A stretch of 64,000 nt of DNA from Microbispora sp. H13382 (GTDB lineage Bacteria > Actinomycetota > Actinomycetes > Streptosporangiales > Streptosporangiaceae), in the NCBI RefSeq assembly GCF_014161445.1, contig NZ_JABBXA010000003.1, forward strand, positions 124,001-188,000. Reading direction: 5' to 3'. This document shows, piece by piece, positions 1 through 64,000 of this stretch (the stretch's first letter is position 1; the number at the start of each line of letters is the position of its first letter). The notes under the pieces were generated by a model. That model saw nothing but the letters and a program-made list of their open reading frames with translations. It was not told the origin of the DNA and searched no databases. A program made the translations under genes and the position numbers.

Positions 1-39
1 GACGCCGCCCGGTCCGAGGACGTCCTGCTCCCCGCGTAG
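1..39 (+). CDS. 3' end of an unidentified upstream gene (partial)
   Basis: The first 39 bases read as 13 codons in frame 1, ending in TAG at 37-39, with codon choice typical of the neighbouring genes. This would be the last 12 residues of a gene entering from the left. Nothing in so short a stretch identifies the product, and it could also be chance. Confidence 0.35.
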   Translation, partial: DAARSEDVLLPA

Positions 40-121
40 CGGGTCCCGGCGCCCACGCCCGCTCACCAGCTCACACGGCCTGCCCAGCAGCACAGACCAG
101 CAGCAGAGAGGTGAAACGACC

Positions 122-937
122 ATGACCATGACGACGGCCGCCGAGCCGCGCCCGGCGTACCTCGCGGACACCGCGACGGGCCTGCCCATCCCGGGCGAGC
201 CGGCCTTCGACAGTCCCGACGAAACCCGCCGCCACCGCAAGCAGCGCCTGGCGGCGGCCCTCCGGCTGTTCGGCAAGTACGGGTTCGGGGAGGGCATCTC
301 GGGCCACATCTCCGTACGCGACCCGGAGCACCACGACCGTTTCTGGGTGAACCCCTTCGGCGTCTCCTTCAACCGCGTACGCGTCGCCGATCTGATCTGC
401 GTCGACTCCGCCGGACGGGTCGTCCACGGCAGGCACCGGGTCAACCCCAGCGCCTTCGTCATCCACTCGCAGATCCACGAGCTCCGGCCGGACGCCACCG
501 CCGTGGCGCACGGACACACGGCGCACTCGCGCGCGCTCGGCGCGCTCGGCCGCCTGCTGGAGCCGATCGACCAGGAGTCGGCCGCCTTCTACGGCCGGCA
601 GACCCTGTACGAGGCGTACGAGGGCCCCTCCGTGTCCCTGGAACAGGGCCGGGACATCGCGGACAAGCTCGGCGACAACCGGGCCATCCTGCTGCGGCAC
701 CACGGGCTGATCACGGTCGGCGGGTCGCTGGACGAGGCGGTCCACTGGTTCTTCACCTACGACAGCTGCGCCCAGGTGCAGCTGCTCGCCCTGGCGGCCG
801 GCACCCCGCGGACGTTCACGCGCGAACAGGCCGAGGCCGCGGGCGCCGGATTCGGCGATCCGCAGCTCGGCTGGTTCAGCTTCCAGCTGCTCTGGGACGA
901 GATCGTCGCCGAGCAGCCCGACCTGCTCGAGGAGTAG
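122..937 (+). CDS. class II aldolase/adducin family protein
   Basis: Protein of 271 residues belonging to the class II aldolase/adducin fold (relatives include fuculose-phosphate aldolase and AraD). These enzymes bind a divalent metal through histidines and cleave or epimerise sugar phosphates or similar small hydroxy acids in the cytosol. The GHISVRDP segment near residue 60 is the usual conserved N-terminal motif. The HGHTAHS motif near residue 130 and RHHG near residue 190 supply likely metal-binding histidines. GAGAGG about ten bases upstream supports ATG at 122; a second in-frame ATG follows at 128. The true substrate cannot be read from sequence, since many actinobacterial paralogues are uncharacterised. 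It appears to be transcribed separately from the aromatic genes downstream. Confidence 0.85.
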   Translation: MTMTTAAEPRPAYLADTATGLPIPGEPAFDSPDETRRHRKQRLAAALRLFGKYGFGEGISGHISVRDPEHHDRFWVNPFGVSFNRVRVADLICVDSAGRVVHGRHRVNPSAFVIHSQIHELRPDATAVAHGHTAHSRALGALGRLLEPIDQESAAFYGRQTLYEAYEGPSVSLEQGRDIADKLGDNRAILLRHHGLITVGGSLDEAVHWFFTYDSCAQVQLLALAAGTPRTFTREQAEAAGAGFGDPQLGWFSFQLLWDEIVAEQPDLLEE

Positions 938-2901
<1,964 letters not shown>

Positions 2902-2902
<1 letters not shown>

Positions 2903-4119
2903 TGCGCACCATGGCGGTGGTCGGCACAGGTTTGATCGGGACATCGGTGGGGCTCGCGGTGAGCCGGCACGGCGTCATGGTGCATCTGCTGGACCAGGAC
3001 GAGACGGCGGCGCGCACCGCGGCGGCGCTGGGCGCCGGCGTGGCCGGCGCCCCGGCGGAGCGGGTGGACCTCGCCGTGATCGCCGTACCGCCCAGCAGGG
3101 TGGGCGCGGTGCTGGCCGAGCAGCAGCTGCGCGGACTCGCCCACGCCTACACCGACGTGGCGAGCGTGAAGTCCGCCCCGGCCCGCGACGTGCTGCGCAC
3201 CATCTCCGACCCGGTGACGTTCGTGGGCGGGCATCCGCTGGCGGGCCGGGAGAGGTCGGGCCCGCTCGCGGCCCGCGCCGACCTCTTCGAGGATCGGTCA
3301 TGGGTGCTCACGCCCACGCAGGCCACTTCGCAGCCGGCCCTGAACCGGGTGCTCGAGATGGTGGCCCTGTGCGGTGCGATCCCCGTGGTGATGGAGGACC
3401 AGGCGCACGACGCCGCCGTGGCGTTGACGTCCCACGCCCCGCACGTGGTGGCCAGCCTGATGGCGGCGCGGCTCCAGGCCGGGCCTGAGGAGGCCTTCCG
3501 GCTCGCCGGGCAGGGACTGCGCGACGTCACCCGCATCGCGGCCGGCGACCCTCACCTGTGGAGCGACATCCTCCAGGCCAACGCCGCCGCGGTCGCCAGA
3601 GTGCTGCGAGCGCTGAACGACGACCTGTCGGCCGTGCTGGCCGCACTCGACGACCTCGCGGCGGCCGAACCGGTGCGCGAGGGTCACAGCGTGATGAGGA
3701 TCGAGGACCTGCTGCGCCGGGGGATCGCCGGACTCGACCGGATCCACGGCAGGCGCACCGGCACGCCGCCGGGCCAGGTGCGGTTGCGGGTCGCCGTGGG
3801 GGAGCGGCCGGGGGAGCTGGCGCTGCTGCTCGCCAGGCTCGCGGAGCTCGGAGTCGGCCTCGACGACGTCGCCGCCACGGCGTCTCCGGATCGAGGGGCC
3901 CTCTTCGCGGAGTTCGGCCTGTCCGCGGTCCGGGCGGAGTCCGCGTGGCGGGCGCTGACGGAGGGGGGCTGGGCCGCCGAACGCATCCATCCGATTACGG
4001 CGCCGGAGGGCTCGGGTGGTGCGGACGCCGTCGCACCCCTGCCGCCCGCCGATCCCGGCGTCCCGTCACTGGACGACCAGGTGGAGGCCGGCCGGCAGGA
4101 GGCCCTGAGCAAGCCGTGA
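2902..4119 (+). CDS. tyrA: prephenate dehydrogenase
   Basis: Protein of 405 residues that would oxidatively decarboxylate prephenate to 4-hydroxyphenylpyruvate using NAD(P)+, in the cytosol. The Rossmann fingerprint GTGLIG sits at residues 8-13, and GGHPLAG, the conserved TyrA active-site segment, lies near residue 112. A helical dimerisation domain follows. The C-terminus, from about residue 290, begins with VRLRVAVGERPGELALLL and reads as an ACT-like regulatory domain, which suggests feedback control, probably by tyrosine. ATG at 2902 overlaps the upstream TGA by one base, so it is almost certainly co-translated with the DAHP synthase-chorismate mutase fusion. The pair therefore covers the first step of the shikimate pathway and two successive steps after chorismate. 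Confidence 0.93.
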
Positions 4120-4178
4120 GTGCGGCGGCTGCGAAGCCGGTCGGTGGCCGGGCGGGAATCAGGGCGGGGACGGCGAGG

Positions 4179-4209
4179 TTGTCGCCGTCATGACGGCAGG
4201 GCTTAGGCT
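4179..4209 (+). promoter_or_regulatory. candidate promoter of moaA
   Basis: TTGTCG at 4179-4184 and TAGGCT at 4204-4209 are separated by 19 bases and lie about 30 bases before the moaA start. The spacing is slightly long for the main sigma factor, and no mapping data support it. Confidence 0.35.
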
Positions 4210-4239
4210 TGAGGCTCTCTGGGGGTTGGAGGTCCTCTC

Positions 4240-5229
4240 GTGCTGGTTGACTCGTTCGGCCGGGTCGCGACCGATCTGAGGGTGTCGCTGACCGACCGGT
4301 GCAACCTGCGGTGCGCGTACTGCATGCCGCCCGAGGGCCTCGACTGGCTGCCCAAACCCGAACTGCTCACGGGCGAGGAGATCGTCCGCCTGGTGACGAT
4401 CGGCGTGGGGCGGCTCGGCATCCGGGAGGTCCGCTTCACCGGTGGCGAGCCGCTGCTGCGGCGGGAGCTCGTCGAGATCGTGACCGCGACCGCCGCGCTG
4501 CGCCCGCGTCCACAGGTGTCGCTGACTACCAACGGCATCGGCCTGGTCCGCCTCGCGGAGCCGCTCGCGCGGGCCGGCCTCGACCGCGTCAACGTCTCGC
4601 TGGACACGCTCGACCGTGACGTGTTCGTCCGGCTCGCACACCGCGACCGGCTGCGCGACGTGCTGGACGGGCTCGCCGCCGCGACGGCCGCGGGGCTCAC
4701 ACCGGTCAAGGTCAACGCGGTGCTGATGCGCGGCGTCAACGAGCACGAGGCCGTGCCGCTGCTGCGCCACTGCCTCGACCGGGGATACGAGCTGCGCTTC
4801 ATCGAGCAGATGCCGCTCGACGCCCAGCACGGCTGGCGCCGCGACGACATGATCACGGCCGACGAGATCCTCGGGCTGCTCAAGGACTCCTTCGACCTCG
4901 CCGAGGACGACCCGCGCGAGCGGGGCAGCGCCCCCGCCGAGCTGTTCCTGGTCGACGGCGGCCCGCAGCGGGTGGGAGTGATCGGCTCGGTCACCCGGCC
5001 GTTCTGCGGCGCCTGCGACCGTGTCCGGATCACCGCCGACGGCCAGGTCCGCAACTGCCTGTTCGCCACCGAGGAGTCCGACCTGCGTACGGCGCTGCGC
5101 TCGGGCGCCTCGGACGAGGAACTGGCGGAGCGATGGGTCGCGGCGGTGCGGGGGAAGAAGGCCGGGCACGGCATCGACGATCCCGCGTTCCTGCAGCCGG
5201 CCCGTCCGATGTCGGCCATCGGCGGCTGA
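4240..5229 (+). CDS. moaA: GTP 3',8-cyclase MoaA (molybdenum cofactor synthesis)
   Basis: Radical SAM enzyme of 329 residues that starts molybdenum cofactor synthesis by converting GTP to 3',8-cyclo-7,8-dihydro-GTP. The N-terminal cluster motif is C-x3-C-x2-C (CNLRCAYC with its preceding cysteine spacing), near residues 24-31. The second iron-sulfur site is formed by CGACDRVR and a later Cys in NCLFA. The chain ends in Gly-Gly, the C-terminal double glycine that reaches into the active site of MoaA enzymes. GTG at 4240 follows GGAGG by seven bases. The mobA-like gene lies 29 bases downstream, so the two form a cofactor unit. The nitrate reductase at 61 kb would use the product. Confidence 0.96.
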   Translation: MLVDSFGRVATDLRVSLTDRCNLRCAYCMPPEGLDWLPKPELLTGEEIVRLVTIGVGRLGIREVRFTGGEPLLRRELVEIVTATAALRPRPQVSLTTNGIGLVRLAEPLARAGLDRVNVSLDTLDRDVFVRLAHRDRLRDVLDGLAAATAAGLTPVKVNAVLMRGVNEHEAVPLLRHCLDRGYELRFIEQMPLDAQHGWRRDDMITADEILGLLKDSFDLAEDDPRERGSAPAELFLVDGGPQRVGVIGSVTRPFCGACDRVRITADGQVRNCLFATEESDLRTALRSGASDEELAERWVAAVRGKKAGHGIDDPAFLQPARPMSAIGG

Positions 5230-5258
5230 CGGGGCCCCGAAGAGTCCTGGAGTCCGCC

Positions 5259-6170
5259 GTGCGTCCTGTCCACGAAACCGGAACCGGCGCCGGCGTCGGA
5301 ACCGGAGTCGCGGCGTACGACGCCGTGATCCTGGCGGGGGGCCGGGCCGAGCGCCTCGGCGGGGCGGACAAGCCGGGCGCGCTCGTCGGCGGACTGCCCC
5401 TGGTCGAGCGCGTGGCGGCGGCGGTCCGCGACGCCCGCACCGTGGTCGTGGTGGGCCCGCTGAGGGACATGCCGGGCGTGCTTTTCACCCGTGAGGACCC
5501 GCCGGGCGGCGGGCCCGTTCCGGCGCTGCGTGCCGGGCTCGCCGAGGTGACCTCCCCGCTGGTCGTCCTGCTCGCCGCCGACCTGCCGTTCGTCGTCGCC
5601 GGTCACGTCGGGGCACTCCTGGCGGCCGTGCCCGAGGGCGGCGCGGGCGCGGTGCTCGTGGACGACGAGGGCCGTGAGCAGTGGCTCACCGGAGCGTGGC
5701 GGACGGCGACGCTGCGGGCGGCGCTCGGCGCGTACCCGGGGCGGTCGCTGCGCGGGCTGCTCGGCCCGCTGGCGCCGGCGCCCGTGCGCCCGCCGGTGGC
5801 GCCGGGCGAGATCCCGCCGTGGTTCGATTGCGACACCGTCGACGATCTCCGCGCGGCCCGCGAACGGGCCGTGGGACGTGGGGTGAAGGGAGTGCGCGTG
5901 AACGTGCTGGAGGAATGGGCGGCGCTGGTCTGCCGCGAGCTGGGCATCGACCCCGCCAGGGTGGACCGGACCGCGGTGCTCGACCTGACGAGGGATGTGG
6001 CGCACGGCGTGGCGCGGCCGGCCGCCCCGTTGACCGCCTACCTGCTGGGGCTGGCGCAGGGGGCCGGCACCGCGCCGCCGGACGCGATGGAGCGGCTGTC
6101 CCGGATGGCGAAGGACTGGGCGCGGGCGACCGCGGAGGCGCCCGCCACTCCTGACACTCGTGACTCCTGA
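5259..6170 (+). CDS. mobA: MobA-type molybdenum cofactor guanylyltransferase with C-terminal DUF6457
   Basis: Protein of about 303 residues. The N-terminal 200 residues are a nucleotidyltransferase of the MobA type, with ILAGGRAERLGGADKP as the signature loop that binds the nucleoside triphosphate. MobA attaches GMP to molybdopterin to give the bis-MGD cofactor of enzymes such as nitrate reductase. From about residue 210 a helical segment starting VNVLEEWAALVCRELG matches the small actinobacterial DUF6457 domain, whose role is unknown. The start is uncertain: GTG at 5259 was chosen because the conserved core begins some 20 residues later. A GTG within the junction could in principle start DUF6457 alone, but no stop separates the two. 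It follows moaA closely. Confidence 0.88.
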   Translation: MRPVHETGTGAGVGTGVAAYDAVILAGGRAERLGGADKPGALVGGLPLVERVAAAVRDARTVVVVGPLRDMPGVLFTREDPPGGGPVPALRAGLAEVTSPLVVLLAADLPFVVAGHVGALLAAVPEGGAGAVLVDDEGREQWLTGAWRTATLRAALGAYPGRSLRGLLGPLAPAPVRPPVAPGEIPPWFDCDTVDDLRAARERAVGRGVKGVRVNVLEEWAALVCRELGIDPARVDRTAVLDLTRDVAHGVARPAAPLTAYLLGLAQGAGTAPPDAMERLSRMAKDWARATAEAPATPDTRDS

Positions 6171-6319
6171 CAGCCCCGGTTCCTGACACCTGCTGCCACG
6201 GCCCCGGCGCGCCGCGGGAGGGGGAAGGGCGGGCGCCGGGGGCCGTTCGGCGGAAGGGCCGTCTCCTAGGGGGGGACGACCGCGACGGCCGGTCCGTGAG
6301 GTCCGTGTAAAGATGTCAG

Positions 6320-6434
6320 AAAAGGGCGACGCCGGGTGGTTACGGGGGCAAACCACCCGGCGCCGCTTCATCGGCGTTCCGACGGGGGCCCGGAACGCCG
6401 GCACCAGCGCTCCGACGGGGGACCAGAGCGCTTG
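6320..6434 (-). ncRNA. probable small RNA with three C-rich hairpin loops (6C-like)
   Basis: Three adjacent perfect hairpins lie at 6406-6432 (7-bp stem), 6372-6400 (9-bp stem) and 6330-6362 (12-bp stem). Read on the minus strand, all three loops contain CCCCCGT. The last and strongest stem is followed by UUUU (6320-6323) after six bases, as in an intrinsic terminator. A promoter can be placed just upstream on the same strand: TTGACG at 6466-6471 and TACAGT at 6440-6445, 20 bases apart. The layout resembles the actinobacterial 6C RNA family, which has two hairpins with loops of six or more C, but here there are three loops of five C. Such loops could pair with G-rich ribosome-binding sites. 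Family membership is inference. Confidence 0.6.
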
Positions 6435-6478
6435 GCTAAACTGTACACCTCCAACCCATGGGTTGCGTCAAGACTTTG

Positions 6479-6802
6479 TCACGACCCGATCTCGCGTCGA
6501 TGGCGTGGTATCTCGTTTTGGTCAGGTGACGTAAAGCCCGGGGGCGGAGGAGGCTCATGACCTCTTTGGTTAGCCCCGATTACGGCAAGGTATGGCAAAA
6601 GAACGGCCCCCGCGACGAACAGGGCCTTGACGGGCCAGGGGGCCGGTACCGCCACCGCCAGGATCAGGCAGACGAGCCGGATGCCCATCTTGATGAGGTA
6701 ACTGATCTCCCGCTTGCGCACGTCGTCGGTCAGCGACGGCTGGGCGTCCGTCACCTGGTGAACGACCGGGCGGTCTTTTCTCAACCAGCGCCATGGATTC
6801 AC
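6479..6802 (-). CDS. DUF3099 family membrane protein
   Basis: Small protein of about 107 residues from the actinobacterial DUF3099 family. The segment VHQVTDAQPSLTDDVRKREI is the family's conserved N-terminal stretch. It is followed by two hydrophobic helices (about residues 38-55 and 60-78) and a hydrophilic, proline-rich tail. Its function is unknown, but it is almost certainly an inner-membrane protein. GTG at 6802 was chosen because the conserved region starts soon after; the ribosome-binding site is weak and in-frame GTG codons lie just upstream. The gene sits between moaA/mobA and tldD/fabG. The small-RNA promoter described at 6440-6471 lies immediately past its stop. Confidence 0.8.
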   Translation of the reverse strand: MNPWRWLRKDRPVVHQVTDAQPSLTDDVRKREISYLIKMGIRLVCLILAVAVPAPWPVKALFVAGAVLLPYLAVIGANQRGHEPPPPPGFTSPDQNEIPRHRREIGS

Positions 6803-6887
6803 GGTTTCCACGGTAGACCCCGGGGTGAGGCGGGGTGACGCCCGCACGGCGATACGATCACGCGACAGGCACAGGCAGGAGGACATG

Positions 6888-7103
6888 ATGTCGGATCGCA
6901 CCTACCGGGTGACCGAGATAGTGGGCACCTCGGCCGAAAGCGTCGACCAGGCCATCCGCAACGGCGTCAGGCGGGCCGCCCAGACGCTGCGGCACCTGGA
7001 CTGGTTCGAGGTGACCGAGGTGCGCGGGCACATCGTGGACGGCGAGGTGGCCCACTTCCAGGTCGGCATGAAGGTGGGCTTCCGCCTGGAGGACGCCGAA
7101 TGA
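6888..7103 (+). CDS. dodecin family flavin-binding protein
   Basis: Protein of 71 residues matching dodecins, small beta-alpha-beta-beta proteins that form hollow dodecamers and store or buffer riboflavin or FMN, protecting the cell from free flavin photochemistry. The signature YRVTEIVGTS at the N-terminus, DWFEVTEVRG in the middle, and FQVGMKVGFRLED at the end cover nearly the whole chain. The Trp of DWFEV is the residue that stacks on the flavin in known dodecins. AGGAGG at 6877-6882 lies five bases before ATG 6888 and only two before ATG 6885, so the second ATG is preferred. It is divergent from the DUF3099 gene across about 85 bases. Confidence 0.93.
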   Translation: MSDRTYRVTEIVGTSAESVDQAIRNGVRRAAQTLRHLDWFEVTEVRGHIVDGEVAHFQVGMKVGFRLEDAE

Positions 7104-7325
7104 GGCGATGTGAGGCCCTGGCACCGGCCACCGGATCGCCCTTCCGCTCCGCCGCGCGGTGACGATCGGTGGCGGGCCGGGCGCGTCGTCCCGGCGACGT
7201 GCGCACAACGCTGTCCGCGCCGCGCCGGCACTTCCCGGACCGTCGGCGCCGCTGGACGCGCTCGCCGAGGCCGGGTTCCCCCGGGAGCTCGCGCGGGATC
7301 GCGACCGCGCCAGGTGTACTGACGC
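7104..7325. other. 222-bp spacer after dodecin with no supported gene
   Basis: Between the dodecin stop and the pmbA stop I see no recognisable domain or clear hairpin terminator. A 56-codon frame opening with GTG at 7159 and ending at 7329 exists, but it lacks a ribosome-binding site and resembles nothing I know. Confidence 0.5.
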
Positions 7326-8708
7326 CTAGCTGGCCTGGCTGACCGTCGACATGTTGAAGTCGGGCACGCGGACGGGCGGCATGACGGCGCGGGTGAACCA
7401 GTCGTTCCACTCGCGCGGCAGCGTCTGCTCGCTCGCGCCCACCTCCGTGAGGCGGCCGAGCAGGTCGACCGGCGACTCGTTGAACCGGAAGTTGTTCACC
7501 TCGCCCACGACCTCGCCGTTCTCGACGAGGTAGACGCCGTCCCTGGTCAAACCGGTCAGGAGCAGCGACTGTGGGTCGACCTCGCGGATGTACCACAGGC
7601 AGGTGAGCAGCAGGCCCCGCTCGGTCGAGGCGATCATCTCCTCCAGCGAGCGGCCGCCCTCGGGCCCCGTCATGATCAGGTTGTCGATCTGCGGGGTGGT
7701 GGCGAGGCCGGTCAGCTCGGCCGAGTGCCGGGTCTGCACGAGGTTGGCCAGGGTGCCGTCGCTGATCCACTCGGTGCGGGTCAGGGGCAGGCCGTTGTCG
7801 AAGACCGACTGCTCCCGGCCGGAGGAGTGGGCGACGACGAACGGCGCGCACTCGACGCCGGCCCGCGCCGGGTCGCTGTGCAGCGAGATCGGCAGCGGTG
7901 AGAGCCGCTCGCCCACCCGGGTGCCGCCGCCGGGCCGTGAGAACACCGTGCGGCCGTCCGCGGCGTCCCGCGCGCCCGCCGCCCAGTACAGGTAGATCAG
8001 CAGGTCGGAGACCGCGGTCGCGGGCAGGAGCGTCTCGTAGCGGCCCGGCTCCAGGCTGATCCGCCGCTTGGCCCAGTCCAGCCGCCGGGTGAGCGTCTCG
8101 TCCAGGGCGGCCACGTCCACGTCGGAGAAGTCGCGGGTGGCCACGCCCGTCCACGCCGAACTCGACATGTCCGCCGACTTGGCGTTCAGTTCGAGCCGCC
8201 CGGTCGGCTGGTCGTGGCGCAGCCGCAGGCCGGTGGACGAGCCGACGAACGTCGAGGTCACGATGTGCTCGGCGAAGCCGTACAGCCTGCGGCCGGAGGC
8301 GTCGGCGGCGGCGAACGCCTCGCCGAGCGCGGGGGCGAAGTCCCGGAACACGTCGATGGAGGTCGGCTCCACCGGGCGCTCCCAGCCCTCCCCGGCGGTT
8401 CCCCCCACCAGCGCCCGGGCGTCCTCCGACGGCCGGGCCTCCCGCGCGGCGCGGTCGGCCTCGGCCACCACGTCCCCGAGCTGATCGGCGCGTACGGCGG
8501 AGCGTGAGACGACCCCCACCCCGGCGCCCACGACGGAGATCACGGTGAGCCGGGACGAGCGCGCGACGCCGTTGGTCGTCAGCGTGTTGCCGGCGAAGCG
8601 CAGATTGGCGGTCGAGCCCTCGTCCGCGATCACGACGCAGCCGTCGGCCCCGCTCAGCGCGAGCGCCCGCTCCACCGTCTCCTGCGGTGTGGTCACCCCG
8701 TCGCTCAC
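7326..8708 (-). CDS. pmbA: TldE/PmbA-family subunit of a modulator-of-gyrase metalloprotease
   Basis: Protein of 460 residues from the TldD/TldE (PmbA) family. In the characterised heterodimer, TldD carries the catalytic zinc site while TldE/PmbA lacks it and shapes the channel. Together they degrade unfolded or modified peptides and mature some ribosomal peptide products. This copy shows the family's beta-rich middle and conserved C-terminus (NGEVVGEVNNFRFNESPVDLLG) but no HExxxH motif, which marks it as the non-catalytic partner. Its GTG at 8708 overlaps the tldD stop by four bases (GTGA), so the two are co-translated, as expected for an obligate pair. Confidence 0.9.
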   Translation of the reverse strand: MSDGVTTPQETVERALALSGADGCVVIADEGSTANLRFAGNTLTTNGVARSSRLTVISVVGAGVGVVSRSAVRADQLGDVVAEADRAAREARPSEDARALVGGTAGEGWERPVEPTSIDVFRDFAPALGEAFAAADASGRRLYGFAEHIVTSTFVGSSTGLRLRHDQPTGRLELNAKSADMSSSAWTGVATRDFSDVDVAALDETLTRRLDWAKRRISLEPGRYETLLPATAVSDLLIYLYWAAGARDAADGRTVFSRPGGGTRVGERLSPLPISLHSDPARAGVECAPFVVAHSSGREQSVFDNGLPLTRTEWISDGTLANLVQTRHSAELTGLATTPQIDNLIMTGPEGGRSLEEMIASTERGLLLTCLWYIREVDPQSLLLTGLTRDGVYLVENGEVVGEVNNFRFNESPVDLLGRLTEVGASEQTLPREWNDWFTRAVMPPVRVPDFNMSTVSQAS

Positions 8709-10198
8709 TTGCCACCCTCCTGGACGGTGTTGAGGATCCGTACGCCGCGGAACAGCGCCGCGGGGGCGCCGTGGCTGACCGGAGCGACCTGGCCCGGCTG
8801 GCCCTTGCCGCAGTTGAAGGCGCCGCCGAGCACGTACGTCTGCGGACCGCCGACGGCCTCCATCGAGCGCCAGAAGTCCGTGGTGGTCGCCTGGTAGGCC
8901 ACGTCGCGCAGCTGCCCGGCCAGCCGGCCGTTCTCGATCTTGTAAAACCGCTGCGCCGTGAACTGGAAGTTGTACCGCTGCATGTCGATCGACCAGCTCT
9001 TGTCGCCGACGACGTAGATGCCGTGCCCGACCCGGGAGATCAGCTCGTCGGTGGACGGGCCGTCCGCCGCGGGCTGGAGTGACACGTTCGCCATCCGCTG
9101 GATCGGCACGTGCCCGGGGGAGTCGGCGAAGGCGCAGCCGTTCGACCGGCCGAGCCCCTTGAGCAGCGCCATCCGCCGGTCGAGCTGGTAGCCGGCCAAA
9201 GTGCCCTCGCGGACGATGTCGAACGACTGGCCGGCCACGCCCTCGTCGTCCCAGCCGACGGTGGCCAGGCCGTGCTCGACCGTGCGGTCGCCCGTCACGT
9301 TCATCACCGGCGAGCCGTAGTGCAGGCTGCCGAGCTGGTCGAAGGTGGCGAACGAGGTGCCGGCGTAGGCCGCCTCGTAGCCGAGCGCCCGGTCCAGCTC
9401 GGTCGCGTGGCCGATCGACTCGTGGATCGTGAGCCACAGGTTCGACGGGTCGACCACCAGGTCGTACGGCCCGGCCTCGACCGAGGGCGCCTTGAGCTTC
9501 TCGTCCAGCAGGTCGGGGATCTCGGCCAGCTCGGCGGGGAAGTCCCAGCCGGTGCCGGTCAGGTACTCGTACCCCCGGCCGACCGGCGGGGCCAGCGTGC
9601 GCATGTCGTCGAACCGGTCGCCGTCGGCCCGCATCGCCGTCAGGACGGGGTGCAGCCGCACCCGCTGCTGCGTGGTCACCGTGCCGGCCGTGTCGGCGTA
9701 GAACTTCTGCTCCTTGACCTGCGTCAGCGAGGCCGAGACGTGGTCGACCCGGCCGAGCAGACCCGACGACCACTCCGCGAGCAGCGCCGCCTTGTCCGGC
9801 AGCGGCACGTCGAACGGGTCGACCTCGTAGGACGAGACCCAGGTCACGTCGTCGTACACCGGCTCGGGGGCGAGCTCCACCGGCTCGCGGTTGATGGGCG
9901 CGCTGACCGCCGCCACCCGCACGGCCTCCTCGGCGGCCCGGGCCGCCGCCTCCGGGGTCAGCTCGATCCCGGACGCGAAGCCCCAGGTGCCGTCCTTGAC
10001 GACCCGTACGGCGAAGCCGAGGTCGTCGGCGTCCGAGGAGCCCTCGAGCCGGGCGTCGAACAGGCGCAGCGTCTCGGCGCGCACGCGTTCGAGCCGGAAC
10101 GAGGCGTGCTCGGCTCCCAGGTCACGGGCGCGCTGCAGGGCCGCGTCCGCCAGCCGCCGCAGCGGCAGGGCGAGGAAGTCGGGGTCGATCTGGCGCAT
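8705..10198 (-). CDS. tldD: TldD-family zinc metalloprotease subunit
   Basis: Protein of 497 residues, the catalytic half of the TldD/TldE protease. HESIGH near residue 264 is the HExxxH zinc-binding motif, followed by the conserved ATELDRALGYE stretch. The C-terminal GGAFNCGKGQPGQ segment, which supplies further metal and channel residues, is present. ATG at 10198 was preferred over GTG at 10204 because TAGGAT (10206-10211) would place the transcript start on the ATG, giving a leaderless message. The gene precedes pmbA with a four-base overlap and is divergent from fabG across 77 bases. Substrates are unknown; no ribosomal peptide precursor was recognised nearby. Confidence 0.93.
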   Translation of the reverse strand: MRQIDPDFLALPLRRLADAALQRARDLGAEHASFRLERVRAETLRLFDARLEGSSDADDLGFAVRVVKDGTWGFASGIELTPEAAARAAEEAVRVAAVSAPINREPVELAPEPVYDDVTWVSSYEVDPFDVPLPDKAALLAEWSSGLLGRVDHVSASLTQVKEQKFYADTAGTVTTQQRVRLHPVLTAMRADGDRFDDMRTLAPPVGRGYEYLTGTGWDFPAELAEIPDLLDEKLKAPSVEAGPYDLVVDPSNLWLTIHESIGHATELDRALGYEAAYAGTSFATFDQLGSLHYGSPVMNVTGDRTVEHGLATVGWDDEGVAGQSFDIVREGTLAGYQLDRRMALLKGLGRSNGCAFADSPGHVPIQRMANVSLQPAADGPSTDELISRVGHGIYVVGDKSWSIDMQRYNFQFTAQRFYKIENGRLAGQLRDVAYQATTTDFWRSMEAVGGPQTYVLGGAFNCGKGQPGQVAPVSHGAPAALFRGVRILNTVQEGGK

Positions 10199-10205
10199 GT
10201 CCACG

Positions 10206-10211
10206 ATCCTA
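10206..10211 (-). promoter_or_regulatory. -10 box for leaderless tldD transcript
   Basis: TAGGAT on the minus strand ends seven bases before ATG 10198. This is the spacing seen at leaderless actinobacterial genes, where transcription starts at the A of the start codon. Confidence 0.5.
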
Positions 10212-10212
10212 A

Positions 10213-11019
<807 letters not shown>

Positions 11020-11040
11020 GACGACAGACTGGAGCTGGAC

Positions 11041-11805
11041 ATGGGTTTGCTGGACGGGAAGCGACTGCTGGTCACCGGCGTCCTCACCGACGCGTCGATC
11101 GCCTTCAACGTGGCGAAGCTGGCCCAGGAGGAGGGCGCCCAGGTCGTGCTGACCGGCTTCGGCCGTCTCAGCCTGGTCGAGCGCATCGCCAAGCGGCTGC
11201 CCGAGCCGCCGCCGGTGATCGAACTCGACGTGCAGGACAACGACCACCTCGACACCCTGGCCGACCGCGTCGGCGCGCACCTCGACGGGCTGGACGGAGT
11301 CGTCCACTCGATCGGGTTCGCCCCGCAGTCCTGCCTCGGCGGCAACTTCCTCAACACCTCGTGGGAGGACGTCGCCACGGCGGTCCACGTCTCGACGTTC
11401 TCGTTCAAGTCGCTCGCCGTCGCCTGCCTGCCGCTGATGAAGGAGGGCGGCGCGGTCGTCGGCCTGGACTTCGACGCGACCAAGGCGTGGCCCGTGTACG
11501 ACTGGATGGGCGTGGCCAAGGCAGGGCTCGAGTCCTGCTCGCGCTACCTCGCCCGCGACCTCGGCAAGCACGGAATCCGGGTCAACCTCGTCGCCGCCGG
11601 TCCGCTGCGCACGATGGCGGCCAAGAGCATCCCCGGGTTCAAGGAGTTCGAGGACTCCTGGCCGGAGAAGGCCCCGCTCGGCTGGGACCTGGCCGACACC
11701 GCCCCCGCCGCCAAGGCGTGCGTCGCGCTGCTGTCCGACTGGTTCCCCGCCACCACCGGTGAGATCGTCCACGTCGACGGCGGCGTCCACGCGATGGGCG
11801 CCTGA
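11041..11805 (+). CDS. fabI: enoyl-ACP reductase FabI/InhA type
   Basis: Protein of 254 residues that would reduce trans-2-enoyl-ACP with NADH as the last step of each fatty acid elongation cycle. It has the FabI-type nucleotide loop GVLTDASIAFNVAK near the N-terminus, VHSIGFAP near residue 88, and the catalytic Tyr-x6-Lys pair in YDWMGVAKAGLES near residue 154. AAGPLRTMAAKSIPGF forms the substrate-binding loop. It resembles mycobacterial InhA and is expected to bind similar inhibitors. It follows fabG by 60 bases and is presumably co-transcribed. GGAGCTGG about six bases before ATG 11041 provides a ribosome-binding site. Confidence 0.95.
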   Translation: MGLLDGKRLLVTGVLTDASIAFNVAKLAQEEGAQVVLTGFGRLSLVERIAKRLPEPPPVIELDVQDNDHLDTLADRVGAHLDGLDGVVHSIGFAPQSCLGGNFLNTSWEDVATAVHVSTFSFKSLAVACLPLMKEGGAVVGLDFDATKAWPVYDWMGVAKAGLESCSRYLARDLGKHGIRVNLVAAGPLRTMAAKSIPGFKEFEDSWPEKAPLGWDLADTAPAAKACVALLSDWFPATTGEIVHVDGGVHAMGA

Positions 11806-11933
11806 CGGCGTCCGCCGGCGGCATGCCGGCTCCTGACGTCCGGCGGGCCGGCGCGAATCGATCGGCCGGTCCCGCCCGGGGCCCGCGGCACGGCATCAGG
11901 ACGGCGTAACCGGAACAAGCGTCACCGGAACAC

Positions 11934-13091
11934 TCACCGGGACGGGGCGCCGGCGAACGGGATGGCGGCAGGAGCCGGGTCCTCCAGCGTGTCCACCGGG
12001 TGCCGCCACAGCCCCCTGCGACGCAGCAGGGGCAGGACGCCCTCGCCGAACCAGTAGGCCTCTTCCAGGTGCGGGTGACCGGACAGCACGAACTCGTCGA
12101 CGCCGAGCGCGTGGTACTCCTCGACGCGCTCCGCCACCTCGGCGTGGCTGCCCACGAGCGCCGTGCCCGCGCCGCCGCGGACCAGGCCGACCCCGGCCCA
12201 CAGGTTCGGCGAGACCTCCAGCGCGTCGGTGCGGCCCCCGTGCAGGGCCCGCATGCGCCGCTGCCCCTCCGACCCGCTGCGCGCGAGACCTGCCTGGACC
12301 GACGCGATGACCGCCGGGTCGAGCGCGGACAGCAGGCGCTCGGCCTCCGCCCACGCGTGCGCCGAGGTGTCCCGGCTGATGACGTGCAGCCGGATCCCGA
12401 AGCGCACCTCGCGGCCGGCCGCGGCCGCCTCCCGGCGGATCCAGCCGATCTTCTCCGCCACCTGCGCGGGAGGTTCGCCCCAGGTCAGGTAGACGTCGCA
12501 GTGCCGCGCCGCCACCCGCCCGGCCGCCGGGGACGACCCGCCGAAGTACACCGCGGGGACGGGGGACGGCACCCGGCTCAGCGCGGCGTCGGTGACGCCG
12601 ACGTGCCTGCCCGCCAGGGTGACCCGTTCCCCGCGCCACAGGGCGCGTACGACCGTCAGGAACTCGTCGGTGCGCTCGTAGCGCTCGTCCTTGGTGAGGA
12701 AGTCGCCGTAGGCGCGCTGCTCGTGGTCCTCGCCGCCGGTGACGACGTTGACCAGCAGGCGCCCGCCCGAATGCCGCTGGAACGTGGCGGCCATCTGCGC
12801 GGCGAGCGTGGGCGACAGCAGCCCCGGCCGGAAGGCGACCAGGAACTTCAGCCGTTCGGACCCGGCGACCAGCATGGCGGTGGTCAGCCAGGCGTCCTCG
12901 CACCAGGCCCCCGCCGGGGTGAGCGCGCCCTCGAAGCCGAGTTGCTCGGCGGCGCGCACGATCTGGCCGAGGTACGCCAGCGAGGCCGGCCGGTCCCCGC
13001 CGGCCGTGGTGATGTCGGTGCCGTGCCCGCCGCCGACGAGGTGACGGCTGTCGCCGTACGTGGGCAGGAACCAGTGGAACGTCAGTGTCAT
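11934..13091 (-). CDS. ssuD: FMNH2-dependent alkanesulfonate monooxygenase (SsuD family)
   Basis: Luciferase-like flavin monooxygenase of 385 residues. SsuD enzymes use FMNH2 and O2 to split the carbon-sulfur bond of alkanesulfonates, releasing sulfite. The N-terminal MTLTFHWFLPTYGD, TPAGAWCEDAW near residue 58, LVNVVTGGEDHEQRAYGD near residue 112, and YFGGSSPAA near residue 180 are typical of the family. It is the last gene of a minus-strand operon starting with sfnG, ten bases after the flavin reductase that would supply FMNH2. Given the company, its substrate may be methanesulfinate or methanesulfonate derived from dimethyl sulfone. The assignment to alkanesulfonates in general is family inference. 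Confidence 0.9.
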   Translation of the reverse strand: MTLTFHWFLPTYGDSRHLVGGGHGTDITTAGGDRPASLAYLGQIVRAAEQLGFEGALTPAGAWCEDAWLTTAMLVAGSERLKFLVAFRPGLLSPTLAAQMAATFQRHSGGRLLVNVVTGGEDHEQRAYGDFLTKDERYERTDEFLTVVRALWRGERVTLAGRHVGVTDAALSRVPSPVPAVYFGGSSPAAGRVAARHCDVYLTWGEPPAQVAEKIGWIRREAAAAGREVRFGIRLHVISRDTSAHAWAEAERLLSALDPAVIASVQAGLARSGSEGQRRMRALHGGRTDALEVSPNLWAGVGLVRGGAGTALVGSHAEVAERVEEYHALGVDEFVLSGHPHLEEAYWFGEGVLPLLRRRGLWRHPVDTLEDPAPAAIPFAGAPSR

Positions 13092-13101
13092 GGCATTCCC
13101 T

Positions 13102-13653
13102 TCAGGACGCGGCCAGCAGCGGGCGGCGCGCGGCCACGGCCGACGCGAAGGCGTCGACCACGCGGTAGAGCGGGGCGGCGTGCTCCGGGTCGAGGCCGGC
13201 CTCGCCGTCGCGGACCGCGATGTGCCGGTCCAGGACGAACCATCCCGGCACGACGTGGTCGGCCCCGAGCGAGGTCAGGACCGGGCGGAGCGCGTAGTCG
13301 ATGGCCAGCACATGGGCGGGGCTGCCGCCGGTGACGACCGGCAGCACGACCTTGCCCGCGAGCGCGAACTGCGGCAGCAGGTCGAGCACCGTCTTCAGCA
13401 GCCCGCTGTAGGCGGCCTTGTAAACGGGGGAGGCGACCAGGACGCCGTCCGCCTCCTCGACGAGGCGGACGACCTCGGCGATGCGCGGATGCCGCGTGTC
13501 GGCCGACAGCAGCGCCTCCGCCGGCAGGTCGCGCGCCTGCACGCCGTCGACCTCGTGGCCGAGGAGGCGCAGCCGGTCGGCGAGGTGCGCGCAGAGGGCG
13601 GCGGTACGCGAGACCGCCGAGGGGCTGCCGGACAGGACGACGATGGTGGACAT
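13102..13653 (-). CDS. ssuE: NAD(P)H-dependent FMN reductase (SsuE family)
   Basis: Flavodoxin-fold protein of 183 residues. SsuE-type reductases use NAD(P)H to make FMNH2, which diffuses or is handed to the paired monooxygenase. The N-terminal VLSGSPSAVSRTAAL is the phosphate-binding loop for FMN, VASPVYKAAYSGLLK near residue 78 is the conserved isoalloxazine-contact segment, and LPVVTGG follows. The gene is preceded by GGAGG and sits 28 bases after sfnB and ten before ssuD on the minus strand. In this operon it can serve three monooxygenases that need reduced flavin: SfnG, SsuD and the acyl-CoA dehydrogenase-like SfnB. Confidence 0.9.
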   Translation of the reverse strand: MSTIVVLSGSPSAVSRTAALCAHLADRLRLLGHEVDGVQARDLPAEALLSADTRHPRIAEVVRLVEEADGVLVASPVYKAAYSGLLKTVLDLLPQFALAGKVVLPVVTGGSPAHVLAIDYALRPVLTSLGADHVVPGWFVLDRHIAVRDGEAGLDPEHAAPLYRVVDAFASAVAARRPLLAAS

Positions 13654-13681
13654 GGCGGAACCTCCGTCAGATGGGACCGGA

Positions 13682-14908
13682 TCAGATCAGGCCGTGCCGC
13701 GGGGGCAGGGTCCGGTTCAGCGCGTACCTGCCGATGTGCTGGATCTTCCAGCGGACGGGATCGTGCAGGGTGTGGGTGCGGGCGTTGCGCCAGTGCCGGT
13801 GCAGGTTGAGCGAGTCCAGCGCCGACCTGGTGCCGGCCACCTCGAACAGCGCGTCGGTCACCTCGACGGCGGCCGGATCGGCGAAGGCCTTCGCCGTGGC
13901 GACCGCGATGGACGCCGCCGCGGCGGTCTCGTCGTCGAGCCGTTCCCGCGCGCGGTCGACCGCCCGCCCGGCCTCGCCCAGCAGGGCCTCGGCGGCCCGT
14001 ACGGAGACCTCCAGCTCGCCGAAGCGCTGGATGGTCAGGGGGTCGTCGGCGGCGTGGTCGGCCCCGCTCTCGAACCACGGCCTGCTGCGGGTGCGGACGA
14101 ACTCGGCCGCCTCGGTGAGCGCGGCGCGGGCGATGCCCACGTCGATCGCGGCGTGCAGCAGCTGCGCGTGGGCGCCGTGCAGCTGCGGCCCGGTGAAGGT
14201 CAGGTGGTGGGGGACGACGCGGTCGGCGGGCACCCGCACACCCTCCAGCCGGACCGTGCCGCTGGCCGTGGTGCGCTGGCCCATGCCGTCCCAGTCGTCC
14301 ACGATCGTGAGGCCGGGCGCGCCGGCCGGCACGTACGCGACGACGAGCCGGTCGGCGGGGTCCTTGGCCAGCACGGTGATCCAGTCGGCGAAAAGGGCGC
14401 CGGTGGAGTAGTGCTTGACGCCGTCGAGGACGAAGCCGCCGTCCTCGGCGGGGCGCAGGCGGGTGCGGTAGTCCTGCACGTGCCTGGTGCCCGCCTCCGA
14501 CTGGGCGTTGCCGAACCGCCTGCCCGCCAGGACCTCGGCGAAGAAGAACGCCCGCTGCGCCGCCGACCCCCGCTGCCGCAGCACGTTGACGTACACGAAG
14601 TGGCTCTGCGGGATCTGGGCGATGTTGGGGTCGGCGGTGGCGAGCAGGCGGACGACCTCGGCCAGCGTGGCGGTCCGCACGTCGGCGCCGCCGTGCTCAC
14701 GGGGGACGGTGATGCCGAGCAGGCCGCTCAGCGAGAGCTCGGCCAGCTCGGCGACCGGGAGCACCCGGCGGGCGTCCCGTTCGGCGGCGCCGCTCGCGAA
14801 CCGCCCGGCCAGCTCGGCGGCGACGGCGAGGGCCTCCTCGTCGCCGGTGACGACGTGCGCGGTCCCCGATGCGTGAACGGGTGCGGGGACGGTCGTGAGA
14901 TCGGTCAT
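13682..14908 (-). CDS. sfnB: SfnB-family acyl-CoA dehydrogenase-like sulfur acquisition oxidoreductase
   Basis: Flavoprotein of 408 residues with the acyl-CoA dehydrogenase fold, closest in motif content to the SfnB and DszC group. These act in scavenging sulfur from organosulfur compounds rather than in beta-oxidation. Visible landmarks are GLLGITVPREHGGADV near residue 63, NAQSEAGTRHVQDY near residue 138, FVLDGVKHYSTGA near residue 160, and the C-terminal RHWRNARTHTLHDPV, which is shared with the DszC-like protein at 17.2 kb. It starts four bases after the sfnG stop, so the two are tightly coupled. The precise reaction is not established for this family member. Confidence 0.87.
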   Translation of the reverse strand: MTDLTTVPAPVHASGTAHVVTGDEEALAVAAELAGRFASGAAERDARRVLPVAELAELSLSGLLGITVPREHGGADVRTATLAEVVRLLATADPNIAQIPQSHFVYVNVLRQRGSAAQRAFFFAEVLAGRRFGNAQSEAGTRHVQDYRTRLRPAEDGGFVLDGVKHYSTGALFADWITVLAKDPADRLVVAYVPAGAPGLTIVDDWDGMGQRTTASGTVRLEGVRVPADRVVPHHLTFTGPQLHGAHAQLLHAAIDVGIARAALTEAAEFVRTRSRPWFESGADHAADDPLTIQRFGELEVSVRAAEALLGEAGRAVDRARERLDDETAAAASIAVATAKAFADPAAVEVTDALFEVAGTRSALDSLNLHRHWRNARTHTLHDPVRWKIQHIGRYALNRTLPPRHGLI

Positions 14909-14912
14909 GGTG

Positions 14913-16046
14913 TCAGGCCCGGGCCGGTTCCACCGGGAACGCGCCCTGCGCCGCGAGTTCCGCCTCCAGCTCGCGGATGATGGGCAGCACGTGGCGGCCG
15001 AAATACTCGACCTCCTCGTGGTAGTGCAGGAAGCCGAGCAGCAGCAGGTCGACGCCGCGCTTCTTGTACTCGATCGCCCGGTACGCGATCTGCTCCGGCG
15101 TGCCGATGAGGCGGGTGCGGAAGCCGTCGTTGTACTGCACCAGGTCCTCGAACGAGGAGTCGGCCCACATCCCCCGTCCGTCCTGGGCGGACCTGCCCGC
15201 CTGCCGGACCGCGTCGCGGAACCCGTGGACGGCCTCGACGTCGGCCTTGGCCACGATCTCGCGCAGCGTCGCGCGCGCCTCGGCCTCGGTGTCCCTGGCG
15301 ATGAGGAAGCCGTTCAGGCCGAACCTCACCCGGCGGCCGTGGGCCCGCGCCGCCGCGCCGACCTCCTCGACCTGCTCGGTGACGCCGTCGAAGTCCTTGC
15401 CGTTGCTGAAGTACCAGTCCGACACCCGGCCGGCCATGGCTCGCGCGGCGGTGGAGTTGCCGCCCTGGAAGATCTCGGGGTGCGGGCGGCCGGGTGCGGA
15501 GAGCGGTTTGGGCTGCAGGTCGTACCCGTGCAGCCGGTAGAAGTCGCCCTGGAACTCCGCCTTGTCCTCGGTCCAGCTCGCCCGCAGGACGCGGATGAAC
15601 TCCTCGGCCCGGCGGTAGCGCTCGTCGTGCTCCAGCCACGGCTCGCCCAGGGCGGTGAACTCACCCTTGAACCAGCCGCTCACCACGTTGACGGCGACCC
15701 GGCCGCCCGACAGGTGGTCGGCGGTGCTCAGCAGCTTGGCCAGCACCGCCGGGTGCCACAGGCCCGGATGCACGGCGGCGATCACCTTCAGCCGCCGGGT
15801 GGCGAGCAGCAGCGCCAGGCTGAAACTCGTCGACTCCTGCTGGTACGCGGCGCCGTAGCTGGCCATGTAGCGCACCTGGGACAGCGCGTACTCGAAGCCG
15901 TTGTCCTCGGCGAGCACCGCCAGCTTCCGGTTGTAGTCGTAGCTCCAGTCGGTGCGCTGCTCGATCGTGCTGGTGACGAGCCCGCCGCTGACGTTGGGCA
16001 CCCAGTAGGCGAACCGCAGCGGCTCGGGACTGACGTTCGCGGACAC
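14913..16046 (-). CDS. sfnG: dimethylsulfone monooxygenase SfnG
   Basis: Luciferase-like flavin monooxygenase of 377 residues. SfnG converts dimethyl sulfone to methanesulfinate using FMNH2. The N-terminal FAYWVPNVSGGLVTSTIEQR is highly characteristic of SfnG, and VNVVSGWFKGEFTALGEPW and IFQGGNSTAARAMA follow at about residues 118 and 195. GTG at 16046 is preceded by GGAAGGGG six bases upstream. It is the first gene of the minus-strand sulfur operon (sfnG, sfnB, ssuE, ssuD). A TTTCCTACTCA element just upstream also occurs, with one extra base, in front of the divergent DszC-like gene, suggesting joint control. Confidence 0.92.
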   Translation of the reverse strand: MSANVSPEPLRFAYWVPNVSGGLVTSTIEQRTDWSYDYNRKLAVLAEDNGFEYALSQVRYMASYGAAYQQESTSFSLALLLATRRLKVIAAVHPGLWHPAVLAKLLSTADHLSGGRVAVNVVSGWFKGEFTALGEPWLEHDERYRRAEEFIRVLRASWTEDKAEFQGDFYRLHGYDLQPKPLSAPGRPHPEIFQGGNSTAARAMAGRVSDWYFSNGKDFDGVTEQVEEVGAAARAHGRRVRFGLNGFLIARDTEAEARATLREIVAKADVEAVHGFRDAVRQAGRSAQDGRGMWADSSFEDLVQYNDGFRTRLIGTPEQIAYRAIEYKKRGVDLLLLGFLHYHEEVEYFGRHVLPIIRELEAELAAQGAFPVEPARA

Positions 16047-16065
16047 GAAGGACCCCTTCCAGATA

Positions 16066-16076
16066 TTTCCTACTCA
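16066..16076. promoter_or_regulatory. TTTCCTACTCA element upstream of sfnG
   Basis: This 11-base element lies about 20 bases before the sfnG start and matches, with a single-base gap, the left half of the palindrome at 17134-17156. It is a candidate half-site for the LysR regulator encoded between them. Confidence 0.35.
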
Positions 16077-16150
16077 GATACTCGGGATCCTACGGCGACG
16101 CCGCCCGGAGTTCCACACGCGATCGGCGGGGGAGTGATAGGGCCGCCCTG

Positions 16151-17077
16151 TCACCCGGCGGCGCGTGCCCGTGCGCCGGTGCGGCATTCGCGTGCCCGGT
16201 CCACAAGGAGCCGGTGGAGGTCGCGGGCCACCCGGGGGCCCGAGGCGGAGCGCTGCGACTGGATCACCAGGAGGACCTCCGCCACGCGCTGCGCCAGCGG
16301 CCGGTAGGTGATGGCGCCGTTGCGCAGGAGAGGGTCGCCGGCCACGCTGAACTCGGGAAGCACGGTGGCGCCGAGCCCTTCGGCCACCATGAGCTTGCCC
16401 ATCTCGGCGCCGTCGGTCGAATACGAGAACGACGGCGCCCGCCCGCCGAGGAGACGGTGCACCAGACGGTGCATGACATAGCCGGCGCGCATCACGATCA
16501 GGGGCTCGCGGAGCAGGTCGGCGACCTCGATCGCGGGCAGCGAGGCCAGCGGGCTGTCCGGCCGTACGCACACGACCGGGCGGCCGCGCAGCAGCTCGGT
16601 CGTGGCGAGGTCGGGCGGCAGGTCGTCGCCGCTCAGGTAGTTCACCAGCCCCAGGTCGAAGCTGCCCTCCCGGATGCGCCGGTGGATCTCGGCCTGCTGC
16701 GCGCCGACGACCTCGACCTGTGTCGCCGGATGGGCCTCGCGGAAGGCCCGTACGGCGGGGATCAGCAGCGGGACGGTGGCCGCGTTGACCGTGCCCAGCC
16801 TGACCATGCGGGCCATGTGGTGCTGCTCGTCGGCCGCGCCGCGCAGGCGGTCCACCGCCTCCAGCACGCCGTTGATGTACGGCAGCAGCTCGCGGCCCTT
16901 GTCGCTGATCGTGGCGCCGGACCGGCGCCGCTCCAGCAGGTCGACGCCGAGCTCGCGCTCCAGGTTGCGCACGGTCTCGCTCAGGGCCGGCTGGGACAGG
17001 TGCAGATGGTCGGCCGCCCGGCGCAACGAGCCGAGGCGGGTCACCGCGCGGATGTACTCAAGCTGCTCGATGCGCAT
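16151..17077 (-). CDS. LysR-family transcriptional regulator of the sulfur cluster
   Basis: Regulator of 308 residues. The N-terminal 60 residues hold the winged helix-turn-helix: LEYIRAVTRLGSLRRAADHL, then LSQPALSETVRNLERELGVDLLERRRSG. The remainder is a periplasmic-binding-protein-like effector domain. It lies between the sfnG operon, in the same direction, and the divergent DszC-like monooxygenase, the usual position for a LysR regulator of adjacent targets. An inverted repeat at 17134-17156 in the divergent region is a good candidate operator. By analogy with CysB-type regulators the effector may be a sulfur metabolite, but that is inference. Confidence 0.9.
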   Translation of the reverse strand: MRIEQLEYIRAVTRLGSLRRAADHLHLSQPALSETVRNLERELGVDLLERRRSGATISDKGRELLPYINGVLEAVDRLRGAADEQHHMARMVRLGTVNAATVPLLIPAVRAFREAHPATQVEVVGAQQAEIHRRIREGSFDLGLVNYLSGDDLPPDLATTELLRGRPVVCVRPDSPLASLPAIEVADLLREPLIVMRAGYVMHRLVHRLLGGRAPSFSYSTDGAEMGKLMVAEGLGATVLPEFSVAGDPLLRNGAITYRPLAQRVAEVLLVIQSQRSASGPRVARDLHRLLVDRARECRTGARARAAG

Positions 17078-17133
17078 CGTCGTCCACCTTGTCAGGGGGT
17101 GTTCAAGGGCGACCCTACCGGTCGTTCGGCGAT

Positions 17134-17156
17134 TTCCCTACTCAACAAGTAGAGAA
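17134..17156. promoter_or_regulatory. candidate LysR operator (imperfect palindrome)
   Basis: TTCCCTACT-CAACA-AGTAGAGAA has 9-base arms that agree at eight positions around a 5-base centre, and it contains the T-N11-A pattern expected of LysR sites. It lies between the divergent LysR gene and the DszC-like gene. Confidence 0.5.
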
Positions 17157-17217
17157 TGTTGCCTAACCTGGTGAGCGACAGCCGGCGCGACGCGCCGCAC
17201 ACGAGAGGAGACGACAC

Positions 17218-18441
17218 GTGACCATCGCTCACGCCAGCCGGACGGAGTGGACGGACGGACCCGCGCCGCGCACTCCCGACGAGTGGATCGCGCGCGCCGG
17301 CGAGGTGGCGGCCGTCCTCGCGGTGGACGCCGCCGAGCGCGACAGGGCCGCGAAGACCCCGTACGCCGAGATCGGGCTGCTCAAGGACTCGGGCCTGGTC
17401 ACGCTGCTCGGCCCGGCCGGGCACGGCGGCGCGGGGCAGGACTGGCCCACCGCCTACCGGGTCGTCCGCGAGGTGGCCGCGGCCGACGGCTCGATCGGTC
17501 AGCTGCTCGGCTACCACTACCTGTGGAACTGGGCGGCACGCCTGGTGGGCACCCGCGAGCAGTGGGAGCGGATCGAGGCCGGCGCCGCACGGCACCGGTG
17601 GTTCTTCGGCGGGGCCGTCAACCCCCGCGACCGGGACATCGTCGTGCGCGACGAGGGCGACACCCTCGTCTTCGACGGCCGCAAGACCTTCTCCACCGGC
17701 AGCAAGGTCTCCGACGTCACCGTCCTTGAGGGCGTGCTGGAGGGCACTGACAAGCACGTCTTCGCCGTCGTCCCCTCCGGCTCCGAAGGGCTCGCCTTCC
17801 ACGACGACTGGGACAACATCGGCCAGCGGCTGACCGAGAGCGGCAGCGTCACCGTCTCCGGCGTGCGCGCGCCGTGGAGCGACGCCCTGGGATACGTGGA
17901 CAAGGAGTTCCGGCCGCGCGTCTACGCCACTCTCAACGTGCCGACCATCCAGCTCGTGTTCGTCAACTTCTACCTGGGCATCGCCCGCGGCGCGCTGGAG
18001 ACCGGGCTGGCGTACACGAGGGAGCACACCCGCCCGTGGCTGCACGGCGGACACGAGCGCGCGGTCGACGAGCCGTACGTCATCGACCTCTATGGGGACC
18101 TCACCGCCAAGCTGTGGGCGGCCGAGGCGCTGGCCGACGAGGTCGCCCGGGAGGGCCTGTGGTTCCACCTCAACCCGGACGAGGTCACCCCCCGGCTGCG
18201 CGGGGAGCACGAGGTGCGGGTGGCCGCGGTCAAGGCGCACGCCACCGACGTGGCCCTGGAGGTCACCTCGCGTGTCTTCGAGGCCACCGGCGCCCGATCG
18301 ACCGCGTCCCGCCACGGGCTCGACCGGTTCTGGCGCAACGTGCGCACCCACACCCTGCACGACCCCGTGGCGTACAAGCGCCGCGAGGTGGGGGTCTACC
18401 GCCTCCGGGACGAGATTCCCGAGCCCACCTGGTACTCCTGA
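17218..18441 (+). CDS. DszC-like acyl-CoA dehydrogenase-fold monooxygenase
   Basis: Flavoprotein of 407 residues resembling DszC and related FMNH2-dependent monooxygenases that oxidise sulfur heteroatoms. Landmarks are GLVTLLGPAGHGGAGQDW near residue 60, DGSIGQLLGYHYLWNW near residue 95, FDGRKTFSTGSKVSDV near residue 152, and RFWRNVRTHTLHDPVAYK near residue 364. The last motif is shared with SfnB at 13.7 kb. GTG at 17218 has a GAGAGGAGACG ribosome-binding region. It is divergent from the LysR gene with a palindrome between them, so it is probably under that regulator and takes part in sulfur scavenging. The substrate cannot be named; dibenzothiophene is only the best-known case. Confidence 0.85.
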   Translation: MTIAHASRTEWTDGPAPRTPDEWIARAGEVAAVLAVDAAERDRAAKTPYAEIGLLKDSGLVTLLGPAGHGGAGQDWPTAYRVVREVAAADGSIGQLLGYHYLWNWAARLVGTREQWERIEAGAARHRWFFGGAVNPRDRDIVVRDEGDTLVFDGRKTFSTGSKVSDVTVLEGVLEGTDKHVFAVVPSGSEGLAFHDDWDNIGQRLTESGSVTVSGVRAPWSDALGYVDKEFRPRVYATLNVPTIQLVFVNFYLGIARGALETGLAYTREHTRPWLHGGHERAVDEPYVIDLYGDLTAKLWAAEALADEVAREGLWFHLNPDEVTPRLRGEHEVRVAAVKAHATDVALEVTSRVFEATGARSTASRHGLDRFWRNVRTHTLHDPVAYKRREVGVYRLRDEIPEPTWYS

Positions 18442-18459
18442 GCGCCGGGGAGGCCGGGC

Positions 18460-19461
18460 TCAGGCGAGCCGGTGACGCCCCGACCTGCCGGGCAGCCGCA
18501 GGCCGCCCTCGAGCGGGATCGACTCGCGCGGCTCCTGCTGCCCGGCGCGCGCCCGCCGTGCCGAGACCACGCGGGTGGCCAGCAGCGCGGACAGCAGCAG
18601 CGCCGCGGTGAGGGCCGTCCCCGCCGCGTCGTAGGACCGGGAGGCGTGCGCGGGCGCCCCCCCGGGGCCGCCGCGCAGCTCGGGCAGCCCGGGCAGCTTC
18701 TGCCCGGGCCACAGGAGGGGGATCACGCCGTCCTCGTCCGGGTCCACCGTGGACCGGCGGTGCGTCGTGTCCGGCGCGTCCTCGTGCGCCGCGACGAGAC
18801 GCGGCCGGTACGGCTCGCGCGGAAGGGTGCCCTCTGGGGTCATGGACGCATTCGGCCGGGCCGGCTTCTTGCCGGCCGGCCGTGCGTGCCGCGCACCCTC
18901 CGCGTCCTCGCCGCTCTCGCGGTGCCCCTGGGACGCACAGCCCTCGCCAGCGACCAGGGGCAGGCAGGTTCCCTGGACGGCGCGGGTCAGCCCGTCGGTG
19001 AGCTTCTGGACGCTCGGGGCGGGGCTGTGCGTGGCGGCGGATCCGCCCGTCACCGCCTGCGCCGCCGCTCCGGTCGCCGTGTCGGCGGCTCCGCTCGCCG
19101 CGCCGACCGCGGTGTCCGCCGCTCCGGTCAGCGTCTGGCCGGCCTTGTCGACCGCCTTGCCGACGTCGTGGACCGCCGTGCCCGCGGCGCTGGTGGTCGT
19201 CGTCAACGTGTCGTCCACGACCTTCGTGACCGGTTCCGTCACCCCGCCCGTGGCCTTGTCCGCGACGTCGGTCACGCCGTCCGTCAGCTTGCCCACGCCG
19301 TCGACCAGTGAGCAGACACCGCCGGTGACGCCCGAGAGCAGGCCACCGCCCCCCGTGCAGTCGAGCGCCTGTGCCGGGGATGCGGCGAGAGGGAGTCCTC
19401 CGGCCAGGGCGATCGCGAGAGCCCCGGCGGAGATCGCGGAGGCCTTGCCTACGATCCCCAT
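18460..19461 (-). CDS. secreted, membrane-anchored Ala/Thr-rich surface protein of unknown function
   Basis: Protein of 333 residues with no domain that I recognise. Residues 1-32 are a clear signal peptide ending in ASPAQA. Residues 40-145 are a low-complexity Ala/Thr/Gly/Val region in which short units such as GAADTAVGAASGAADTA repeat. A charged, proline-containing stretch follows, then a hydrophobic helix near residues 282-300 and an Arg-rich tail, as in a C-terminal membrane anchor. There is no LPxTG motif. The start at 19461 is preceded by GGAAGGGG. The topology suggests a cell-envelope protein with an extended external part. It is downstream of, and in the same direction as, the aldo/keto reductase. 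Confidence 0.7.
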   Translation of the reverse strand: MGIVGKASAISAGALAIALAGGLPLAASPAQALDCTGGGGLLSGVTGGVCSLVDGVGKLTDGVTDVADKATGGVTEPVTKVVDDTLTTTTSAAGTAVHDVGKAVDKAGQTLTGAADTAVGAASGAADTATGAAAQAVTGGSAATHSPAPSVQKLTDGLTRAVQGTCLPLVAGEGCASQGHRESGEDAEGARHARPAGKKPARPNASMTPEGTLPREPYRPRLVAAHEDAPDTTHRRSTVDPDEDGVIPLLWPGQKLPGLPELRGGPGGAPAHASRSYDAAGTALTAALLLSALLATRVVSARRARAGQQEPRESIPLEGGLRLPGRSGRHRLA

Positions 19462-19610
19462 GTGTCCCCTTCCGCAGTCTCTGGTCCATCCCCCGACATA
19501 CCCGTCACTCTTCGCCAGAGCGCGGGGTTATGCAGTAGAAAGTTGCAGTTCGGTATCGATGTGTGATACGTGAGGACGATTCTCGTTCGCCTCGCGACCG
19601 GGCGCGGCGC

Positions 19611-20549
19611 TCACGGGTCGGAGACGTCGTCCAGAGCCTCGCGGATCTCCCACGGCAGCGTCAGCTTCTCCGCCTGCAACACGCCGAGGAGTTGCGCGTG
19701 GGTGCGCGCGCCGACGATCGCCGACGACACGCCCGGGCGGTCGCGCACCCAGGCGAGCGCCACCGCGAGCGGCGACACGCCGAGCCCCTCGGCCGCCGTG
19801 GTCACCGACTCCACGATGCTGCGGCACCGCTCGTCCAGGTAGGGCCGGACGAACTCGGCGAAGTGCGGGGTGGCGGCGCGGGAGTCGGCGGGGATCCCGG
19901 TGCGGTACTTGCCGGTCAGCACGCCGCGTCCCAGCGGCGACCAGGCGAGGACCCCGGCGCCCACGTGCCCCGCGGCCGGCAGCAGCTCCTCCTCGGCGTC
20001 CCTGGCCAGCAGGGAGTACTCCACCTGCGCCGCGACGATCGGGGCCCGCGCGTCGCCGCACCGCTGCCAGGTGGCGGCGGCCGCGAGCTGCCAGCCGGTG
20101 TAGTTGCACACGCCCGCGTAGGCCGTACGGCCGGTGGAGACGGCGAAGTCGACGGCGGCGAGCGTCTCCTCCAGCGGCACCCGGGGGTCGAACGCGTGGA
20201 GCTGCCACAGGTCGACCTCCTCCAGCCCGAGCCGGGCCAGGGAGGCGTCGAGCGCCTGGATGAGGTGACGGCGGGAGGCGTCCCGCTCCCCGCCGGGGGT
20301 GAGCACCGCCTTGGTGGCGATCACCAGTTCCCCGCGCGGCACCACGTCGCGGATGAGCCGGCCGATCAGGCGCTCGGCGTCGCCGCCGCCGTACACGTCC
20401 GCGGTGTCGATCAGCGTGCCGCCGGCCTCGGCGAAGGCGGTGAGCTGCGCTGTCGCCTCCTCGGCGGAGGTGTCGCGGGCCCAGGTCATCGTGCCGAGCC
20501 CGATCCTGGACACCGACAGACCGCTGCGCCCGACTAGTCGCTGGTCCAT
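19611..20549 (-). CDS. aldo/keto reductase
   Basis: Protein of 312 residues with the NADPH-dependent aldo/keto reductase barrel. It shows GLGTMTWA near residue 18, DTADVYGGGDAE near residue 48 (the catalytic Asp and Tyr), the catalytic Lys in VIATKAV near residue 80, and the conserved His in LWQLHAFD. The C-terminal SSAIVGARTHAQL forms part of the cofactor site. It resembles the subfamily of beta-subunit-like and L-glyceraldehyde 3-phosphate reductases, but the substrate is unknown. Its ATG lies in one arm of a 17-bp perfect inverted repeat whose other arm contains the uppP ATG. The two divergent genes therefore begin with identical sequence. Confidence 0.9.
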   Translation of the reverse strand: MDQRLVGRSGLSVSRIGLGTMTWARDTSAEEATAQLTAFAEAGGTLIDTADVYGGGDAERLIGRLIRDVVPRGELVIATKAVLTPGGERDASRRHLIQALDASLARLGLEEVDLWQLHAFDPRVPLEETLAAVDFAVSTGRTAYAGVCNYTGWQLAAAATWQRCGDARAPIVAAQVEYSLLARDAEEELLPAAGHVGAGVLAWSPLGRGVLTGKYRTGIPADSRAATPHFAEFVRPYLDERCRSIVESVTTAAEGLGVSPLAVALAWVRDRPGVSSAIVGARTHAQLLGVLQAEKLTLPWEIREALDDVSDP

Positions 20550-20590
20550 GGTGCGGACAGACTAGCCGATAGGCTGTCCGCACCATGGAC
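20544..20590. promoter_or_regulatory. 17-bp perfect inverted repeat carrying both divergent start codons
   Basis: Arms at 20544-20560 and 20574-20590 are exact inverted copies separated by 13 bases. Each arm includes an ATG-GAC start (aldo/keto reductase on minus, uppP on plus). On each strand a TAG-N-CT box (TAGTCT or TAGGCT) ends nine bases before the ATG, so symmetrical, nearly leaderless promoters face each other. Confidence 0.8.
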
Positions 20591-21403
20591 GTACTACAGG
20601 CGATCGTGCTCGGGCTCGTGCAGGGTCTCACCGAGTTCCTGCCCATCTCCAGCTCAGCGCACCTGCTGATCGTGCCCAAGCTGGCGGGATGGGACGATCC
20701 CGGCGCCCCGTTCACCGCGGTGATCCAGCTCGGCACCATGCTCGCGGTGCTCATCTACTTCTGGCGCGACATCGTCCGGATCACCTGGACGTGGCTGCGC
20801 AGCCTGTGGACGCCGGAGCTGCGGGGCGACCTCGACGCGCGCATGGGGTGGTACATCGGCCTGGGCACGATCCCGATCGGCGTCGCCGGCCTGCTGTTCA
20901 AGGACGCGATCGAGGGCCCGGCCCGCAACCTGTGGCTGAACGCGGCCATGCTCATCGTCTTCGGCCTGCTGCTGCTCGCGGCCGACCAGATGGGCCGCAA
21001 GAAGAAGGAGGTCGCCGACCTCAACATGCGCGACGGCCTGATCATCGGCGCGTGGCAGATGCTGCCGCTGATCCCGGGCGCCTCCCGCTCGGGTTCCACG
21101 ATGACCGGCGCGATGTTCCTCGGGTACACGCGCGAGGCCGCCGCCCGCTACTCCTTCCTGCTGTCGATCCCGGCGGTGATCCTGTCGGGGCTGTTCGAGC
21201 TGCGGCACGTCGGCGACGGCGGCGGCCCGCCGGTGGCGGCGACCCTGATCGCGACCGTCGTGTCGTTCGTCGTCGGGTACGCCTCGATCGCCTGGCTGCT
21301 GCGTTACGTCGCGCGCCACTCGACCATCGTCTTCGTCGTCTACCGCGTCTTCGCGGGGACGTTCCTCCTCACGTTGCTGACCCTCGGGGTGGTGCAGTCA
21401 TGA
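20585..21403 (+). CDS. uppP: undecaprenyl-diphosphatase UppP/BacA
   Basis: Integral membrane protein of 272 residues that dephosphorylates undecaprenyl diphosphate so the lipid carrier can be reused for peptidoglycan and other envelope polymers. It also confers bacitracin tolerance. The motif [14 protein letters not shown] near residues 15-28 and [16 protein letters not shown] near residue 162 are the two conserved active-site segments, with the catalytic Glu and Arg. About eight hydrophobic helices are present. The ATG lies within the inverted repeat shared with the aldo/keto reductase. The stop overlaps the next start (ATGA), coupling it to the histidine phosphatase. Confidence 0.96.
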
Positions 21404-22101
21404 CGACCGTTCTGCTCGTACGGCACGGTCTCACCGCGATGACCGGCCCGGTGCTGGCCGGCTGGACCCCGGGCGTCCACCTCGACGAGCGCGGCAGGGA
21501 GCAGGCGCGTGCGGTGGCCGAACGGCTCGCGCCCCTGGAACTGGACGCCATCGTGTCCAGCCCGCTGGAGCGGTGCCGGGAGACCGCCGCCGCCGTCGCC
21601 GAGGGGCGCGCGCTCACGGTCGAGACCGACGACAGGTTCGGCGAGTGCGGCTACGGCGACTGGACGGGCAGGCCGTTGAAGGAGCTCGCCGAGGAGCCGC
21701 TGTGGCGGGTCGTGCAGGCCCATCCCAGCGCGGCGGTGTTCCCCGGCGGTGAGGCCCTGGCGGAGGTGCAGAACCGCGCCGTGCGGGCCGTACGCGACTG
21801 GAACGAGCGGCTCGGCGAGAAGGCCACCTACATGGTGTGCAGCCACGGGGACGTGATCAAGGCGATCGTGGCCGACGCGCTCGGCCTCCACCTGGACCAG
21901 TTCCAGCGCATCACGGCCGACCCCGCCTCCGTCACGGTGATTCGCTACACCCCCCTGCGTCCCTTCCTGCTCAGGGCGAACGACGTGGGCGGGGGAGTGG
22001 CCAACCTGGTGCCCCCACCGGAGGTGTCGGAGGACGAAGACGGGGGAGAAACCCTCACCGGAAGCGACGCCGCCGTCGGCGGCGGACCCGGGACCACATA
22101 A
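21400..22101 (+). CDS. histidine phosphatase family protein (phosphoglycerate mutase-like)
   Basis: Protein of 233 residues from the histidine phosphatase superfamily. LLVRHGLTA at residues 5-13 holds the catalytic His and the RHG signature. [13 protein letters not shown] near residue 60 and [16 protein letters not shown] near residue 147 complete the active site. An acidic, Gly-rich tail of about 35 residues follows the domain. It starts four bases before the uppP stop and precedes DUF3090 and the SCO1664-like gene, the same order as in Streptomyces near mshC. The substrate is unknown; the gene group suggests a housekeeping role. Its TAA overlaps the -10 box of the next gene. Confidence 0.88.
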
Positions 22102-22104
22102 GGT
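22099..22104 (+). promoter_or_regulatory. -10 box for leaderless DUF3090 transcript
   Basis: TAAGGT ends six bases before ATG 22111 and shares its first three bases with the upstream stop codon. No ribosome-binding site is present. Confidence 0.45.
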
Positions 22105-22110
22105 CGGGCT

Positions 22111-22680
22111 ATGCCGGTCTTCGACTACGATCCGCCTGACAGGTTCGTGGCCGGTGCCGTGGGGCAACCGGGCGCACGAGCCTTCTTCCTGCAGGCCCGA
22201 GGCCAGGGCAGGATCACCACGGTGGCGCTCGAGAAGTTCCAGGTCGCCGTGCTGGCCGACCGCCTCGACGAGCTGCTCGACGAGGTGCTGCGGCGCAGCG
22301 GGGGGCGCGCGCCGGTCCCGGCCATGGCCCCGGCGGAACTGGCCGACGAGGGCCCCCTCGACCTGCCGATCGACGAGGACTTCCGGGTTGGGACGATGGC
22401 GCTCGCCTGGGATCCCGAGACCGCGCAGGTGATCATCGAGGCGCAGGAGGCGACGGAGGGCGACGAGGAGGACGAGCCGCCGCTGGACGACGACCGGCCC
22501 GAGCCCGCCGTCCTCAGGGTGCGGATCAGCGCCGCCGCCGCCCGCGCCTTCAGCCGCCGGGCGCTCGATGTGGTCGCAGCGGGCCGCCCGCCGTGCCCGC
22601 TGTGCGGCCGGCCGCTCGATCCCGAGGGGCACATCTGCGTCCGCCTCAACGGCCACCATCCCGGGGTGTTCTCGGCATGA
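22111..22680 (+). CDS. DUF3090 family protein
   Basis: Protein of 189 residues from the actinobacterial DUF3090 family (SCO1665-like). It opens with PVFDYDPPDRFVAGAVGQPG and ends with CPLCGRPLDPEGHICVRLNG near residues 164-183. That last segment has three cysteines and later histidines (the tail reads NGHHPG) and could bind zinc. The middle contains an acidic loop. Function is unknown. The conserved neighbourhood (histidine phosphatase, DUF3090, SCO1664-like kinase fold, mshC) suggests a shared and probably regulatory or housekeeping role. The message seems leaderless, from a TAAGGT box overlapping the previous stop codon. Confidence 0.88.
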   Translation: MPVFDYDPPDRFVAGAVGQPGARAFFLQARGQGRITTVALEKFQVAVLADRLDELLDEVLRRSGGRAPVPAMAPAELADEGPLDLPIDEDFRVGTMALAWDPETAQVIIEAQEATEGDEEDEPPLDDDRPEPAVLRVRISAAAARAFSRRALDVVAAGRPPCPLCGRPLDPEGHICVRLNGHHPGVFSA

Positions 22681-22737
22681 GAGGCACGGCGTGAACGGCT
22701 GGAAGGGCGGCGGCGCGCCGCGCGGGCGAGGAACCGG

Positions 22738-23499
22738 ATGACGACGGAGGACGAGGCGAGCATCAGCGACGTGGACGGGCCGGGGCTGGACGACGCGGCG
22801 GCCATGCGCCTGCTGCGGGAGGGCACCTTAGAAGTGGCCGGGCGACTCGTCGAGGCCACGAACATGACGCTTTACTGCTCCATCAGCGACGGTGAGCACG
22901 CGGCGGCGTGCGTGTACAAGCCGGTGCGCGGGGAGCGCCCCCTTTGGGACTTCCCCGACGGCACGCTGGCGGCCCGTGAGGTGGCCGCCTACGAGGTGGC
23001 GGCCGCCACCGGATGGCGCATCGTGCCGCCGACCGTCTACCGGGACGGCCCCTTCGGCCCGGGGATGGTGCAGCTGTGGATCGACGCCGATCCCGAGGCC
23101 GACCTGATGGCCCTCATGCGCAGCCGCAACCCCGCGCTTCGCCGCATGGCCGTCTTCGACGCCGTGGTGAACAACGCCGACCGCAAGGGCGGCCACCTGC
23201 TGCCGCTGCCCGACGGGCACGTCTACGGGGTCGACCACGGGGTCTGCTTCGCGGTGGAGGACAAGCTGCGCACCGTGCTGTGGCAGTGGCGCGGCAAGAC
23301 GCTGCCGCGCGAGTCGGTCAACGTGCTGGTGCGGCTGGAGCGCGAGATCGAGCGCGGCCGCCTCGGCCGGCGCCTGCGTGAGCTGCTGACCCAGGCCGAG
23401 GTGGAGGCCACGTGGGAGCGGGTCAAGAGGCTGCTGGCCACCGGGGTCCACCCGCACCCCTCCGAGGACTGGCCCGCGATCCCGTGGCCCCCGATTTGA
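22738..23499 (+). CDS. SCO1664 family protein (PI3/4-kinase-like fold)
   Basis: Protein of 253 residues matching the actinobacterial SCO1664 family, which has remote similarity to phosphatidylinositol 3/4-kinase-type or aminoglycoside-type kinases. Landmarks are ACVYKPVRGERPLWDFPDGTLA near residue 60 (likely nucleotide-binding Lys), FDAVVNNADRKGGHLL near residue 140 (Asn-Asp-Arg catalytic loop type), and VYGVDHGVCF near residue 160 (metal-binding Asp-His). The kinase activity and the target are not established for the family. It follows DUF3090 by 57 bases and is presumably part of the same conserved housekeeping group ahead of mshC. Confidence 0.85.
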   Translation: MTTEDEASISDVDGPGLDDAAAMRLLREGTLEVAGRLVEATNMTLYCSISDGEHAAACVYKPVRGERPLWDFPDGTLAAREVAAYEVAAATGWRIVPPTVYRDGPFGPGMVQLWIDADPEADLMALMRSRNPALRRMAVFDAVVNNADRKGGHLLPLPDGHVYGVDHGVCFAVEDKLRTVLWQWRGKTLPRESVNVLVRLEREIERGRLGRRLRELLTQAEVEATWERVKRLLATGVHPHPSEDWPAIPWPPI

Positions 23500-23578
23500 T
23501 CGCCGCAGACAGGCTTGCGCAAAACGTGCGGATTGTGCACTCTGCAGGGGTCTCTACCGATATTGGAGGGAACGCGCA

Positions 23579-24358
23579 TTGTGTACGGTCATCGTGAGCG
23601 TTGAGCCGGAGTCCGGTACGCCCGTGCTCCTCGCGGGAGTGCGTGACGAGTTCGTCGTGCGGCCGTGGATGTCGCCGGACCGGCACTGGCCCGCGTATCC
23701 CGGCCTGGTCGGCGGCCGCGACCTGGAGGCGGGCGGCACCTGGCTGGCCGCCGATCCCGTGGGGCGGCGCGTGGCGGCGCTGCTCAACGGAGAGGGGACG
23801 GCGGCTCCGGCGGGCCGGCGTCACTCACGGGGCGAACTGCCCCTCCTGGCCGCCGCCACGGGGGAGCTCCCGTCGCTCGACCTGTCCTGGTACGACCCCT
23901 TCCACCTCGTTCTCGGCGGGCTCGACGGCGTACGGCTGTGGAGCTGGGACGGCGAGATCCTGACCGAGGAGAAGCTGCCCGAGGGTGTTCACATGATCGT
24001 GAACACGGGCTGGGACCGCGGCGAGAGCGCGCCGCGCACCGCCTGGTTCCGGCCCCGGTTCGCCCGGGCCGCCCGGCCCGGATGGACCACGGGCGGCTCG
24101 TCCGAACGGTTCTGGGGGGAGTGGCTCGACCCCGCGTCGGGCGCCGGGCTGGCCTGGGACGATCCCCGCGCGCTGGTCATGCGGCGGCGGCTGCCGGACG
24201 GCCGGGTCTTCGCCAGCCTGTCGGTCACGCTGGTCGCCCTCGCGGAGCAGGGGCTGCGCTACGACTTCTGCCCCCAGCCGGACGATCCCGACACCTGGCA
24301 CCAGATCGACACCTCGTGGACCAGACCGGCTGAACCGGTCCGCCGGCCTCGCGGATAG
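23579..24358 (+). CDS. NRDE (TANGO2-like) family protein
   Basis: Protein of 259 residues from the NRDE/TANGO2 family, which has an Ntn-hydrolase-like fold. Family members start Met-Cys-Thr, and here the Cys codon directly follows TTG at 23579, so an uncommon TTG start is implied. A strong GGAGGG lies eight bases before it. Landmarks are [10 protein letters not shown], a variant of the NRDE motif, near residue 22, GTWLAAD near residue 52, and the C-terminal HQIDTSW. The biochemical role is unresolved; eukaryotic TANGO2 is linked to heme or acyl-lipid handling. Its TAG stop overlaps the -10 box of mshC. Confidence 0.82.
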
Positions 24359-24361
24359 GCT
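24356..24361 (+). promoter_or_regulatory. -10 box for leaderless mshC transcript
   Basis: TAGGCT ends exactly seven bases before ATG 24369 and shares TAG with the upstream stop codon. The start lacks a ribosome-binding site. Confidence 0.5.
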
Positions 24362-24368
24362 TCACACC

Positions 24369-25580
24369 ATGCGATCGTGGTCTGCTCCGAATGTCCCCAG
24401 GTTGCCTGGTCCGGGCCTTCCGCTCCGTCTGTACGACACCGCCGCCCGTGAGGTGCGGGAGACGGCCCCCTCCGGCGAGGCCCGTCTGTACGTCTGCGGC
24501 ATCACGCCGTACGACGCCACCCACCTCGGGCACGCCAACACCTACCTCGCCTTCGACCTGGTCAACCGGGTGTGGCGGGACGCCGGCCACGACGTGCACT
24601 ACACCCAGAACGCCACCGACGTGGACGACCCGCTCCTGGAGCGGGCCGAGGCGACCGGGACCGACTGGCGCTCCCTCGGCGAGCGCGAGATCGAGCTGTT
24701 CCGGTCCGACATGGAGGCGCTGCGCATCCTGCCGCCCCGCGAGTACGTCGGGGTCACCGAGACCGTCGGGGAGATCGTCGATCTGATCGTCCGGCTGGCC
24801 GAGCGGGGCGCCACGTACGAGATCGACGGGGACGTCTACTTCTCCGTCGCCGCCGCACCCAAGTTCGGCGCGGTCTCGGGCTACTCCGAGGAGACCATGC
24901 TGGAGCTGTTCGGCGAGCGCGGGGGCGACCCCGGCAGGCAGGGCAAGCGCCATCCGCTCGACTGGCTGCTCTGGCGGGCGGAACGACCGGGAGAGCCGTC
25001 CTGGGAGTCGCCGTTCGGCCCCGGCCGGCCCGGCTGGCACGTCGAGTGCACCGCCATCGCCCTGCGCAACCTGGGCAGCGGCTTCGACGTCGCCGGCGGC
25101 GGTTCGGACCTGATCTTCCCCCACCACGAGATGGGCGCCTGCGAAGGCCACGTGGCCACCGGCGAGTGGCCGTTCGCGCGGGCGTACGTCCACGCGGGCA
25201 TGGTCGGCCTGGACGGCGAGAAGATGTCCAAGTCCAAGGGCAACCTCGTGTTCGTCTCCCGCCTGCGGCAGACGGCCGACCCCATGGCCGTCCGGCTGGC
25301 CCTGCTGGCGCACCACTACCGCACGGACTGGGAGTGGACGCCGGACCAGCTCGCCACGGCGGAGGAGAGGCTGGCGCGGTGGCGGGCGGCGGTGGCGCGC
25401 CCGGCGGGCCCCGCGGGCGGCCCGGTGCTGGCGGCGGTGCGCGAGTGTCTGACCGGCGACCTCGACGCCCCGGGCGCGCTCGCGGCGATCGACGCCTGGG
25501 CGGCGGCGGAGGGCGACGACGCCTCCTCACCGGCGCTGGTGCGCGACATCGCCGACGCGCTCCTCGGCGTCGCCCTCTGA
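24369..25580 (+). CDS. mshC: mycothiol ligase MshC (Cys:GlcN-Ins ligase)
   Basis: Protein of 403 residues related to cysteinyl-tRNA synthetase but serving mycothiol synthesis. It activates cysteine with ATP and joins it to glucosaminyl-inositol. The HIGH-type motif is THLGHANTY near residue 55, and KMSKSKGN near residue 288 is the second ATP-binding motif. The zinc-site segments ([25 protein letters not shown]) are present. At about 400 residues with [13 protein letters not shown] and no anticodon-binding tail, it fits MshC rather than CysS. Mycothiol is the major actinobacterial thiol, and this gene is a strong taxonomic marker. A leaderless start is likely. Confidence 0.95.
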
Positions 25581-25702
25581 CAGATATAGGAGCATCCCTC
25601 GCCCTGACGGCACCGGCGCCCCTCGCCTCGGCGGCACGGGCCGTCCCCAGGCCGCGGCCACGACGGGCCTGACCCGGGGACGGCGACCACGCCGGACGCG
25701 CT

Positions 25703-26338
25703 CTACGGCGCGGGAACCAGGTCGCGAGCGGTGTCAGGACGGTCGACGAAGAGCTCGCCGGCGGGTTCCTCCGCGCGGAGGGCGGAGCCGGCGAAGTTCG
25801 CCTCGACCGCGCTTTTCTCAGCCGCGCTGGGGTTGGCGTTGGTGCAGCTCACCGGGGCGCTGTGACCGGACATCAGGTCGGTGCAGCGGCCGGTGCGCCG
25901 GTCGGGCAGACCGAGGATGTGGCCGATTTCATGGGTGGCGATGCGCAGGGGATAGTAGCCCTCGGCGGTCGCCTCCCTGCCCATCCAGATGGTGCCCCGG
26001 CCCAGTCTGGTGACGCTCGTGCGGGGCCAGCCGTTGTCGGCGAGCACCACGAAGTCCGCGGGTGTGCCCGCCACGAGCCGGACGTTGCTGACGGAGGCGT
26101 TCCAGACCTGTGCGGCCTGGTCCATCACCGTGCGGAACTCGGCGGCCCTGCTCGCGTCGTACCGCAGCACGCGCACCGCCGCGTTCGCGGCCGTGTTCGC
26201 CGCCGTGGCGCCGGCCGGTCCCGCCGCCCGGGCCGGCGACACCGTGAGCAGCACGGCCGCTCCCGTGAGCAGGGCCGCGACGGTCCGGAGGAACCGTGAC
26301 ACTCGCATCGGGGACACTCGCATCGGGGACATTCGCAT
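25703..26338 (-). CDS. secreted snapalysin-type zinc metalloprotease
   Basis: Protein of 211 residues. A signal peptide (basic start, hydrophobic stretch, then ARA) covers about residues 14-38. The mature part carries HEIGHILGLPD near residue 136, the HExxHxxGxxD zinc site of snapalysins (peptidase family M7), and a cysteine pair around GRCTDLMSGHSAPVSC. Snapalysins are small secreted milk-hydrolysing proteases of actinomycetes. The N-terminus is unusual: a 15-bp unit repeated about three times provides in-frame ATGs at 26338, 26323 and 26308. Only the first is preceded by a clear GGAG site, so it was chosen. The last residues after the fold are Ala/Glu/Asp-rich. Confidence 0.88.
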   Translation of the reverse strand: MRMSPMRVSPMRVSRFLRTVAALLTGAAVLLTVSPARAAGPAGATAANTAANAAVRVLRYDASRAAEFRTVMDQAAQVWNASVSNVRLVAGTPADFVVLADNGWPRTSVTRLGRGTIWMGREATAEGYYPLRIATHEIGHILGLPDRRTGRCTDLMSGHSAPVSCTNANPSAAEKSAVEANFAGSALRAEEPAGELFVDRPDTARDLVPAP

Positions 26339-26340
26339 GG
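26301..26340. repeat. 15-bp tandem repeat at the start of the snapalysin gene
   Basis: ACTCGCATCGGGGAC occurs at 26301-26315 and 26316-26330, with a third, partial and slightly diverged copy to 26340. Each copy carries an in-frame ATG on the minus strand, so copy number changes the N-terminal extension without shifting the frame. Confidence 0.85.
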
Positions 26341-26486
26341 GGGTCTCCTCGGCTGGGGGATGACCACCACGAGGCGCGCCGGTGATCGGGGTGTCTCGGG
26401 TGGGGCTGCCGCCAACGTACGTTCGGCGGGCCCGGCGGAGGACAGGCCAATTTCCCCCTACTACCGCGTTATGGAAGGCGGGGCGT

Positions 26487-26627
26487 TCACCCGATCGGCA
26501 CCCGGGGGGCCAGCCAGGGGAACACGACGTACCACAGCGCGGCCACCGTCACGCCGGTCAGCAGCAGGACGACGGCCAGCCGGAGCGCGGTGCCGCCGGG
26601 CAGCCGCCGCCAGAGGAATCTGTACAC
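26487..26627 (-). CDS. small membrane protein downstream of class E sortase
   Basis: A 46-residue protein from GTG 26627, preceded by a GAGGGAGA ribosome-binding site and starting 16 bases after the sortase stop. It begins YRFLWRRLPGGTALRLA, crosses the membrane once (about residues 14-36), and ends in a short PRVPIG tail. Short proteins of this type with a basic start and a single helix are commonly found after class E sortases in actinomycetes. The role is unknown. An accessory or anchoring partner of the sortase is a reasonable guess from the tight linkage. Confidence 0.75.
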   Translation of the reverse strand: MYRFLWRRLPGGTALRLAVVLLLTGVTVAALWYVVFPWLAPRVPIG

Positions 26628-26643
26628 GCCGGTTCTCCCTCGG

Positions 26644-27294
26644 TCAGTCCTGGCGTTCCTCGCGGCGCACGAGCACGCCCTGGACGACCAGGCGCTGCGC
26701 CGCGGAGAACTCGGGGTGGCAGGTGGTCATGGTCATCACCGCGGTCGTGGGCCGCCGCCCGGGATGGCCGGGAACGGGGTCGACGACGTCGACCTCCCCG
26801 GGATCGACGACCTCCTTGCGCGTGACCTCGTAGGTGTAGCGGGCGTCCCGCGCGTCCACCACGATGTCGTCGCCGCGCCGCAGTTCGTCGAGCCGGTTGA
26901 ACGGCGCGGCGTAGGTGGTGCGGTGCCCGGAGAGCACGAAGTTGCCCACCTGACCGGGCAGCGCCGTGCCGGGGAAGTGACCGGGGCCCTTGCGCAGCTC
27001 CGCCGGCCCGACGCCCTCGACGACCGCGAACCGGTATCCGGCCCCCAGCCGGGGGATGCGCAGCAGCGCCAGGGCGTCGCCGAGCCGCACCGCGCCGGGG
27101 CCCGCGTGCCCCCGGTCCCTGTCGAACACCTCGCCGAGCCTCTGCTGGAGCACGTGCTGCTCCCGCTCGGTCTCCGCGCCGGTGCCCCAGAGCAGGTACG
27201 CGTAGAACAGCAGCAGGACCAGCCCCGCGGGCAGGCACAGCTCGCCGATGACCCGTACGACCGTCCGCACGGCCCCGTCGTCTTCTTCCCGCAC
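26644..27294 (-). CDS. class E sortase
   Basis: Membrane transpeptidase of about 216 residues that would cleave a C-terminal sorting motif and join surface proteins to peptidoglycan. A single N-terminal helix (VIGELCLPAGLVLLLFYAYL) anchors it. The catalytic His lies in LSGHRTTYAAPFN, and the catalytic Cys in TMTTCHPEFSAAQRL, which also provides the Arg. The GPGHFPGTALPGQVGNFV stretch is typical of class E. The start is ambiguous: GTG at 27318, 27294 and further downstream are all in frame, and GATACT six bases before 27294 favours a leaderless start there. Two LPFTG proteins start 0.3 and 1.8 kb away and are its obvious substrates. Confidence 0.9.
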   Translation of the reverse strand: MREEDDGAVRTVVRVIGELCLPAGLVLLLFYAYLLWGTGAETEREQHVLQQRLGEVFDRDRGHAGPGAVRLGDALALLRIPRLGAGYRFAVVEGVGPAELRKGPGHFPGTALPGQVGNFVLSGHRTTYAAPFNRLDELRRGDDIVVDARDARYTYEVTRKEVVDPGEVDVVDPVPGHPGRRPTTAVMTMTTCHPEFSAAQRLVVQGVLVRREERQD

Positions 27295-27378
27295 GGACCG
27301 AGTATCGCCTTCATGCACAGGCTCGCGGTGGCGCTGGAACGGGCGTTGGTCGAATCTTTGGCACGTCGGCCAAGGGGC

Positions 27379-27624
27379 GGTGAGTTCGTCACGTGTTCCG
27401 CGCCGTATGGCCCGCGCCGTTCGATCGTGTGCGCGGTCCGTCGCCCCACCTGCGGTGGAGGGTGATCGGTCAACGCCGTGAAAAGGTAAACGATCCTTTC
27501 GTTAAACACTGAGTGCCGGACCTGGAGGCTCTTCCCCGAATGAGTACAACGGTAGAGCAGCGAAATACCGCTGGTGACTCAGTAAATACTTATTCGCTTG
27601 AGCCGGCTTTATCGGGAGTCCGAA
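27379..27624 (+). repeat. duplicated 246-bp leader, copy A, before the first LPFTG gene
   Basis: This stretch aligns without net insertion or deletion to 28877-29122. It is variable overall but has well-kept blocks: the GTTCCGCGCCGTA region, CGATCCTT near position 113, GAGCAGCGAAAT with a CAGCG-CGCTG hairpin, and ATCGGGAGTCC at the ribosome-binding site. It fills the 306-bp gap between sortase and LPFTG gene and probably contains the promoter and 5' leader. Confidence 0.8.
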
Positions 27625-28788
27625 GTGGCGCGACAAAACACAGTACCTGTTCTTCTGGCGGTGACGGTTGCGGGCGGCCTGACACTCGGCGCCAACGGCA
27701 TCGCCAATGCCCAGTCCCACTCTTCGGCGCCAGGGCTCGCCGCCCATCCGGATCGGTGCGGACCCGGACCCTGCGACCCCGTGGTCGCCGGGAACGGAAA
27801 CGCCGGCGGCACAGCCCGGGAGGAGAGGCACTCGAACCCGCCCCACCTGCGCCCGGGCCTCCTGTCGCTTGGCCTGGGCCTGGGGGTAGGGGTAGGGGCT
27901 AAGTCCTCGGCCGGCGTAGGAGTGCGGGTCGAGCCTGCCGCGAACGCGGCGATCGGGACTGCCGTGAAGGCGGCGATCGGGACTGCGGCGGACGCGGATT
28001 GCGGTTGCGTCCCTGCCACCGATGCGGCCGGGCCTGCTCCGGAGAAGAGCAAGCCGGTGACCAGGCCGGTGACCCAGCCGGAGAGCCGGGTCGAGCCTGT
28101 GGTGAAGGCCGAGCCGGAGACCCCGTCCCAGCCTGCGGCCGGGCCTGCTCCGGAGAAGACCGAGGCGGAGGACGAGGCGGAGACCAAGCCCCCGGTGGAC
28201 GCGGAGGCCGGGCCCGTCGACGCGGACACCGTTGTCGAACCGGTCGTGCCGGCGGCGGTTCGGGAGCAGCGACCGACGACTGTGCCGGAGACTCAGGTGG
28301 TCGCACAGCCCAGCGACCACAACGGCGGGTGGCCGACGTGGAACCAGCCCGCGTGGGGTGGCGGCAACGGACCCGGCGTCCGGACGAACAACCAGACGCC
28401 GAACGGCAACGCGCCGGCTCAGCCCGTCGTCGCGCCTCTGGGCACGGGCGGCAACGCGGGGATCGCTCCGGCGCAGAACGCCGCGCATAGCGCCCCGGGG
28501 GCGCCGCAGGCCGCGCCCGGCGCAGGCGACCTCGAGAACACACCGGAGGAGGAGCCCGAGGAGACTTCCGGCGAGGATGCTCCAGAGAAGACGGTGCCGG
28601 AGGCGCCGATGAGGGTGACCCCCGAGGAGGCGGAGCCCGCGGGCGGTCCGGCCGGTGGCGCCGCCCTGCCGTTCACGGGGGCGCCGATGGGAGTCGCCGC
28701 CGCGGGCGCGGGCCTGCTCGCCACCGCCCTCTCCCTCGGCTGCGCCCTGCTGTTCTCCCGGCGCCGCCGCTCCGCAGACGCCGAGTAG
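27625..28788 (+). CDS. LPFTG-anchored surface protein, long paralogue
   Basis: Protein of 387 residues. Residues 1-31 are a signal peptide. Most of the chain is low-complexity: Pro/Glu/Lys-rich with a repeated GPAPEK unit, then an Asn/Gly/Pro/Trp-rich stretch (NGGWPTWNQPAWGGGN), then an acidic region. The C-terminus is a textbook sorting signal: LPFTG at about 348-352, a hydrophobic helix, and RRRR before the end. It should be fixed to peptidoglycan by the class E sortase upstream. GTG at 27625 follows GGGAG, and the same VARxN start is found in the shorter paralogue. Function is unknown; a flexible wall-spanning stalk is likely. Confidence 0.85.
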   Translation: MARQNTVPVLLAVTVAGGLTLGANGIANAQSHSSAPGLAAHPDRCGPGPCDPVVAGNGNAGGTAREERHSNPPHLRPGLLSLGLGLGVGVGAKSSAGVGVRVEPAANAAIGTAVKAAIGTAADADCGCVPATDAAGPAPEKSKPVTRPVTQPESRVEPVVKAEPETPSQPAAGPAPEKTEAEDEAETKPPVDAEAGPVDADTVVEPVVPAAVREQRPTTVPETQVVAQPSDHNGGWPTWNQPAWGGGNGPGVRTNNQTPNGNAPAQPVVAPLGTGGNAGIAPAQNAAHSAPGAPQAAPGAGDLENTPEEEPEETSGEDAPEKTVPEAPMRVTPEEAEPAGGPAGGAALPFTGAPMGVAAAGAGLLATALSLGCALLFSRRRRSADAE

Positions 28789-28876
28789 ACGGCGAGGACA
28801 ACGCCGTTCGCCGTCGTCGGCCCTCGTCTTCGTGCCGGCCGAGGCCGCTCGCTGTCCAGACGTCGAGCACAGGAGC

Positions 28877-29122
28877 GGTAAGTCCGTCGCGTGTCCCGCG
28901 CCGTACGGCCCCCGCGAGCCGTACGGTGTGCGTCTCGCACCATTCCGCCGGGGTTATTCGGCTGTGGTCAACGAAGCGAAAACCTGGACGATCCTTCGGT
29001 AAGCACCGTGCGCCGTGATGGAGAGAGTCTTCCCTGGACGCATATAACAGTCGAGCAGCGAAATGTCGCTGGCAATCAGCGCAAATGCTCAATAAATTGA
29101 GCGGCCGTTATCGGGAGTCCAA
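28877..29122 (+). repeat. duplicated 246-bp leader, copy B, before the second LPFTG gene
   Basis: Second copy of the 246-bp leader, collinear with 27379-27624 at a constant offset of 1498 bases. The hairpin CAGCG-AAATGT-CGCTG corresponds to CAGCG-AAATAC-CGCTG in copy A, and the ATCGGGAGTCC ribosome-binding block is shared. It occupies most of the 334-bp gap between the two LPFTG genes. Confidence 0.8.
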
Positions 29123-29833
29123 GTGGCGCGAAATAAAATACCTATCTTTGTGGCGGCGGCGGTCGCCGGCGGCCTGGCCCTCGGGATCCCCGGGGCCGCG
29201 GCGGCGCAGTCCGTCGGCTTCACCGTCCTCCCGTCGGGCGACGGCGTCTATCCGCCCAGGCCCGTCGTGGTGGAGAACGTCCAGACGCCGACGGAGCCGG
29301 TGGTGGTGAGCGACAACCAGGTGACGCAGCCCAACAACAACAACGGCTGGATCTGGCCGCAGAACAACTGGCAGGGCTGGAACTGGCCGCAGGCCTACAC
29401 CAACAACGACACCACGAACAGCAACGCGCAGCCTGTCGTCGCACCCGTCGGCGCGGGCGGCAACGGCGGGGTCATGCCGGTGCAGAACGCGGTGCAGTCC
29501 GCCCAGGGCGCGCCCGAGGCGGCCGGGCCCGTCGGGGAGGAGTCGGAGGAGGTGCCGGAGGAGGAGACCGAGGAGGAGATGCCTGAGGAGGAGACCTTCG
29601 ACGACGAGGACTTCGAGGACGAGGACTTCGACGAGGCGGCGGGCATGGGCCCCGAGGAGACCATGGGCGGGGGCGGTCCGGCACCGGTCGCCGCGGGTGG
29701 CCCGGCCGGAGGCCCGCAGCTGCCGTTCACGGGCGCGCCGATGGGCGTCGCCGCCGCGGGTGCGGGTCTGCTGGCCGTCGCCCTGGGCTGCACGCTGATG
29801 TCCGCGAGGCGTCGCCGGTCCAGCGGTGCCTAG
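29123..29833 (+). CDS. LPFTG-anchored surface protein, short paralogue
   Basis: Protein of 236 residues, a shorter relative of the gene upstream. A signal peptide covers residues 1-28. The mature part has an Asn/Trp/Gln-rich segment (NNNNGWIWPQNNWQGWNWPQ), then a strongly acidic stalk of Glu/Asp runs near residues 135-172, and the sorting signal with LPFTG at 200-204, a hydrophobic helix and RRRR. The first 19 residues of the sorting signal are identical to those of the paralogue, so one sortase should treat both. GTG at 29123 follows GGGAG. Its last eight bases overlap the start of the DUF4012 gene, which links the surface-protein island to the polysaccharide locus. Confidence 0.87.
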   Translation: MARNKIPIFVAAAVAGGLALGIPGAAAAQSVGFTVLPSGDGVYPPRPVVVENVQTPTEPVVVSDNQVTQPNNNNGWIWPQNNWQGWNWPQAYTNNDTTNSNAQPVVAPVGAGGNGGVMPVQNAVQSAQGAPEAAGPVGEESEEVPEEETEEEMPEEETFDDEDFEDEDFDEAAGMGPEETMGGGGPAPVAAGGPAGGPQLPFTGAPMGVAAAGAGLLAVALGCTLMSARRRRSSGA

Positions 29834-31589
29834 TAGGAGGAATCGCCGGCTGGTCGTCGTCGGCCTGCCGTCGCTGGCCCTCGGCCTCGTGCTGGCCGGG
29901 GGCTGGGCGGCCCATCTCGGGATGAGCGTGCGCGACCATCTCGAGGCGACGCGGGCCGCCCTGCTCCGGCTGCGCGCGGGCGACGTCAGGTCGGCTTCGG
30001 CCGCCAGGGCGCTCGCGGACGCCCGTACGCACGCGGCCGAGGCGCGGCGGCTGACCGGCGGCCTTTACTGGGGGCTGCTCACGCACCTTCCGGTGGTGGG
30101 CGACGGCGCGGCGACGGCCAGGGGGCTGGCCGCGTCCGTCGCGGACGTCACCGACGTGCTGACCCGGGTGGAGCGCGCCGCCGCGCCGCTGCTGTCCACG
30201 AACGCGCAGTCGCCGGGGGACCTGCGGCGCGCGCTGGCCGCACTCGACGCGATGGCACCCGTGCTGCGCGACGGCGTCGTCCGCGTGGAGGCGGCGAGGT
30301 CGCGCGTCGCGCGCACGCCGGCGGCGACGGGGCTGGCCGCCCTGGACGGGGCGCGCGACATCGTGCTCCGCGAGACGGGCTGGCTGCGCGGCATGCTGAG
30401 CCAGGGCGCGGACGCCGCGGCTCTCCTGCCGCCCATGCTCGGCGGCGGCGGCCCCCGCCGCTACTTCCTGGCGTTCGAGACCAACGCCGAGGCCCGCGGC
30501 ACCGGCGGCCTCGTCGGCGCGTTCGGCATCCTCAAGGCCGACGGCGGCAGGGTGTCCGTCACCCGGCTGTCCGCGAACACCGGCATGGCGGCGAGCGCGA
30601 AGCCCGTCGCCGACCACGGCCGGGGGTTCGCCTCGCGGTACGGCCGGGGCGCGACAACGACTCTGTCGGTGTCCAATCTCTCCCCGCACTTCCCCTACGC
30701 GGCGGTCACCTGGACCGGCTTGTGGCGCCGTCAGACCGGCCAGAAGCTCGACGGGGCCATCGCGACCGACCCGGTCGCCCTCTCCTACATCCTGGGCGCG
30801 ATCGGGCCGGTGAAACTTCCCGGAGGCGAAACGGTGACGGCGGGCAACGTCGTCGACCTCACCGAACGGGCGGCCTACGCCCGCTACCCCGATCCCGCCG
30901 AGCGCAAGAAATACCTGATCAGGATCGCCGGCGCGGTCAGCGAGGCGCTGACCGGCTCGCTGGACCGGCCCACGCGGCTGCTGCCCGCCTTGGAACGCAT
31001 GGTCAGCGAGCACCGGCTCCGAGTCTGGAGCCGGGCCGAGGACGAGCAGCGCCGCCTGGCGGCCACCCCGCTCGGCGGGGTGCTGCCCGAGCGGCGGGGG
31101 CCGTACGCCGGGCTCGTGGTCAACAACTCGGCCGGCACCAAGCTCGACTACTACCTGGACCGCTCGCTCACCTACGAACTCGGCCCGTGCCGCCCGGACG
31201 GGCAGCGCACCTCCCGGGTGCGGATCCGGCTGACCAACGACGCGCCGCGCGGGCCGCTGCCGACGTACGTCACCGACCGGCTCGACGACCCCGGGCACCC
31301 GCACGCCGCCGGGTCCAACCTGCTCTGGGTCTCGCTGTACGCGGCGGTCGGCGCGAAGGCGACGGCGGTGCGGCTCGACGGGCGGCCCATCTCGTACTAC
31401 GCGGAGGCCGAGCGGTCCCATCCCGTCTACTCGAAGGTGCTGGAGTTCGCCCCCGGCCAGTCGAGGACGCTGGACGTCGACCTCCTCGAACCGTATTCGG
31501 CGGCGGCTCCCGTGGTCCCCGTGCAGCCGCTCGTCCGCCCGCAGAAGACGCTGGTCACGGCCGACGGAACGGGCTGCGGGTCCTCCTGA
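29826..31589 (+). CDS. DUF4012 family membrane-anchored protein
   Basis: Protein of 587 residues with one N-terminal transmembrane helix (about residues 9-30) and a large external region. The middle contains YFLAFETNAEARGTGGLVGAFG near residue 215, the most conserved stretch of DUF4012, and FPYAAVTWTGLWR and DGAIATDPVALSYILGAIG follow. DUF4012 proteins are frequent in actinobacterial exopolysaccharide and capsule loci, but their activity is unknown. GTG at 29826 lies eight bases before the end of the LPFTG gene, so translation may be coupled. The position at the edge of the polysaccharide cluster fits a role in export or attachment of the polymer at the cell surface. Confidence 0.87.
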   Translation: MPSRRNRRLVVVGLPSLALGLVLAGGWAAHLGMSVRDHLEATRAALLRLRAGDVRSASAARALADARTHAAEARRLTGGLYWGLLTHLPVVGDGAATARGLAASVADVTDVLTRVERAAAPLLSTNAQSPGDLRRALAALDAMAPVLRDGVVRVEAARSRVARTPAATGLAALDGARDIVLRETGWLRGMLSQGADAAALLPPMLGGGGPRRYFLAFETNAEARGTGGLVGAFGILKADGGRVSVTRLSANTGMAASAKPVADHGRGFASRYGRGATTTLSVSNLSPHFPYAAVTWTGLWRRQTGQKLDGAIATDPVALSYILGAIGPVKLPGGETVTAGNVVDLTERAAYARYPDPAERKKYLIRIAGAVSEALTGSLDRPTRLLPALERMVSEHRLRVWSRAEDEQRRLAATPLGGVLPERRGPYAGLVVNNSAGTKLDYYLDRSLTYELGPCRPDGQRTSRVRIRLTNDAPRGPLPTYVTDRLDDPGHPHAAGSNLLWVSLYAAVGAKATAVRLDGRPISYYAEAERSHPVYSKVLEFAPGQSRTLDVDLLEPYSAAAPVVPVQPLVRPQKTLVTADGTGCGSS

Positions 31590-31660
31590 GAACCCGCGCG
31601 AGGGGAACCAGGAAGCGTAAAGCCCGGCGTGCCGCGAGCGGCGGCGCGCCGGGTGCGGTC

Positions 31661-31666
31661 TAGCGT
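31661..31666 (+). promoter_or_regulatory. -10 box for leaderless tyrosine phosphatase transcript
   Basis: TAGCGT ends seven bases before ATG 31674, which lacks a ribosome-binding site. Confidence 0.45.
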
Positions 31667-31673
31667 CCCGCCC

Positions 31674-32360
31674 ATGGAGCGTACGAGTGGTACGAGAGCG
31701 GGGGAGGCCGCGGCCGGAGCGATCCCGGAGGCCCGGATCCGGTTCATGGACGGCGCCGGTGAAGCGGGGACGACGACCCCGGACACGATGCGGCAGGACA
31801 CGGAGACCTTCCGTGTCCTGTTCGTGTGCACGGGGAACATCTGCAGGTCGGCCATGGCCGAGCGGCTCGCCCTGGCCGCGCTCGGGCCGGGTTCGCCGAT
31901 CGTCGTGAGCAGTGCGGGGAGCCGCGCCCGCGCGGGGCTGCCGATGGCGGAGCGGGCGCGTGAGGTGCTGTCGCGGCTCGGGGGGGATCCGGAGGGCTTC
32001 GCCTCGCGCCCGCTCACCGCCGGGGCGGTGGCCGGTGCCGATCTCGTGCTGGCGGCCTCGTCCGAGCACCGCGCCGCAGCGGTGGCTCTGCAGCCGGGCG
32101 CGGCCGCACGCGCGTTCACCATCGCCGAGTTCGGCGCGCTGGCTCGTGCGGTTCCTCCGGACAGGGTGCTGCGCCAGGTGGATCCGGTGGGCAGGGCGCG
32201 GGTGCTGCTGGAGGAGGCCGGGGCGCTGCGCGGGCTGGTCCGGGTGGACCAGCCCGACATTCCCGACCCCTATGGAGGGCGCCGCAGGGCCTACCGGCAG
32301 GCGGCCCGCCGGATCGCCGACTCGCTCGCCGTCCCGATCCGCCTGCTCACACAGGGATAG
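31674..32360 (+). CDS. low-molecular-weight protein-tyrosine phosphatase (Wzb-like)
   Basis: Protein of 228 residues. The phosphatase domain starts near residue 47 with VLFVCTGNICRSAMAE, the C-x5-R active-site loop. The general-acid Asp lies in DIPDPYGG near residue 200. Enzymes of this class dephosphorylate the tyrosine cluster of BY-kinases and so control polysaccharide chain length. The BY-kinase is encoded convergently, with a 14-bp overlap of the two 3' ends. The 45-residue N-terminal extension before the fold is unusual and low in complexity; an alternative ATG at 31788 would remove most of it. The TAGCGT box placed seven bases before ATG 31674 supports the longer form. Confidence 0.9.
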   Translation: MERTSGTRAGEAAAGAIPEARIRFMDGAGEAGTTTPDTMRQDTETFRVLFVCTGNICRSAMAERLALAALGPGSPIVVSSAGSRARAGLPMAERAREVLSRLGGDPEGFASRPLTAGAVAGADLVLAASSEHRAAAVALQPGAAARAFTIAEFGALARAVPPDRVLRQVDPVGRARVLLEEAGALRGLVRVDQPDIPDPYGGRRRAYRQAARRIADSLAVPIRLLTQG

Positions 32361-33726
32361 GCGTGATCTGCCGTGCGGTGTCCTGTTCCACCGGCTCGTA
32401 TCCGTAGCCCGAGCCGTAGTGGTCGCTCTGCTTGACCGGAGCGAAGTTCAGGACGGCGCCGACGAGGCGGGAGTTGACCGACGACAGCAGTTCCCCGGCG
32501 CGCGTCACCTGCTCGCGCCGCGTCCTGCCGTGCCGCACGACGAGCAGCGTGCCGTCGCAGATCGCCCCGAGCGCCGCGGCGTCGGTGACGGGCAGCAGCG
32601 GCGGCGCGTCGACGATCACCATGTCGTACTGCTCGGTGAGCTGGGCCAGCACCGCGCGCATGCCCTGCGAGCCGAGCAGCTCGCTGGGGTTCGGCGGCAC
32701 GCGCCCGCTCGGCAGCACCGACAGGCCGGGCCGGCCCCACGTCTGCACCACTTCGGGCAGGCTCGCCTTGTCGATGAGCACGTCGGTGAGGCCGATGCCG
32801 CCCTCGATGCCGAGATAGCCTGGAACGCTCGGGCGCCGCAGGTCGCCGTCGATCAGGATCACCCGCCAGCCTGCCTGCGCCATCGCGATCGCCAGGTTGA
32901 CCGAGGTGGACGACTTGCCCTCGTTCGGAAGGCAACTGGTGACGACGAGCGACTTCGGCTGCCGGTCCACCCCGATGAACTGCAGGTTGGTCCGCAGCGA
33001 CCGGAACGACTCCGCCCGCGACGAGCGGCCGCCGCCGGTGATCAGGGGATTCCTGCGGGCGTCGCGCTCGTAGCCGATGACTCCGAGAATCGATGTCCCG
33101 GCGACCCGCTGCAGCGTCTCGGCCGTCTTGACGGTCGTGTCCAGGCGGTCGCGCAGCACGAGCCCGCCGACGGACGCGAACAGCGCGATCAGCACGCCGA
33201 GCGCCACGTTGACCAGCGGCCGGGGTGCCACGGGCTTCTCGGGAACCTCCGCGCCGTCCACGACGATGACCCGCACCGTGGGCGGGGTCTTGGGCGCCGG
33301 CCGCTCGATCTGATCGATCGTCGTGGTGAACGCGGAGCCCAGGGCGTCGGCCCGGTGGGCGGCCCGCACCGGGTCGGTGTCGGCCACGGTGGCGCGCAGC
33401 AGCGAGGTGTTGGGAATCGCCTCGGCCGTGATGTCCGCCTCCAGCCCGTGCACGTCACCGCCGCCGGCGATCTTCCCGATCACCCGGCGGCTGGTCAGCA
33501 GGGCGGCGTACGATTGCACCCGTTGCTGGGACAGCGTCTCCGCCTGCAGAGCGGTCGAGAGGCCGCCCTGCCCGGCGTCGGCGGAGACCAGCATGGTGAT
33601 CGTCGCGACGTACCTCGGCGGGGTGCCCGCGGTCACGGCCAGGGCCGCTCCCACGCCGGTGAGCAGCGCGAGCAGCAGGATCCACCAGTATCCGCGCATC
33701 AGCCGCGCGTAGTAGAGCAGTTCCAC
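32347..33726 (-). CDS. polysaccharide co-polymerase/BY-kinase (Wzc-like)
   Basis: Protein of 459 residues combining a Wzz-type chain-length domain and a bacterial tyrosine kinase. Two transmembrane helices (about residues 13-32 and 170-190) flank the external domain. The cytoplasmic kinase has Walker A SCLPNEGKSSTSVNLA, Walker A' ILIDGDLRRP and Walker B MVIVDAPPLLP. The C-terminus carries a short Tyr cluster (HYGSGYGYEP), the site of autophosphorylation. Such proteins drive Wzy-dependent capsule or exopolysaccharide polymerisation and export. GTG at 33726 starts six bases after the stop of the WecA-like transferase. The matching phosphatase is encoded convergently. Confidence 0.92.
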   Translation of the reverse strand: MELLYYARLMRGYWWILLLALLTGVGAALAVTAGTPPRYVATITMLVSADAGQGGLSTALQAETLSQQRVQSYAALLTSRRVIGKIAGGGDVHGLEADITAEAIPNTSLLRATVADTDPVRAAHRADALGSAFTTTIDQIERPAPKTPPTVRVIVVDGAEVPEKPVAPRPLVNVALGVLIALFASVGGLVLRDRLDTTVKTAETLQRVAGTSILGVIGYERDARRNPLITGGGRSSRAESFRSLRTNLQFIGVDRQPKSLVVTSCLPNEGKSSTSVNLAIAMAQAGWRVILIDGDLRRPSVPGYLGIEGGIGLTDVLIDKASLPEVVQTWGRPGLSVLPSGRVPPNPSELLGSQGMRAVLAQLTEQYDMVIVDAPPLLPVTDAAALGAICDGTLLVVRHGRTRREQVTRAGELLSSVNSRLVGAVLNFAPVKQSDHYGSGYGYEPVEQDTARQITPIPV

Positions 33727-33731
33727 GAGAG

Positions 33732-34760
33732 TTACCGCCTCACACGAATCGAGGTCGTCGGACGTTTCGCCGGGTAGACCCGGACGCGCTGCGCCAGGAT
33801 GACGGCCGCGACCGCGGTGGCGGCGGCCCCGGTCACCGCGCCGAACGCCGGGACCCACCCCAGCGTCATCGCCAGGTCGAGAACGCCGGCGGCGGCCGCG
33901 AGTGTGGCCAGCGCCAGGGCGGTGAGCCTCTTGCCGAGGCCGAGCCGGTGCAGGCGATGAGAGAGGTGATCGGATCCGCCCTGCAGCAGCGGGCGGCCCG
34001 CCCTGCGCCGCGCCAGCAGGACGACGCCGGTGTCGACGGTCGCGACGAACGTGGGCAGCAGCAGGCCCGCGGCCGCCGTGACCGTACCGCTGCCGGTGAC
34101 CAGCAGGGCGGCCGAGGAGGCGAGGACGAACCCGATGAAAAGAGAGCCGGCGTCGCCCATGAAGATCCTCGCGGGCGCCCAGTTGTGCAGCAGGAAGCCC
34201 AGGGCGGCGGGGGACAGGGCCGCCAGGACCAGCCCGATCGCCGGCCGCCCGGAGACGAAGGCACCCGCGGCGAGGAAGGCCGCCGCGGCCACGGTGACGC
34301 CGCCGAGCGCGCCGTCCATGTTGTCGAGGAAGTTGAACGAGTTCGTGACCACGACGATCCACAGCGCGGTGATCGGGACGTCCAGGACGCTCCCGGTGAG
34401 GGGCGCCACGATCCCGCTCATCACGGCGACCCCGGCCGCCAGTCCCTGTACGGCCAGCCGGGTCGGCGGGGGGAGCGGGATGAGGTCGTCGATCAGGCCG
34501 AGCAGCGCCATCGCCACGGCGCCGACGAGGACGCCGGCGACCGGCTTCAGGGCCGGGCCGGCGAGCACGAGCGGCGGGACGAGTGTGCTCAGCGCGATGG
34601 CGATCCCCCCCAGGTAGGGGGTGGGCCGCCGGTGCGACTTGTGTCCTCCCGGCCGGTCGAACAGTTCCCAGCGCAGCGCGAGATGCCGCAGTACGGCGGT
34701 CGCGGCGGCGCACAGGGCGAACGCGATGCCCCCGGCGGCCAGGGGGGTGGTGCCGTTCAC
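33732..34760 (-). CDS. WecA-like polyprenyl-phosphate HexNAc-1-phosphate transferase
   Basis: Polytopic membrane protein of 342 residues, glycosyltransferase family 4 type (MraY/WecA superfamily). It should start repeat-unit synthesis by moving a HexNAc-1-phosphate from its UDP carrier to undecaprenyl phosphate. Landmarks are GGHKSHRRPTPYLGG near residue 40, LGLIDDL near residue 90, NSFNFLDNMDGALGG near residue 140 (catalytic Asp), RIFMGDAGSLFIGF near residue 200, and HLSHRL near residue 275. About ten helices are seen. GTG at 34760 overlaps the stop of the upstream epimerase (GTGA). It is placed between epimerase genes and the BY-kinase in a single minus-strand operon. Confidence 0.9.
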   Translation of the reverse strand: MNGTTPLAAGGIAFALCAAATAVLRHLALRWELFDRPGGHKSHRRPTPYLGGIAIALSTLVPPLVLAGPALKPVAGVLVGAVAMALLGLIDDLIPLPPPTRLAVQGLAAGVAVMSGIVAPLTGSVLDVPITALWIVVVTNSFNFLDNMDGALGGVTVAAAAFLAAGAFVSGRPAIGLVLAALSPAALGFLLHNWAPARIFMGDAGSLFIGFVLASSAALLVTGSGTVTAAAGLLLPTFVATVDTGVVLLARRRAGRPLLQGGSDHLSHRLHRLGLGKRLTALALATLAAAAGVLDLAMTLGWVPAFGAVTGAAATAVAAVILAQRVRVYPAKRPTTSIRVRR

Positions 34761-35749
34761 CGGTCCGGTGCCGTGAGTTCGGCGCGGGCGTCGGCGATGG
34801 TCTCCAGCAGGATGTCGTCGAGCGTCCGCTTGGGCGCCCATCCGGTGAGTTCGCGGAGCTTGGTGGTGTCGGGCACCCGCCGCGTCATGTCCTCGAAGCC
34901 CTTGCCGTACGCCTCCGCGTACGGGACCAGGTCGATCCCGGAGGTGCTGCCGCTCAGTTCCGTGACCAGCTTGGCGAGTTCGAGGATGCTCACCTCGTCG
35001 CTGGAGCCGACGTTGAAGGTCTGGCCGATCGCGGAGGAGTCGTCGAGGAGGAGGAGCAGGGCCTCAACGACGTCCCGGACATGCGCGAAGCAGCGGGTCT
35101 GCGTGCCGTCTCCGTGGACGGTGAGCGGCGCTCCGCTCAGCGCCTGCCGGATGAGCCGCGGGATGACCATGCCGTAGGCCGGGCTCTGCCGCGGCCCCAC
35201 GGTGTTGAAGAGCCGGACGATGATCGCCGGTAGCCCGCGCTCCCGGTGGTAGGCGTTGGCCAGGATCTCGTCGACGGCCTTGGCCGTGCTGTACGCCCAG
35301 CGGACGATCTCGGGGCTGCCCAGCACGCGGTCGGCCCCCTCGGGCAGTGGCCCGGCGGAGTTCTTCCCGTAGATCTCGCTCGTGCTGGTGACGAGGATCT
35401 TCCGCCGGTACCGGTGCGCGGCTCCGATCACGATCTCCGAGCCGCGGATGTTGGTCGTGAGAGACCGCAGGGGGTGCTCGACGATCAGCTTGACCCCCAC
35501 GGCGGCGGCGAGATGGACCACCACGTCGCATTCGTGGACCAGTTCGTCGACCACGAGCTCGTCCAGGACCGACCCCCGGACGACGCGCAGCCGGTCGTCG
35601 CCCGCGTGATGCGCGAGGTTCGCCGCACGGCCGGTCGACATGTCGTCCAGGACGACCACGGACTCCCCGCGCGCCAGCAGGGCGTCGGTCAGGTGTGACC
35701 CGACGAAGCCGCTTCCACCTGTTATCAGATATGTGTTCCCGCTCGACAT
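34757..35749 (-). CDS. NAD-dependent sugar epimerase/dehydratase (first)
   Basis: Extended short-chain dehydrogenase of 330 residues. The cofactor loop is TGGSGFVGSHL at residues 9-19, the Ser of STSEIYG is near residue 113, and the catalytic Tyr-x3-Lys is in YSTAKAVDE near residue 149. The C-terminal part matches nucleotide-sugar epimerases and dehydratases such as UDP-glucose 4-epimerase and related decarboxylases. The exact sugar is unclear. ATG at 35749 was chosen because the fold starts directly after it, with GGGAG twelve bases upstream. It overlaps the WecA-like gene by four bases, and the second epimerase gene ends 97 bases upstream of its start. Confidence 0.88.
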   Translation of the reverse strand: MSSGNTYLITGGSGFVGSHLTDALLARGESVVVLDDMSTGRAANLAHHAGDDRLRVVRGSVLDELVVDELVHECDVVVHLAAAVGVKLIVEHPLRSLTTNIRGSEIVIGAAHRYRRKILVTSTSEIYGKNSAGPLPEGADRVLGSPEIVRWAYSTAKAVDEILANAYHRERGLPAIIVRLFNTVGPRQSPAYGMVIPRLIRQALSGAPLTVHGDGTQTRCFAHVRDVVEALLLLLDDSSAIGQTFNVGSSDEVSILELAKLVTELSGSTSGIDLVPYAEAYGKGFEDMTRRVPDTTKLRELTGWAPKRTLDDILLETIADARAELTAPDR

Positions 35750-35846
35750 GGTCAACGACTTCTCCCAGCAGTGGCGGTTGAAAGGATCGCTAGTTGAGTG
35801 CATGCAGAAAAGGGGGGACGGCGCCGGGCGCGCGCCCGGGGGCTTC

Positions 35847-36791
35847 TCACCGGGGAGCCGTGCCCTGAGTCTTCTCGAACCACGTCACCGTCAGGCCCAG
35901 GCCCTCGCCGAGCGGCACCGGCCGCACGCCGGGGAACCGCTCCAGCAGCAGGCGGGGGGAGGCCTGCGACTCCCGGATGTCGCCCGCGCGGGCGGGGAGG
36001 AACTCCGCCTCGACCGGCCGGCCGAGGATCGTCGCCAGCGCGTCCTTCAGGCCCAGCAGGGACACCCGCGTGCCGAACGCGAGGTTCACCGGCGTCGTGC
36101 TCGTGACACGGCGGACGGCGGCGTCGGCGAGGATGCCCGCCACCGATCCCACGTAGGTGAAGTCACGGGACTGCCTCCCGTCTCCGTGCACGGGCACCGG
36201 CCGGCCGGCCAGCGCCGCGCTCACGAACGCCGGGATGACCGCGGCGTACGCGTGCCCGGCCGGCTGGAGGGGCCCGTACACGTTGAAGAAGCGGAACGGC
36301 AGGACCGGCAGGCCGTAGCTCTCCGCGTACGCCAGGGCGTAGGCCTCGGTGGCGAGCTTGCTCGCGCCGTACGGGCTGAGCGGGCGGGTGGGCAGGTCCT
36401 CGTGCTTGCACGGCTCGGCGCAGTCGCCGTACACCGAGGAGGAAGAAGCCAGGATCATGTGCGGGCGGGTGGCCCGGCACGCCTCCAGGACGTGGAGCGT
36501 CCCCGTGGCGTTGACGGCGTGCGAGGTGAGCGGGTCCTTCACCGACCGGGGCACCGAGGGCCGGGCGGCGAGGTGGATCACGTGCGTGGCGCCGGGCACG
36601 AGCTCGGCCAGCAGGTCCCGGTCGAGGATGCTGCCGGTCACGAGGCCGGCCCCGACGCCGGCGAGGTTGGCCGGGTCCCCGCTGCTCAGGTCGTCGAGCA
36701 CGGTGACGCTCTCGACCTCGGGGCGGGTGACGAGCGTGCGGCAGAGGTTGGCGCCGATGAACCCGGCGCCGCCGGTGACGAGGATCCTCAC
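35847..36791 (-). CDS. NAD-dependent sugar epimerase/dehydratase (second)
   Basis: Extended short-chain dehydrogenase of 314 residues, only distantly similar to its neighbour. The loop TGGAGFIGANL is at residues 6-16, the Ser triad lies in ASSSSVYGD near residue 116, and Tyr-x3-Lys in SPYGASKLATE near residue 137. GDGRQSRDFTYVGSV near residue 205 is the usual substrate-binding Arg segment of UDP-sugar 4-epimerases. A UDP-GlcNAc/Glc 4-epimerase activity is likely, giving GalNAc or Gal units, but this is inference. GTG at 36791 overlaps the stop of the upstream glycosyltransferase by four bases. Confidence 0.88.
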   Translation of the reverse strand: MRILVTGGAGFIGANLCRTLVTRPEVESVTVLDDLSSGDPANLAGVGAGLVTGSILDRDLLAELVPGATHVIHLAARPSVPRSVKDPLTSHAVNATGTLHVLEACRATRPHMILASSSSVYGDCAEPCKHEDLPTRPLSPYGASKLATEAYALAYAESYGLPVLPFRFFNVYGPLQPAGHAYAAVIPAFVSAALAGRPVPVHGDGRQSRDFTYVGSVAGILADAAVRRVTSTTPVNLAFGTRVSLLGLKDALATILGRPVEAEFLPARAGDIRESQASPRLLLERFPGVRPVPLGEGLGLTVTWFEKTQGTAPR

Positions 36792-37975
36792 GCGACGAGC
36801 CCCCGGGTGAGCGCGGGCCCGGCGCACAGCGACCGGTAGAGCGCCTCGGTGTCGGCCGTCAGGCGCTCGACCGAGAAGGAGTCCGTCGTCCAGCGGCGCG
36901 CGGCCTCACCCATGCGAAGCGCGAGCGCCGGATCCGACAGCAGCCGGAAGACGTGCGCCGCGAGCTCGGCCGCGTCCGGGCCGGCCAGCAGGCCGGTCAC
37001 CCCGTCGCGGACCACCTCGTGCACGCTGCCCACCCGGGTGGCGACGACGGGCGTCCCGGCCATGCCGGCCTCGATGAGGCTCAGCGGGGTTCCCTCGTTG
37101 TCGGACGTCAGCACGACCACGTCGGCGGCGGCGTACACCGTCTCGACGTCCGCCCGCCATCCCAGCAGGTGGAAGGCGTCTGGCAGAGCCGCGATCCCGC
37201 GCTCCACCTCCCCGGTGAGCTCGCCGCCGCCGCAGACCGCGAACCGGCACCCGGGCAGGCGCCTGAGCAGGGCCGCCGCCATGGCGAGGAACCGGTCGGG
37301 CCGCTTCACCCGGGTGAGCCGGCCGACGAAGGCGACGACGGGCGCGTCCGGCGGGAGGCCCAGGCCGGCGCGGGCCGCCGCGCGGCCGGGGACGGGGCCA
37401 AGGCCCACCCCCGGCGGGATCACGACGTACTGCTCGGGACGGCCGATCCCCTCGGCGAGCAGGTCGTCGCGGACCTTCGCCCCCACCGTCACCAGCCGGT
37501 CGGACATGGCGGCCAGACGCCGCTCGGCCGAGACGTAGAGGCGGCGCTTGAGCGGAGAGAAGTAACCGTCGAGGAGATGGCCGTGGAACACGTGCACCGT
37601 CCGCCCTCCGCCCCAGGCGGGTCCGACCCGGGCGAGCCGGGCCGCCGTACGGCCGAGCGCTCCCGCCTTGGCCGTGCGCGTGTGCACGATGTGCGGCCGG
37701 AAGCCGCGCATCTCGGCGGCCAGCCGCAGCAGCGCGCGGCAGTCGTCGGCCGGTCTGACGGAGCGGCCCAGTCCGGGAATCCGGTGCACCCGCAGCGTGG
37801 CGTCCCGCAGGCGCATGTGGTCGCCTTCGGCGCCGTCCACGTCCCCTGTGTAGAGGCGGTGGTCGAATTCGTCCGTGTCCAGCCGTTCGTGCAGCCCCAG
37901 GATCTGGGTCGCCGGGCCGCCGATGTTCATGCGCGCGATGATTTCCATGACCCGAATGCGGCCGTTCGGTCTCAT
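36788..37975 (-). CDS. glycosyltransferase family 4-like
   Basis: Cytosolic or membrane-associated glycosyltransferase of 395 residues with the GT-B fold. The N-terminal IARMNIGGPATQILGL contains the Gly-rich acceptor loop, HTRTAKAGALGR and FHGHLL lie near residues 110-145, and the donor domain starts at VVAFVGRLTRVKRPD near residue 230. The E-x7-E-type motif is SDNEGTPLSLIEAGMAGTPVV near residue 305. It would add one sugar of the repeat unit. It is the first gene of the minus-strand operon (this gene, two epimerases, WecA-like, BY-kinase). GAGGAG six bases before ATG 37975 gives a strong ribosome-binding site. Confidence 0.9.
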   Translation of the reverse strand: MRPNGRIRVMEIIARMNIGGPATQILGLHERLDTDEFDHRLYTGDVDGAEGDHMRLRDATLRVHRIPGLGRSVRPADDCRALLRLAAEMRGFRPHIVHTRTAKAGALGRTAARLARVGPAWGGGRTVHVFHGHLLDGYFSPLKRRLYVSAERRLAAMSDRLVTVGAKVRDDLLAEGIGRPEQYVVIPPGVGLGPVPGRAAARAGLGLPPDAPVVAFVGRLTRVKRPDRFLAMAAALLRRLPGCRFAVCGGGELTGEVERGIAALPDAFHLLGWRADVETVYAAADVVVLTSDNEGTPLSLIEAGMAGTPVVATRVGSVHEVVRDGVTGLLAGPDAAELAAHVFRLLSDPALALRMGEAARRWTTDSFSVERLTADTEALYRSLCAGPALTRGLVA

Positions 37976-38329
37976 CACGGGCTCCTCGGTGATGGGCCTG
38001 TTCACGTCGGAGAAGCTAACTCGGCATTTGGGCTTTTCACCGGCACCGTCACGGTCCCGGCGAAGCCTTTTCGCATTCCCTACCGACCCATGATCCGGGC
38101 GGTTTGGCGCGTGTCCGCCCACCGTTCGGCGGAAACGTAAAGCATCGGCCCGGTTCGTATTCGCGCCGCGCCGCCGGGAACGGACCGCTTTTCCTCCGCC
38201 TCGGCGCGGATGCGCGCGACGCCGCGGTCCGCGGACGAATGCGGGTCCGTACAAAGGAGTGGCAAGGACTCCGCCGCGCCCCGGCGTCGAAGCCGGGCGG
38301 GGGCGCGGACGATCGTGAGGCTTGGCCCC
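37976..38329. other. 354-bp divergent spacer between the two polysaccharide operons
   Basis: This spacer separates the minus-strand operon ending in the BY-kinase from the plus-strand series that starts with the large membrane protein. It should contain both promoters. A CGTAAAGC element (38136-38143) sits 3' of a GGCGGAAA stretch; I could not assign it to a known sigma factor. No gene or strong hairpin is seen. Confidence 0.5.
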
Positions 38330-40660
38330 ATGGCCGAGACAACACCTCTGCGGCACGCCGGTCCGATCACCCTGGCTCCGGCGGGACGAGCGCGTCCGTC
38401 GCGGCCGGACGCCCGGGCCGCGCGCACCCGTGCGGCCCGGGTCCTGGCGTGGCTGCCGGCCGCGACGGTGACGGCGTTCACGGCGGCCGTCGTGCTGCGC
38501 TACGGCGTCTCCGTCAGGGACCTGCTCTGCTTCTGCGCCTATCTCGTCGCCTGCGTGGCGCTGCCCGGAACCCTGCTGGTCCGTGCCCTGTACCGCGGCC
38601 GCCGCACGGTGGCCGAGGAGATCGCCCTCGGCGTGGCGCTCGGCTACGTCGCCGAGGTGCTGGCCTACGTAGCCGCCCGCGCCGCCGGGGCGCCGCTGCT
38701 CGTGCTGCTGTGGCCGGCCGTCACGTACGCGGCCTGCGCCGCGTTCCCGCGGCTGCGCGGGCGAGGGGCGGCCGTCCCGCGGGCCACCGCGCCGCTGTGG
38801 TGGTCGTGGTTCCTGGCGCTGACCGTCGCGAGCCTGGTCGCATGGAGCGCGGTCACCTTCTTCCGGCACACCGCCCTGACCTGGCCGCTGATGGCGGTCG
38901 CGAACGTCGACCTGCCGTACCACCTGGCACTCGTCGGCGAGCTGAAGAACCACATGCCGCCCACGGTGCCCCTCGTCGCGGGCGAGCCGCTGCTCTACCA
39001 CTGGTTCGTGTACGCGCACTACGCGGCGGCGAGCTGGATCACCGGCATCGAGCCGCTGGTGCTGCTGTTCCGCCTCGGCATGCTGCCCGTGCTGGCGGCG
39101 CTCGTCGTCCTGCTGGCCATGGTCGCCCGGCGCGTGGCCAGGTCCCGGGCCGCGGTGGCGGCCACCCTCGCGGGCACGTTCTTCATGGCGACTCCGCAGC
39201 TCTACGCCGGGCCTGGCGCCGGCGTGTTCACCTGGCGCGTCCAGTCGTGGACGAGCCCGTCCCAGACGTTCGGAGCGCTCCTGCTCGTGCCGGTCGTCCT
39301 GCTGGTGATCGAGGCGCTGGAGCCCCGCGGGAGGCCTGTGAGTGGGGCGGACGCCGGGCGGTGGATCCTGCTCGGCGTGTTCCTCGTCGGGGTCATGGGC
39401 GCCAAGGCCACCCAGCTGCCGCTGCTGGCGGCGGGGCTGGCGGCCGCGGGCGCCGCCGCCCTCGTCCGGAGGCGCGCGCCGTCCCGGGCCCTGCTCGCCG
39501 CCGCGGGGATGACCGCGGCGTGCCTGCTGTACGCGCAGTTCGTGTTGTTCGGCGGCGCGCGCAACGGCATCGTCGTGGACCCGCTGTCGCTCATGCGCAC
39601 GACGTGGGGGCAGCTCACCGGGCAGGACGAGGCCCGCGCGGGGACGGCGGCGCTGCTCGGCGTGACCCTCCTGTACGTGCTGTGCTGGGCGACGATCTGG
39701 TTCGGGGTGCTCGGACTTCTGGGCCGGTCGCGGGCGCTCACCCGGCCGGGGGTGCTCGTCATGCTCGGCATGGGCCTGTCCGGGCTCGGCGCGGTGCTGG
39801 TGTTCGGGCACTGCCTGATGAGCCAGATCTACTTCCTCGCCGGGGGCTACCCCTACCTGGTGATCACCGCCGTCCACGGGCTGTCCCTCGCGCGGCGGCG
39901 CGCGCGGTTGCCGTACCGCGCCGTCGCCGTCGCGGCCGGATCCGGGGTGCTGATCGGACTCCTGGTACGGGCCCTGTGTGGAGTCCGGGTCCCGTTGGCT
40001 CCCGGCCTGCCGCAGGCGTCGCTCTACCTGCCGTACGCCGCCGCGGCGGCCGCCGTGACGGTGGTCGCCGTCGTTCTGGCGATCATGAGATGGAGCCGCG
40101 CCCGCCGATGGGCCTTCATCGTCTTCATGGTCACCGGCCTCGGCCTTCCCTTCGCGTGGGCGGCGAGGGCGCTCTCCGGTGACGCGGGGGACGCCTCCTC
40201 CGCGCCCGGCGGACCGGTCCCGGTCACGTCCGTGCCCGCAGGGGCGCTGGACGCGGCGCGGTGGCTGCGCGCGCACTCCGGCCCGGACGACCTGGTCGCG
40301 ACCAACGCCCACTGCCGGTGGGGGTACGAGAGCCCGTGCGACAACCGGCACATGTGGCTGGCCGCCCTGGCCGAGCGGCGTGTGCTGGTCGAGGGCTGGA
40401 CCTACACCCCGTCGAACAACGGCCGCTGGCGTCCCGGGCTGCCGATCGAGCGCATTCCCTTCTGGGACGAGGAGCGGCTCCGGCTCAACGACGCCGCGTT
40501 CCGGGATTCCGCCTCCTCCGCGATCGGGCTTCTGCGCAGCCGGTACGGCGTCCGCTGGCTCGTCCTCGAACGCCGGCGGGGAATTCCGGAACCACGCGCA
40601 GGGGAATGGGCGAAGCCGGTCTACCGGTCCGCCGACTACCTGATTTACCGCGTCGTCTGA
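38330..40660 (+). CDS. large polytopic membrane protein, putative GT-C-type glycosyltransferase
   Basis: Protein of 776 residues with about thirteen to fifteen transmembrane helices in its first 600 residues, and then a soluble segment near the C-terminus (about residues 640-776) with WLRAHSGPDDLVATNAHCRWG and GVRWLVLERR. An Asp in the first large loop (NVDLPYHLALVGELKNHMP near residue 190) is where GT-C lipid-linked-sugar transferases keep their catalytic Asp. Proteins like this are common in actinobacterial polysaccharide loci, but the donor and acceptor are unknown. ATG 38330 has no clear ribosome-binding site; GTG at 38315 is an alternative. It is the first gene of the plus-strand series. 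Confidence 0.75.
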   Translation: MAETTPLRHAGPITLAPAGRARPSRPDARAARTRAARVLAWLPAATVTAFTAAVVLRYGVSVRDLLCFCAYLVACVALPGTLLVRALYRGRRTVAEEIALGVALGYVAEVLAYVAARAAGAPLLVLLWPAVTYAACAAFPRLRGRGAAVPRATAPLWWSWFLALTVASLVAWSAVTFFRHTALTWPLMAVANVDLPYHLALVGELKNHMPPTVPLVAGEPLLYHWFVYAHYAAASWITGIEPLVLLFRLGMLPVLAALVVLLAMVARRVARSRAAVAATLAGTFFMATPQLYAGPGAGVFTWRVQSWTSPSQTFGALLLVPVVLLVIEALEPRGRPVSGADAGRWILLGVFLVGVMGAKATQLPLLAAGLAAAGAAALVRRRAPSRALLAAAGMTAACLLYAQFVLFGGARNGIVVDPLSLMRTTWGQLTGQDEARAGTAALLGVTLLYVLCWATIWFGVLGLLGRSRALTRPGVLVMLGMGLSGLGAVLVFGHCLMSQIYFLAGGYPYLVITAVHGLSLARRRARLPYRAVAVAAGSGVLIGLLVRALCGVRVPLAPGLPQASLYLPYAAAAAAVTVVAVVLAIMRWSRARRWAFIVFMVTGLGLPFAWAARALSGDAGDASSAPGGPVPVTSVPAGALDAARWLRAHSGPDDLVATNAHCRWGYESPCDNRHMWLAALAERRVLVEGWTYTPSNNGRWRPGLPIERIPFWDEERLRLNDAAFRDSASSAIGLLRSRYGVRWLVLERRRGIPEPRAGEWAKPVYRSADYLIYRVV

Positions 40661-40710
40661 ACGCGATCCGGAGCCGTTTTCCTGAATATTCTCCTAGGGG
40701 ATTGAGCGCG

Positions 40711-41811
40711 ATGCGCAGTGTCCATGTGTGCGAAGTCATCAAGACGCTGGACGTCGGGGGCGCGGAGATGCTCCTCGTCGAGCGGTTGCTCGCCACGTCC
40801 GGCTCGGCCCACCGTTACACCGTGGCGTGCCTGAGCGCGTCGACCGGCGAGCTCGCCGGCCGCCTCAGGTCGGCCGGGATCGGCGTCGTCGACCTGTCCT
40901 CCTGCCCGCGCCCGCTGCGGCTCGCGCGGCTCGTGCGGGAGGTCAGGCGCCTGGGGCCGGACGTCGTGAACCTGCACTCGCCCCTTCCCGCCGCGCTGCT
41001 GCGCCCGGCGTCCCGGCTGTGGCGCCACCGGCCGTTCCTCATCTCGACGGTCCACAACGTGCGCTACCACCCGCTGACGACGGTGCTCGACCGGGCGACC
41101 GCCTGGCTGGACGGCCGCATCGTGGCGGTCTCGCCCCAGGTCGCCCGGGCGCGCACCGGCAGGCGCGGGCGCGGGCCTTTCACGTGTGTCCACGGTGTGC
41201 GGGTGGCCGAGCAGCGCCGCTGGGCCGCGCTGGCCGGCTCGACCCGGCGGGAGTGGACGGTCCCGGACGACGCCTTCCTCATCGTGAACGTCGCCAACTT
41301 CCGTCCGCAGAAGAACCACGGGCTGCTCGTCGAGGCGGCCGCCAGGGTCGTCGCCGCCGACCCGCGCGCCGTCTTCCTGCTCGCTGGGGCGGGGCCGCTG
41401 CGGCAGGAGACGGAGCGCCGCGTCGCCCGCGTCGGGTCCGACCGCATCCGGGTCGTCGGCCCCGTGGCCGACGCCCGCCGGCTGATCGCCGCCGCCGACC
41501 TGCTCGTGCTCAGCTCCGAGTACGAGGGGTTGCCGGTCGTGGTGATGGAGGCGCTGGCCGCGGGGGTGCCCGTGGTGTCCACCGCCGTCGGGGGTGTGCC
41601 CGACCTGATCGAGACGGGCAGGAACGGCCTGCTCACCCTGCCCGGCAGCGCGCACTCCCTGGCCGAGGGCATCCTGCGCGCGATGCGCCCGGAGACGGCG
41701 CGGAGCCTGCGGGCCGGTGCTCGTGAGAGCGCGGAGCAGGTGGACATCGGGCGGGCGGCGGAGTGGTTCGAGCGGCTCTACGCCGAGGTCTGCCGCCGGA
41801 AATCCGGGTGA
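40711..41811 (+). CDS. glycosyltransferase family 4
   Basis: GT-B glycosyltransferase of 366 residues. TLDVGGAEMLLVERLLA near residue 13 is the typical N-terminal Gly-rich segment, HSPLPAALLRPASRLW and STVHNVRYHPL follow, and the donor site includes NVANFRPQKNHGLLVEAA near residue 193 and SEYEGLPVVVMEALAAGVPVV near residue 269 with the conserved Glu residues. It is a retaining enzyme by family and would add one sugar of the polymer repeat on the cytosolic face. It lies 50 bases after the large membrane protein and seven before the Wzy-like gene, so all are probably one transcript. Confidence 0.92.
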   Translation: MRSVHVCEVIKTLDVGGAEMLLVERLLATSGSAHRYTVACLSASTGELAGRLRSAGIGVVDLSSCPRPLRLARLVREVRRLGPDVVNLHSPLPAALLRPASRLWRHRPFLISTVHNVRYHPLTTVLDRATAWLDGRIVAVSPQVARARTGRRGRGPFTCVHGVRVAEQRRWAALAGSTRREWTVPDDAFLIVNVANFRPQKNHGLLVEAAARVVAADPRAVFLLAGAGPLRQETERRVARVGSDRIRVVGPVADARRLIAAADLLVLSSEYEGLPVVVMEALAAGVPVVSTAVGGVPDLIETGRNGLLTLPGSAHSLAEGILRAMRPETARSLRAGARESAEQVDIGRAAEWFERLYAEVCRRKSG

Positions 41812-41817
41812 CTCCGG

Positions 41818-43107
41818 ATGGAATACATCGTCGTTCTCGTGGCGGCGGCGCTGCTCGTCGTGACGGTGCACCTGAGCCTCGATCCGCGCGTGGCGTGGCG
41901 CGCGCTGCCCGTGCTGCTGGCCGCCTTCGCCGTACGGCTCGCCGTGCACTTCTTCGTCGTCCGGTCCAGCGCCGTCGGCTACGGCGGCGACAACTTCACC
42001 TACGAGTTGAGAGCCCTGGAGGTCGTCGAGCTGTGGCGGCGGGAGGGCCCGCACTTCGTCGGCCCAGGCGAGCTGGACTCGGTCGAGTCCGTCGCCGTGC
42101 CGTGCAACGTTTTCGCGCTCGTCATGTATCTGTGCGGCGGCCGGGCTCCGCTCGCCTGCACCGCCGTCGTGGCGCTGCTCGCCTGCGTGCTGTGCGTCGT
42201 GGTCTACCGGTTCGCGCGGCTCGCCGGAGCCGACGACAGGGCCGCGTTCCGGCTGCTGGTCATCACGGCGTTCCTCCCCGGATTCGTGCTGCACACGTCC
42301 GACACGTTCAAGGACGGATTCAACGCCTTCCTCGTGGTGGCCTGCCTCGGGGTCGCCGCGTCGAACGTGCGGCGCTTCGACATGCGCAAGGTGCTCGCCC
42401 TCGTGCCGTTGCTGTGGGCGCTGTGGAACGTCCGGCCGTACATGGTCTTCATGTGCGTCCTTCCGCTGATCGTCGGCGTCTCCAAGATCAGGGGTCGGCT
42501 CTCCGCCAGCAATGTGCTCGCCCTGTTCGTCCTGTTGGCGCCGCTCCTGCTGCTCATGCTGCGGGGAGCCGACCACGCCGGGCCGATCGCGGCCATGCAG
42601 GCACAGCTCGACCGCGCGCAGTCGCAGCACGTCCGGCTCGCGAACGCCGAGGGGACCTCCGGCGTGCTCTTCGACGACGGCGGCAACGCCTGGAACGCCC
42701 TGGCGCCGAAGCTGGCCTACACGCTGTTGTCCCCCTTCCCGTGGACGAGCGGGAGCCTGGTCCTGCAGCTCAGCAAGGTGGACACGCTGCTGTGGTACTG
42801 GCTGCTCTACCACGGCGTGCGCGGTGGCCTGCGGCTGTGGCGACGCAACCGCAACGTGCTCATGGTCCTCCTCCTGTTCGTCGTCCCGGGAAGCGTCGCC
42901 TACGCGACGACCATGTCGAACATGGGGCTCATGTTCCGCCAGCGCATCCCGATCGTCCTGGTCGTGAGCCTGCTGTCGGCTGTCTCGTGGTCGAGGACCG
43001 TGCCGGACGGCCGCTCCGGCGAGCCGCCGGAGCCGTCCGCGCCCCCGGCCGGCCCTGCCGAGCGGCTCGCCGCGCCCGTCCGGGGGAGCACGGCGTGCCG
43101 CACATGA
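41818..43107 (+). CDS. putative polysaccharide polymerase (Wzy-like membrane protein)
   Basis: Polytopic membrane protein of 429 residues with about ten helices and a long loop near residues 245-300 (ADHAGPIAAMQAQLDRAQSQ). The position between a glycosyltransferase and a Wzx-like flippase, together with the topology, suggests the Wzy polymerase that joins lipid-linked repeat units outside the membrane. Wzy proteins share very little sequence, so this is an inference from context. FRQRIPIVLVV near residue 370 is a conserved feature of EpsG/Wzy-type proteins. The last 40 residues are Pro/Ala-rich. Its stop overlaps the next start (ATGA). Confidence 0.7.
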   Translation: MEYIVVLVAAALLVVTVHLSLDPRVAWRALPVLLAAFAVRLAVHFFVVRSSAVGYGGDNFTYELRALEVVELWRREGPHFVGPGELDSVESVAVPCNVFALVMYLCGGRAPLACTAVVALLACVLCVVVYRFARLAGADDRAAFRLLVITAFLPGFVLHTSDTFKDGFNAFLVVACLGVAASNVRRFDMRKVLALVPLLWALWNVRPYMVFMCVLPLIVGVSKIRGRLSASNVLALFVLLAPLLLLMLRGADHAGPIAAMQAQLDRAQSQHVRLANAEGTSGVLFDDGGNAWNALAPKLAYTLLSPFPWTSGSLVLQLSKVDTLLWYWLLYHGVRGGLRLWRRNRNVLMVLLLFVVPGSVAYATTMSNMGLMFRQRIPIVLVVSLLSAVSWSRTVPDGRSGEPPEPSAPPAGPAERLAAPVRGSTACRT

Positions 43108-44420
43108 CCGGCGGCGGCGCCGGGAACGGGAGCCTGCGGAAGCTGCCGCAGACCATGATGAGCCAGGCCGCCCCGCTGGTCCTGGCCGCGGTGGCGGGCG
43201 TTCTACTGAGCCGCTGCCTGCAGCCCGAAGGCCGGGGGATATACGCGACCGTCACCACGACCGCGGGGACGGCCCTTGTGGTCGGCCATCTGTCGGTCGG
43301 GAGGTCGCAGATGGCGCTGTGGCCGGCGCTGGAGCGCCACCGGCCGCTCGCCGGCAACGCCGCGATCCTCGGACTGCTCCTCGGCGCCGCGGCCGCCGCG
43401 GCGGCCTTCGTCCTGGTCACCGTGCTGCACGTCGTCGCCGCGCCCCATCTCCTGGCCGTGGCGCTGCTCGCCGTGCCGTTCGGTGTCGCGGCGGTCAACC
43501 TCAGGGGGATCGCGCTGCTGCAGTCCCGGGTCGGCCTGGCCAACCGGGCCACCGTCCTGCCGGCCGTGGCGCTGTACGTCCCGATCCTGCTCCTGGCCGT
43601 GACGGGAACCGCCACCGTGACCGCGGTCGTCGCCCTCTGGGCGGTCTCCACGATCCTGCCCTTCGTGCTGTTCTTCCGTCCGCTCGGGCTTCCCGCGGCG
43701 GGGGAGGTGGTGCTCGCCCGCCGGCAGGTGGCGCTGTCGGGCCGCTATCACCTGGGGACGGTGGCGGTCCAGCTCCTGCTGACCGTGGACGTCCTGCTCC
43801 TGAACGCCCTCACGACGCCGGCCGAGGTGGGCCTCTACACGGTCGCGACGTCGTTCCTGTCCCTGTCGCGGGTGCCCACCGACGCGCTGGCCCAGATCGT
43901 GCTCTCCCGTCAGGCGGTGCCGGACGAGACCGCCGCCCGGGAGATCACCGCGCGGGTGGTCAGGCTCACCCTGCTGCTCGTCTCGGCCGTCGTCTGCGTG
44001 CTGGCGTGCGCCGCGCCCCTGGTGGTCCCGCTGCTGTACGGCCACGCCTTCGCGGGGAGCGTCGCACCGCTGCTGGCCCTCGCTCCGGGCATGGTCCCCT
44101 GGTCACTGCAGCGGCCGGTGGAGCAGTATCTGGTGCGGCTGGGCCGCCCGATGACGATGAACGCCGTGGCCGCGGGCGCCCTCGCGCTGAACCTCGCGCT
44201 GAACGCCGTGCTGATACCGCTGTGGGGGGCGCTCGGGGCCGCTCTCGCCTCCACCGCGAGCTACAGCGCGATGGCGGTGGTGGAGACCGCGTGGTTCGCG
44301 CGGGCCGCCGGGCTCGGCGTCGCGGACCTGCTGCCCAGGACACGCGACGTCCGGTGGGCGTACTCGGCGCTGCGCCCCGGGCGGCGGAGGGCGGACCGGC
44401 TCTCCGCAGCCGGGGTCTGA
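43104..44420 (+). CDS. polysaccharide flippase (Wzx/MOP family)
   Basis: Membrane protein of 438 residues with about twelve to fourteen helices, of the multidrug/oligosaccharidyl-lipid/polysaccharide exporter superfamily. AAVAGVLLSRCLQPEGRGIYA near residue 30 is the characteristic first-loop motif (RxLGPEGxG in other members), and PLWGALGAALASTASY near residue 370 is the matching motif in the second half. It would move undecaprenyl-linked repeat units across the membrane for the Wzy-like polymerase. ATG at 43104 overlaps the preceding stop by four bases. Two positively charged stretches end the chain. Confidence 0.88.
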   Translation: MTGGGAGNGSLRKLPQTMMSQAAPLVLAAVAGVLLSRCLQPEGRGIYATVTTTAGTALVVGHLSVGRSQMALWPALERHRPLAGNAAILGLLLGAAAAAAAFVLVTVLHVVAAPHLLAVALLAVPFGVAAVNLRGIALLQSRVGLANRATVLPAVALYVPILLLAVTGTATVTAVVALWAVSTILPFVLFFRPLGLPAAGEVVLARRQVALSGRYHLGTVAVQLLLTVDVLLLNALTTPAEVGLYTVATSFLSLSRVPTDALAQIVLSRQAVPDETAAREITARVVRLTLLLVSAVVCVLACAAPLVVPLLYGHAFAGSVAPLLALAPGMVPWSLQRPVEQYLVRLGRPMTMNAVAAGALALNLALNAVLIPLWGALGAALASTASYSAMAVVETAWFARAAGLGVADLLPRTRDVRWAYSALRPGRRRADRLSAAGV

Positions 44421-44493
44421 GCGGCCCTCACCGGTCCCGCGGGCGGCGCCGCCTCACCCGCGGGGCGACGACACCGATTCCAGGGAGGACGAC

Positions 44494-45645
44494 GTGAGGA
44501 TTCTGCACATCGGATATCGGCTGCCCCCGGAGCCGGGCGGCAAGGAACGCTACATCGCGCGCCTCGCCCGGGAGGAACTGCTCCGCGGGCACCACGTGCT
44601 GGTGGCCCACCGGTGCGGCGAGGCGCCGCCCGGCGTGGAGACGGTGACCCTGCGGCCGACCCGGGCGAGCCGGGCCGCCGCCCGCGCGTCCGGTCCCGTG
44701 GCGTTCGCGCTGGAGTGCGCCCACGCGCTGTCGCGTCTGGGCCCGCCGGATGTCGTCAACCTGCATGGAGACCACCGGGAGGCGCTCTTCCTCGGCCCGG
44801 CCGCCGCACGGCTGCGGATTCCGCTGCTGCTCACCGTGCACGGCGCGCTGGCGATGCGCCATCGGCCGATCATGCCGTGGGCCTTCCGCCGGGTGGGCGG
44901 GTTCGTGGCCGTGGGCGCCCGGCCGGCCGGTGAGTTGCGCAGGGCCGGAGTCCCGGTGCGGGCAATCCGGACGATGTCCGCCGGGCTGGACCTGACCCTC
45001 CTCGACGCGATCCGGTCGGCGGCCTCCAGGGAGCCCGGCCTGGTCGTCAGCGTGGGCAACCTCCTCCCCGTGAAGAACCACGCCCTCACGATCGAGGCGT
45101 TCCACCGGCTGCGGGCCGTCCGGCCCGAGGCGCGGCTCGTCATCGTGGGGGAGGGCCCGGAGCGCGCCCGGCTCGAACGGCTCGCGGGAGCGGGCCGCGG
45201 CGTGGAGTTCGCCGGGCAGTTGTCCGGCGAGGAGGTCTACGCGCTGGTGGGCCGGGCGCAGGCGTTCGTGCTCGCCTCGCGCAGGCTGCCCTCGATCGGC
45301 GAGGGGATCCCGACGGCGGCGCTGGAGGCCCTGGCGCTGGGCACCCCGGCAGTCCTGTCCTCCGACGCCACGCTCGACCCGGTGGTCGCCGACCGCGGCG
45401 CCTACCGCGTCTTCCGCAGCGGCTCGGCGGACGACCTGGCCGGACATCTGCGCCCCCTCCTCGACGACGAGGCGCTGCGGGCACGGATGGCCGAACGCGG
45501 CAGGCGGGCGGTCGCGCACCTCGGCTGGCCCCGGGTGGCGGCCCGGTTCGAGGATTTCTACAAGGCGGTCATCCGCGAGCGCCTCGGTCCTCCCGGTGGG
45601 CCGCACGCGGAGCGGGGCACGCGCCGCCTGGCGGAGCGGACCTGA
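44494..45645 (+). CDS. glycosyltransferase family 4
   Basis: GT-B glycosyltransferase of 383 residues. The N-terminal HIGYRLPPEPGGKERYIARLA holds the Gly-rich loop, VNLHGDHREALFLGPAA lies near residue 85, and LLTVHGALAMRHRP near residue 110. The donor domain has VVSVGNLLPVKNHALTIEA near residue 180 and SIGEGIPTAALEALALGTPAV near residue 267. GTG at 44494 is preceded by GGGAGGAC. It adds a further sugar to the repeat unit. Its last 77 bases overlap, tail to tail, with the 3' end of the large secreted protein on the other strand, which is discussed there. Confidence 0.9.
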   Translation: MRILHIGYRLPPEPGGKERYIARLAREELLRGHHVLVAHRCGEAPPGVETVTLRPTRASRAAARASGPVAFALECAHALSRLGPPDVVNLHGDHREALFLGPAAARLRIPLLLTVHGALAMRHRPIMPWAFRRVGGFVAVGARPAGELRRAGVPVRAIRTMSAGLDLTLLDAIRSAASREPGLVVSVGNLLPVKNHALTIEAFHRLRAVRPEARLVIVGEGPERARLERLAGAGRGVEFAGQLSGEEVYALVGRAQAFVLASRRLPSIGEGIPTAALEALALGTPAVLSSDATLDPVVADRGAYRVFRSGSADDLAGHLRPLLDDEALRARMAERGRRAVAHLGWPRVAARFEDFYKAVIRERLGPPGGPHAERGTRRLAERT

Positions 45646-48600
45646 GGTAGGGGAGCCGCTCCAGCATCGGGGAGCGGCCGTCCCGCGGGGCGCGGCGGCT
45701 GTTCCCCGCTGCGGGAAGGTCCGGGCCGCCCGCGGCGCATCGGGCCTCCCGCCGCCCGGCCCGGCCCCTCTCGCCTTCCGGGCCGGCGGCCGGGGCGAGG
45801 CCCGTACGGCCGCCCGCGCGCCCGTGCCGGAGGGCCTTCCGGGCGGAGGCCTGTGGCGGATCGGGGTCGAACAGCACGTCGACCCAGTAGTTGGTGGCCT
45901 GGAACGTCTTGTTGGGGAAGGCGTTCGCCGACGTGTAGAGGTAGACCCCGTTGCCTCCGCTCGCGGCGTCGGCCAGGGCGGTGAGCGGACCGCGCGTGTA
46001 GGTGTTGACGAAGTAGTACCGGTCCGCCGAGTAGTACCCCGCCGGCGCGAGGTACGAAGCGACGTAGGTAGTGCCCGCCGTGATCGAGATCGCCGGCGAG
46101 AAGTTCACCTGCTGCCAGCCGGTCGCGGTCTCGTTCGTGAAGGTCGCGCTTGCCAGCAGCTGGCCGGTCGTGGTCCACAGGCTGCCGACATGGGTGCCGG
46201 TGTTCTGCGGGCCCTTGTAGAACCTGACGCCCCTGATCTTGCCGGAGCCGGAGGCCTGGAACTTGACGCCGACCACGACCGACTTGTTGTCCTGCTGGGA
46301 CGGATTCGACGGCGTCGCGGTGTCGTCCCAGAGGGTCGTCGCGGGTGAGAAGACCACGTCGACCCAGTAGTTGGTGGTCTGGTAGGTGCCGTTCGGGAAC
46401 TTGGTCCCCGCGCCGTAGGAGTACAGTCCGTTGCCTCCGCCGTCGCCGCTCGCCGGGGCGGTGATCAGCCCGTTCGAGTACTGCGTGGTGAAGTAGGGCC
46501 GGGTCACCGAGTAGAACCCGGGGGTGTGGTACGAGGCGACGTAGTCGACGCCGGTGGAGATCAGCACGGGAGTCGAGAAGTTCACCTGCTGCCAGCCGGA
46601 CGCGGTCTCGTTCGTGAAGGTCGCCTCGGCGAGCAGCGTGCCGTCGGCGGTCCACAGGCTGCCGACATGGGTGCCGGTGTTCTGCGATCCCTTGTAGAAC
46701 CGGATGCCGGAGAGGTAACCGGGCGTGGTGACGCGGAACCTGACGCCCAGCTCCACCGACTTGGCGTCGGGGTTGTTGGCGACGGCGGGCGTGGTGCCGG
46801 GCGGCCAGATGGAGCACGGACATCCCGCGTTGACGTTGTACGTCATCGACGCCGGAGTGGTCTGCAGGTTGCCGATGTCGTCGACGGCCCGGGACAGCAC
46901 CGTGACCGTCTGCGACTTCGGTGTCGTCCAGCGGTACTGCCAGCTCGTCCGGCCCACGGCCCGGTGCCAGGTCGTGCCGCCGTCGACCGAGACCTCCACG
47001 CCGGCCACCACGCCGCCCCCGGTGTCGGCCGCCGTGCCGCCGACCGTCACGGTCGTCCCGCCGGGGACCGAGGCGCCGGCCGTCGGGGTGAGCATCTGCG
47101 AGGTCGGGGGAGCGGTGTCGGTCGACTGCGTCGCCGGGACCAGGCCCGGCTCCAGTGTGGCCGGCTGCACCCCCATGTCGGCGAACAGGTTCACCGTCGC
47201 CTGCTTCATGCTGACGTCTGTGGGCGTGCCCGGGCGGTCGTGGACGGCGTCCAGCCCCCAGGCCCACTGCGTGGTCCCCGCGCCGAAGACGATCGAGCCG
47301 GCCGTGCCGCGGTACAGCGTGAGGTGGTGGGTGGCGGTCCCCGCGCCGTACGTGCTGCCGTAGTCGAGCAGGTACTTGTTGCCGGTGAACACGCTCACCT
47401 CGGACAGCAGCACCAGCCCTGGCGGCGCGACGCCGTTGTCGGGCGCCTCGTCCCACTCGTAGCCGAGTGTGCCGGTGGGGAAGACGGCGGTCTGCCCGGG
47501 CTGGAGGTTCGCGACCGCGGTGTTGCGCCACAGCCGGTAGGGCGCGTACGCCGCCGGGACGGCGATGTTGTTCGCGGAGATGCCGTTCACCCGGAATAGC
47601 GTGCCGGTCAGGGCGTTCTCGGGCCTGCCGCCGTCGGAGGGCGGGGAAAAACGCGGGTCCCGCCAGGTCCCGGTCCACTGCGGGCTGGGGTCGATCTTCG
47701 CGTTGGCGATGGTCTCCTTGTAGCAGACCAGTGTGCGGAACGGCGTGCCCGAACTGTCGATGCTGTTCTCCCACCGCGTCTTCCAGAACGACTCGTTGCC
47801 GGAGAAGAAGGTGAGCCCGACGCCGTTGTCCCTGGCGTTGGTCACGTTGGTGCGCATCTCGTTCGACCAGTACTCGTCGTGCCCCGACGACATGAAGATC
47901 TTGTGGTTGAGCAGCAGCGCAGGCCGGGTCGCCGTGTCGACGTTGCTGGTGTAGGCGACGTCGTAGCTGTTCAGTTCGAGCCACCTGATCATCGGATACT
48001 CGGCGTCGAAGAAGTAGGTCTCCGGCCGCTCGGCCCGCAGGGTCATCGGACGGTTGTAGCTGACCTTGAACGCGCGGCCCGTGGGAGTGCCCTGGTAGAG
48101 GCTGTTGCCGCCGTAGTCGTTGTACGCCTGCCAGGTCGCGTCGGAGGTCTGCACGAGGATGTCGGAGTTACGCGCGTCGTTGCGGACGACGAAGATGTTC
48201 TGGCTCACGCCGGCGGTGCCGTCGGTGCGGACGAAGTTCGCGAGGTAGACGCCGGAGACCGCGTTGGCGGGGACGGCCCAGGACGCGGAGACGGCCCAGT
48301 TGCCGCAGTCGATCAGCCCGGTGGCCGAATCGGTGAGACAGGCCGGCTGCGCCTGCGGCAGGGACGCGGACGGGGTGACGCTGGTGATCAGCCGCGCCCC
48401 GAGCCCCTGGTAGTAGCCGACGCGGTAGATGTCGATCCGGTACGCGGTGACGGACGGGGCCGACACCTTCCACTGCTGGGTGTCTCCCGCGTTGACGCTG
48501 ATCTGCGTGGCGAAGCCGGTGATGTCGCTGCTGCCGTCGCCCGGCACGTCCCACTGGGACGGCGGGGTGCCCGGCAGGCTGTTCTCCAGGCAGATGATCG

Positions 48601-48892
48601 AGGTGGTCGGGCACGCCGCGCGCCGGGCCCGCGTCCGGGGGAGCCGGGTCCTCCGGCCGCTTTCCGCGGGCGCCGGGCCGGGTGAGGCCGAGGACACAGG
48701 GCGGGGTGAGGCCGAGGACACAGGGCCGGGCGTGCCGCCGCTTGGAGTCGCAGCGTCGTCCGCGGGCGCGGGCGCGGGCGTCCAGGCGGCCAGGAGCAGG
48801 GCGGCCACCGTCGCGGAGGCCGCGCCCAGCAACCGCGTGGCCGATGTCCCCCGCCTCCGGCGGACGCCGGCCACGCTCACTTCGCCTGACAT
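45569..48892 (-). CDS. large secreted protein with DMFA2-type domain, Ig-like domain and two DUF4082 domains
   Basis: Protein of 1107 residues. A signal peptide lies at about 20-45, followed by a Pro/Ser-rich linker. Residues 150-600 resemble the C-terminal domain of the N,N-dimethylformamidase large subunit: SDATWQAYNDYGGNSLYQG, FFDAEYPMIRWLELNSYDV and IFMSSGHDEYW. An Ig-like domain (about 610-710) and two DUF4082 domains (about 712-1009; each has GIRFYKG or GVRFYKG and NTGTHVGSLWT) follow. The last 98 residues are Arg/Gly/Ala-rich and share no fold with the rest, as if an original stop were lost; they overlap the adjacent glycosyltransferase gene by 77 bp. ATG 48892 follows GAGGGG. It is presumably a surface enzyme acting on the polysaccharide or another carbohydrate; activity is not known. 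Confidence 0.83.
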   Translation of the reverse strand: MSGEVSVAGVRRRRGTSATRLLGAASATVAALLLAAWTPAPAPADDAATPSGGTPGPVSSASPRPVSSASPGPAPAESGRRTRLPRTRARRAACPTTSIICLENSLPGTPPSQWDVPGDGSSDITGFATQISVNAGDTQQWKVSAPSVTAYRIDIYRVGYYQGLGARLITSVTPSASLPQAQPACLTDSATGLIDCGNWAVSASWAVPANAVSGVYLANFVRTDGTAGVSQNIFVVRNDARNSDILVQTSDATWQAYNDYGGNSLYQGTPTGRAFKVSYNRPMTLRAERPETYFFDAEYPMIRWLELNSYDVAYTSNVDTATRPALLLNHKIFMSSGHDEYWSNEMRTNVTNARDNGVGLTFFSGNESFWKTRWENSIDSSGTPFRTLVCYKETIANAKIDPSPQWTGTWRDPRFSPPSDGGRPENALTGTLFRVNGISANNIAVPAAYAPYRLWRNTAVANLQPGQTAVFPTGTLGYEWDEAPDNGVAPPGLVLLSEVSVFTGNKYLLDYGSTYGAGTATHHLTLYRGTAGSIVFGAGTTQWAWGLDAVHDRPGTPTDVSMKQATVNLFADMGVQPATLEPGLVPATQSTDTAPPTSQMLTPTAGASVPGGTTVTVGGTAADTGGGVVAGVEVSVDGGTTWHRAVGRTSWQYRWTTPKSQTVTVLSRAVDDIGNLQTTPASMTYNVNAGCPCSIWPPGTTPAVANNPDAKSVELGVRFRVTTPGYLSGIRFYKGSQNTGTHVGSLWTADGTLLAEATFTNETASGWQQVNFSTPVLISTGVDYVASYHTPGFYSVTRPYFTTQYSNGLITAPASGDGGGNGLYSYGAGTKFPNGTYQTTNYWVDVVFSPATTLWDDTATPSNPSQQDNKSVVVGVKFQASGSGKIRGVRFYKGPQNTGTHVGSLWTTTGQLLASATFTNETATGWQQVNFSPAISITAGTTYVASYLAPAGYYSADRYYFVNTYTRGPLTALADAASGGNGVYLYTSANAFPNKTFQATNYWVDVLFDPDPPQASARKALRHGRAGGRTGLAPAAGPEGERGRAGRREARCAAGGPDLPAAGNSRRAPRDGRSPMLERLPYLRSAPPGGACPAPRAAHREDRGARG

Positions 48893-49386
48893 CGCACACC
48901 CCTCGCGATCCGACAAACGATCAGGGGGAGTGACGCGAAGGATAGTGGTCGCGGAACCCGCCGGATCGGCACCCGGGAGTCGGCGAGTTTCCGCCCGGCG
49001 CGGATTTCCTTCTCCTTTCCCTGCCTGTCCGCCTGCCGCCAATCAAGTCGTCATATGAGCGCATTTAACGGGCGAACGGACACTCCTTGCGGAAAGGAGA
49101 AAAGAAAGGATGGAAATCATGAATCGCCGCGAGTAGCATCCCTGCTGAGCGGGCATTCTGCAAATCCTCCCCGTCCGCGTATAGATCATCGGCACAGGTG
49201 CGGCAATCCGCGGCTTCGGCCGTCCTTTCCCGCGCCATCGTTTTCCGCGTGACGACTCGCGCCCGGCGTCGCGCGCCCGGCGGATCGAATCCGATCGGTG
49301 CCCGCGGCGCGAGATCCGGGGGGGCCGATCTCCGATATGAGTCCCACAACACGTGCGTTCGCACCTTCACGTGAGGTAGGTCGGAA
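48893..49386. other. 494-bp divergent spacer between the two DUF4082 genes
   Basis: It should hold promoters for both large secreted proteins. A hairpin CTCCTT-GCGGA-AAGGAG at 49083-49099 includes the ribosome-binding site of an 8-residue frame (ATG 49110, TAG 49134-49136) on the plus strand. It is not clear whether this frame is real. No other gene is supported; a 65-residue frame at 49055 has no ribosome-binding site and atypical composition. Confidence 0.5.
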
Positions 49387-51459
49387 ATGAACCGCTCAGC
49401 CGCCGCCCGGAAACGCGGGCGGGAACCCGTCGGGGACAGGCCCCGGAGACGTCGCCGGGATCTCTTCCGCAACGCCGGGCGGCACCGGCTCGCGGCGGCC
49501 GTCGTCGCCGTGCTCGCCGCCGGCGCCCTCGTCGCGGCGCCGGGGCAGGCCGTCGCCGATCCGTCCCTGTCCCTCGGCCGCGCTGCCACCTACGGGGTCC
49601 TGGCCTCGGTCTCGGTGACCAACACCGACTCCACCCAGGTCACCGGCGATCTCGGGGTGAGCCCGGGGACCTCGGTGAGCGGCTTCCCGCCCGGCACCGT
49701 CAGCGGGTCCGTCCACGCGGGCGACTCCGCGGCCGCCAACGCGATGGCCGACGCGGTCGTGGCGCGCGACCAGATCACCGGGATGTCCTCCACCGCCACC
49801 ATCGGGCCCAACCTCGGCGGCACGACCCGGGGCCCCGGCGTGTACGACTCGAGCACCGGCGCCTTCTCGATCAGCGGATCGCTCACGCTCGACGCGCAGA
49901 GCAACCCCGACGCGATATTCGTGTTCCGGGCCTCCACCCTCACCGCCGCCCAGTCCAGCAACATCGCCCTCACCGGCGGCGCGCAGGAGAACAACGTGTA
50001 CTGGCAACTCGACAACACCGTCTCGCTGGGCATGTATCCCACCTTCCGGGGCACCGTCCTGGCCAACGGCAACGTCTCGGTGGGCCCCGTCTCGGCCGTC
50101 TACGGCCGGATGTTCTCCCTCGGCGGCACGGTCGCCATCACGGGGACCACGAGCATCCCCGCCACCCGCATCACCGTGCCGAACAACCCGCCGACCACCA
50201 CGACCCTGACCTCGTCGCCCAACCCCTCGCAGACAGGGCAGTCGGTCACCTTCACCGCCACCGTCCAGGCGCAGTCGGGCTCGGTCGTGCCCGCCGGCGA
50301 CGTGGCCTTCAAGGACAACGGCGTCGTCATCGGCAAGGACCAGCACTACCAGGGGCATCCCGCCACGCTCACAACGTCGAGCCTCTCGGCGGGGCAGCAC
50401 CGCATCACGGCCGTCTACCTCGGCGGGCCCACCTTCGACAACGAGGCCGTCATCTACTTCGCGCCCAGCACGTCACAGCCCGTCGTGCAGTACGTGTCGA
50501 GCACCAGCCTGTGGAACGACGGCGCGACCCCCGCCGTCGCCTCGCAGAACGACCCGAGCCCCGTCGTGCTGGGAGTCAAGTTCACCTCCTCCCAGAACGG
50601 CCTCATCACGGGGATCCGGTTCTACAAGGGCGCGTCGAACACCGGGACCCACACCGGCAGCTTATGGACGGCCGACGGCCGGCAGCTCGCGACCGTGGTC
50701 TTCACGAACGAGACCACGTCCGGCTGGCAGCGGATGGACTTCCCGTCCCCCGTCGCCGTCGCCGCCGGCACGACCTATGTCGCCTCCTACCACACGACGT
50801 CGGGGTTCTACTCGCTGGACCGGAACTACTTCACCACCTCGTACGTGAACGCACCGCTGACCGCTCTCGCCAACGGGCCCTCGGGCGGCGACGGGGTGTA
50901 CTCCTACAGCCCGTCCGACACCTTCCCCGTCAGTTCCTACCGCGCCTCGAACTACTGGGTCGACGTGATGTTCACCCCGGCGCAGACCCTCTGGGACGAC
51001 TCGCAGACCCCCGCCGTCGCCTCGCAGAACGACTCGAACCCCATCGTGGTCGGGGTGAAGTTCCAGTCGTCGCAGGACGGAGTGGTCACCGGCATCCGGT
51101 TCCGGAAGGGCCCGCAGAACACCGGCACCCACACCGGCAGCCTCTGGACGATCGGGGGGACCAGGCTCGCGACCGTGACTTTCAGCGGCGAGACACCCGC
51201 GGGGTGGCAGCAGGCGGACTTCCCCACGCCCGTTCCCATCACCGCGAACACGACCTATGTCGCCTCGTACCACACGACCTCGGGACGGTACGCGGTCGAC
51301 CGGAACTACTTCACCTCCCAGCACGCCAACGGCGCCCTCGTCGCCCTCGCCGACGGATCCTCGGGCGGCAACGGCGTCTACACCTACAGCGGCACCGACA
51401 CCTTCCCCGTCAGCTCGTACCGCGCCTCGAACTACTGGGTCGAGCCCGTGGTCCAGTAG
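49387..51459 (+). CDS. secreted ice-binding-like (DUF3494) protein with Ig-like and two DUF4082 domains
   Basis: Protein of 690 residues. A long basic N-terminus precedes the signal helix (about 35-58). Residues 60-262 form a DUF3494 ice-binding-like domain: YGVLASVSVTNTDSTQVTGDLGVSPG, then IFVFRASTLTAAQSSNIALTGG and YPTFRGTVLANGNVSVG. A Big_3_5-type Ig-like domain (about 265-362) and two DUF4082 domains (370-530 and 535-690) follow. DUF3494 members bind ice or act as adhesins or matrix proteins. The DUF4082 copies have the NTGTHTGSLWT motif, as in the divergent neighbour. A role in surface attachment or freeze protection of the polysaccharide matrix is a guess. GAGGTAGG precedes the ATG. No sorting motif was seen, so it is probably released. 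Confidence 0.85.
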   Translation: MNRSAAARKRGREPVGDRPRRRRRDLFRNAGRHRLAAAVVAVLAAGALVAAPGQAVADPSLSLGRAATYGVLASVSVTNTDSTQVTGDLGVSPGTSVSGFPPGTVSGSVHAGDSAAANAMADAVVARDQITGMSSTATIGPNLGGTTRGPGVYDSSTGAFSISGSLTLDAQSNPDAIFVFRASTLTAAQSSNIALTGGAQENNVYWQLDNTVSLGMYPTFRGTVLANGNVSVGPVSAVYGRMFSLGGTVAITGTTSIPATRITVPNNPPTTTTLTSSPNPSQTGQSVTFTATVQAQSGSVVPAGDVAFKDNGVVIGKDQHYQGHPATLTTSSLSAGQHRITAVYLGGPTFDNEAVIYFAPSTSQPVVQYVSSTSLWNDGATPAVASQNDPSPVVLGVKFTSSQNGLITGIRFYKGASNTGTHTGSLWTADGRQLATVVFTNETTSGWQRMDFPSPVAVAAGTTYVASYHTTSGFYSLDRNYFTTSYVNAPLTALANGPSGGDGVYSYSPSDTFPVSSYRASNYWVDVMFTPAQTLWDDSQTPAVASQNDSNPIVVGVKFQSSQDGVVTGIRFRKGPQNTGTHTGSLWTIGGTRLATVTFSGETPAGWQQADFPTPVPITANTTYVASYHTTSGRYAVDRNYFTSQHANGALVALADGSSGGNGVYTYSGTDTFPVSSYRASNYWVEPVVQ

Positions 51460-51563
51460 GGGAGCCGGCGTCCGGCCCCGGGGCGTAAGGCTTGCTCAAG
51501 GAAATCCCCACGGCGGGCGGTCACGGACGTGCCGGGCCGCCCGCCCGATGTTCACTGGCGGAG

Positions 51564-52721
51564 GTGAGCACAACCAGCCTGACAGCGGTCCCCTTCAACC
51601 GGACCCACGTCTGCGACAACGAGCTCGGCTACCTCACCGAGGCCGTACGCCAGGGATTCACGTGCGGCGACGGGCCCTTCACCCGCAGGGCCACCGAGCT
51701 CCTGCGCGAGCTGACCGGTGCCGGCCACGCGCTGCTGACCACCTCCTGCACGCACGCGCTGGAGATGTCGGCGATCCTGCTGGACCTGCGCCCCGGCGAC
51801 GAGGTGATCATGCCGTCGTTCACCTTCGTGTCCACCGCCAACGCGTACGCGCTGCGCGGGGCCGTGCCGGTGTTCGTGGACTGCCGTCCCGACACCCTGA
51901 ACATCGACGAGCGCCTGATCGAGGCCGCGATCACCGGCCGCACGCGGGCCGTCGTGGTCGTCCACTACGCGGGCGTGGCCTGCGAGATGGACGCCGTACA
52001 GGCCCTCGCGGATCGGTACGGCCTGGCCGTTGTCGAGGACAACGCCCACGGCCTGGGCGGGTTCTACCGGAACCGGCCTCTCGGGTCCTTCGGGTGCATG
52101 GCGGCCCAGAGCTTCCACGCGACGAAGAACGTGCAGTGCGGAGAGGGCGGGGCCCTGCTGCTCCAGGACGCCGCCCTCGCCGCGCGGGCGGAGATCATCC
52201 GGGAGAAGGGCACCGACCGCAGCCGCTTCTACCGCGGTCAGGTCGACAAGTACCAGTGGATCGACATCGGCTCCAGCTACCTGCCCTCGGACGTCCTCGC
52301 GGCCATGCTGACGGCCCAGCTGGAGTCGTTCGGCTCCATCCAGGCGCGGCGTCACACGGTGTGGCAGGCCTACCACGAAGGGCTGTCGGAGTGGGCGGGG
52401 GACAACGGCGTCGCCCAGCCGGTGGTGCCCGAGGACCGCCGGCATCCGGCACACCTCTACTACCTGCTGCTGCCCGACCTGCATCACCGGCAGGCGTTCC
52501 TCGCCCATCTCGCGGCCGCGGGCGTGCAGGCGGCGTTCCACTACCAGCCGCTGCACCATGCCGTCGCGGGTCTGCGCTACGGGCGCACCGCGCCCGGCGG
52601 CTGCCCCGTTACGGAGCACGTCGCGGACCGGCTCGTACGGCTGCCGCTGTTCGCGGGGCTGGACGACGCCGGCGTCACCCGGGTGATCGAGGCCGTGCGC
52701 GGCTACAGGGTGGACCGATGA
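51564..52721 (+). CDS. wecE: dTDP-4-amino-4,6-dideoxygalactose transaminase (WecE/RffA)
   Basis: PLP-dependent aminotransferase of 385 residues, DegT/DnrJ/EryC1/StrS family. It aligns from end to end with enterobacterial WecE, including VPFNRTHV at the start, CGDGPFTRRATELL, EVIMPSFTFVSTANAYALRGA, VHYAGVACEMD, the PLP-lysine segment FHATKN near residue 190, and GQVDKYQWIDIGSSYLPSD. It would transaminate dTDP-4-keto-6-deoxyglucose, supplied by RmlA and RmlB encoded 3 to 5 kb downstream. GTG at 51564 gives the expected length; no separate ribosome-binding site is clear. The acetyltransferase start overlaps its stop (ATGA). Confidence 0.93.
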   Translation: MSTTSLTAVPFNRTHVCDNELGYLTEAVRQGFTCGDGPFTRRATELLRELTGAGHALLTTSCTHALEMSAILLDLRPGDEVIMPSFTFVSTANAYALRGAVPVFVDCRPDTLNIDERLIEAAITGRTRAVVVVHYAGVACEMDAVQALADRYGLAVVEDNAHGLGGFYRNRPLGSFGCMAAQSFHATKNVQCGEGGALLLQDAALAARAEIIREKGTDRSRFYRGQVDKYQWIDIGSSYLPSDVLAAMLTAQLESFGSIQARRHTVWQAYHEGLSEWAGDNGVAQPVVPEDRRHPAHLYYLLLPDLHHRQAFLAHLAAAGVQAAFHYQPLHHAVAGLRYGRTAPGGCPVTEHVADRLVRLPLFAGLDDAGVTRVIEAVRGYRVDR

Positions 52722-53479
52722 GCTGGCGGGACGTGACGGAGCCCGGCGTGGTGCTGACGGTACCGTCGCCGGTGGAGTCCGCGAGGTTCGGCCGTTCGGT
52801 CGAGCGTCTCACCGTCTCCGCCTCGTCCGCGGCGCCGCTGGAGACGGTGCGCGATGCCGTGGCGCGGTCGGCGGCGGACGTCGTCATCCTGCGGTACCCG
52901 GCGGAGTACGTCGGCTGGTTCGCCGGGCTGACGACGCTCGGCCGCACCGCCGTGCTGGCCGACTCGCTGGTCTACTGGCGGCTGCGGGCGGGGGAGGGCC
53001 GCCGGCCTCAGCCGGTGGGCGGCCTGGCCGTGGACGGTGTGCCGGCCGCGGCGGAGGTGCGCGCCTTCGTCCGGCGGACCTTCGGGGCGTACGGCAACCA
53101 CTACCTCGCCAACCCGCTGTTCGACGCCGCGGACGCGGCCGAGGGCTACGAGGAGTGGGCGCTGCGGTCGGCGGCGCGGGACGGATGCGTGACCCTGCGA
53201 GGCCCCGACGGCGTGCTCGCGCTCGCGACGATCGAGCAGGACGGTCCGCGCACCGAGATCCTGCTCGCCGGTGTGACCCCCGCGGCGCAGGGGCGCGGCG
53301 TCTACGCGCACCTGCTCGCGGCGGTCGAGGACCGCGCCGCCTCGCGCGGCGCGGCCGAGGTCGTCATCTCCACCCAGGGACACAACACGCGCGTGCAGAG
53401 GGCCTGGGCGAGGTACGGGTTCGAGCCGGTCCACACCCTCCTCACCGTGCATCTGATCCGGGGCCCGCTGCCGCGCTGA
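52718..53479 (+). CDS. GNAT N-acetyltransferase, probable dTDP-4-amino-sugar acetyltransferase (WecD-like)
   Basis: Protein of 253 residues. The C-terminal GNAT domain has LLAGVTPAAQGRGVYAHLLAAVED near residue 187, containing the acetyl-CoA loop (Q-x-x-G-x-G type), and ends with STQGHNTRVQRAWARYGFEPV. The N-terminal 100 residues are more variable, as in WecD. It overlaps wecE by four bases, so it most likely acetylates the WecE product to dTDP-4-acetamido-4,6-dideoxygalactose (dTDP-Fuc4NAc). The name rests on this pairing and the fold rather than on strong similarity. Its last 38 bases overlap the convergent glycosyltransferase 2 gene. Confidence 0.85.
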   Translation: MSWRDVTEPGVVLTVPSPVESARFGRSVERLTVSASSAAPLETVRDAVARSAADVVILRYPAEYVGWFAGLTTLGRTAVLADSLVYWRLRAGEGRRPQPVGGLAVDGVPAAAEVRAFVRRTFGAYGNHYLANPLFDAADAAEGYEEWALRSAARDGCVTLRGPDGVLALATIEQDGPRTEILLAGVTPAAQGRGVYAHLLAAVEDRAASRGAAEVVISTQGHNTRVQRAWARYGFEPVHTLLTVHLIRGPLPR

Positions 53480-54422
53480 ACACGGACGCCTGCCGGGGAG
53501 GGGAGCCGGCCCGCTCGCGGATCACGTAGGTCGGGCGGCCCATGCCGCCGCCGTGAATGCGCCCGATGTACTCCCCGAGCACGCCGATCGAGATCAGTTG
53601 CGCGGCGGAGAACAGGGCGACCATCGAGGCCAGCGTGGTGAACCCGGCGACCGTGATGCCTCCCATGAGGAAGCGCCACAACACCGCTCCGCCGAGCGCC
53701 AGGCCCACGACGCCGACCAGGAACCCGAGGTAGCTGGCCGCCCTGAGCGGGGCCGCGCTGTATCCGACCAGCATGTTCAGGGTGTGCCGGACGAGCAGCC
53801 GGGGGGTGTAGTTGGACCTGCCGTGGCCGCGCTCGTCCATGTGCACCGACGCGGAACCGACCCGGGTGGTCGCCCACGACAGCGCCACGTCGACGGAGGC
53901 GTGCGGCCCGGTCAGTCCCTCGAACGCGTCCCGCAACGGGGTGCGGAAGGCGCGGAACGCGCTGATCGCCCGTGCGGCGCCGACGCCGAGCGTGGCCGCC
54001 ATTCCCGCCTTCACCGAACGCGACGCGAAACTGCGCAGGAACCCGTGCTCCTCCTGGTACGGCACTCCGTACACCAGGTCGAGCCGTTCCCGCTCCAGCG
54101 CGTCCAGCAGCACCGGGATCTGCTCCGGCGGGTGCTGCAGGTCGTCGTCCATGGTGACGACCACATCGAACCTCGCCTCCCGGATGCCCGCCACCAGGGC
54201 GTTGTGCTGCCCGTAATTGCGCGACAGGTGGAGGGCGCGCACGCCGTCCACCTCGCCGGCCAGCCGGGACGCGGTGAGCCAGGTGTCGTCCGGGCTCCCG
54301 TCGACGACGAGGATCACCTCGTGCGACGGGGACAGCCGGCGCAGGACCGGCATGAGCCTGGCGACCAGCGACGGAAGGGTCCGCGCTGAGCGATAACACG
54401 GAATTACCACCGACACCGACAT
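53442..54422 (-). CDS. GtrB/DPM1-type glycosyltransferase family 2
   Basis: Membrane glycosyltransferase of 326 residues. The GT-A domain begins SVSVVIPCYRSARTL, with ILVVDGSPDDTW near residue 50 and the DxD motif in VTMDDDLQHPPEQ near residue 90. Two C-terminal helices (about 225-250 and 260-285) place it at the membrane. This layout is that of GtrB/ArnC/DPM1 enzymes, which charge undecaprenyl phosphate with a single sugar. With the GtrA-like protein encoded divergently 91 bases away, it should form a side-branch glycosylation pair. AGGGG five bases upstream supports ATG 54422. The C-terminus overlaps the acetyltransferase gene. Confidence 0.9.
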   Translation of the reverse strand: MSVSVVIPCYRSARTLPSLVARLMPVLRRLSPSHEVILVVDGSPDDTWLTASRLAGEVDGVRALHLSRNYGQHNALVAGIREARFDVVVTMDDDLQHPPEQIPVLLDALERERLDLVYGVPYQEEHGFLRSFASRSVKAGMAATLGVGAARAISAFRAFRTPLRDAFEGLTGPHASVDVALSWATTRVGSASVHMDERGHGRSNYTPRLLVRHTLNMLVGYSAAPLRAASYLGFLVGVVGLALGGAVLWRFLMGGITVAGFTTLASMVALFSAAQLISIGVLGEYIGRIHGGGMGRPTYVIRERAGSPPRQASVFSAAAGPGSDAR

Positions 54423-54513
54423 CGATTCCCCTGGTTCGTTAGCGCGGTTCATGAGCACCGGCGATTACACTCCTGCTGACCGGTCTCGGTAGCACATCCG
54501 GAGTGATTCAATC

Positions 54514-54963
54514 ATGCTCGAACTGGAAAGCCGGAGTGCCCGGAAAGCCCGGGTCGCGGCCCTGCCGGCTTTTCTCGGCCAGCGCATCACATACCTGCTG
54601 GCGGGTGCGGCAACGGCGGGGGTGTATTACGTTCTTCTTGGCCTGGGTTTGCTGCTGACCAGGAATTCGGTGCCCTATCTTTTCCTCGTCGTGGGCTGCC
54701 ATTTCGTCACCGTTGTGACCGTCTATCCGGCGTACCGGCTCGTCGTCTTCCGTGGCTGCACGGTCGGCTGGATCACCGGCTACCTGCGCTTCTACGCCGT
54801 GGGGCTGACCTTCCTCGGCGTGTCCGTGGTGGGACTGCCGCTACTGGTGGAGTTCGCCGGGATTCCGCTCATGGCGGCGCAGGCTCTGATAATCCTGCTG
54901 AGCCCGCCGCTGAGTTACCTCGCAAACCGGTTCTGGGCTTTCCGGGCGACCGGCATCGCCTGA
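54514..54963 (+). CDS. GtrA family membrane protein
   Basis: Protein of 149 residues with four hydrophobic helices, matching the GtrA family. GtrA-like proteins are thought to flip undecaprenyl-phosphate-linked sugars made by GtrB-like enzymes, for late modification of polysaccharides. FLGQRITYLLAGAATAGVYYVLLG at the start and PLSYLANRFWAFR at the end are typical segments. The GtrB-like glycosyltransferase is encoded divergently 91 bases away, and the two probably work together. A GGAG site lies ten bases before ATG 54514. Confidence 0.88.
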   Translation: MLELESRSARKARVAALPAFLGQRITYLLAGAATAGVYYVLLGLGLLLTRNSVPYLFLVVGCHFVTVVTVYPAYRLVVFRGCTVGWITGYLRFYAVGLTFLGVSVVGLPLLVEFAGIPLMAAQALIILLSPPLSYLANRFWAFRATGIA

Positions 54964-55113
54964 GCTCCGCAACCCGTGTCACGCCGTACGGCAAAACGGG
55001 GAGCGGCGATCCGCGGCCGATTACCGGTGGCTGTTATTTTCGGGCGATCGGCCGGTCGTGCGCGTCCCGGGAAATCCCGTCGGCGGCCAAATTCTAGGAA
55101 AGGAATCGAGAGC

Positions 55114-56181
55114 GTGAAGGCACTCGTCCTGGCGGGCGGCAAGGGCACGAGATTGCGCCCGCTGACCCATACCTCGGCCAAACAGCTCGTTCCCGTCGCG
55201 AACAAGCCGGTGCTCTTCTACGGGCTGGAGGCGATCAGGGACGCCGGCATAACGGACGTGGGGATCATCGTCGGCGACACGGGCCGGGAGGTCCGCGAGG
55301 CCGTCGGCGACGGTTCGGCGTTCGGGCTCGACGTCACCTACATCCAGCAGGAGGCGCCGCTCGGGCTGGCGCACTGCGTCCTCGTCGCGCGGGAGTTCCT
55401 CGGCGACGACCCGTTCGTCATGTACCTCGGCGACAACTTCCTGGTCGGCGGCATCGGCGGCCTGGTCGAGGCTTTCGCCGCCGAGGACTGCGACGCCCGG
55501 ATCCTGCTCACCCGGGTGGCCGAGCCGCAGTTCTACGGCGTCGCCGAGCTCGGCCCGGACGGGGAGATCGTCGCGCTGGAGGAGAAGCCCGAGCACCCGC
55601 GCAGCGACCTGGCGATCGTCGGGGTCTACGCGTTCTCCCCGGCCGTCCACGAGGCCGTACGCGCGATCACGCCGTCCGCCAGGGGCGAACTGGAGATCAC
55701 CGACGCGATCAAGCGGCTCATCGACACCGGCCACCGCGTGCGGTCGCACCTCGTCACCGGTTACTGGCGTGACACCGGCCGCCTGCAGGACATGCTGGAG
55801 TGCAACCGCATCGTGCTGGAGGCGGTCGAGCCCGGCGTGGCGGGCACCGTGGACGGGCTGTCGGAGGTCAGCGGGCGCGTCGTGATCGCCCCCGGCGCCG
55901 TCGTGGAGGGCTCGGTCATCCGCGGCCCCGTGGTGATCGGCGCCGACACCAAGATCATCGGATCGTACGTCGGACCGTACACCTCCATCGGCGAGGGCTG
56001 CGTGATCGAGGACGCCGAGGTGGACTACAGCATCGTGCTCGCCGATTCGGCCGTCCGGGGAGTCCGCGGCATGACCCACTCGCTGATCGGCCGCAACGCG
56101 GAGGTCACGAAGGCGACCGGGGTGCCCAACGCCTACCAGCTCATGATCGGAGACCACAGCAAGGTGCAGGTGCGCGCATGA
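55114..56181 (+). CDS. rmlA: glucose-1-phosphate thymidylyltransferase RmlA (long form)
   Basis: Protein of 355 residues making dTDP-glucose from glucose-1-phosphate and dTTP. VLAGGKGTRLRPLTHTSAKQ at residues 4-23 is the nucleotidyltransferase signature, MYLGDNF near residue 106 holds catalytic Asp, and FYGVAELGPDGEIVALEEKP follows. Unlike the 290-residue tetrameric RmlA, it has a C-terminal left-handed beta-helix with hexapeptide-like repeats (VIAPGAVVEGSVIRGPVVIGA), as in StrD-type enzymes of actinomycetes. GTG at 55114 follows AGGAAAGGAA. It overlaps rmlB by four bases. Confidence 0.94.
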   Translation: MKALVLAGGKGTRLRPLTHTSAKQLVPVANKPVLFYGLEAIRDAGITDVGIIVGDTGREVREAVGDGSAFGLDVTYIQQEAPLGLAHCVLVAREFLGDDPFVMYLGDNFLVGGIGGLVEAFAAEDCDARILLTRVAEPQFYGVAELGPDGEIVALEEKPEHPRSDLAIVGVYAFSPAVHEAVRAITPSARGELEITDAIKRLIDTGHRVRSHLVTGYWRDTGRLQDMLECNRIVLEAVEPGVAGTVDGLSEVSGRVVIAPGAVVEGSVIRGPVVIGADTKIIGSYVGPYTSIGEGCVIEDAEVDYSIVLADSAVRGVRGMTHSLIGRNAEVTKATGVPNAYQLMIGDHSKVQVRA

Positions 56182-57155
56182 GGCTCCTCGTCGCCGGCGC
56201 GGCCGGCTTCATCGGGTCCCACTACGTCCGCTCGGTGCTGTCGGGCGCCTACCCCGGCTACGAGGACGCCGAGGTCACGGTGCTGGACAAGCTGACCTAC
56301 GCCGGCAACCCGGCCAACCTCGCCCCGGTCGAGACCAACCCCGCCTTCACGTTCGCGTACGGCGACGTGTGCGACGAGGAACTGCTGCGCGAGCTGGTCC
56401 CCGGGCACGACATGGTCGTGAACTTCGCCGCCGAGACCCACGTCGACCGCTCGATCGCCGGCGCGGGCGACTTCGTGACGACCAACGTGCTGGGCACGCA
56501 GCGGTTGTTGCAGGCCGCCCTGGAGGCGGGCGTGCGCACGTTCGTCCAGGTGTCCACCGACGAGGTGTACGGCTCGATCGACGAGGGGACGTGGACGGAG
56601 GCGGAGCCGCTGCTGCCGAACTCGCCCTACTCGGCCGCCAAGGCCGGGGCCGACCTGCTCTGCCGCGCCTACCACCGCACGTACGGGCTGGACGTCCGGC
56701 TGACCCGGTGTTGCAACAACTACGGGCCGTACCAGTACCCGGAGAAGGTCATCCCGCTGTTCGTCACCAACCTGATCGACGGGCGGCCCGTGCCGTTGTA
56801 CGGCGACGGCCGCAACGTGCGGGAGTGGCTGCACGTGGACGACCACTGCCGGGGCATCCAGCTCGTGCTGGACAAGGGGGAGCCCGGCGAGGTCTACAAC
56901 ATCGGCGGCGGGACGGAGCTGAGCAACCTCGATCTCACCCGCCGGATCCTGGACGCCCTCGGCGCCCGCTGGGAGATGGTCGAGCGCGTGCCCGACAGGC
57001 CGGGGCACGACCGGCGCTACGCGCTGGACAGCGGCAAGATCCGCGCGATCGGCTACGAGCCCCGGGTGGACTTCGACGAGGGGCTCGCGGACCTCGTGCG
57101 CTGGTACCGGGACCACCAGGACTGGTGGCGCCCGCTGACGAATCGCCGCGGCTGA
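56178..57155 (+). CDS. rmlB: dTDP-glucose 4,6-dehydratase RmlB
   Basis: Extended short-chain dehydrogenase of 325 residues that converts dTDP-glucose to dTDP-4-keto-6-deoxyglucose. AGAAGFIGSHYVR at residues 6-18 binds NAD+, LDKLTYAGNPANL near residue 38 and NFAAETHVDRSI near residue 82 are diagnostic of RmlB, and STDEVYGSI (catalytic Asp-Glu) and YSAAKAGAD (Tyr-x3-Lys) follow. Its product is the substrate of WecE encoded 3.5 kb upstream, which explains why no RmlC or RmlD is present: the locus makes an amino sugar rather than rhamnose. The ATG overlaps the rmlA stop. Confidence 0.96.
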   Translation: MRLLVAGAAGFIGSHYVRSVLSGAYPGYEDAEVTVLDKLTYAGNPANLAPVETNPAFTFAYGDVCDEELLRELVPGHDMVVNFAAETHVDRSIAGAGDFVTTNVLGTQRLLQAALEAGVRTFVQVSTDEVYGSIDEGTWTEAEPLLPNSPYSAAKAGADLLCRAYHRTYGLDVRLTRCCNNYGPYQYPEKVIPLFVTNLIDGRPVPLYGDGRNVREWLHVDDHCRGIQLVLDKGEPGEVYNIGGGTELSNLDLTRRILDALGARWEMVERVPDRPGHDRRYALDSGKIRAIGYEPRVDFDEGLADLVRWYRDHQDWWRPLTNRRG

Positions 57156-57193
57156 GACGGCACATCGTGACAGACAAGGGACGGGGGTCCTTG

Positions 57194-58450
57194 ATGGAGA
57201 AACTGGTCGTGGTCGGGCAGGGGTATGTCGGCCTGCCGCTGGCCGTCCGCGCGGTGGACGCCGGATTCGACGTGGTGGGCGTCGAGGTGGACGAGTGGCG
57301 GGTCAAGCGTCTCAACGCCGCCCAGTCGTACGTCGAGGACGTCGGCGACGACGCGCTGGCGGCGGCGCACGCGACGGGCCGTTACCGGGCGAGCGCCGAC
57401 TACGCCGACGCCGAGGACTTCGACGTCTGCGTGATCACCGTGCCGACGCCGCTGACCGACGGCGTGCCCGACCTCAGCCACATCGCGTCGGCCGGGCGGT
57501 CGCTCGCCCCCCGCCTCCGGGCGGGCGCGACCGTGGTGCTGGAGTCGACCACCTATCCCGGCACGACGGAGGAGTACCTGCGGCCGATCCTGGAGGAGGG
57601 GTCGGGGCTGCGCGCCCCCGGAGACTTCCACCTGGGCTACAGCCCGGAGCGGATCGATCCCGGCAACGCGCTCTGGGGTCTGGAGAACACGCCGAAGGTC
57701 GTCTCCGGTCTCGACGCCGCCGCCCTCGCGCGGGTCCGCGCCTTCTACGAGGCCGTCGTCGAGCGGGTCGTCCCCGTGTCCTCGCCCCAGGTGGCCGAGT
57801 TGTGCAAGCTGCTGGAGAACACCTTCAGGCACGTCAACATCGCCCTGGTCAACGAGCTTTCGGTGTTCGCGCGGCAGCTCGGCATCGACGTGTGGGAGGC
57901 CATCGACGCGGCCTCGACCAAGCCGTTCGGTTTCATGCGCTTCACCCCCGGGCCCGGCGTCGGCGGCCACTGCCTGCCCATCGACCCGTCGTACCTGTCC
58001 TGGAAGGTCAAGCGCAGCCTCGGGCACAACTTCCGGTTCGTGGAGCTGGCCAACGACGTCAACGACCACATGCCCGCGCACGTCGCCGACCGGCTGGTCC
58101 TGGCGCTGAACGACCGGCGCAAGGCCGTGAACGGCAGCCGTGTGCTGCTGCTCGGCCTGTCGTACAAGAAGAACACCGGCGACTGCCGCGAGTCCCCGGC
58201 GCTGGAAGTGGCCAGGCACCTGCGAAAGCTGGGCGCGGACGTGCGCGCGGCCGACCCCCACGTCGACCTCGCCCTCGTGCCGGAAGGGGTGGCGCTCGCC
58301 GAGGCGTCGCCGCGGGAGATCGCGGTGGCCGACGCCGTCGTGATCCTCACCGACCACGACTGCTTCGACTACGCCCTGGTCCAGCGCGAGAGCGCCTTCG
58401 TCCTCGACACCCGCAACCGCTGCCGGGGGCCCAACGTCGAGCGGCTGTGA
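57194..58450 (+). CDS. nucleotide-sugar 6-dehydrogenase (WbpA-like)
   Basis: Protein of 418 residues from the UDP-glucose/UDP-HexNAc dehydrogenase family, which performs two NAD+-dependent oxidations to give a UDP-uronic acid. GQGYVGLPLA near residue 8 binds NAD+, SPERIDPGN near residue 150, KLLENTFRHVNIALVNEL near residue 202, and GPGVGGHCLPIDPSYL near residue 254 with the catalytic Cys. The STKPFGFM segment resembles WbpA-type UDP-GlcNAc dehydrogenases rather than WecC. The polymer should therefore contain an acidic sugar. ATG 57194 was chosen; its ribosome-binding site GACGGGGG at 57180-57187 is complementary to the loops of the small RNA at 6.3 kb. Confidence 0.92.
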   Translation: MEKLVVVGQGYVGLPLAVRAVDAGFDVVGVEVDEWRVKRLNAAQSYVEDVGDDALAAAHATGRYRASADYADAEDFDVCVITVPTPLTDGVPDLSHIASAGRSLAPRLRAGATVVLESTTYPGTTEEYLRPILEEGSGLRAPGDFHLGYSPERIDPGNALWGLENTPKVVSGLDAAALARVRAFYEAVVERVVPVSSPQVAELCKLLENTFRHVNIALVNELSVFARQLGIDVWEAIDAASTKPFGFMRFTPGPGVGGHCLPIDPSYLSWKVKRSLGHNFRFVELANDVNDHMPAHVADRLVLALNDRRKAVNGSRVLLLGLSYKKNTGDCRESPALEVARHLRKLGADVRAADPHVDLALVPEGVALAEASPREIAVADAVVILTDHDCFDYALVQRESAFVLDTRNRCRGPNVERL

Positions 58451-58459
58451 CACCGCCAC

Positions 58460-58493
58460 CACGGGCGGCCCCCAAATGAGGGGGCCGCCCGTG
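58460..58493. terminator. strong bidirectional intrinsic terminator
   Basis: A perfect 14-bp stem (arms 58460-58473 and 58480-58493) with the 6-base loop AAATGA lies between two convergent genes. There is no long T-run, but the stem strength is typical of actinomycete terminators. It closes the polysaccharide locus. Confidence 0.85.
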
Positions 58494-58498
58494 CCGTG

Positions 58499-59296
58499 TC
58501 AGCGGGACAGGTCGTGCGGACCCACCGCGGGACCGTGCTCGTACGGCAGGTCGCGGATGAGCGCGACTCCCTCGTAGTCGTCCGTCAGCGCGAGCCGCGG
58601 CGGCGGGGGCTCGTCCCGTCCGGACCCGCGACCGCCGAGACGGCGGGCGACGTCGTCCCGCAGCCGCGGCAGGTACGCGTAGAGGCGGTCGCCCGGGCAG
58701 GCGGTCCGGTTGAGGTCGCGGTGGCCGACGATCGCCTCGTGCGGGTCGAGGTCGTACGCGTCGCACAGCCAGGCGAGCAGCGTGGTCAGCGCGGACAGCT
58801 GGCGGGCCGGGGGCAGGAGGGAGGTGTACGTCCCCTCGGTCTCGATGCCCAGCGTGTGGTCGTTGTGGTCGGCCGCCTGCGCGCCCAGCACGTGCCTGCC
58901 CGCCTCGACGGCCGGCAGCGAGCGGTTGCGGCCCTCCATCACGTATCCGCCCCGGCTGACGGTGAACTGCTCGCCGATGTCCTCCCAGCCGTTGCGCCGC
59001 ATGTGGTAGCGCTGGATCGACCGGGACAGCCGGAAGGCGGCCTCGAGGTCGGCAGGGCCCGTGTTCGCCGTCGCCGTGTGGTGGACGACGAGCCGGTCGG
59101 GCGCCCGGTCGAGCACCTCGGCCTTGCTCCTCGGCGGTTCGGCCTCCCAGTCGGACCGGGTGTACACGCGCGGCCGCCGCGGGCGGTTTCCGGCCCAGAC
59201 GGGCGTGGCGACGGCGACGATTCCACCGTGTGCGGCCAGGAGCGCCGGCAGCAGGAACCCCGACCTAAGGAACGCGCGGCGCGAGACCGCTGGCAT
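58499..59296 (-). CDS. Tat-exported PGRP-type N-acetylmuramoyl-L-alanine amidase
   Basis: Protein of 265 residues. The N-terminus SRRAFLRSGFLLPALLAA is a twin-arginine signal. The remainder is a peptidoglycan recognition protein/amidase_2 domain: RVYTRSDWEAEPPRS, VVHHTATAN near residue 70 (zinc His), GVLG-like HVLGAQAADHNDHTLGIETEG, and IVGHRDLNRTACPGDRLY near residue 190 with the second zinc His and Cys. It would cleave the amide bond between MurNAc and the stem peptide in the wall. GGAGG precedes ATG 59296. The last 40 residues are outside the fold. It is transcribed towards the polysaccharide terminator and away from narK. Confidence 0.92.
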   Translation of the reverse strand: MPAVSRRAFLRSGFLLPALLAAHGGIVAVATPVWAGNRPRRPRVYTRSDWEAEPPRSKAEVLDRAPDRLVVHHTATANTGPADLEAAFRLSRSIQRYHMRRNGWEDIGEQFTVSRGGYVMEGRNRSLPAVEAGRHVLGAQAADHNDHTLGIETEGTYTSLLPPARQLSALTTLLAWLCDAYDLDPHEAIVGHRDLNRTACPGDRLYAYLPRLRDDVARRLGGRGSGRDEPPPPRLALTDDYEGVALIRDLPYEHGPAVGPHDLSR

Positions 59297-59768
59297 CCGT
59301 CCTCCCCGAGTGCGCGCGGGCCCTCGGGGGCCCTCGTCCGGGGGGAGGCGGCATCGGTATCCCCTTTCTCCGCCGCGGATATTCCTGCGGTCGGAAAACC
59401 GGTCACATGTCAACCGAAATGTCCGTGCCATCCCGCGGCGGAAAATGCCGCAGTCCGGTCACGGAATGGCGCTACCGCGATCGCGGGAATTTCACGAAAT
59501 ACCCGCGTTACGGGCCGGGGCAGATGTGCTGACCTTGTGTGACGGCGGCGGGCCGGGCGCGGATCGCGCGACGTCACGCGGAGGAAACGCGGGCCACACG
59601 AGGGGCACGCCCGTGTTAACCCGATGTTGCATCCGTTATGCCTGTGGATTGCGTGTTTCGTGGGTGCGGCACATGTAACGGCCGCACGGTCACGCATGGT
59701 CAAAGTGCGTAACGCGCTCTTCCTAGCTTCTGGTACCGGCCCCAGCCGACACAGACGCGGGAGGAACG
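59297..59768. other. 472-bp divergent spacer between amidase and narK
   Basis: This region should carry the narK promoter. TAGCTT near 59724 is a plausible -10 box. GTnAC elements at 59675-59679, 59689-59693 and 59709-59713 recall half-sites of the nitrogen regulator GlnR, but their spacing does not fit the accepted pattern. No gene is supported. Confidence 0.4.
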
Positions 59769-61124
59769 ATGACGGCGACACAGGCGGCGACACCCGGGAA
59801 GGGCCGCTGGATCGGTGACTGGAGACCGGACGATTCCGCCTTCTGGGAGAGCTCCGGCAAGAAGGTGGCCCGGCGGAACCTGGTGTTCTCGATCCTGGCC
59901 GAACACCTCGGGTTCACGTTGTGGACCGTGTGGAGCATCGTCGCCGTCAAGCTCGGCGCCTACAAGTTCTCCACCGACCAGCTCTTCTGGATCGTCTCGC
60001 TGCCCAACCTGGTGGGCTCCGCGCTGCGCATCCCCTACACCTTCGCGCCCGCCCGGTTCGGCGGCCGGAACTGGACCGTGGTCAGCGCGCTGCTGCTGCT
60101 GGTGCCCGCCGGCCTGCTCGCGGTGGCGGTGAACGACCCCGGTACGCCCTACTGGGCCTTCCTGGCGATCGCGGCGACGGCCGGGCTCGGCGGCGGCAAC
60201 TTCGCCTCCAGCATGGCCAACATCACCTACTTCTACCCGCAGAACAGGCAGGGCGCCGCCCTCGGCCTGAACGCGGCCGGCGGCAACATCGGCGTCAGTT
60301 CCGTGCAGCTGCTGATGCCGCTGGTCATCGCGGGGTTCGGGCTGGCCGCCGCCGGGTTGTTCTGGGTGCCGTTCATCCTGGCCGCCGCCGCCGGGGCGTA
60401 CTTCTGCATGGACAACCTCACCTCGGCCAAGGCGGAGCCGAAGGAGATGGCCAAGGCGGCCGGCCGGGCGCAGACGTGGATCATGTCGATCCTCTACATC
60501 GGCACGTTCGGCTCGTTCATCGGCTACTCGACGGCGTTCCCGCTGCTCATCAAGTCGCAGTTCCCCGAGCAGGCCGCGCTGACCTCGCTCGCGTTCCTCG
60601 GCCCGCTGGTCGGCTCGGTCATCCGGCCCGTCGGCGGCTGGCTGTCGGACCGCCTCGGCGGGGCCTCGGTGACGTTCTGGAACTTCGCCGCGATGATCGT
60701 CTCGGTCCTGCTCGTCTGGCAGGCCATGACCGCGCACAGTTTCGCGCTGTTCTTCGCCGCCTTCATGCTGCTGATCGGCACCGCGGGCGTCGGCAACGGC
60801 TCCACGTACCGGATGATCCCGGCGATCTTCCGGGCGAAGGCGGTCGGCGGCGTCGAGCCCGGCACCCCGGCGTACGAGGAGGCGCTGGCGACCGGCAAGC
60901 GCGACGCGTCGGCGGCCATCGGGTTCATCTCCGCGATCGGCGCCTTCGGCGGGTTCTTCATCAACCGCGGCTTCGGCAGCTCCATCGCCGCCACCGGCGG
61001 CGCGGGGGCCGCGCTGGCGGCCTTCGCCGCCTTCTACGCGGTCTGCTTCGCGCTCACCTGGTTCTGCTACATGCGGACCCTCGGCGCGAAGGCCGCGCCG
61101 AGCCTGGCGGCCGCCCGCGTCTGA
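59769..61124 (+). CDS. narK: nitrate/nitrite transporter NarK
   Basis: Major facilitator of 451 residues with about twelve helices. AGLGGGNFASSMANITYFYP near residue 140 and GNGSTYRMIPAIFR near residue 344 are the two nitrate signature motifs of the NarK/NNP family, and the conserved Arg residues of the binding site are present in helix segments. It would import nitrate, or exchange it for nitrite, across the cytoplasmic membrane. The protein lacks the fused second NarK copy seen in some species. A strong terminator follows, then the nitrate reductase gene, so the transporter and reductase are at least partly separate transcription units. Confidence 0.94.
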   Translation: MTATQAATPGKGRWIGDWRPDDSAFWESSGKKVARRNLVFSILAEHLGFTLWTVWSIVAVKLGAYKFSTDQLFWIVSLPNLVGSALRIPYTFAPARFGGRNWTVVSALLLLVPAGLLAVAVNDPGTPYWAFLAIAATAGLGGGNFASSMANITYFYPQNRQGAALGLNAAGGNIGVSSVQLLMPLVIAGFGLAAAGLFWVPFILAAAAGAYFCMDNLTSAKAEPKEMAKAAGRAQTWIMSILYIGTFGSFIGYSTAFPLLIKSQFPEQAALTSLAFLGPLVGSVIRPVGGWLSDRLGGASVTFWNFAAMIVSVLLVWQAMTAHSFALFFAAFMLLIGTAGVGNGSTYRMIPAIFRAKAVGGVEPGTPAYEEALATGKRDASAAIGFISAIGAFGGFFINRGFGSSIAATGGAGAALAAFAAFYAVCFALTWFCYMRTLGAKAAPSLAAARV

Positions 61125-61133
61125 ACTCCCGAT

Positions 61134-61162
61134 GCGGGCGCCCGAGCGGCGCCCGCTCTTTT
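61134..61162 (+). terminator. intrinsic terminator after narK
   Basis: Stem GCGGGCGCC (61134-61142) pairs with GGCGCCCGC (61148-61156) around loop CGAGC and is followed by TCTTTT. This is a classical Rho-independent terminator ten bases after the narK stop. Confidence 0.88.
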
Positions 61163-61206
61163 CCGGCCCGATGCCTCACAAGCGGCGACAGCACAAGTGA
61201 GCTTTC

Positions 61207-61253
61207 GAGACGACGGGGTCTCTCACACGCCGCGCTCGCCCAAGTTAGCGCGG
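61207..61253 (+). promoter_or_regulatory. two successive hairpins in the nitrate reductase leader
   Basis: GAGAC-GACGGG-GTCTC (61207-61222) is a 5-bp stem with a 6-base loop. CCGCGCT-CGCCCAAGTT-AGCGCGG (61230-61253) is a 7-bp stem with a 10-base loop. They lie between the narK terminator and GTG 61295. Paired leader hairpins control some nitrate assimilation operons through ANTAR proteins, but loop sequences here do not match that signal well. Confidence 0.4.
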
Positions 61254-61294
61254 TTGGCGGCTTGTAGCACAGCGGTAACAGAAGGGACCCAGCG

Positions 61295-63442
61295 GTGAAA
61301 CCGCCTGTAAGCACCATCGGATCCATGCCGATCTCACTACACGCTCCCGGACCTGTGATGTCACAGGCCGCCGCGGACCCGACCGTGGGCTCGGCCACGC
61401 ACTGCCCCTACTGCGCGTTGCAGTGCGGCATGTACGTCAGAGAAGGGGAGATCACCCCACGGGAGGACATCCCGGCCAACGCCGGCGGCCTGTGCCAGAA
61501 GGGCTGGACGGCAGCCGAACTGCTGACCTCGCCCGAGCGGCTCACCACTCCGCTGCTGCACGGCAGCCCGGTGAGCTGGGACGAGGCCCTCGACTACGTC
61601 GCCGCCCGGATCGAGGCCGTCAGGGCCGGACACGGGCCGGACGCCGTGGCGGTGTTCGGCGGCGGCGGGCTGACCAACGAGAAGGCCTACCAGCTCGGCA
61701 AGTTCGCCAGGGTGGCGCTGCGGACCAGCCAGATCGACTACAACGGCAGGTTCTGCATGTCGTCGGCGGCGGCCGCGGTCAACCGGGCCTTCGGCATGGA
61801 CCGGGGGCTGCCGTTTCCCATCACCGACGTCGCCCGCGCGGACGCCGTCCTGTTCGCCGGGGGCAACGTCGCCGAGACCATGCCCCCCTTCGTGCGGCAC
61901 CTGACCGCGATGCGGTCCGGGGGCGGCAGACTCGTCGTCGTCGACCCGCGCCTCACCCCGACCGCCAAGATGGCCGACCTGCACCTGCAGGTCACCCCGG
62001 GCACCGACCTCGCGCTGGCGCTCGGCCTGCTGCACATCGCGATCGCCGACGGGTACGCCGACCTGGACTACCTGGCCGCCCGCACGACCGGCTTCGAGGC
62101 GGTGCGCACCTCCGTGTCGGCCTGGTGGCCCGAGCGGGTGGAGCGCGTCACCGGCGTCCCGGTCGCCCGGATGCGCGAGGCCGTACGGATCCTCGGCGAG
62201 GCGGAGCGCGCGATGGTGCTGACCGGGCGGGGCGCCGAGCAGCACGCCAAGGGCACCGACACGGTCACCGCGTTCGTCAACCTGGCGCTCACCCTCGGGC
62301 TGCCGGGCCGTGCGGGCTCCGGCTACGGCTGCGTGACCGGCCAGGGCAACGGCCAGGGCGGCAGGGAGCACGGCCAGAAGGCCGACCAGCTCCCCGGCTA
62401 CCGCAAGATCGACGACCCGGCGGCGCGGGCGCACGTCGCGGCCGTCTGGGGGATCGACCCCGCCGACCTGCCCGGCCCGGGCCGGTCGGCGTACGAGCTG
62501 CTGGACGCGCTCGGCACCCCGGAGGGACCGAAGGCGCTGCTGCTGTTCGGCTCCAACCCCGTCGTCTCGGCGCCGCGTGCCGGGCACGTCACGCGGCGGC
62601 TGGAGGCGCTGGACCTGCTCGTGGTCTCCGACTTCGTGCTGTCGGAGACCGCGGCCATGGCCGACGTCGTGCTGCCCACGACCCAGTGGGCCGAGGAGTC
62701 GGGCACGATGACCAACCTGGAGGGCCGGGTCCTGCTGCGCCGCCAGGCCGCCGCGCCCCCGCCGGGCGCGCGCACCGACCTGGAGATCCTGCGGGGCCTC
62801 GCCGAGCGGCTCGGCTGCGGCGAGAAGTTCCCCGCCGACCCCCGCACGGTCTTCGACGAGCTGCGCCGGGCCTCCGCCGGCGGCGTCGCCGACTACTCCG
62901 GCATCACCTACGAGCGGATCGCGGCCGAGACCGGCGTGTTCTGGCCGTGTCCCGAGACGCGGGGGGAGCCCCACCCGGGAACCCCGCGGCCCTTCCTGGA
63001 CCGCTTCGCCACCCCGGACGGCCGGGCACGCATGGTGCCGGTGGACCACCGCCCGCCCGCCGAGGACGTGGACGAGGAGTTCCCGCTCTACCTGACGTCC
63101 GGGCGGGTGCTCGCCCACTACCAGTCGGGGGCGCAGACGCGCCGGATCCGCCCGCTCACGCAGGCGTCGCCCGAGGTGTTCGTGGAGCTGCACCCGGACC
63201 TCGCCGAGCGGCTGGGCGTCGCCCCCGGCGACCGTGTCCGGGTGCGCAGCCGCCGCGGCGCCGCCGAGGGCGTCGCCCGGGTGAACGCCTCGATCCGGCC
63301 GGACACGCTGTTCATGCCGTTCCACTGGGAGGGCGTCAACCTGCTCACCAACCCGGCGCTCGACCCCACGTCGCGGATGCCGGAGTTCAAGGTCTGCGCC
63401 GCCGCCCTCGAACGCTGCGAAGACGGGGAGCGTGTCGCATGA
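61295..63442 (+). CDS. nasA: assimilatory nitrate reductase, molybdopterin catalytic subunit
   Basis: Protein of 715 residues of the molybdopterin oxidoreductase family. CPYCALQCGMYVREG near residue 38 and GGLCQKGW near residue 65 give the N-terminal 4Fe-4S cluster. FNGRFCMSSAAAAVNRAFG-like YNGRFCMSSAAAAVNRAFG near residue 149 contains the Cys that should coordinate molybdenum, and GCVTGQGNGQGGREHGQKAD near residue 348 and the C-terminal molydopterin dinucleotide-binding domain follow. Length, position after narK, and absence of a signal peptide fit the cytosolic assimilatory enzyme that reduces nitrate to nitrite. GTG 61295 follows AAGGGA; later ATGs at 61325 and 61358 are alternatives. It overlaps the next gene by four bases. 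Confidence 0.9.
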   Translation: MKPPVSTIGSMPISLHAPGPVMSQAAADPTVGSATHCPYCALQCGMYVREGEITPREDIPANAGGLCQKGWTAAELLTSPERLTTPLLHGSPVSWDEALDYVAARIEAVRAGHGPDAVAVFGGGGLTNEKAYQLGKFARVALRTSQIDYNGRFCMSSAAAAVNRAFGMDRGLPFPITDVARADAVLFAGGNVAETMPPFVRHLTAMRSGGGRLVVVDPRLTPTAKMADLHLQVTPGTDLALALGLLHIAIADGYADLDYLAARTTGFEAVRTSVSAWWPERVERVTGVPVARMREAVRILGEAERAMVLTGRGAEQHAKGTDTVTAFVNLALTLGLPGRAGSGYGCVTGQGNGQGGREHGQKADQLPGYRKIDDPAARAHVAAVWGIDPADLPGPGRSAYELLDALGTPEGPKALLLFGSNPVVSAPRAGHVTRRLEALDLLVVSDFVLSETAAMADVVLPTTQWAEESGTMTNLEGRVLLRRQAAAPPPGARTDLEILRGLAERLGCGEKFPADPRTVFDELRRASAGGVADYSGITYERIAAETGVFWPCPETRGEPHPGTPRPFLDRFATPDGRARMVPVDHRPPAEDVDEEFPLYLTSGRVLAHYQSGAQTRRIRPLTQASPEVFVELHPDLAERLGVAPGDRVRVRSRRGAAEGVARVNASIRPDTLFMPFHWEGVNLLTNPALDPTSRMPEFKVCAAALERCEDGERVA

Positions 63443-64000
63443 GACTCGTCGTGGTGGGGAACGGGATGGCGGGCTCGCGCCTGGTCAACGAGGTCCGCGC
63501 CCGGGACAAGGACGTGAGGATCACGGTGTTCGGCGCCGAGGCCTGGCAGCCGTACAACCGGGTGCTGCTGTCGAACGTGGTGGCCGGCACGTCGAGCCCG
63601 GACCAGGTCCGGCTGCTCGACCCCCGCTGGTACGCCGAGCACGACGTGACCGCCCGTCTCGGCGTCGCGGTCACCGCGATCGACCGGGACTGCCAGACGG
63701 TGGTCGCCGCCGACGGGACACGTGAGCCGTACGACGTGCTCGTGCTCGCCACGGGCAGCGAGGCGTTCGTCCCGCCGATCCCCGGCGTGGAGCGGGCGAC
63801 GGCGTTCCGCACGCTGGACGACTGCGAGCGGATCAGGGAGGCCGCCGCGAGCGCGCGCGGCGCGGTCGTGGTCGGTGGCGGGCTGCTCGGCATCGAGGCG
63901 GCGCGCGGCCTGGCGGGGCGGGGCGTCCCGGTGACGCTGCTGCACCTGGCCGGCCACCTGATGGAGCGCCAGCTCGACGAGGAGGCCGGGCTCATCCTCC
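63439..64000 (+). CDS. FAD/NAD(P)-dependent oxidoreductase of nitrate/nitrite assimilation (partial, runs off the window)
   Basis: The ATG at 63439 overlaps the nitrate reductase stop (ATGA), and the frame stays open to the window edge (187 codons). It starts RLVVVGNGMAGSRLVNEVRA, an FAD-binding loop, with PYNRVLLSNVVAG near residue 42, VLVLATGSEAFVPPIPGV near residue 102, and a second dinucleotide loop VVVGGGLLGIEAARGL near residue 145. This is the N-terminal part of the NirB nitrite reductase large subunit or of a NasB-type electron-transfer subunit of nitrate reductase. The missing C-terminus would decide between them: siroheme and iron-sulfur motifs mean nitrite reductase. Confidence 0.88.
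   Translation, partial: MRLVVVGNGMAGSRLVNEVRARDKDVRITVFGAEAWQPYNRVLLSNVVAGTSSPDQVRLLDPRWYAEHDVTARLGVAVTAIDRDCQTVVAADGTREPYDVLVLATGSEAFVPPIPGVERATAFRTLDDCERIREAAASARGAVVVGGGLLGIEAARGLAGRGVPVTLLHLAGHLMERQLDEEAGLIL

Follow-up and report, generated by a model that had tools for sequence, protein, structure and literature searches.

A conserved RNA element with repeated CCCCCGU-loop hairpins beside DUF3099 genes of actinomycetes, and its relation to 6C RNA

Introduction

To our knowledge, conservation across a large part of a class is uncommon among actinobacterial RNAs, and 6C RNA is the usual example. In other bacterial RNAs, such as the sponge RNAs of the CsrB/RsmZ type, GGA loops are carried on many hairpins. 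6C RNA consists of two hairpins, the loops of which each hold at least six C residues (PMC8388888), and it is reported to bind mRNAs through these C-rich loops (Mai et al., 2019, as cited in PMC8388888). Two sets of expressed Streptomyces sRNAs, scr5583/sar2652/svr5279 and scr1434/sar6912/svr1031, also have predicted C-rich loops (PMC3765725).

The element described here lies in a 64,000-nucleotide stretch of Microbispora sp. H13382 (contig NZ_JABBXA010000003.1, positions 124,001 to 188,000; hereafter the window). It occupies ≈115 nt of the minus strand (6320-6434) and is supported by its fold, by covariation among 26 distinct homologues, and by the matches of a model, R1. Like 6C (RF01066), it is an actinobacterial series of tandem GC-rich hairpins with C-rich loops and U residues after the last hairpin, and its working mode is probably the same. 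By contrast, 6C is a two-hairpin RNA with at least six C residues per loop, whereas the RNAs related to the present element have one to three hairpins with CCCCCGU, on different stems and at a different locus. The Streptomyces C-loop sRNAs resemble the element in being actinomycete RNAs with predicted C-rich loops, but by position they differ: they take their names from SCO5583 and SCO1434 as flanking genes, and the present family adjoins DUF3099 and moaA (SCO1821). RNAs of the CsrB/RsmZ type likewise repeat one loop motif on differing stems, but they have many more hairpins and no sequence in common with the element. Among Rfam matches below threshold, the best for the window RNA was Scr3202 (RF02833; 25.7 bits, E 0.12). 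However, the gathering score of that family (52 bits) is far higher, similar scores were obtained at other places and in unrelated genomes, and nothing in 21 genomes exceeded the cut-off; membership in Scr3202 was therefore rejected.

Results and discussion

Three different stems present the same loop

CCCCCGT occurs on the minus strand at 6342-6348, 6382-6388, and 6415-6421, and all three copies are in stem loops of the minimum-energy fold. Hairpin 1 (6406-6432) has 9 pairs and the loop GUCCCCCGU (6415-6423), hairpin 2 (6372-6400) has 10 pairs and the loop GGCCCCCGU (6382-6390), and hairpin 3 (6326-6366) has 16 pairs and the loop UGCCCCCGU (6342-6350). Hairpin 3 doubles as the predicted terminator stem and is followed on the minus strand by CCCUUUU, whose terminator-like UUUU tail is at 6320-6323. 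The stem sequences differ among the hairpins, each 9-nt loop ends in CCCCCGU, and the loop shared by the hairpin modules is NNCCCCCGU.

The first-pass annotation of this DNA had noted that three different stems share a CCCCCGT loop core, which chance would hardly explain, and the folds of 9, 10, and 16 pairs and 100 dinucleotide shuffles bear this out. CCCCCGT is under-represented in the whole window (14 occurrences on both strands compared to 29.6 expected), and only the three hairpin copies lie in loops closed by stems of 7 or more pairs. The shuffles contained a mean of 0.31 such loops (largest number, 2), and none of the 100 had three CCCCCGT copies within 90 nt. A chance origin of the three loops is excluded.

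Relative to shuffled sequences, folding of the element was more stable on the minus strand (z = -4.9) than on the plus strand (z = -1.0). An RNA from the plus strand was rejected, because its fold is no better than that of shuffles and 51 G-U cells of the homologue alignment described below would become A-C mismatches. Two short plus-strand ORFs (6313-6534 and 6336-6560) overlap the element, but a coding origin was also rejected, because the changes follow an RNA-stem pattern.

The element is conserved and covaries within the order

BLASTN with a 141-nt query detected the element in 39 of 60 relatives; additional matches (L045-L048) were fragments without CCCCCGU hairpins and were discarded. 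In alignment A1, which comprises 26 distinct sequences and a structure of 35 pairs, 99.9% of the 909 stem cells pair, and compensatory changes occur in 15 of the 35 pairs (4, 5, and 6 in helices 1, 2, and 3, respectively). No shuffle attained these pairing and covariation values, and sliding the structure along the alignment reduced pairing to 36-53%. Of the combinations in the stem cells, 51 are G-U and none is A-C, which implies that the minus strand is the RNA strand. CCCCCGU is kept in loops 1, 2, and 3 of 24, 24, and 26 of the 26 sequences, respectively. Compensatory stem changes and loop conservation in relatives, the lack of which would have spoken against the earlier annotation, are both present, and homologues of the spacer downstream of DUF3099 show covarying stems around loops that stay CCCCCGU.

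Model R1 found one copy in 244 of 250 genomes, representing 53 of the 57 genera of the order. R1 matches were absent from G038-G040 (f3), G024, G245, and G261, where loss and an assembly gap are both possible. As judged from these alignments, the three hairpins are a real and strongly conserved RNA element, with a predicted promoter of its own.

A conserved predicted promoter precedes hairpin 1

The promoter-like boxes and the terminal hairpin with UUUU that had been noted earlier on the minus strand are all present, as TTGACG, TACAGT, and CCCUUUU. The -10 box TACAGT (TANNNT; 6440-6445) and the -35 box TTGACG (6466-6471) are separated by exactly 20 nt, and TTGACN-N20-TANNNT (TCTTGACN-N20-TANNNT) is found upstream of the RNA in 36/36 aligned loci; the TCTTGAC core is invariant in the alignment. 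The position of these conserved boxes places the predicted RNA start at hairpin 1. A generic promoter scanner misses them, because its spacer limit is 16-18 nt. Column identity averages 93% within the RNA, 81% over the -35 to -10 stretch, and 43% beyond the RNA 3' end. The U tail extends to UUUUUUU in some relatives and is missing from others. The element therefore has, by prediction, its own promoter and terminator, the latter as a hairpin with a U-tract in the window and in many, not all, relatives.

The spacer, which is longer than usual, suggests that an activator may take part. This spacer (6446-6465) contains the palindrome CAACCCATGGGTTG in the genus of the window, not in distant relatives. 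On the minus strand, the DNA at 6472-6530, comprising the last DUF3099 codons together with the DNA that precedes the -35 box (CGAGATACC...CGCGAGATCGGGTCGTGAC), is very conserved in the genus of the window and in close genera, and may hold an activator site.

The RNA persists without either of its usual neighbours

Immediately upstream of the RNA, on the same strand, is a DUF3099 gene (PF11298, Pfam E 1.3e-22; 6479-6802, minus strand, stop codon 6479-6481), which is the same neighbour across families. At nearly all loci with DUF3099 in this place, a CCCCCGU hairpin lies 29-215 nt 3' of the DUF3099 stop codon on the same strand, where the 5' hairpin was the one measured in two loci. The usual order is DUF3099, RNA, and a small gene encoding a Cys/His-rich protein (CSAKGC...WNNPK...ERRK...C..H), which is found directly 3' of the RNA in most lineages (L043 1109-1375, L127, L188, L191, and many other loci) and which matched no Pfam or NCBIfam family.

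This arrangement raises the alternative that the RNA is a cis element, either a leader or attenuator of the small gene or the 3' end and terminator of DUF3099. Consistent with this alternative, the RNA sits between the two genes in many lineages: among 210 loci, a total in which some genomes enter twice, 128 have DUF3099 upstream and 114 have the small gene downstream. In many lineages a distance of 38-200 nt separates the RNA from the small gene downstream, where a cis role is possible, and in Micromonosporaceae the hairpin follows a -10 box, with the start of the small gene 17-66 nt further on. However, the conserved promoter lies beyond the DUF3099 stop codon, and a plain terminator would need neither an invariant loop nor three copies of it. 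The RNA is also kept where DUF3099 is gone, which is so at 16 of the 90 loci from the order, a total in which some genomes enter twice. Genes for dodecin, a TldE-type protein, and MobA are still present at the examined loci of this kind; in the window, the dodecin gene (PF07311; 6888-7100) is divergent from DUF3099. Likewise, the small gene is missing at 73 of the 90 loci of the order and was not found genome-wide in three genomes of the window's genus, in a search that was positive in four control genomes; the next gene beyond the RNA in the window is convergent. Persistence without DUF3099 or without the usual downstream gene implies that the RNA is not simply a 3' UTR or a leader, and because both neighbours are dispensable, it behaves as an independent gene. 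We consider a purely cis-acting element improbable.

Related RNAs with one to three modules occur across the class

Outside the order, weak R1 matches were mostly two-hairpin RNAs with the same loops, adjoining DUF3099 and moaA. Alignment A2 of 23 such sequences across orders contains 23 pairs, 16 of which show compensatory change, a number that no shuffle reached. A two-hairpin model, R2, matched 139 of 395 genomes of the class, in 50 genera and about 16 families, with one copy each and with the weakest families near 40 bits, and these orthologues keep the same place 3' of DUF3099. A DNA pattern for the terminal hairpin identified as carriers Streptomyces, Nocardioides, Actinopolymorpha, Jiangella, one Sporichthyaceae genome, and many Micromonosporaceae, which have a single CCCCCGU hairpin immediately after a TANNNT box. 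No R2 match was seen outside the class; the multi-genome searches used strict filters, which makes such absences soft. At two loci (L116 and L131), CCCCCGU is present only in the 3' hairpin and the 5' hairpin has a different loop.

None of the tested loci reached an Rfam cut-off, the sole exception being a true 6C locus included for comparison. Among the papers searched, DUF3099 was found in none, CCCCCGU only in an unrelated microRNA paper, and none of relevance mentioned scr1816-scr1821; a transcript from this position may already stand in Streptomyces RNA-seq tables without recognition as a family. From these comparisons we conclude that the CCCCCGU-loop RNAs are a widespread predicted RNA family of actinomycetes that is unlisted in Rfam and separate from 6C. 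The most far-reaching reading, to which we assign a probability of about 60%, is that this family is ancient and single-copy, with one CCCCCGU hairpin in Micromonosporaceae, two in most orders including Streptomyces, and three in the order of the window, and that it constitutes, next to 6C, another class-wide regulatory system based on C-rich loops, with a partner of its own. If so, it would provide a second RNA conserved over much of the class, with an invariant loop, a fixed genome place, and a naturally graded number of modules from one to three. It would also be a clean system for testing C-rich-loop regulation in GC-rich bacteria, including Streptomyces, with its easy genetics.

The element is distinct from the 6C RNA of the same genome

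The element had initially been described as 6C-like and as either a variant or a separate family. Its separation from 6C stands, whereas three loops proved to be the form of one order only, with two in most relatives and one in Micromonosporaceae. Membership in 6C was not borne out: RF01066 gave no match in 6150-6600 even at E 10, and no match in the whole window at its gathering score (47 bits). Instead, a true 6C RNA of the same genome was found on another contig (G000:C12:736283-736359, L054; 61.4 bits), with two hairpins, seven-C loops, and other stems, and relatives also carry 6C. Coexistence of both RNAs in one genome refutes orthology.

That the element is the genome's 6C RNA in a three-loop form would account for the common layout of C-rich loop hairpins with U residues after the last, and R2 does give one 6C locus 28.6 bits. 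This was the best score among 12 fetched 6C-hit loci, 10 of which had no R2 match at the 6C position. Moreover, 6C is defined by two stem-loops with six or more C residues, and the element has three stem-loops with five C residues followed by GU in each. Together with the RF01066 results, these differences leave identity with 6C scarcely credible; an old common origin of the CCCCCGU-loop RNA and 6C is possible.

Possible modes of action of the loops

We infer that the element is a separately expressed RNA that acts in trans with RNA as its partner. A free-standing sRNA gene would be transcribed from the TTGACN-N20-TANNNT promoter right after DUF3099 and would end at hairpin 3. Each hairpin would be a repeated module that presents the same 9-nt loop on a strong stem, and since the loops are constant while the stems change and the number of modules varies from 1 to 3, each loop is likely to be a binding site. 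The loops would pair in trans with single-stranded ACGGGGG or GGGGG near ribosome-binding sites, and several loops would confer avidity or allow several targets. Such G-rich sites, which the earlier annotation had also proposed, are the best guess, because the C-rich loops of 6C are reported to bind mRNAs. By this analogy, we give about even odds to a 6C-like mode of action, in which a multivalent small RNA would pair with G-rich sites through its loops.

An invariant loop also fits a protein site. In this alternative, a serious rival though a less likely one, the CCCCCGU loops would be sites for an RNA-binding protein that is sequestered or delivered, as by the repeated GGA loops of CsrB. Identical 9-nt loops on unrelated stems in 1 to 3 repeats are typical of protein-site arrays, and the G and U that follow the five C residues are conserved equally with them. 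However, the one-hairpin forms would be poor sponges, and C-richness and loop length suit base pairing equally.

Candidate sites for pairing of the loops with mRNA were counted in 864 kb with 541 predicted genes, whose starts were guessed by a simple rule that weakens the test. ACGGGGG is present in 5 of these 541 start regions, at 3.0 per 10 kb compared to 0.5 in gene bodies, and ranks in the middle among its own letter permutations in start regions (others up to 21), as expected where start regions are G-rich. GGGGG occurs at 26 per 10 kb in the start regions of the 541 genes compared to 11 in gene bodies.
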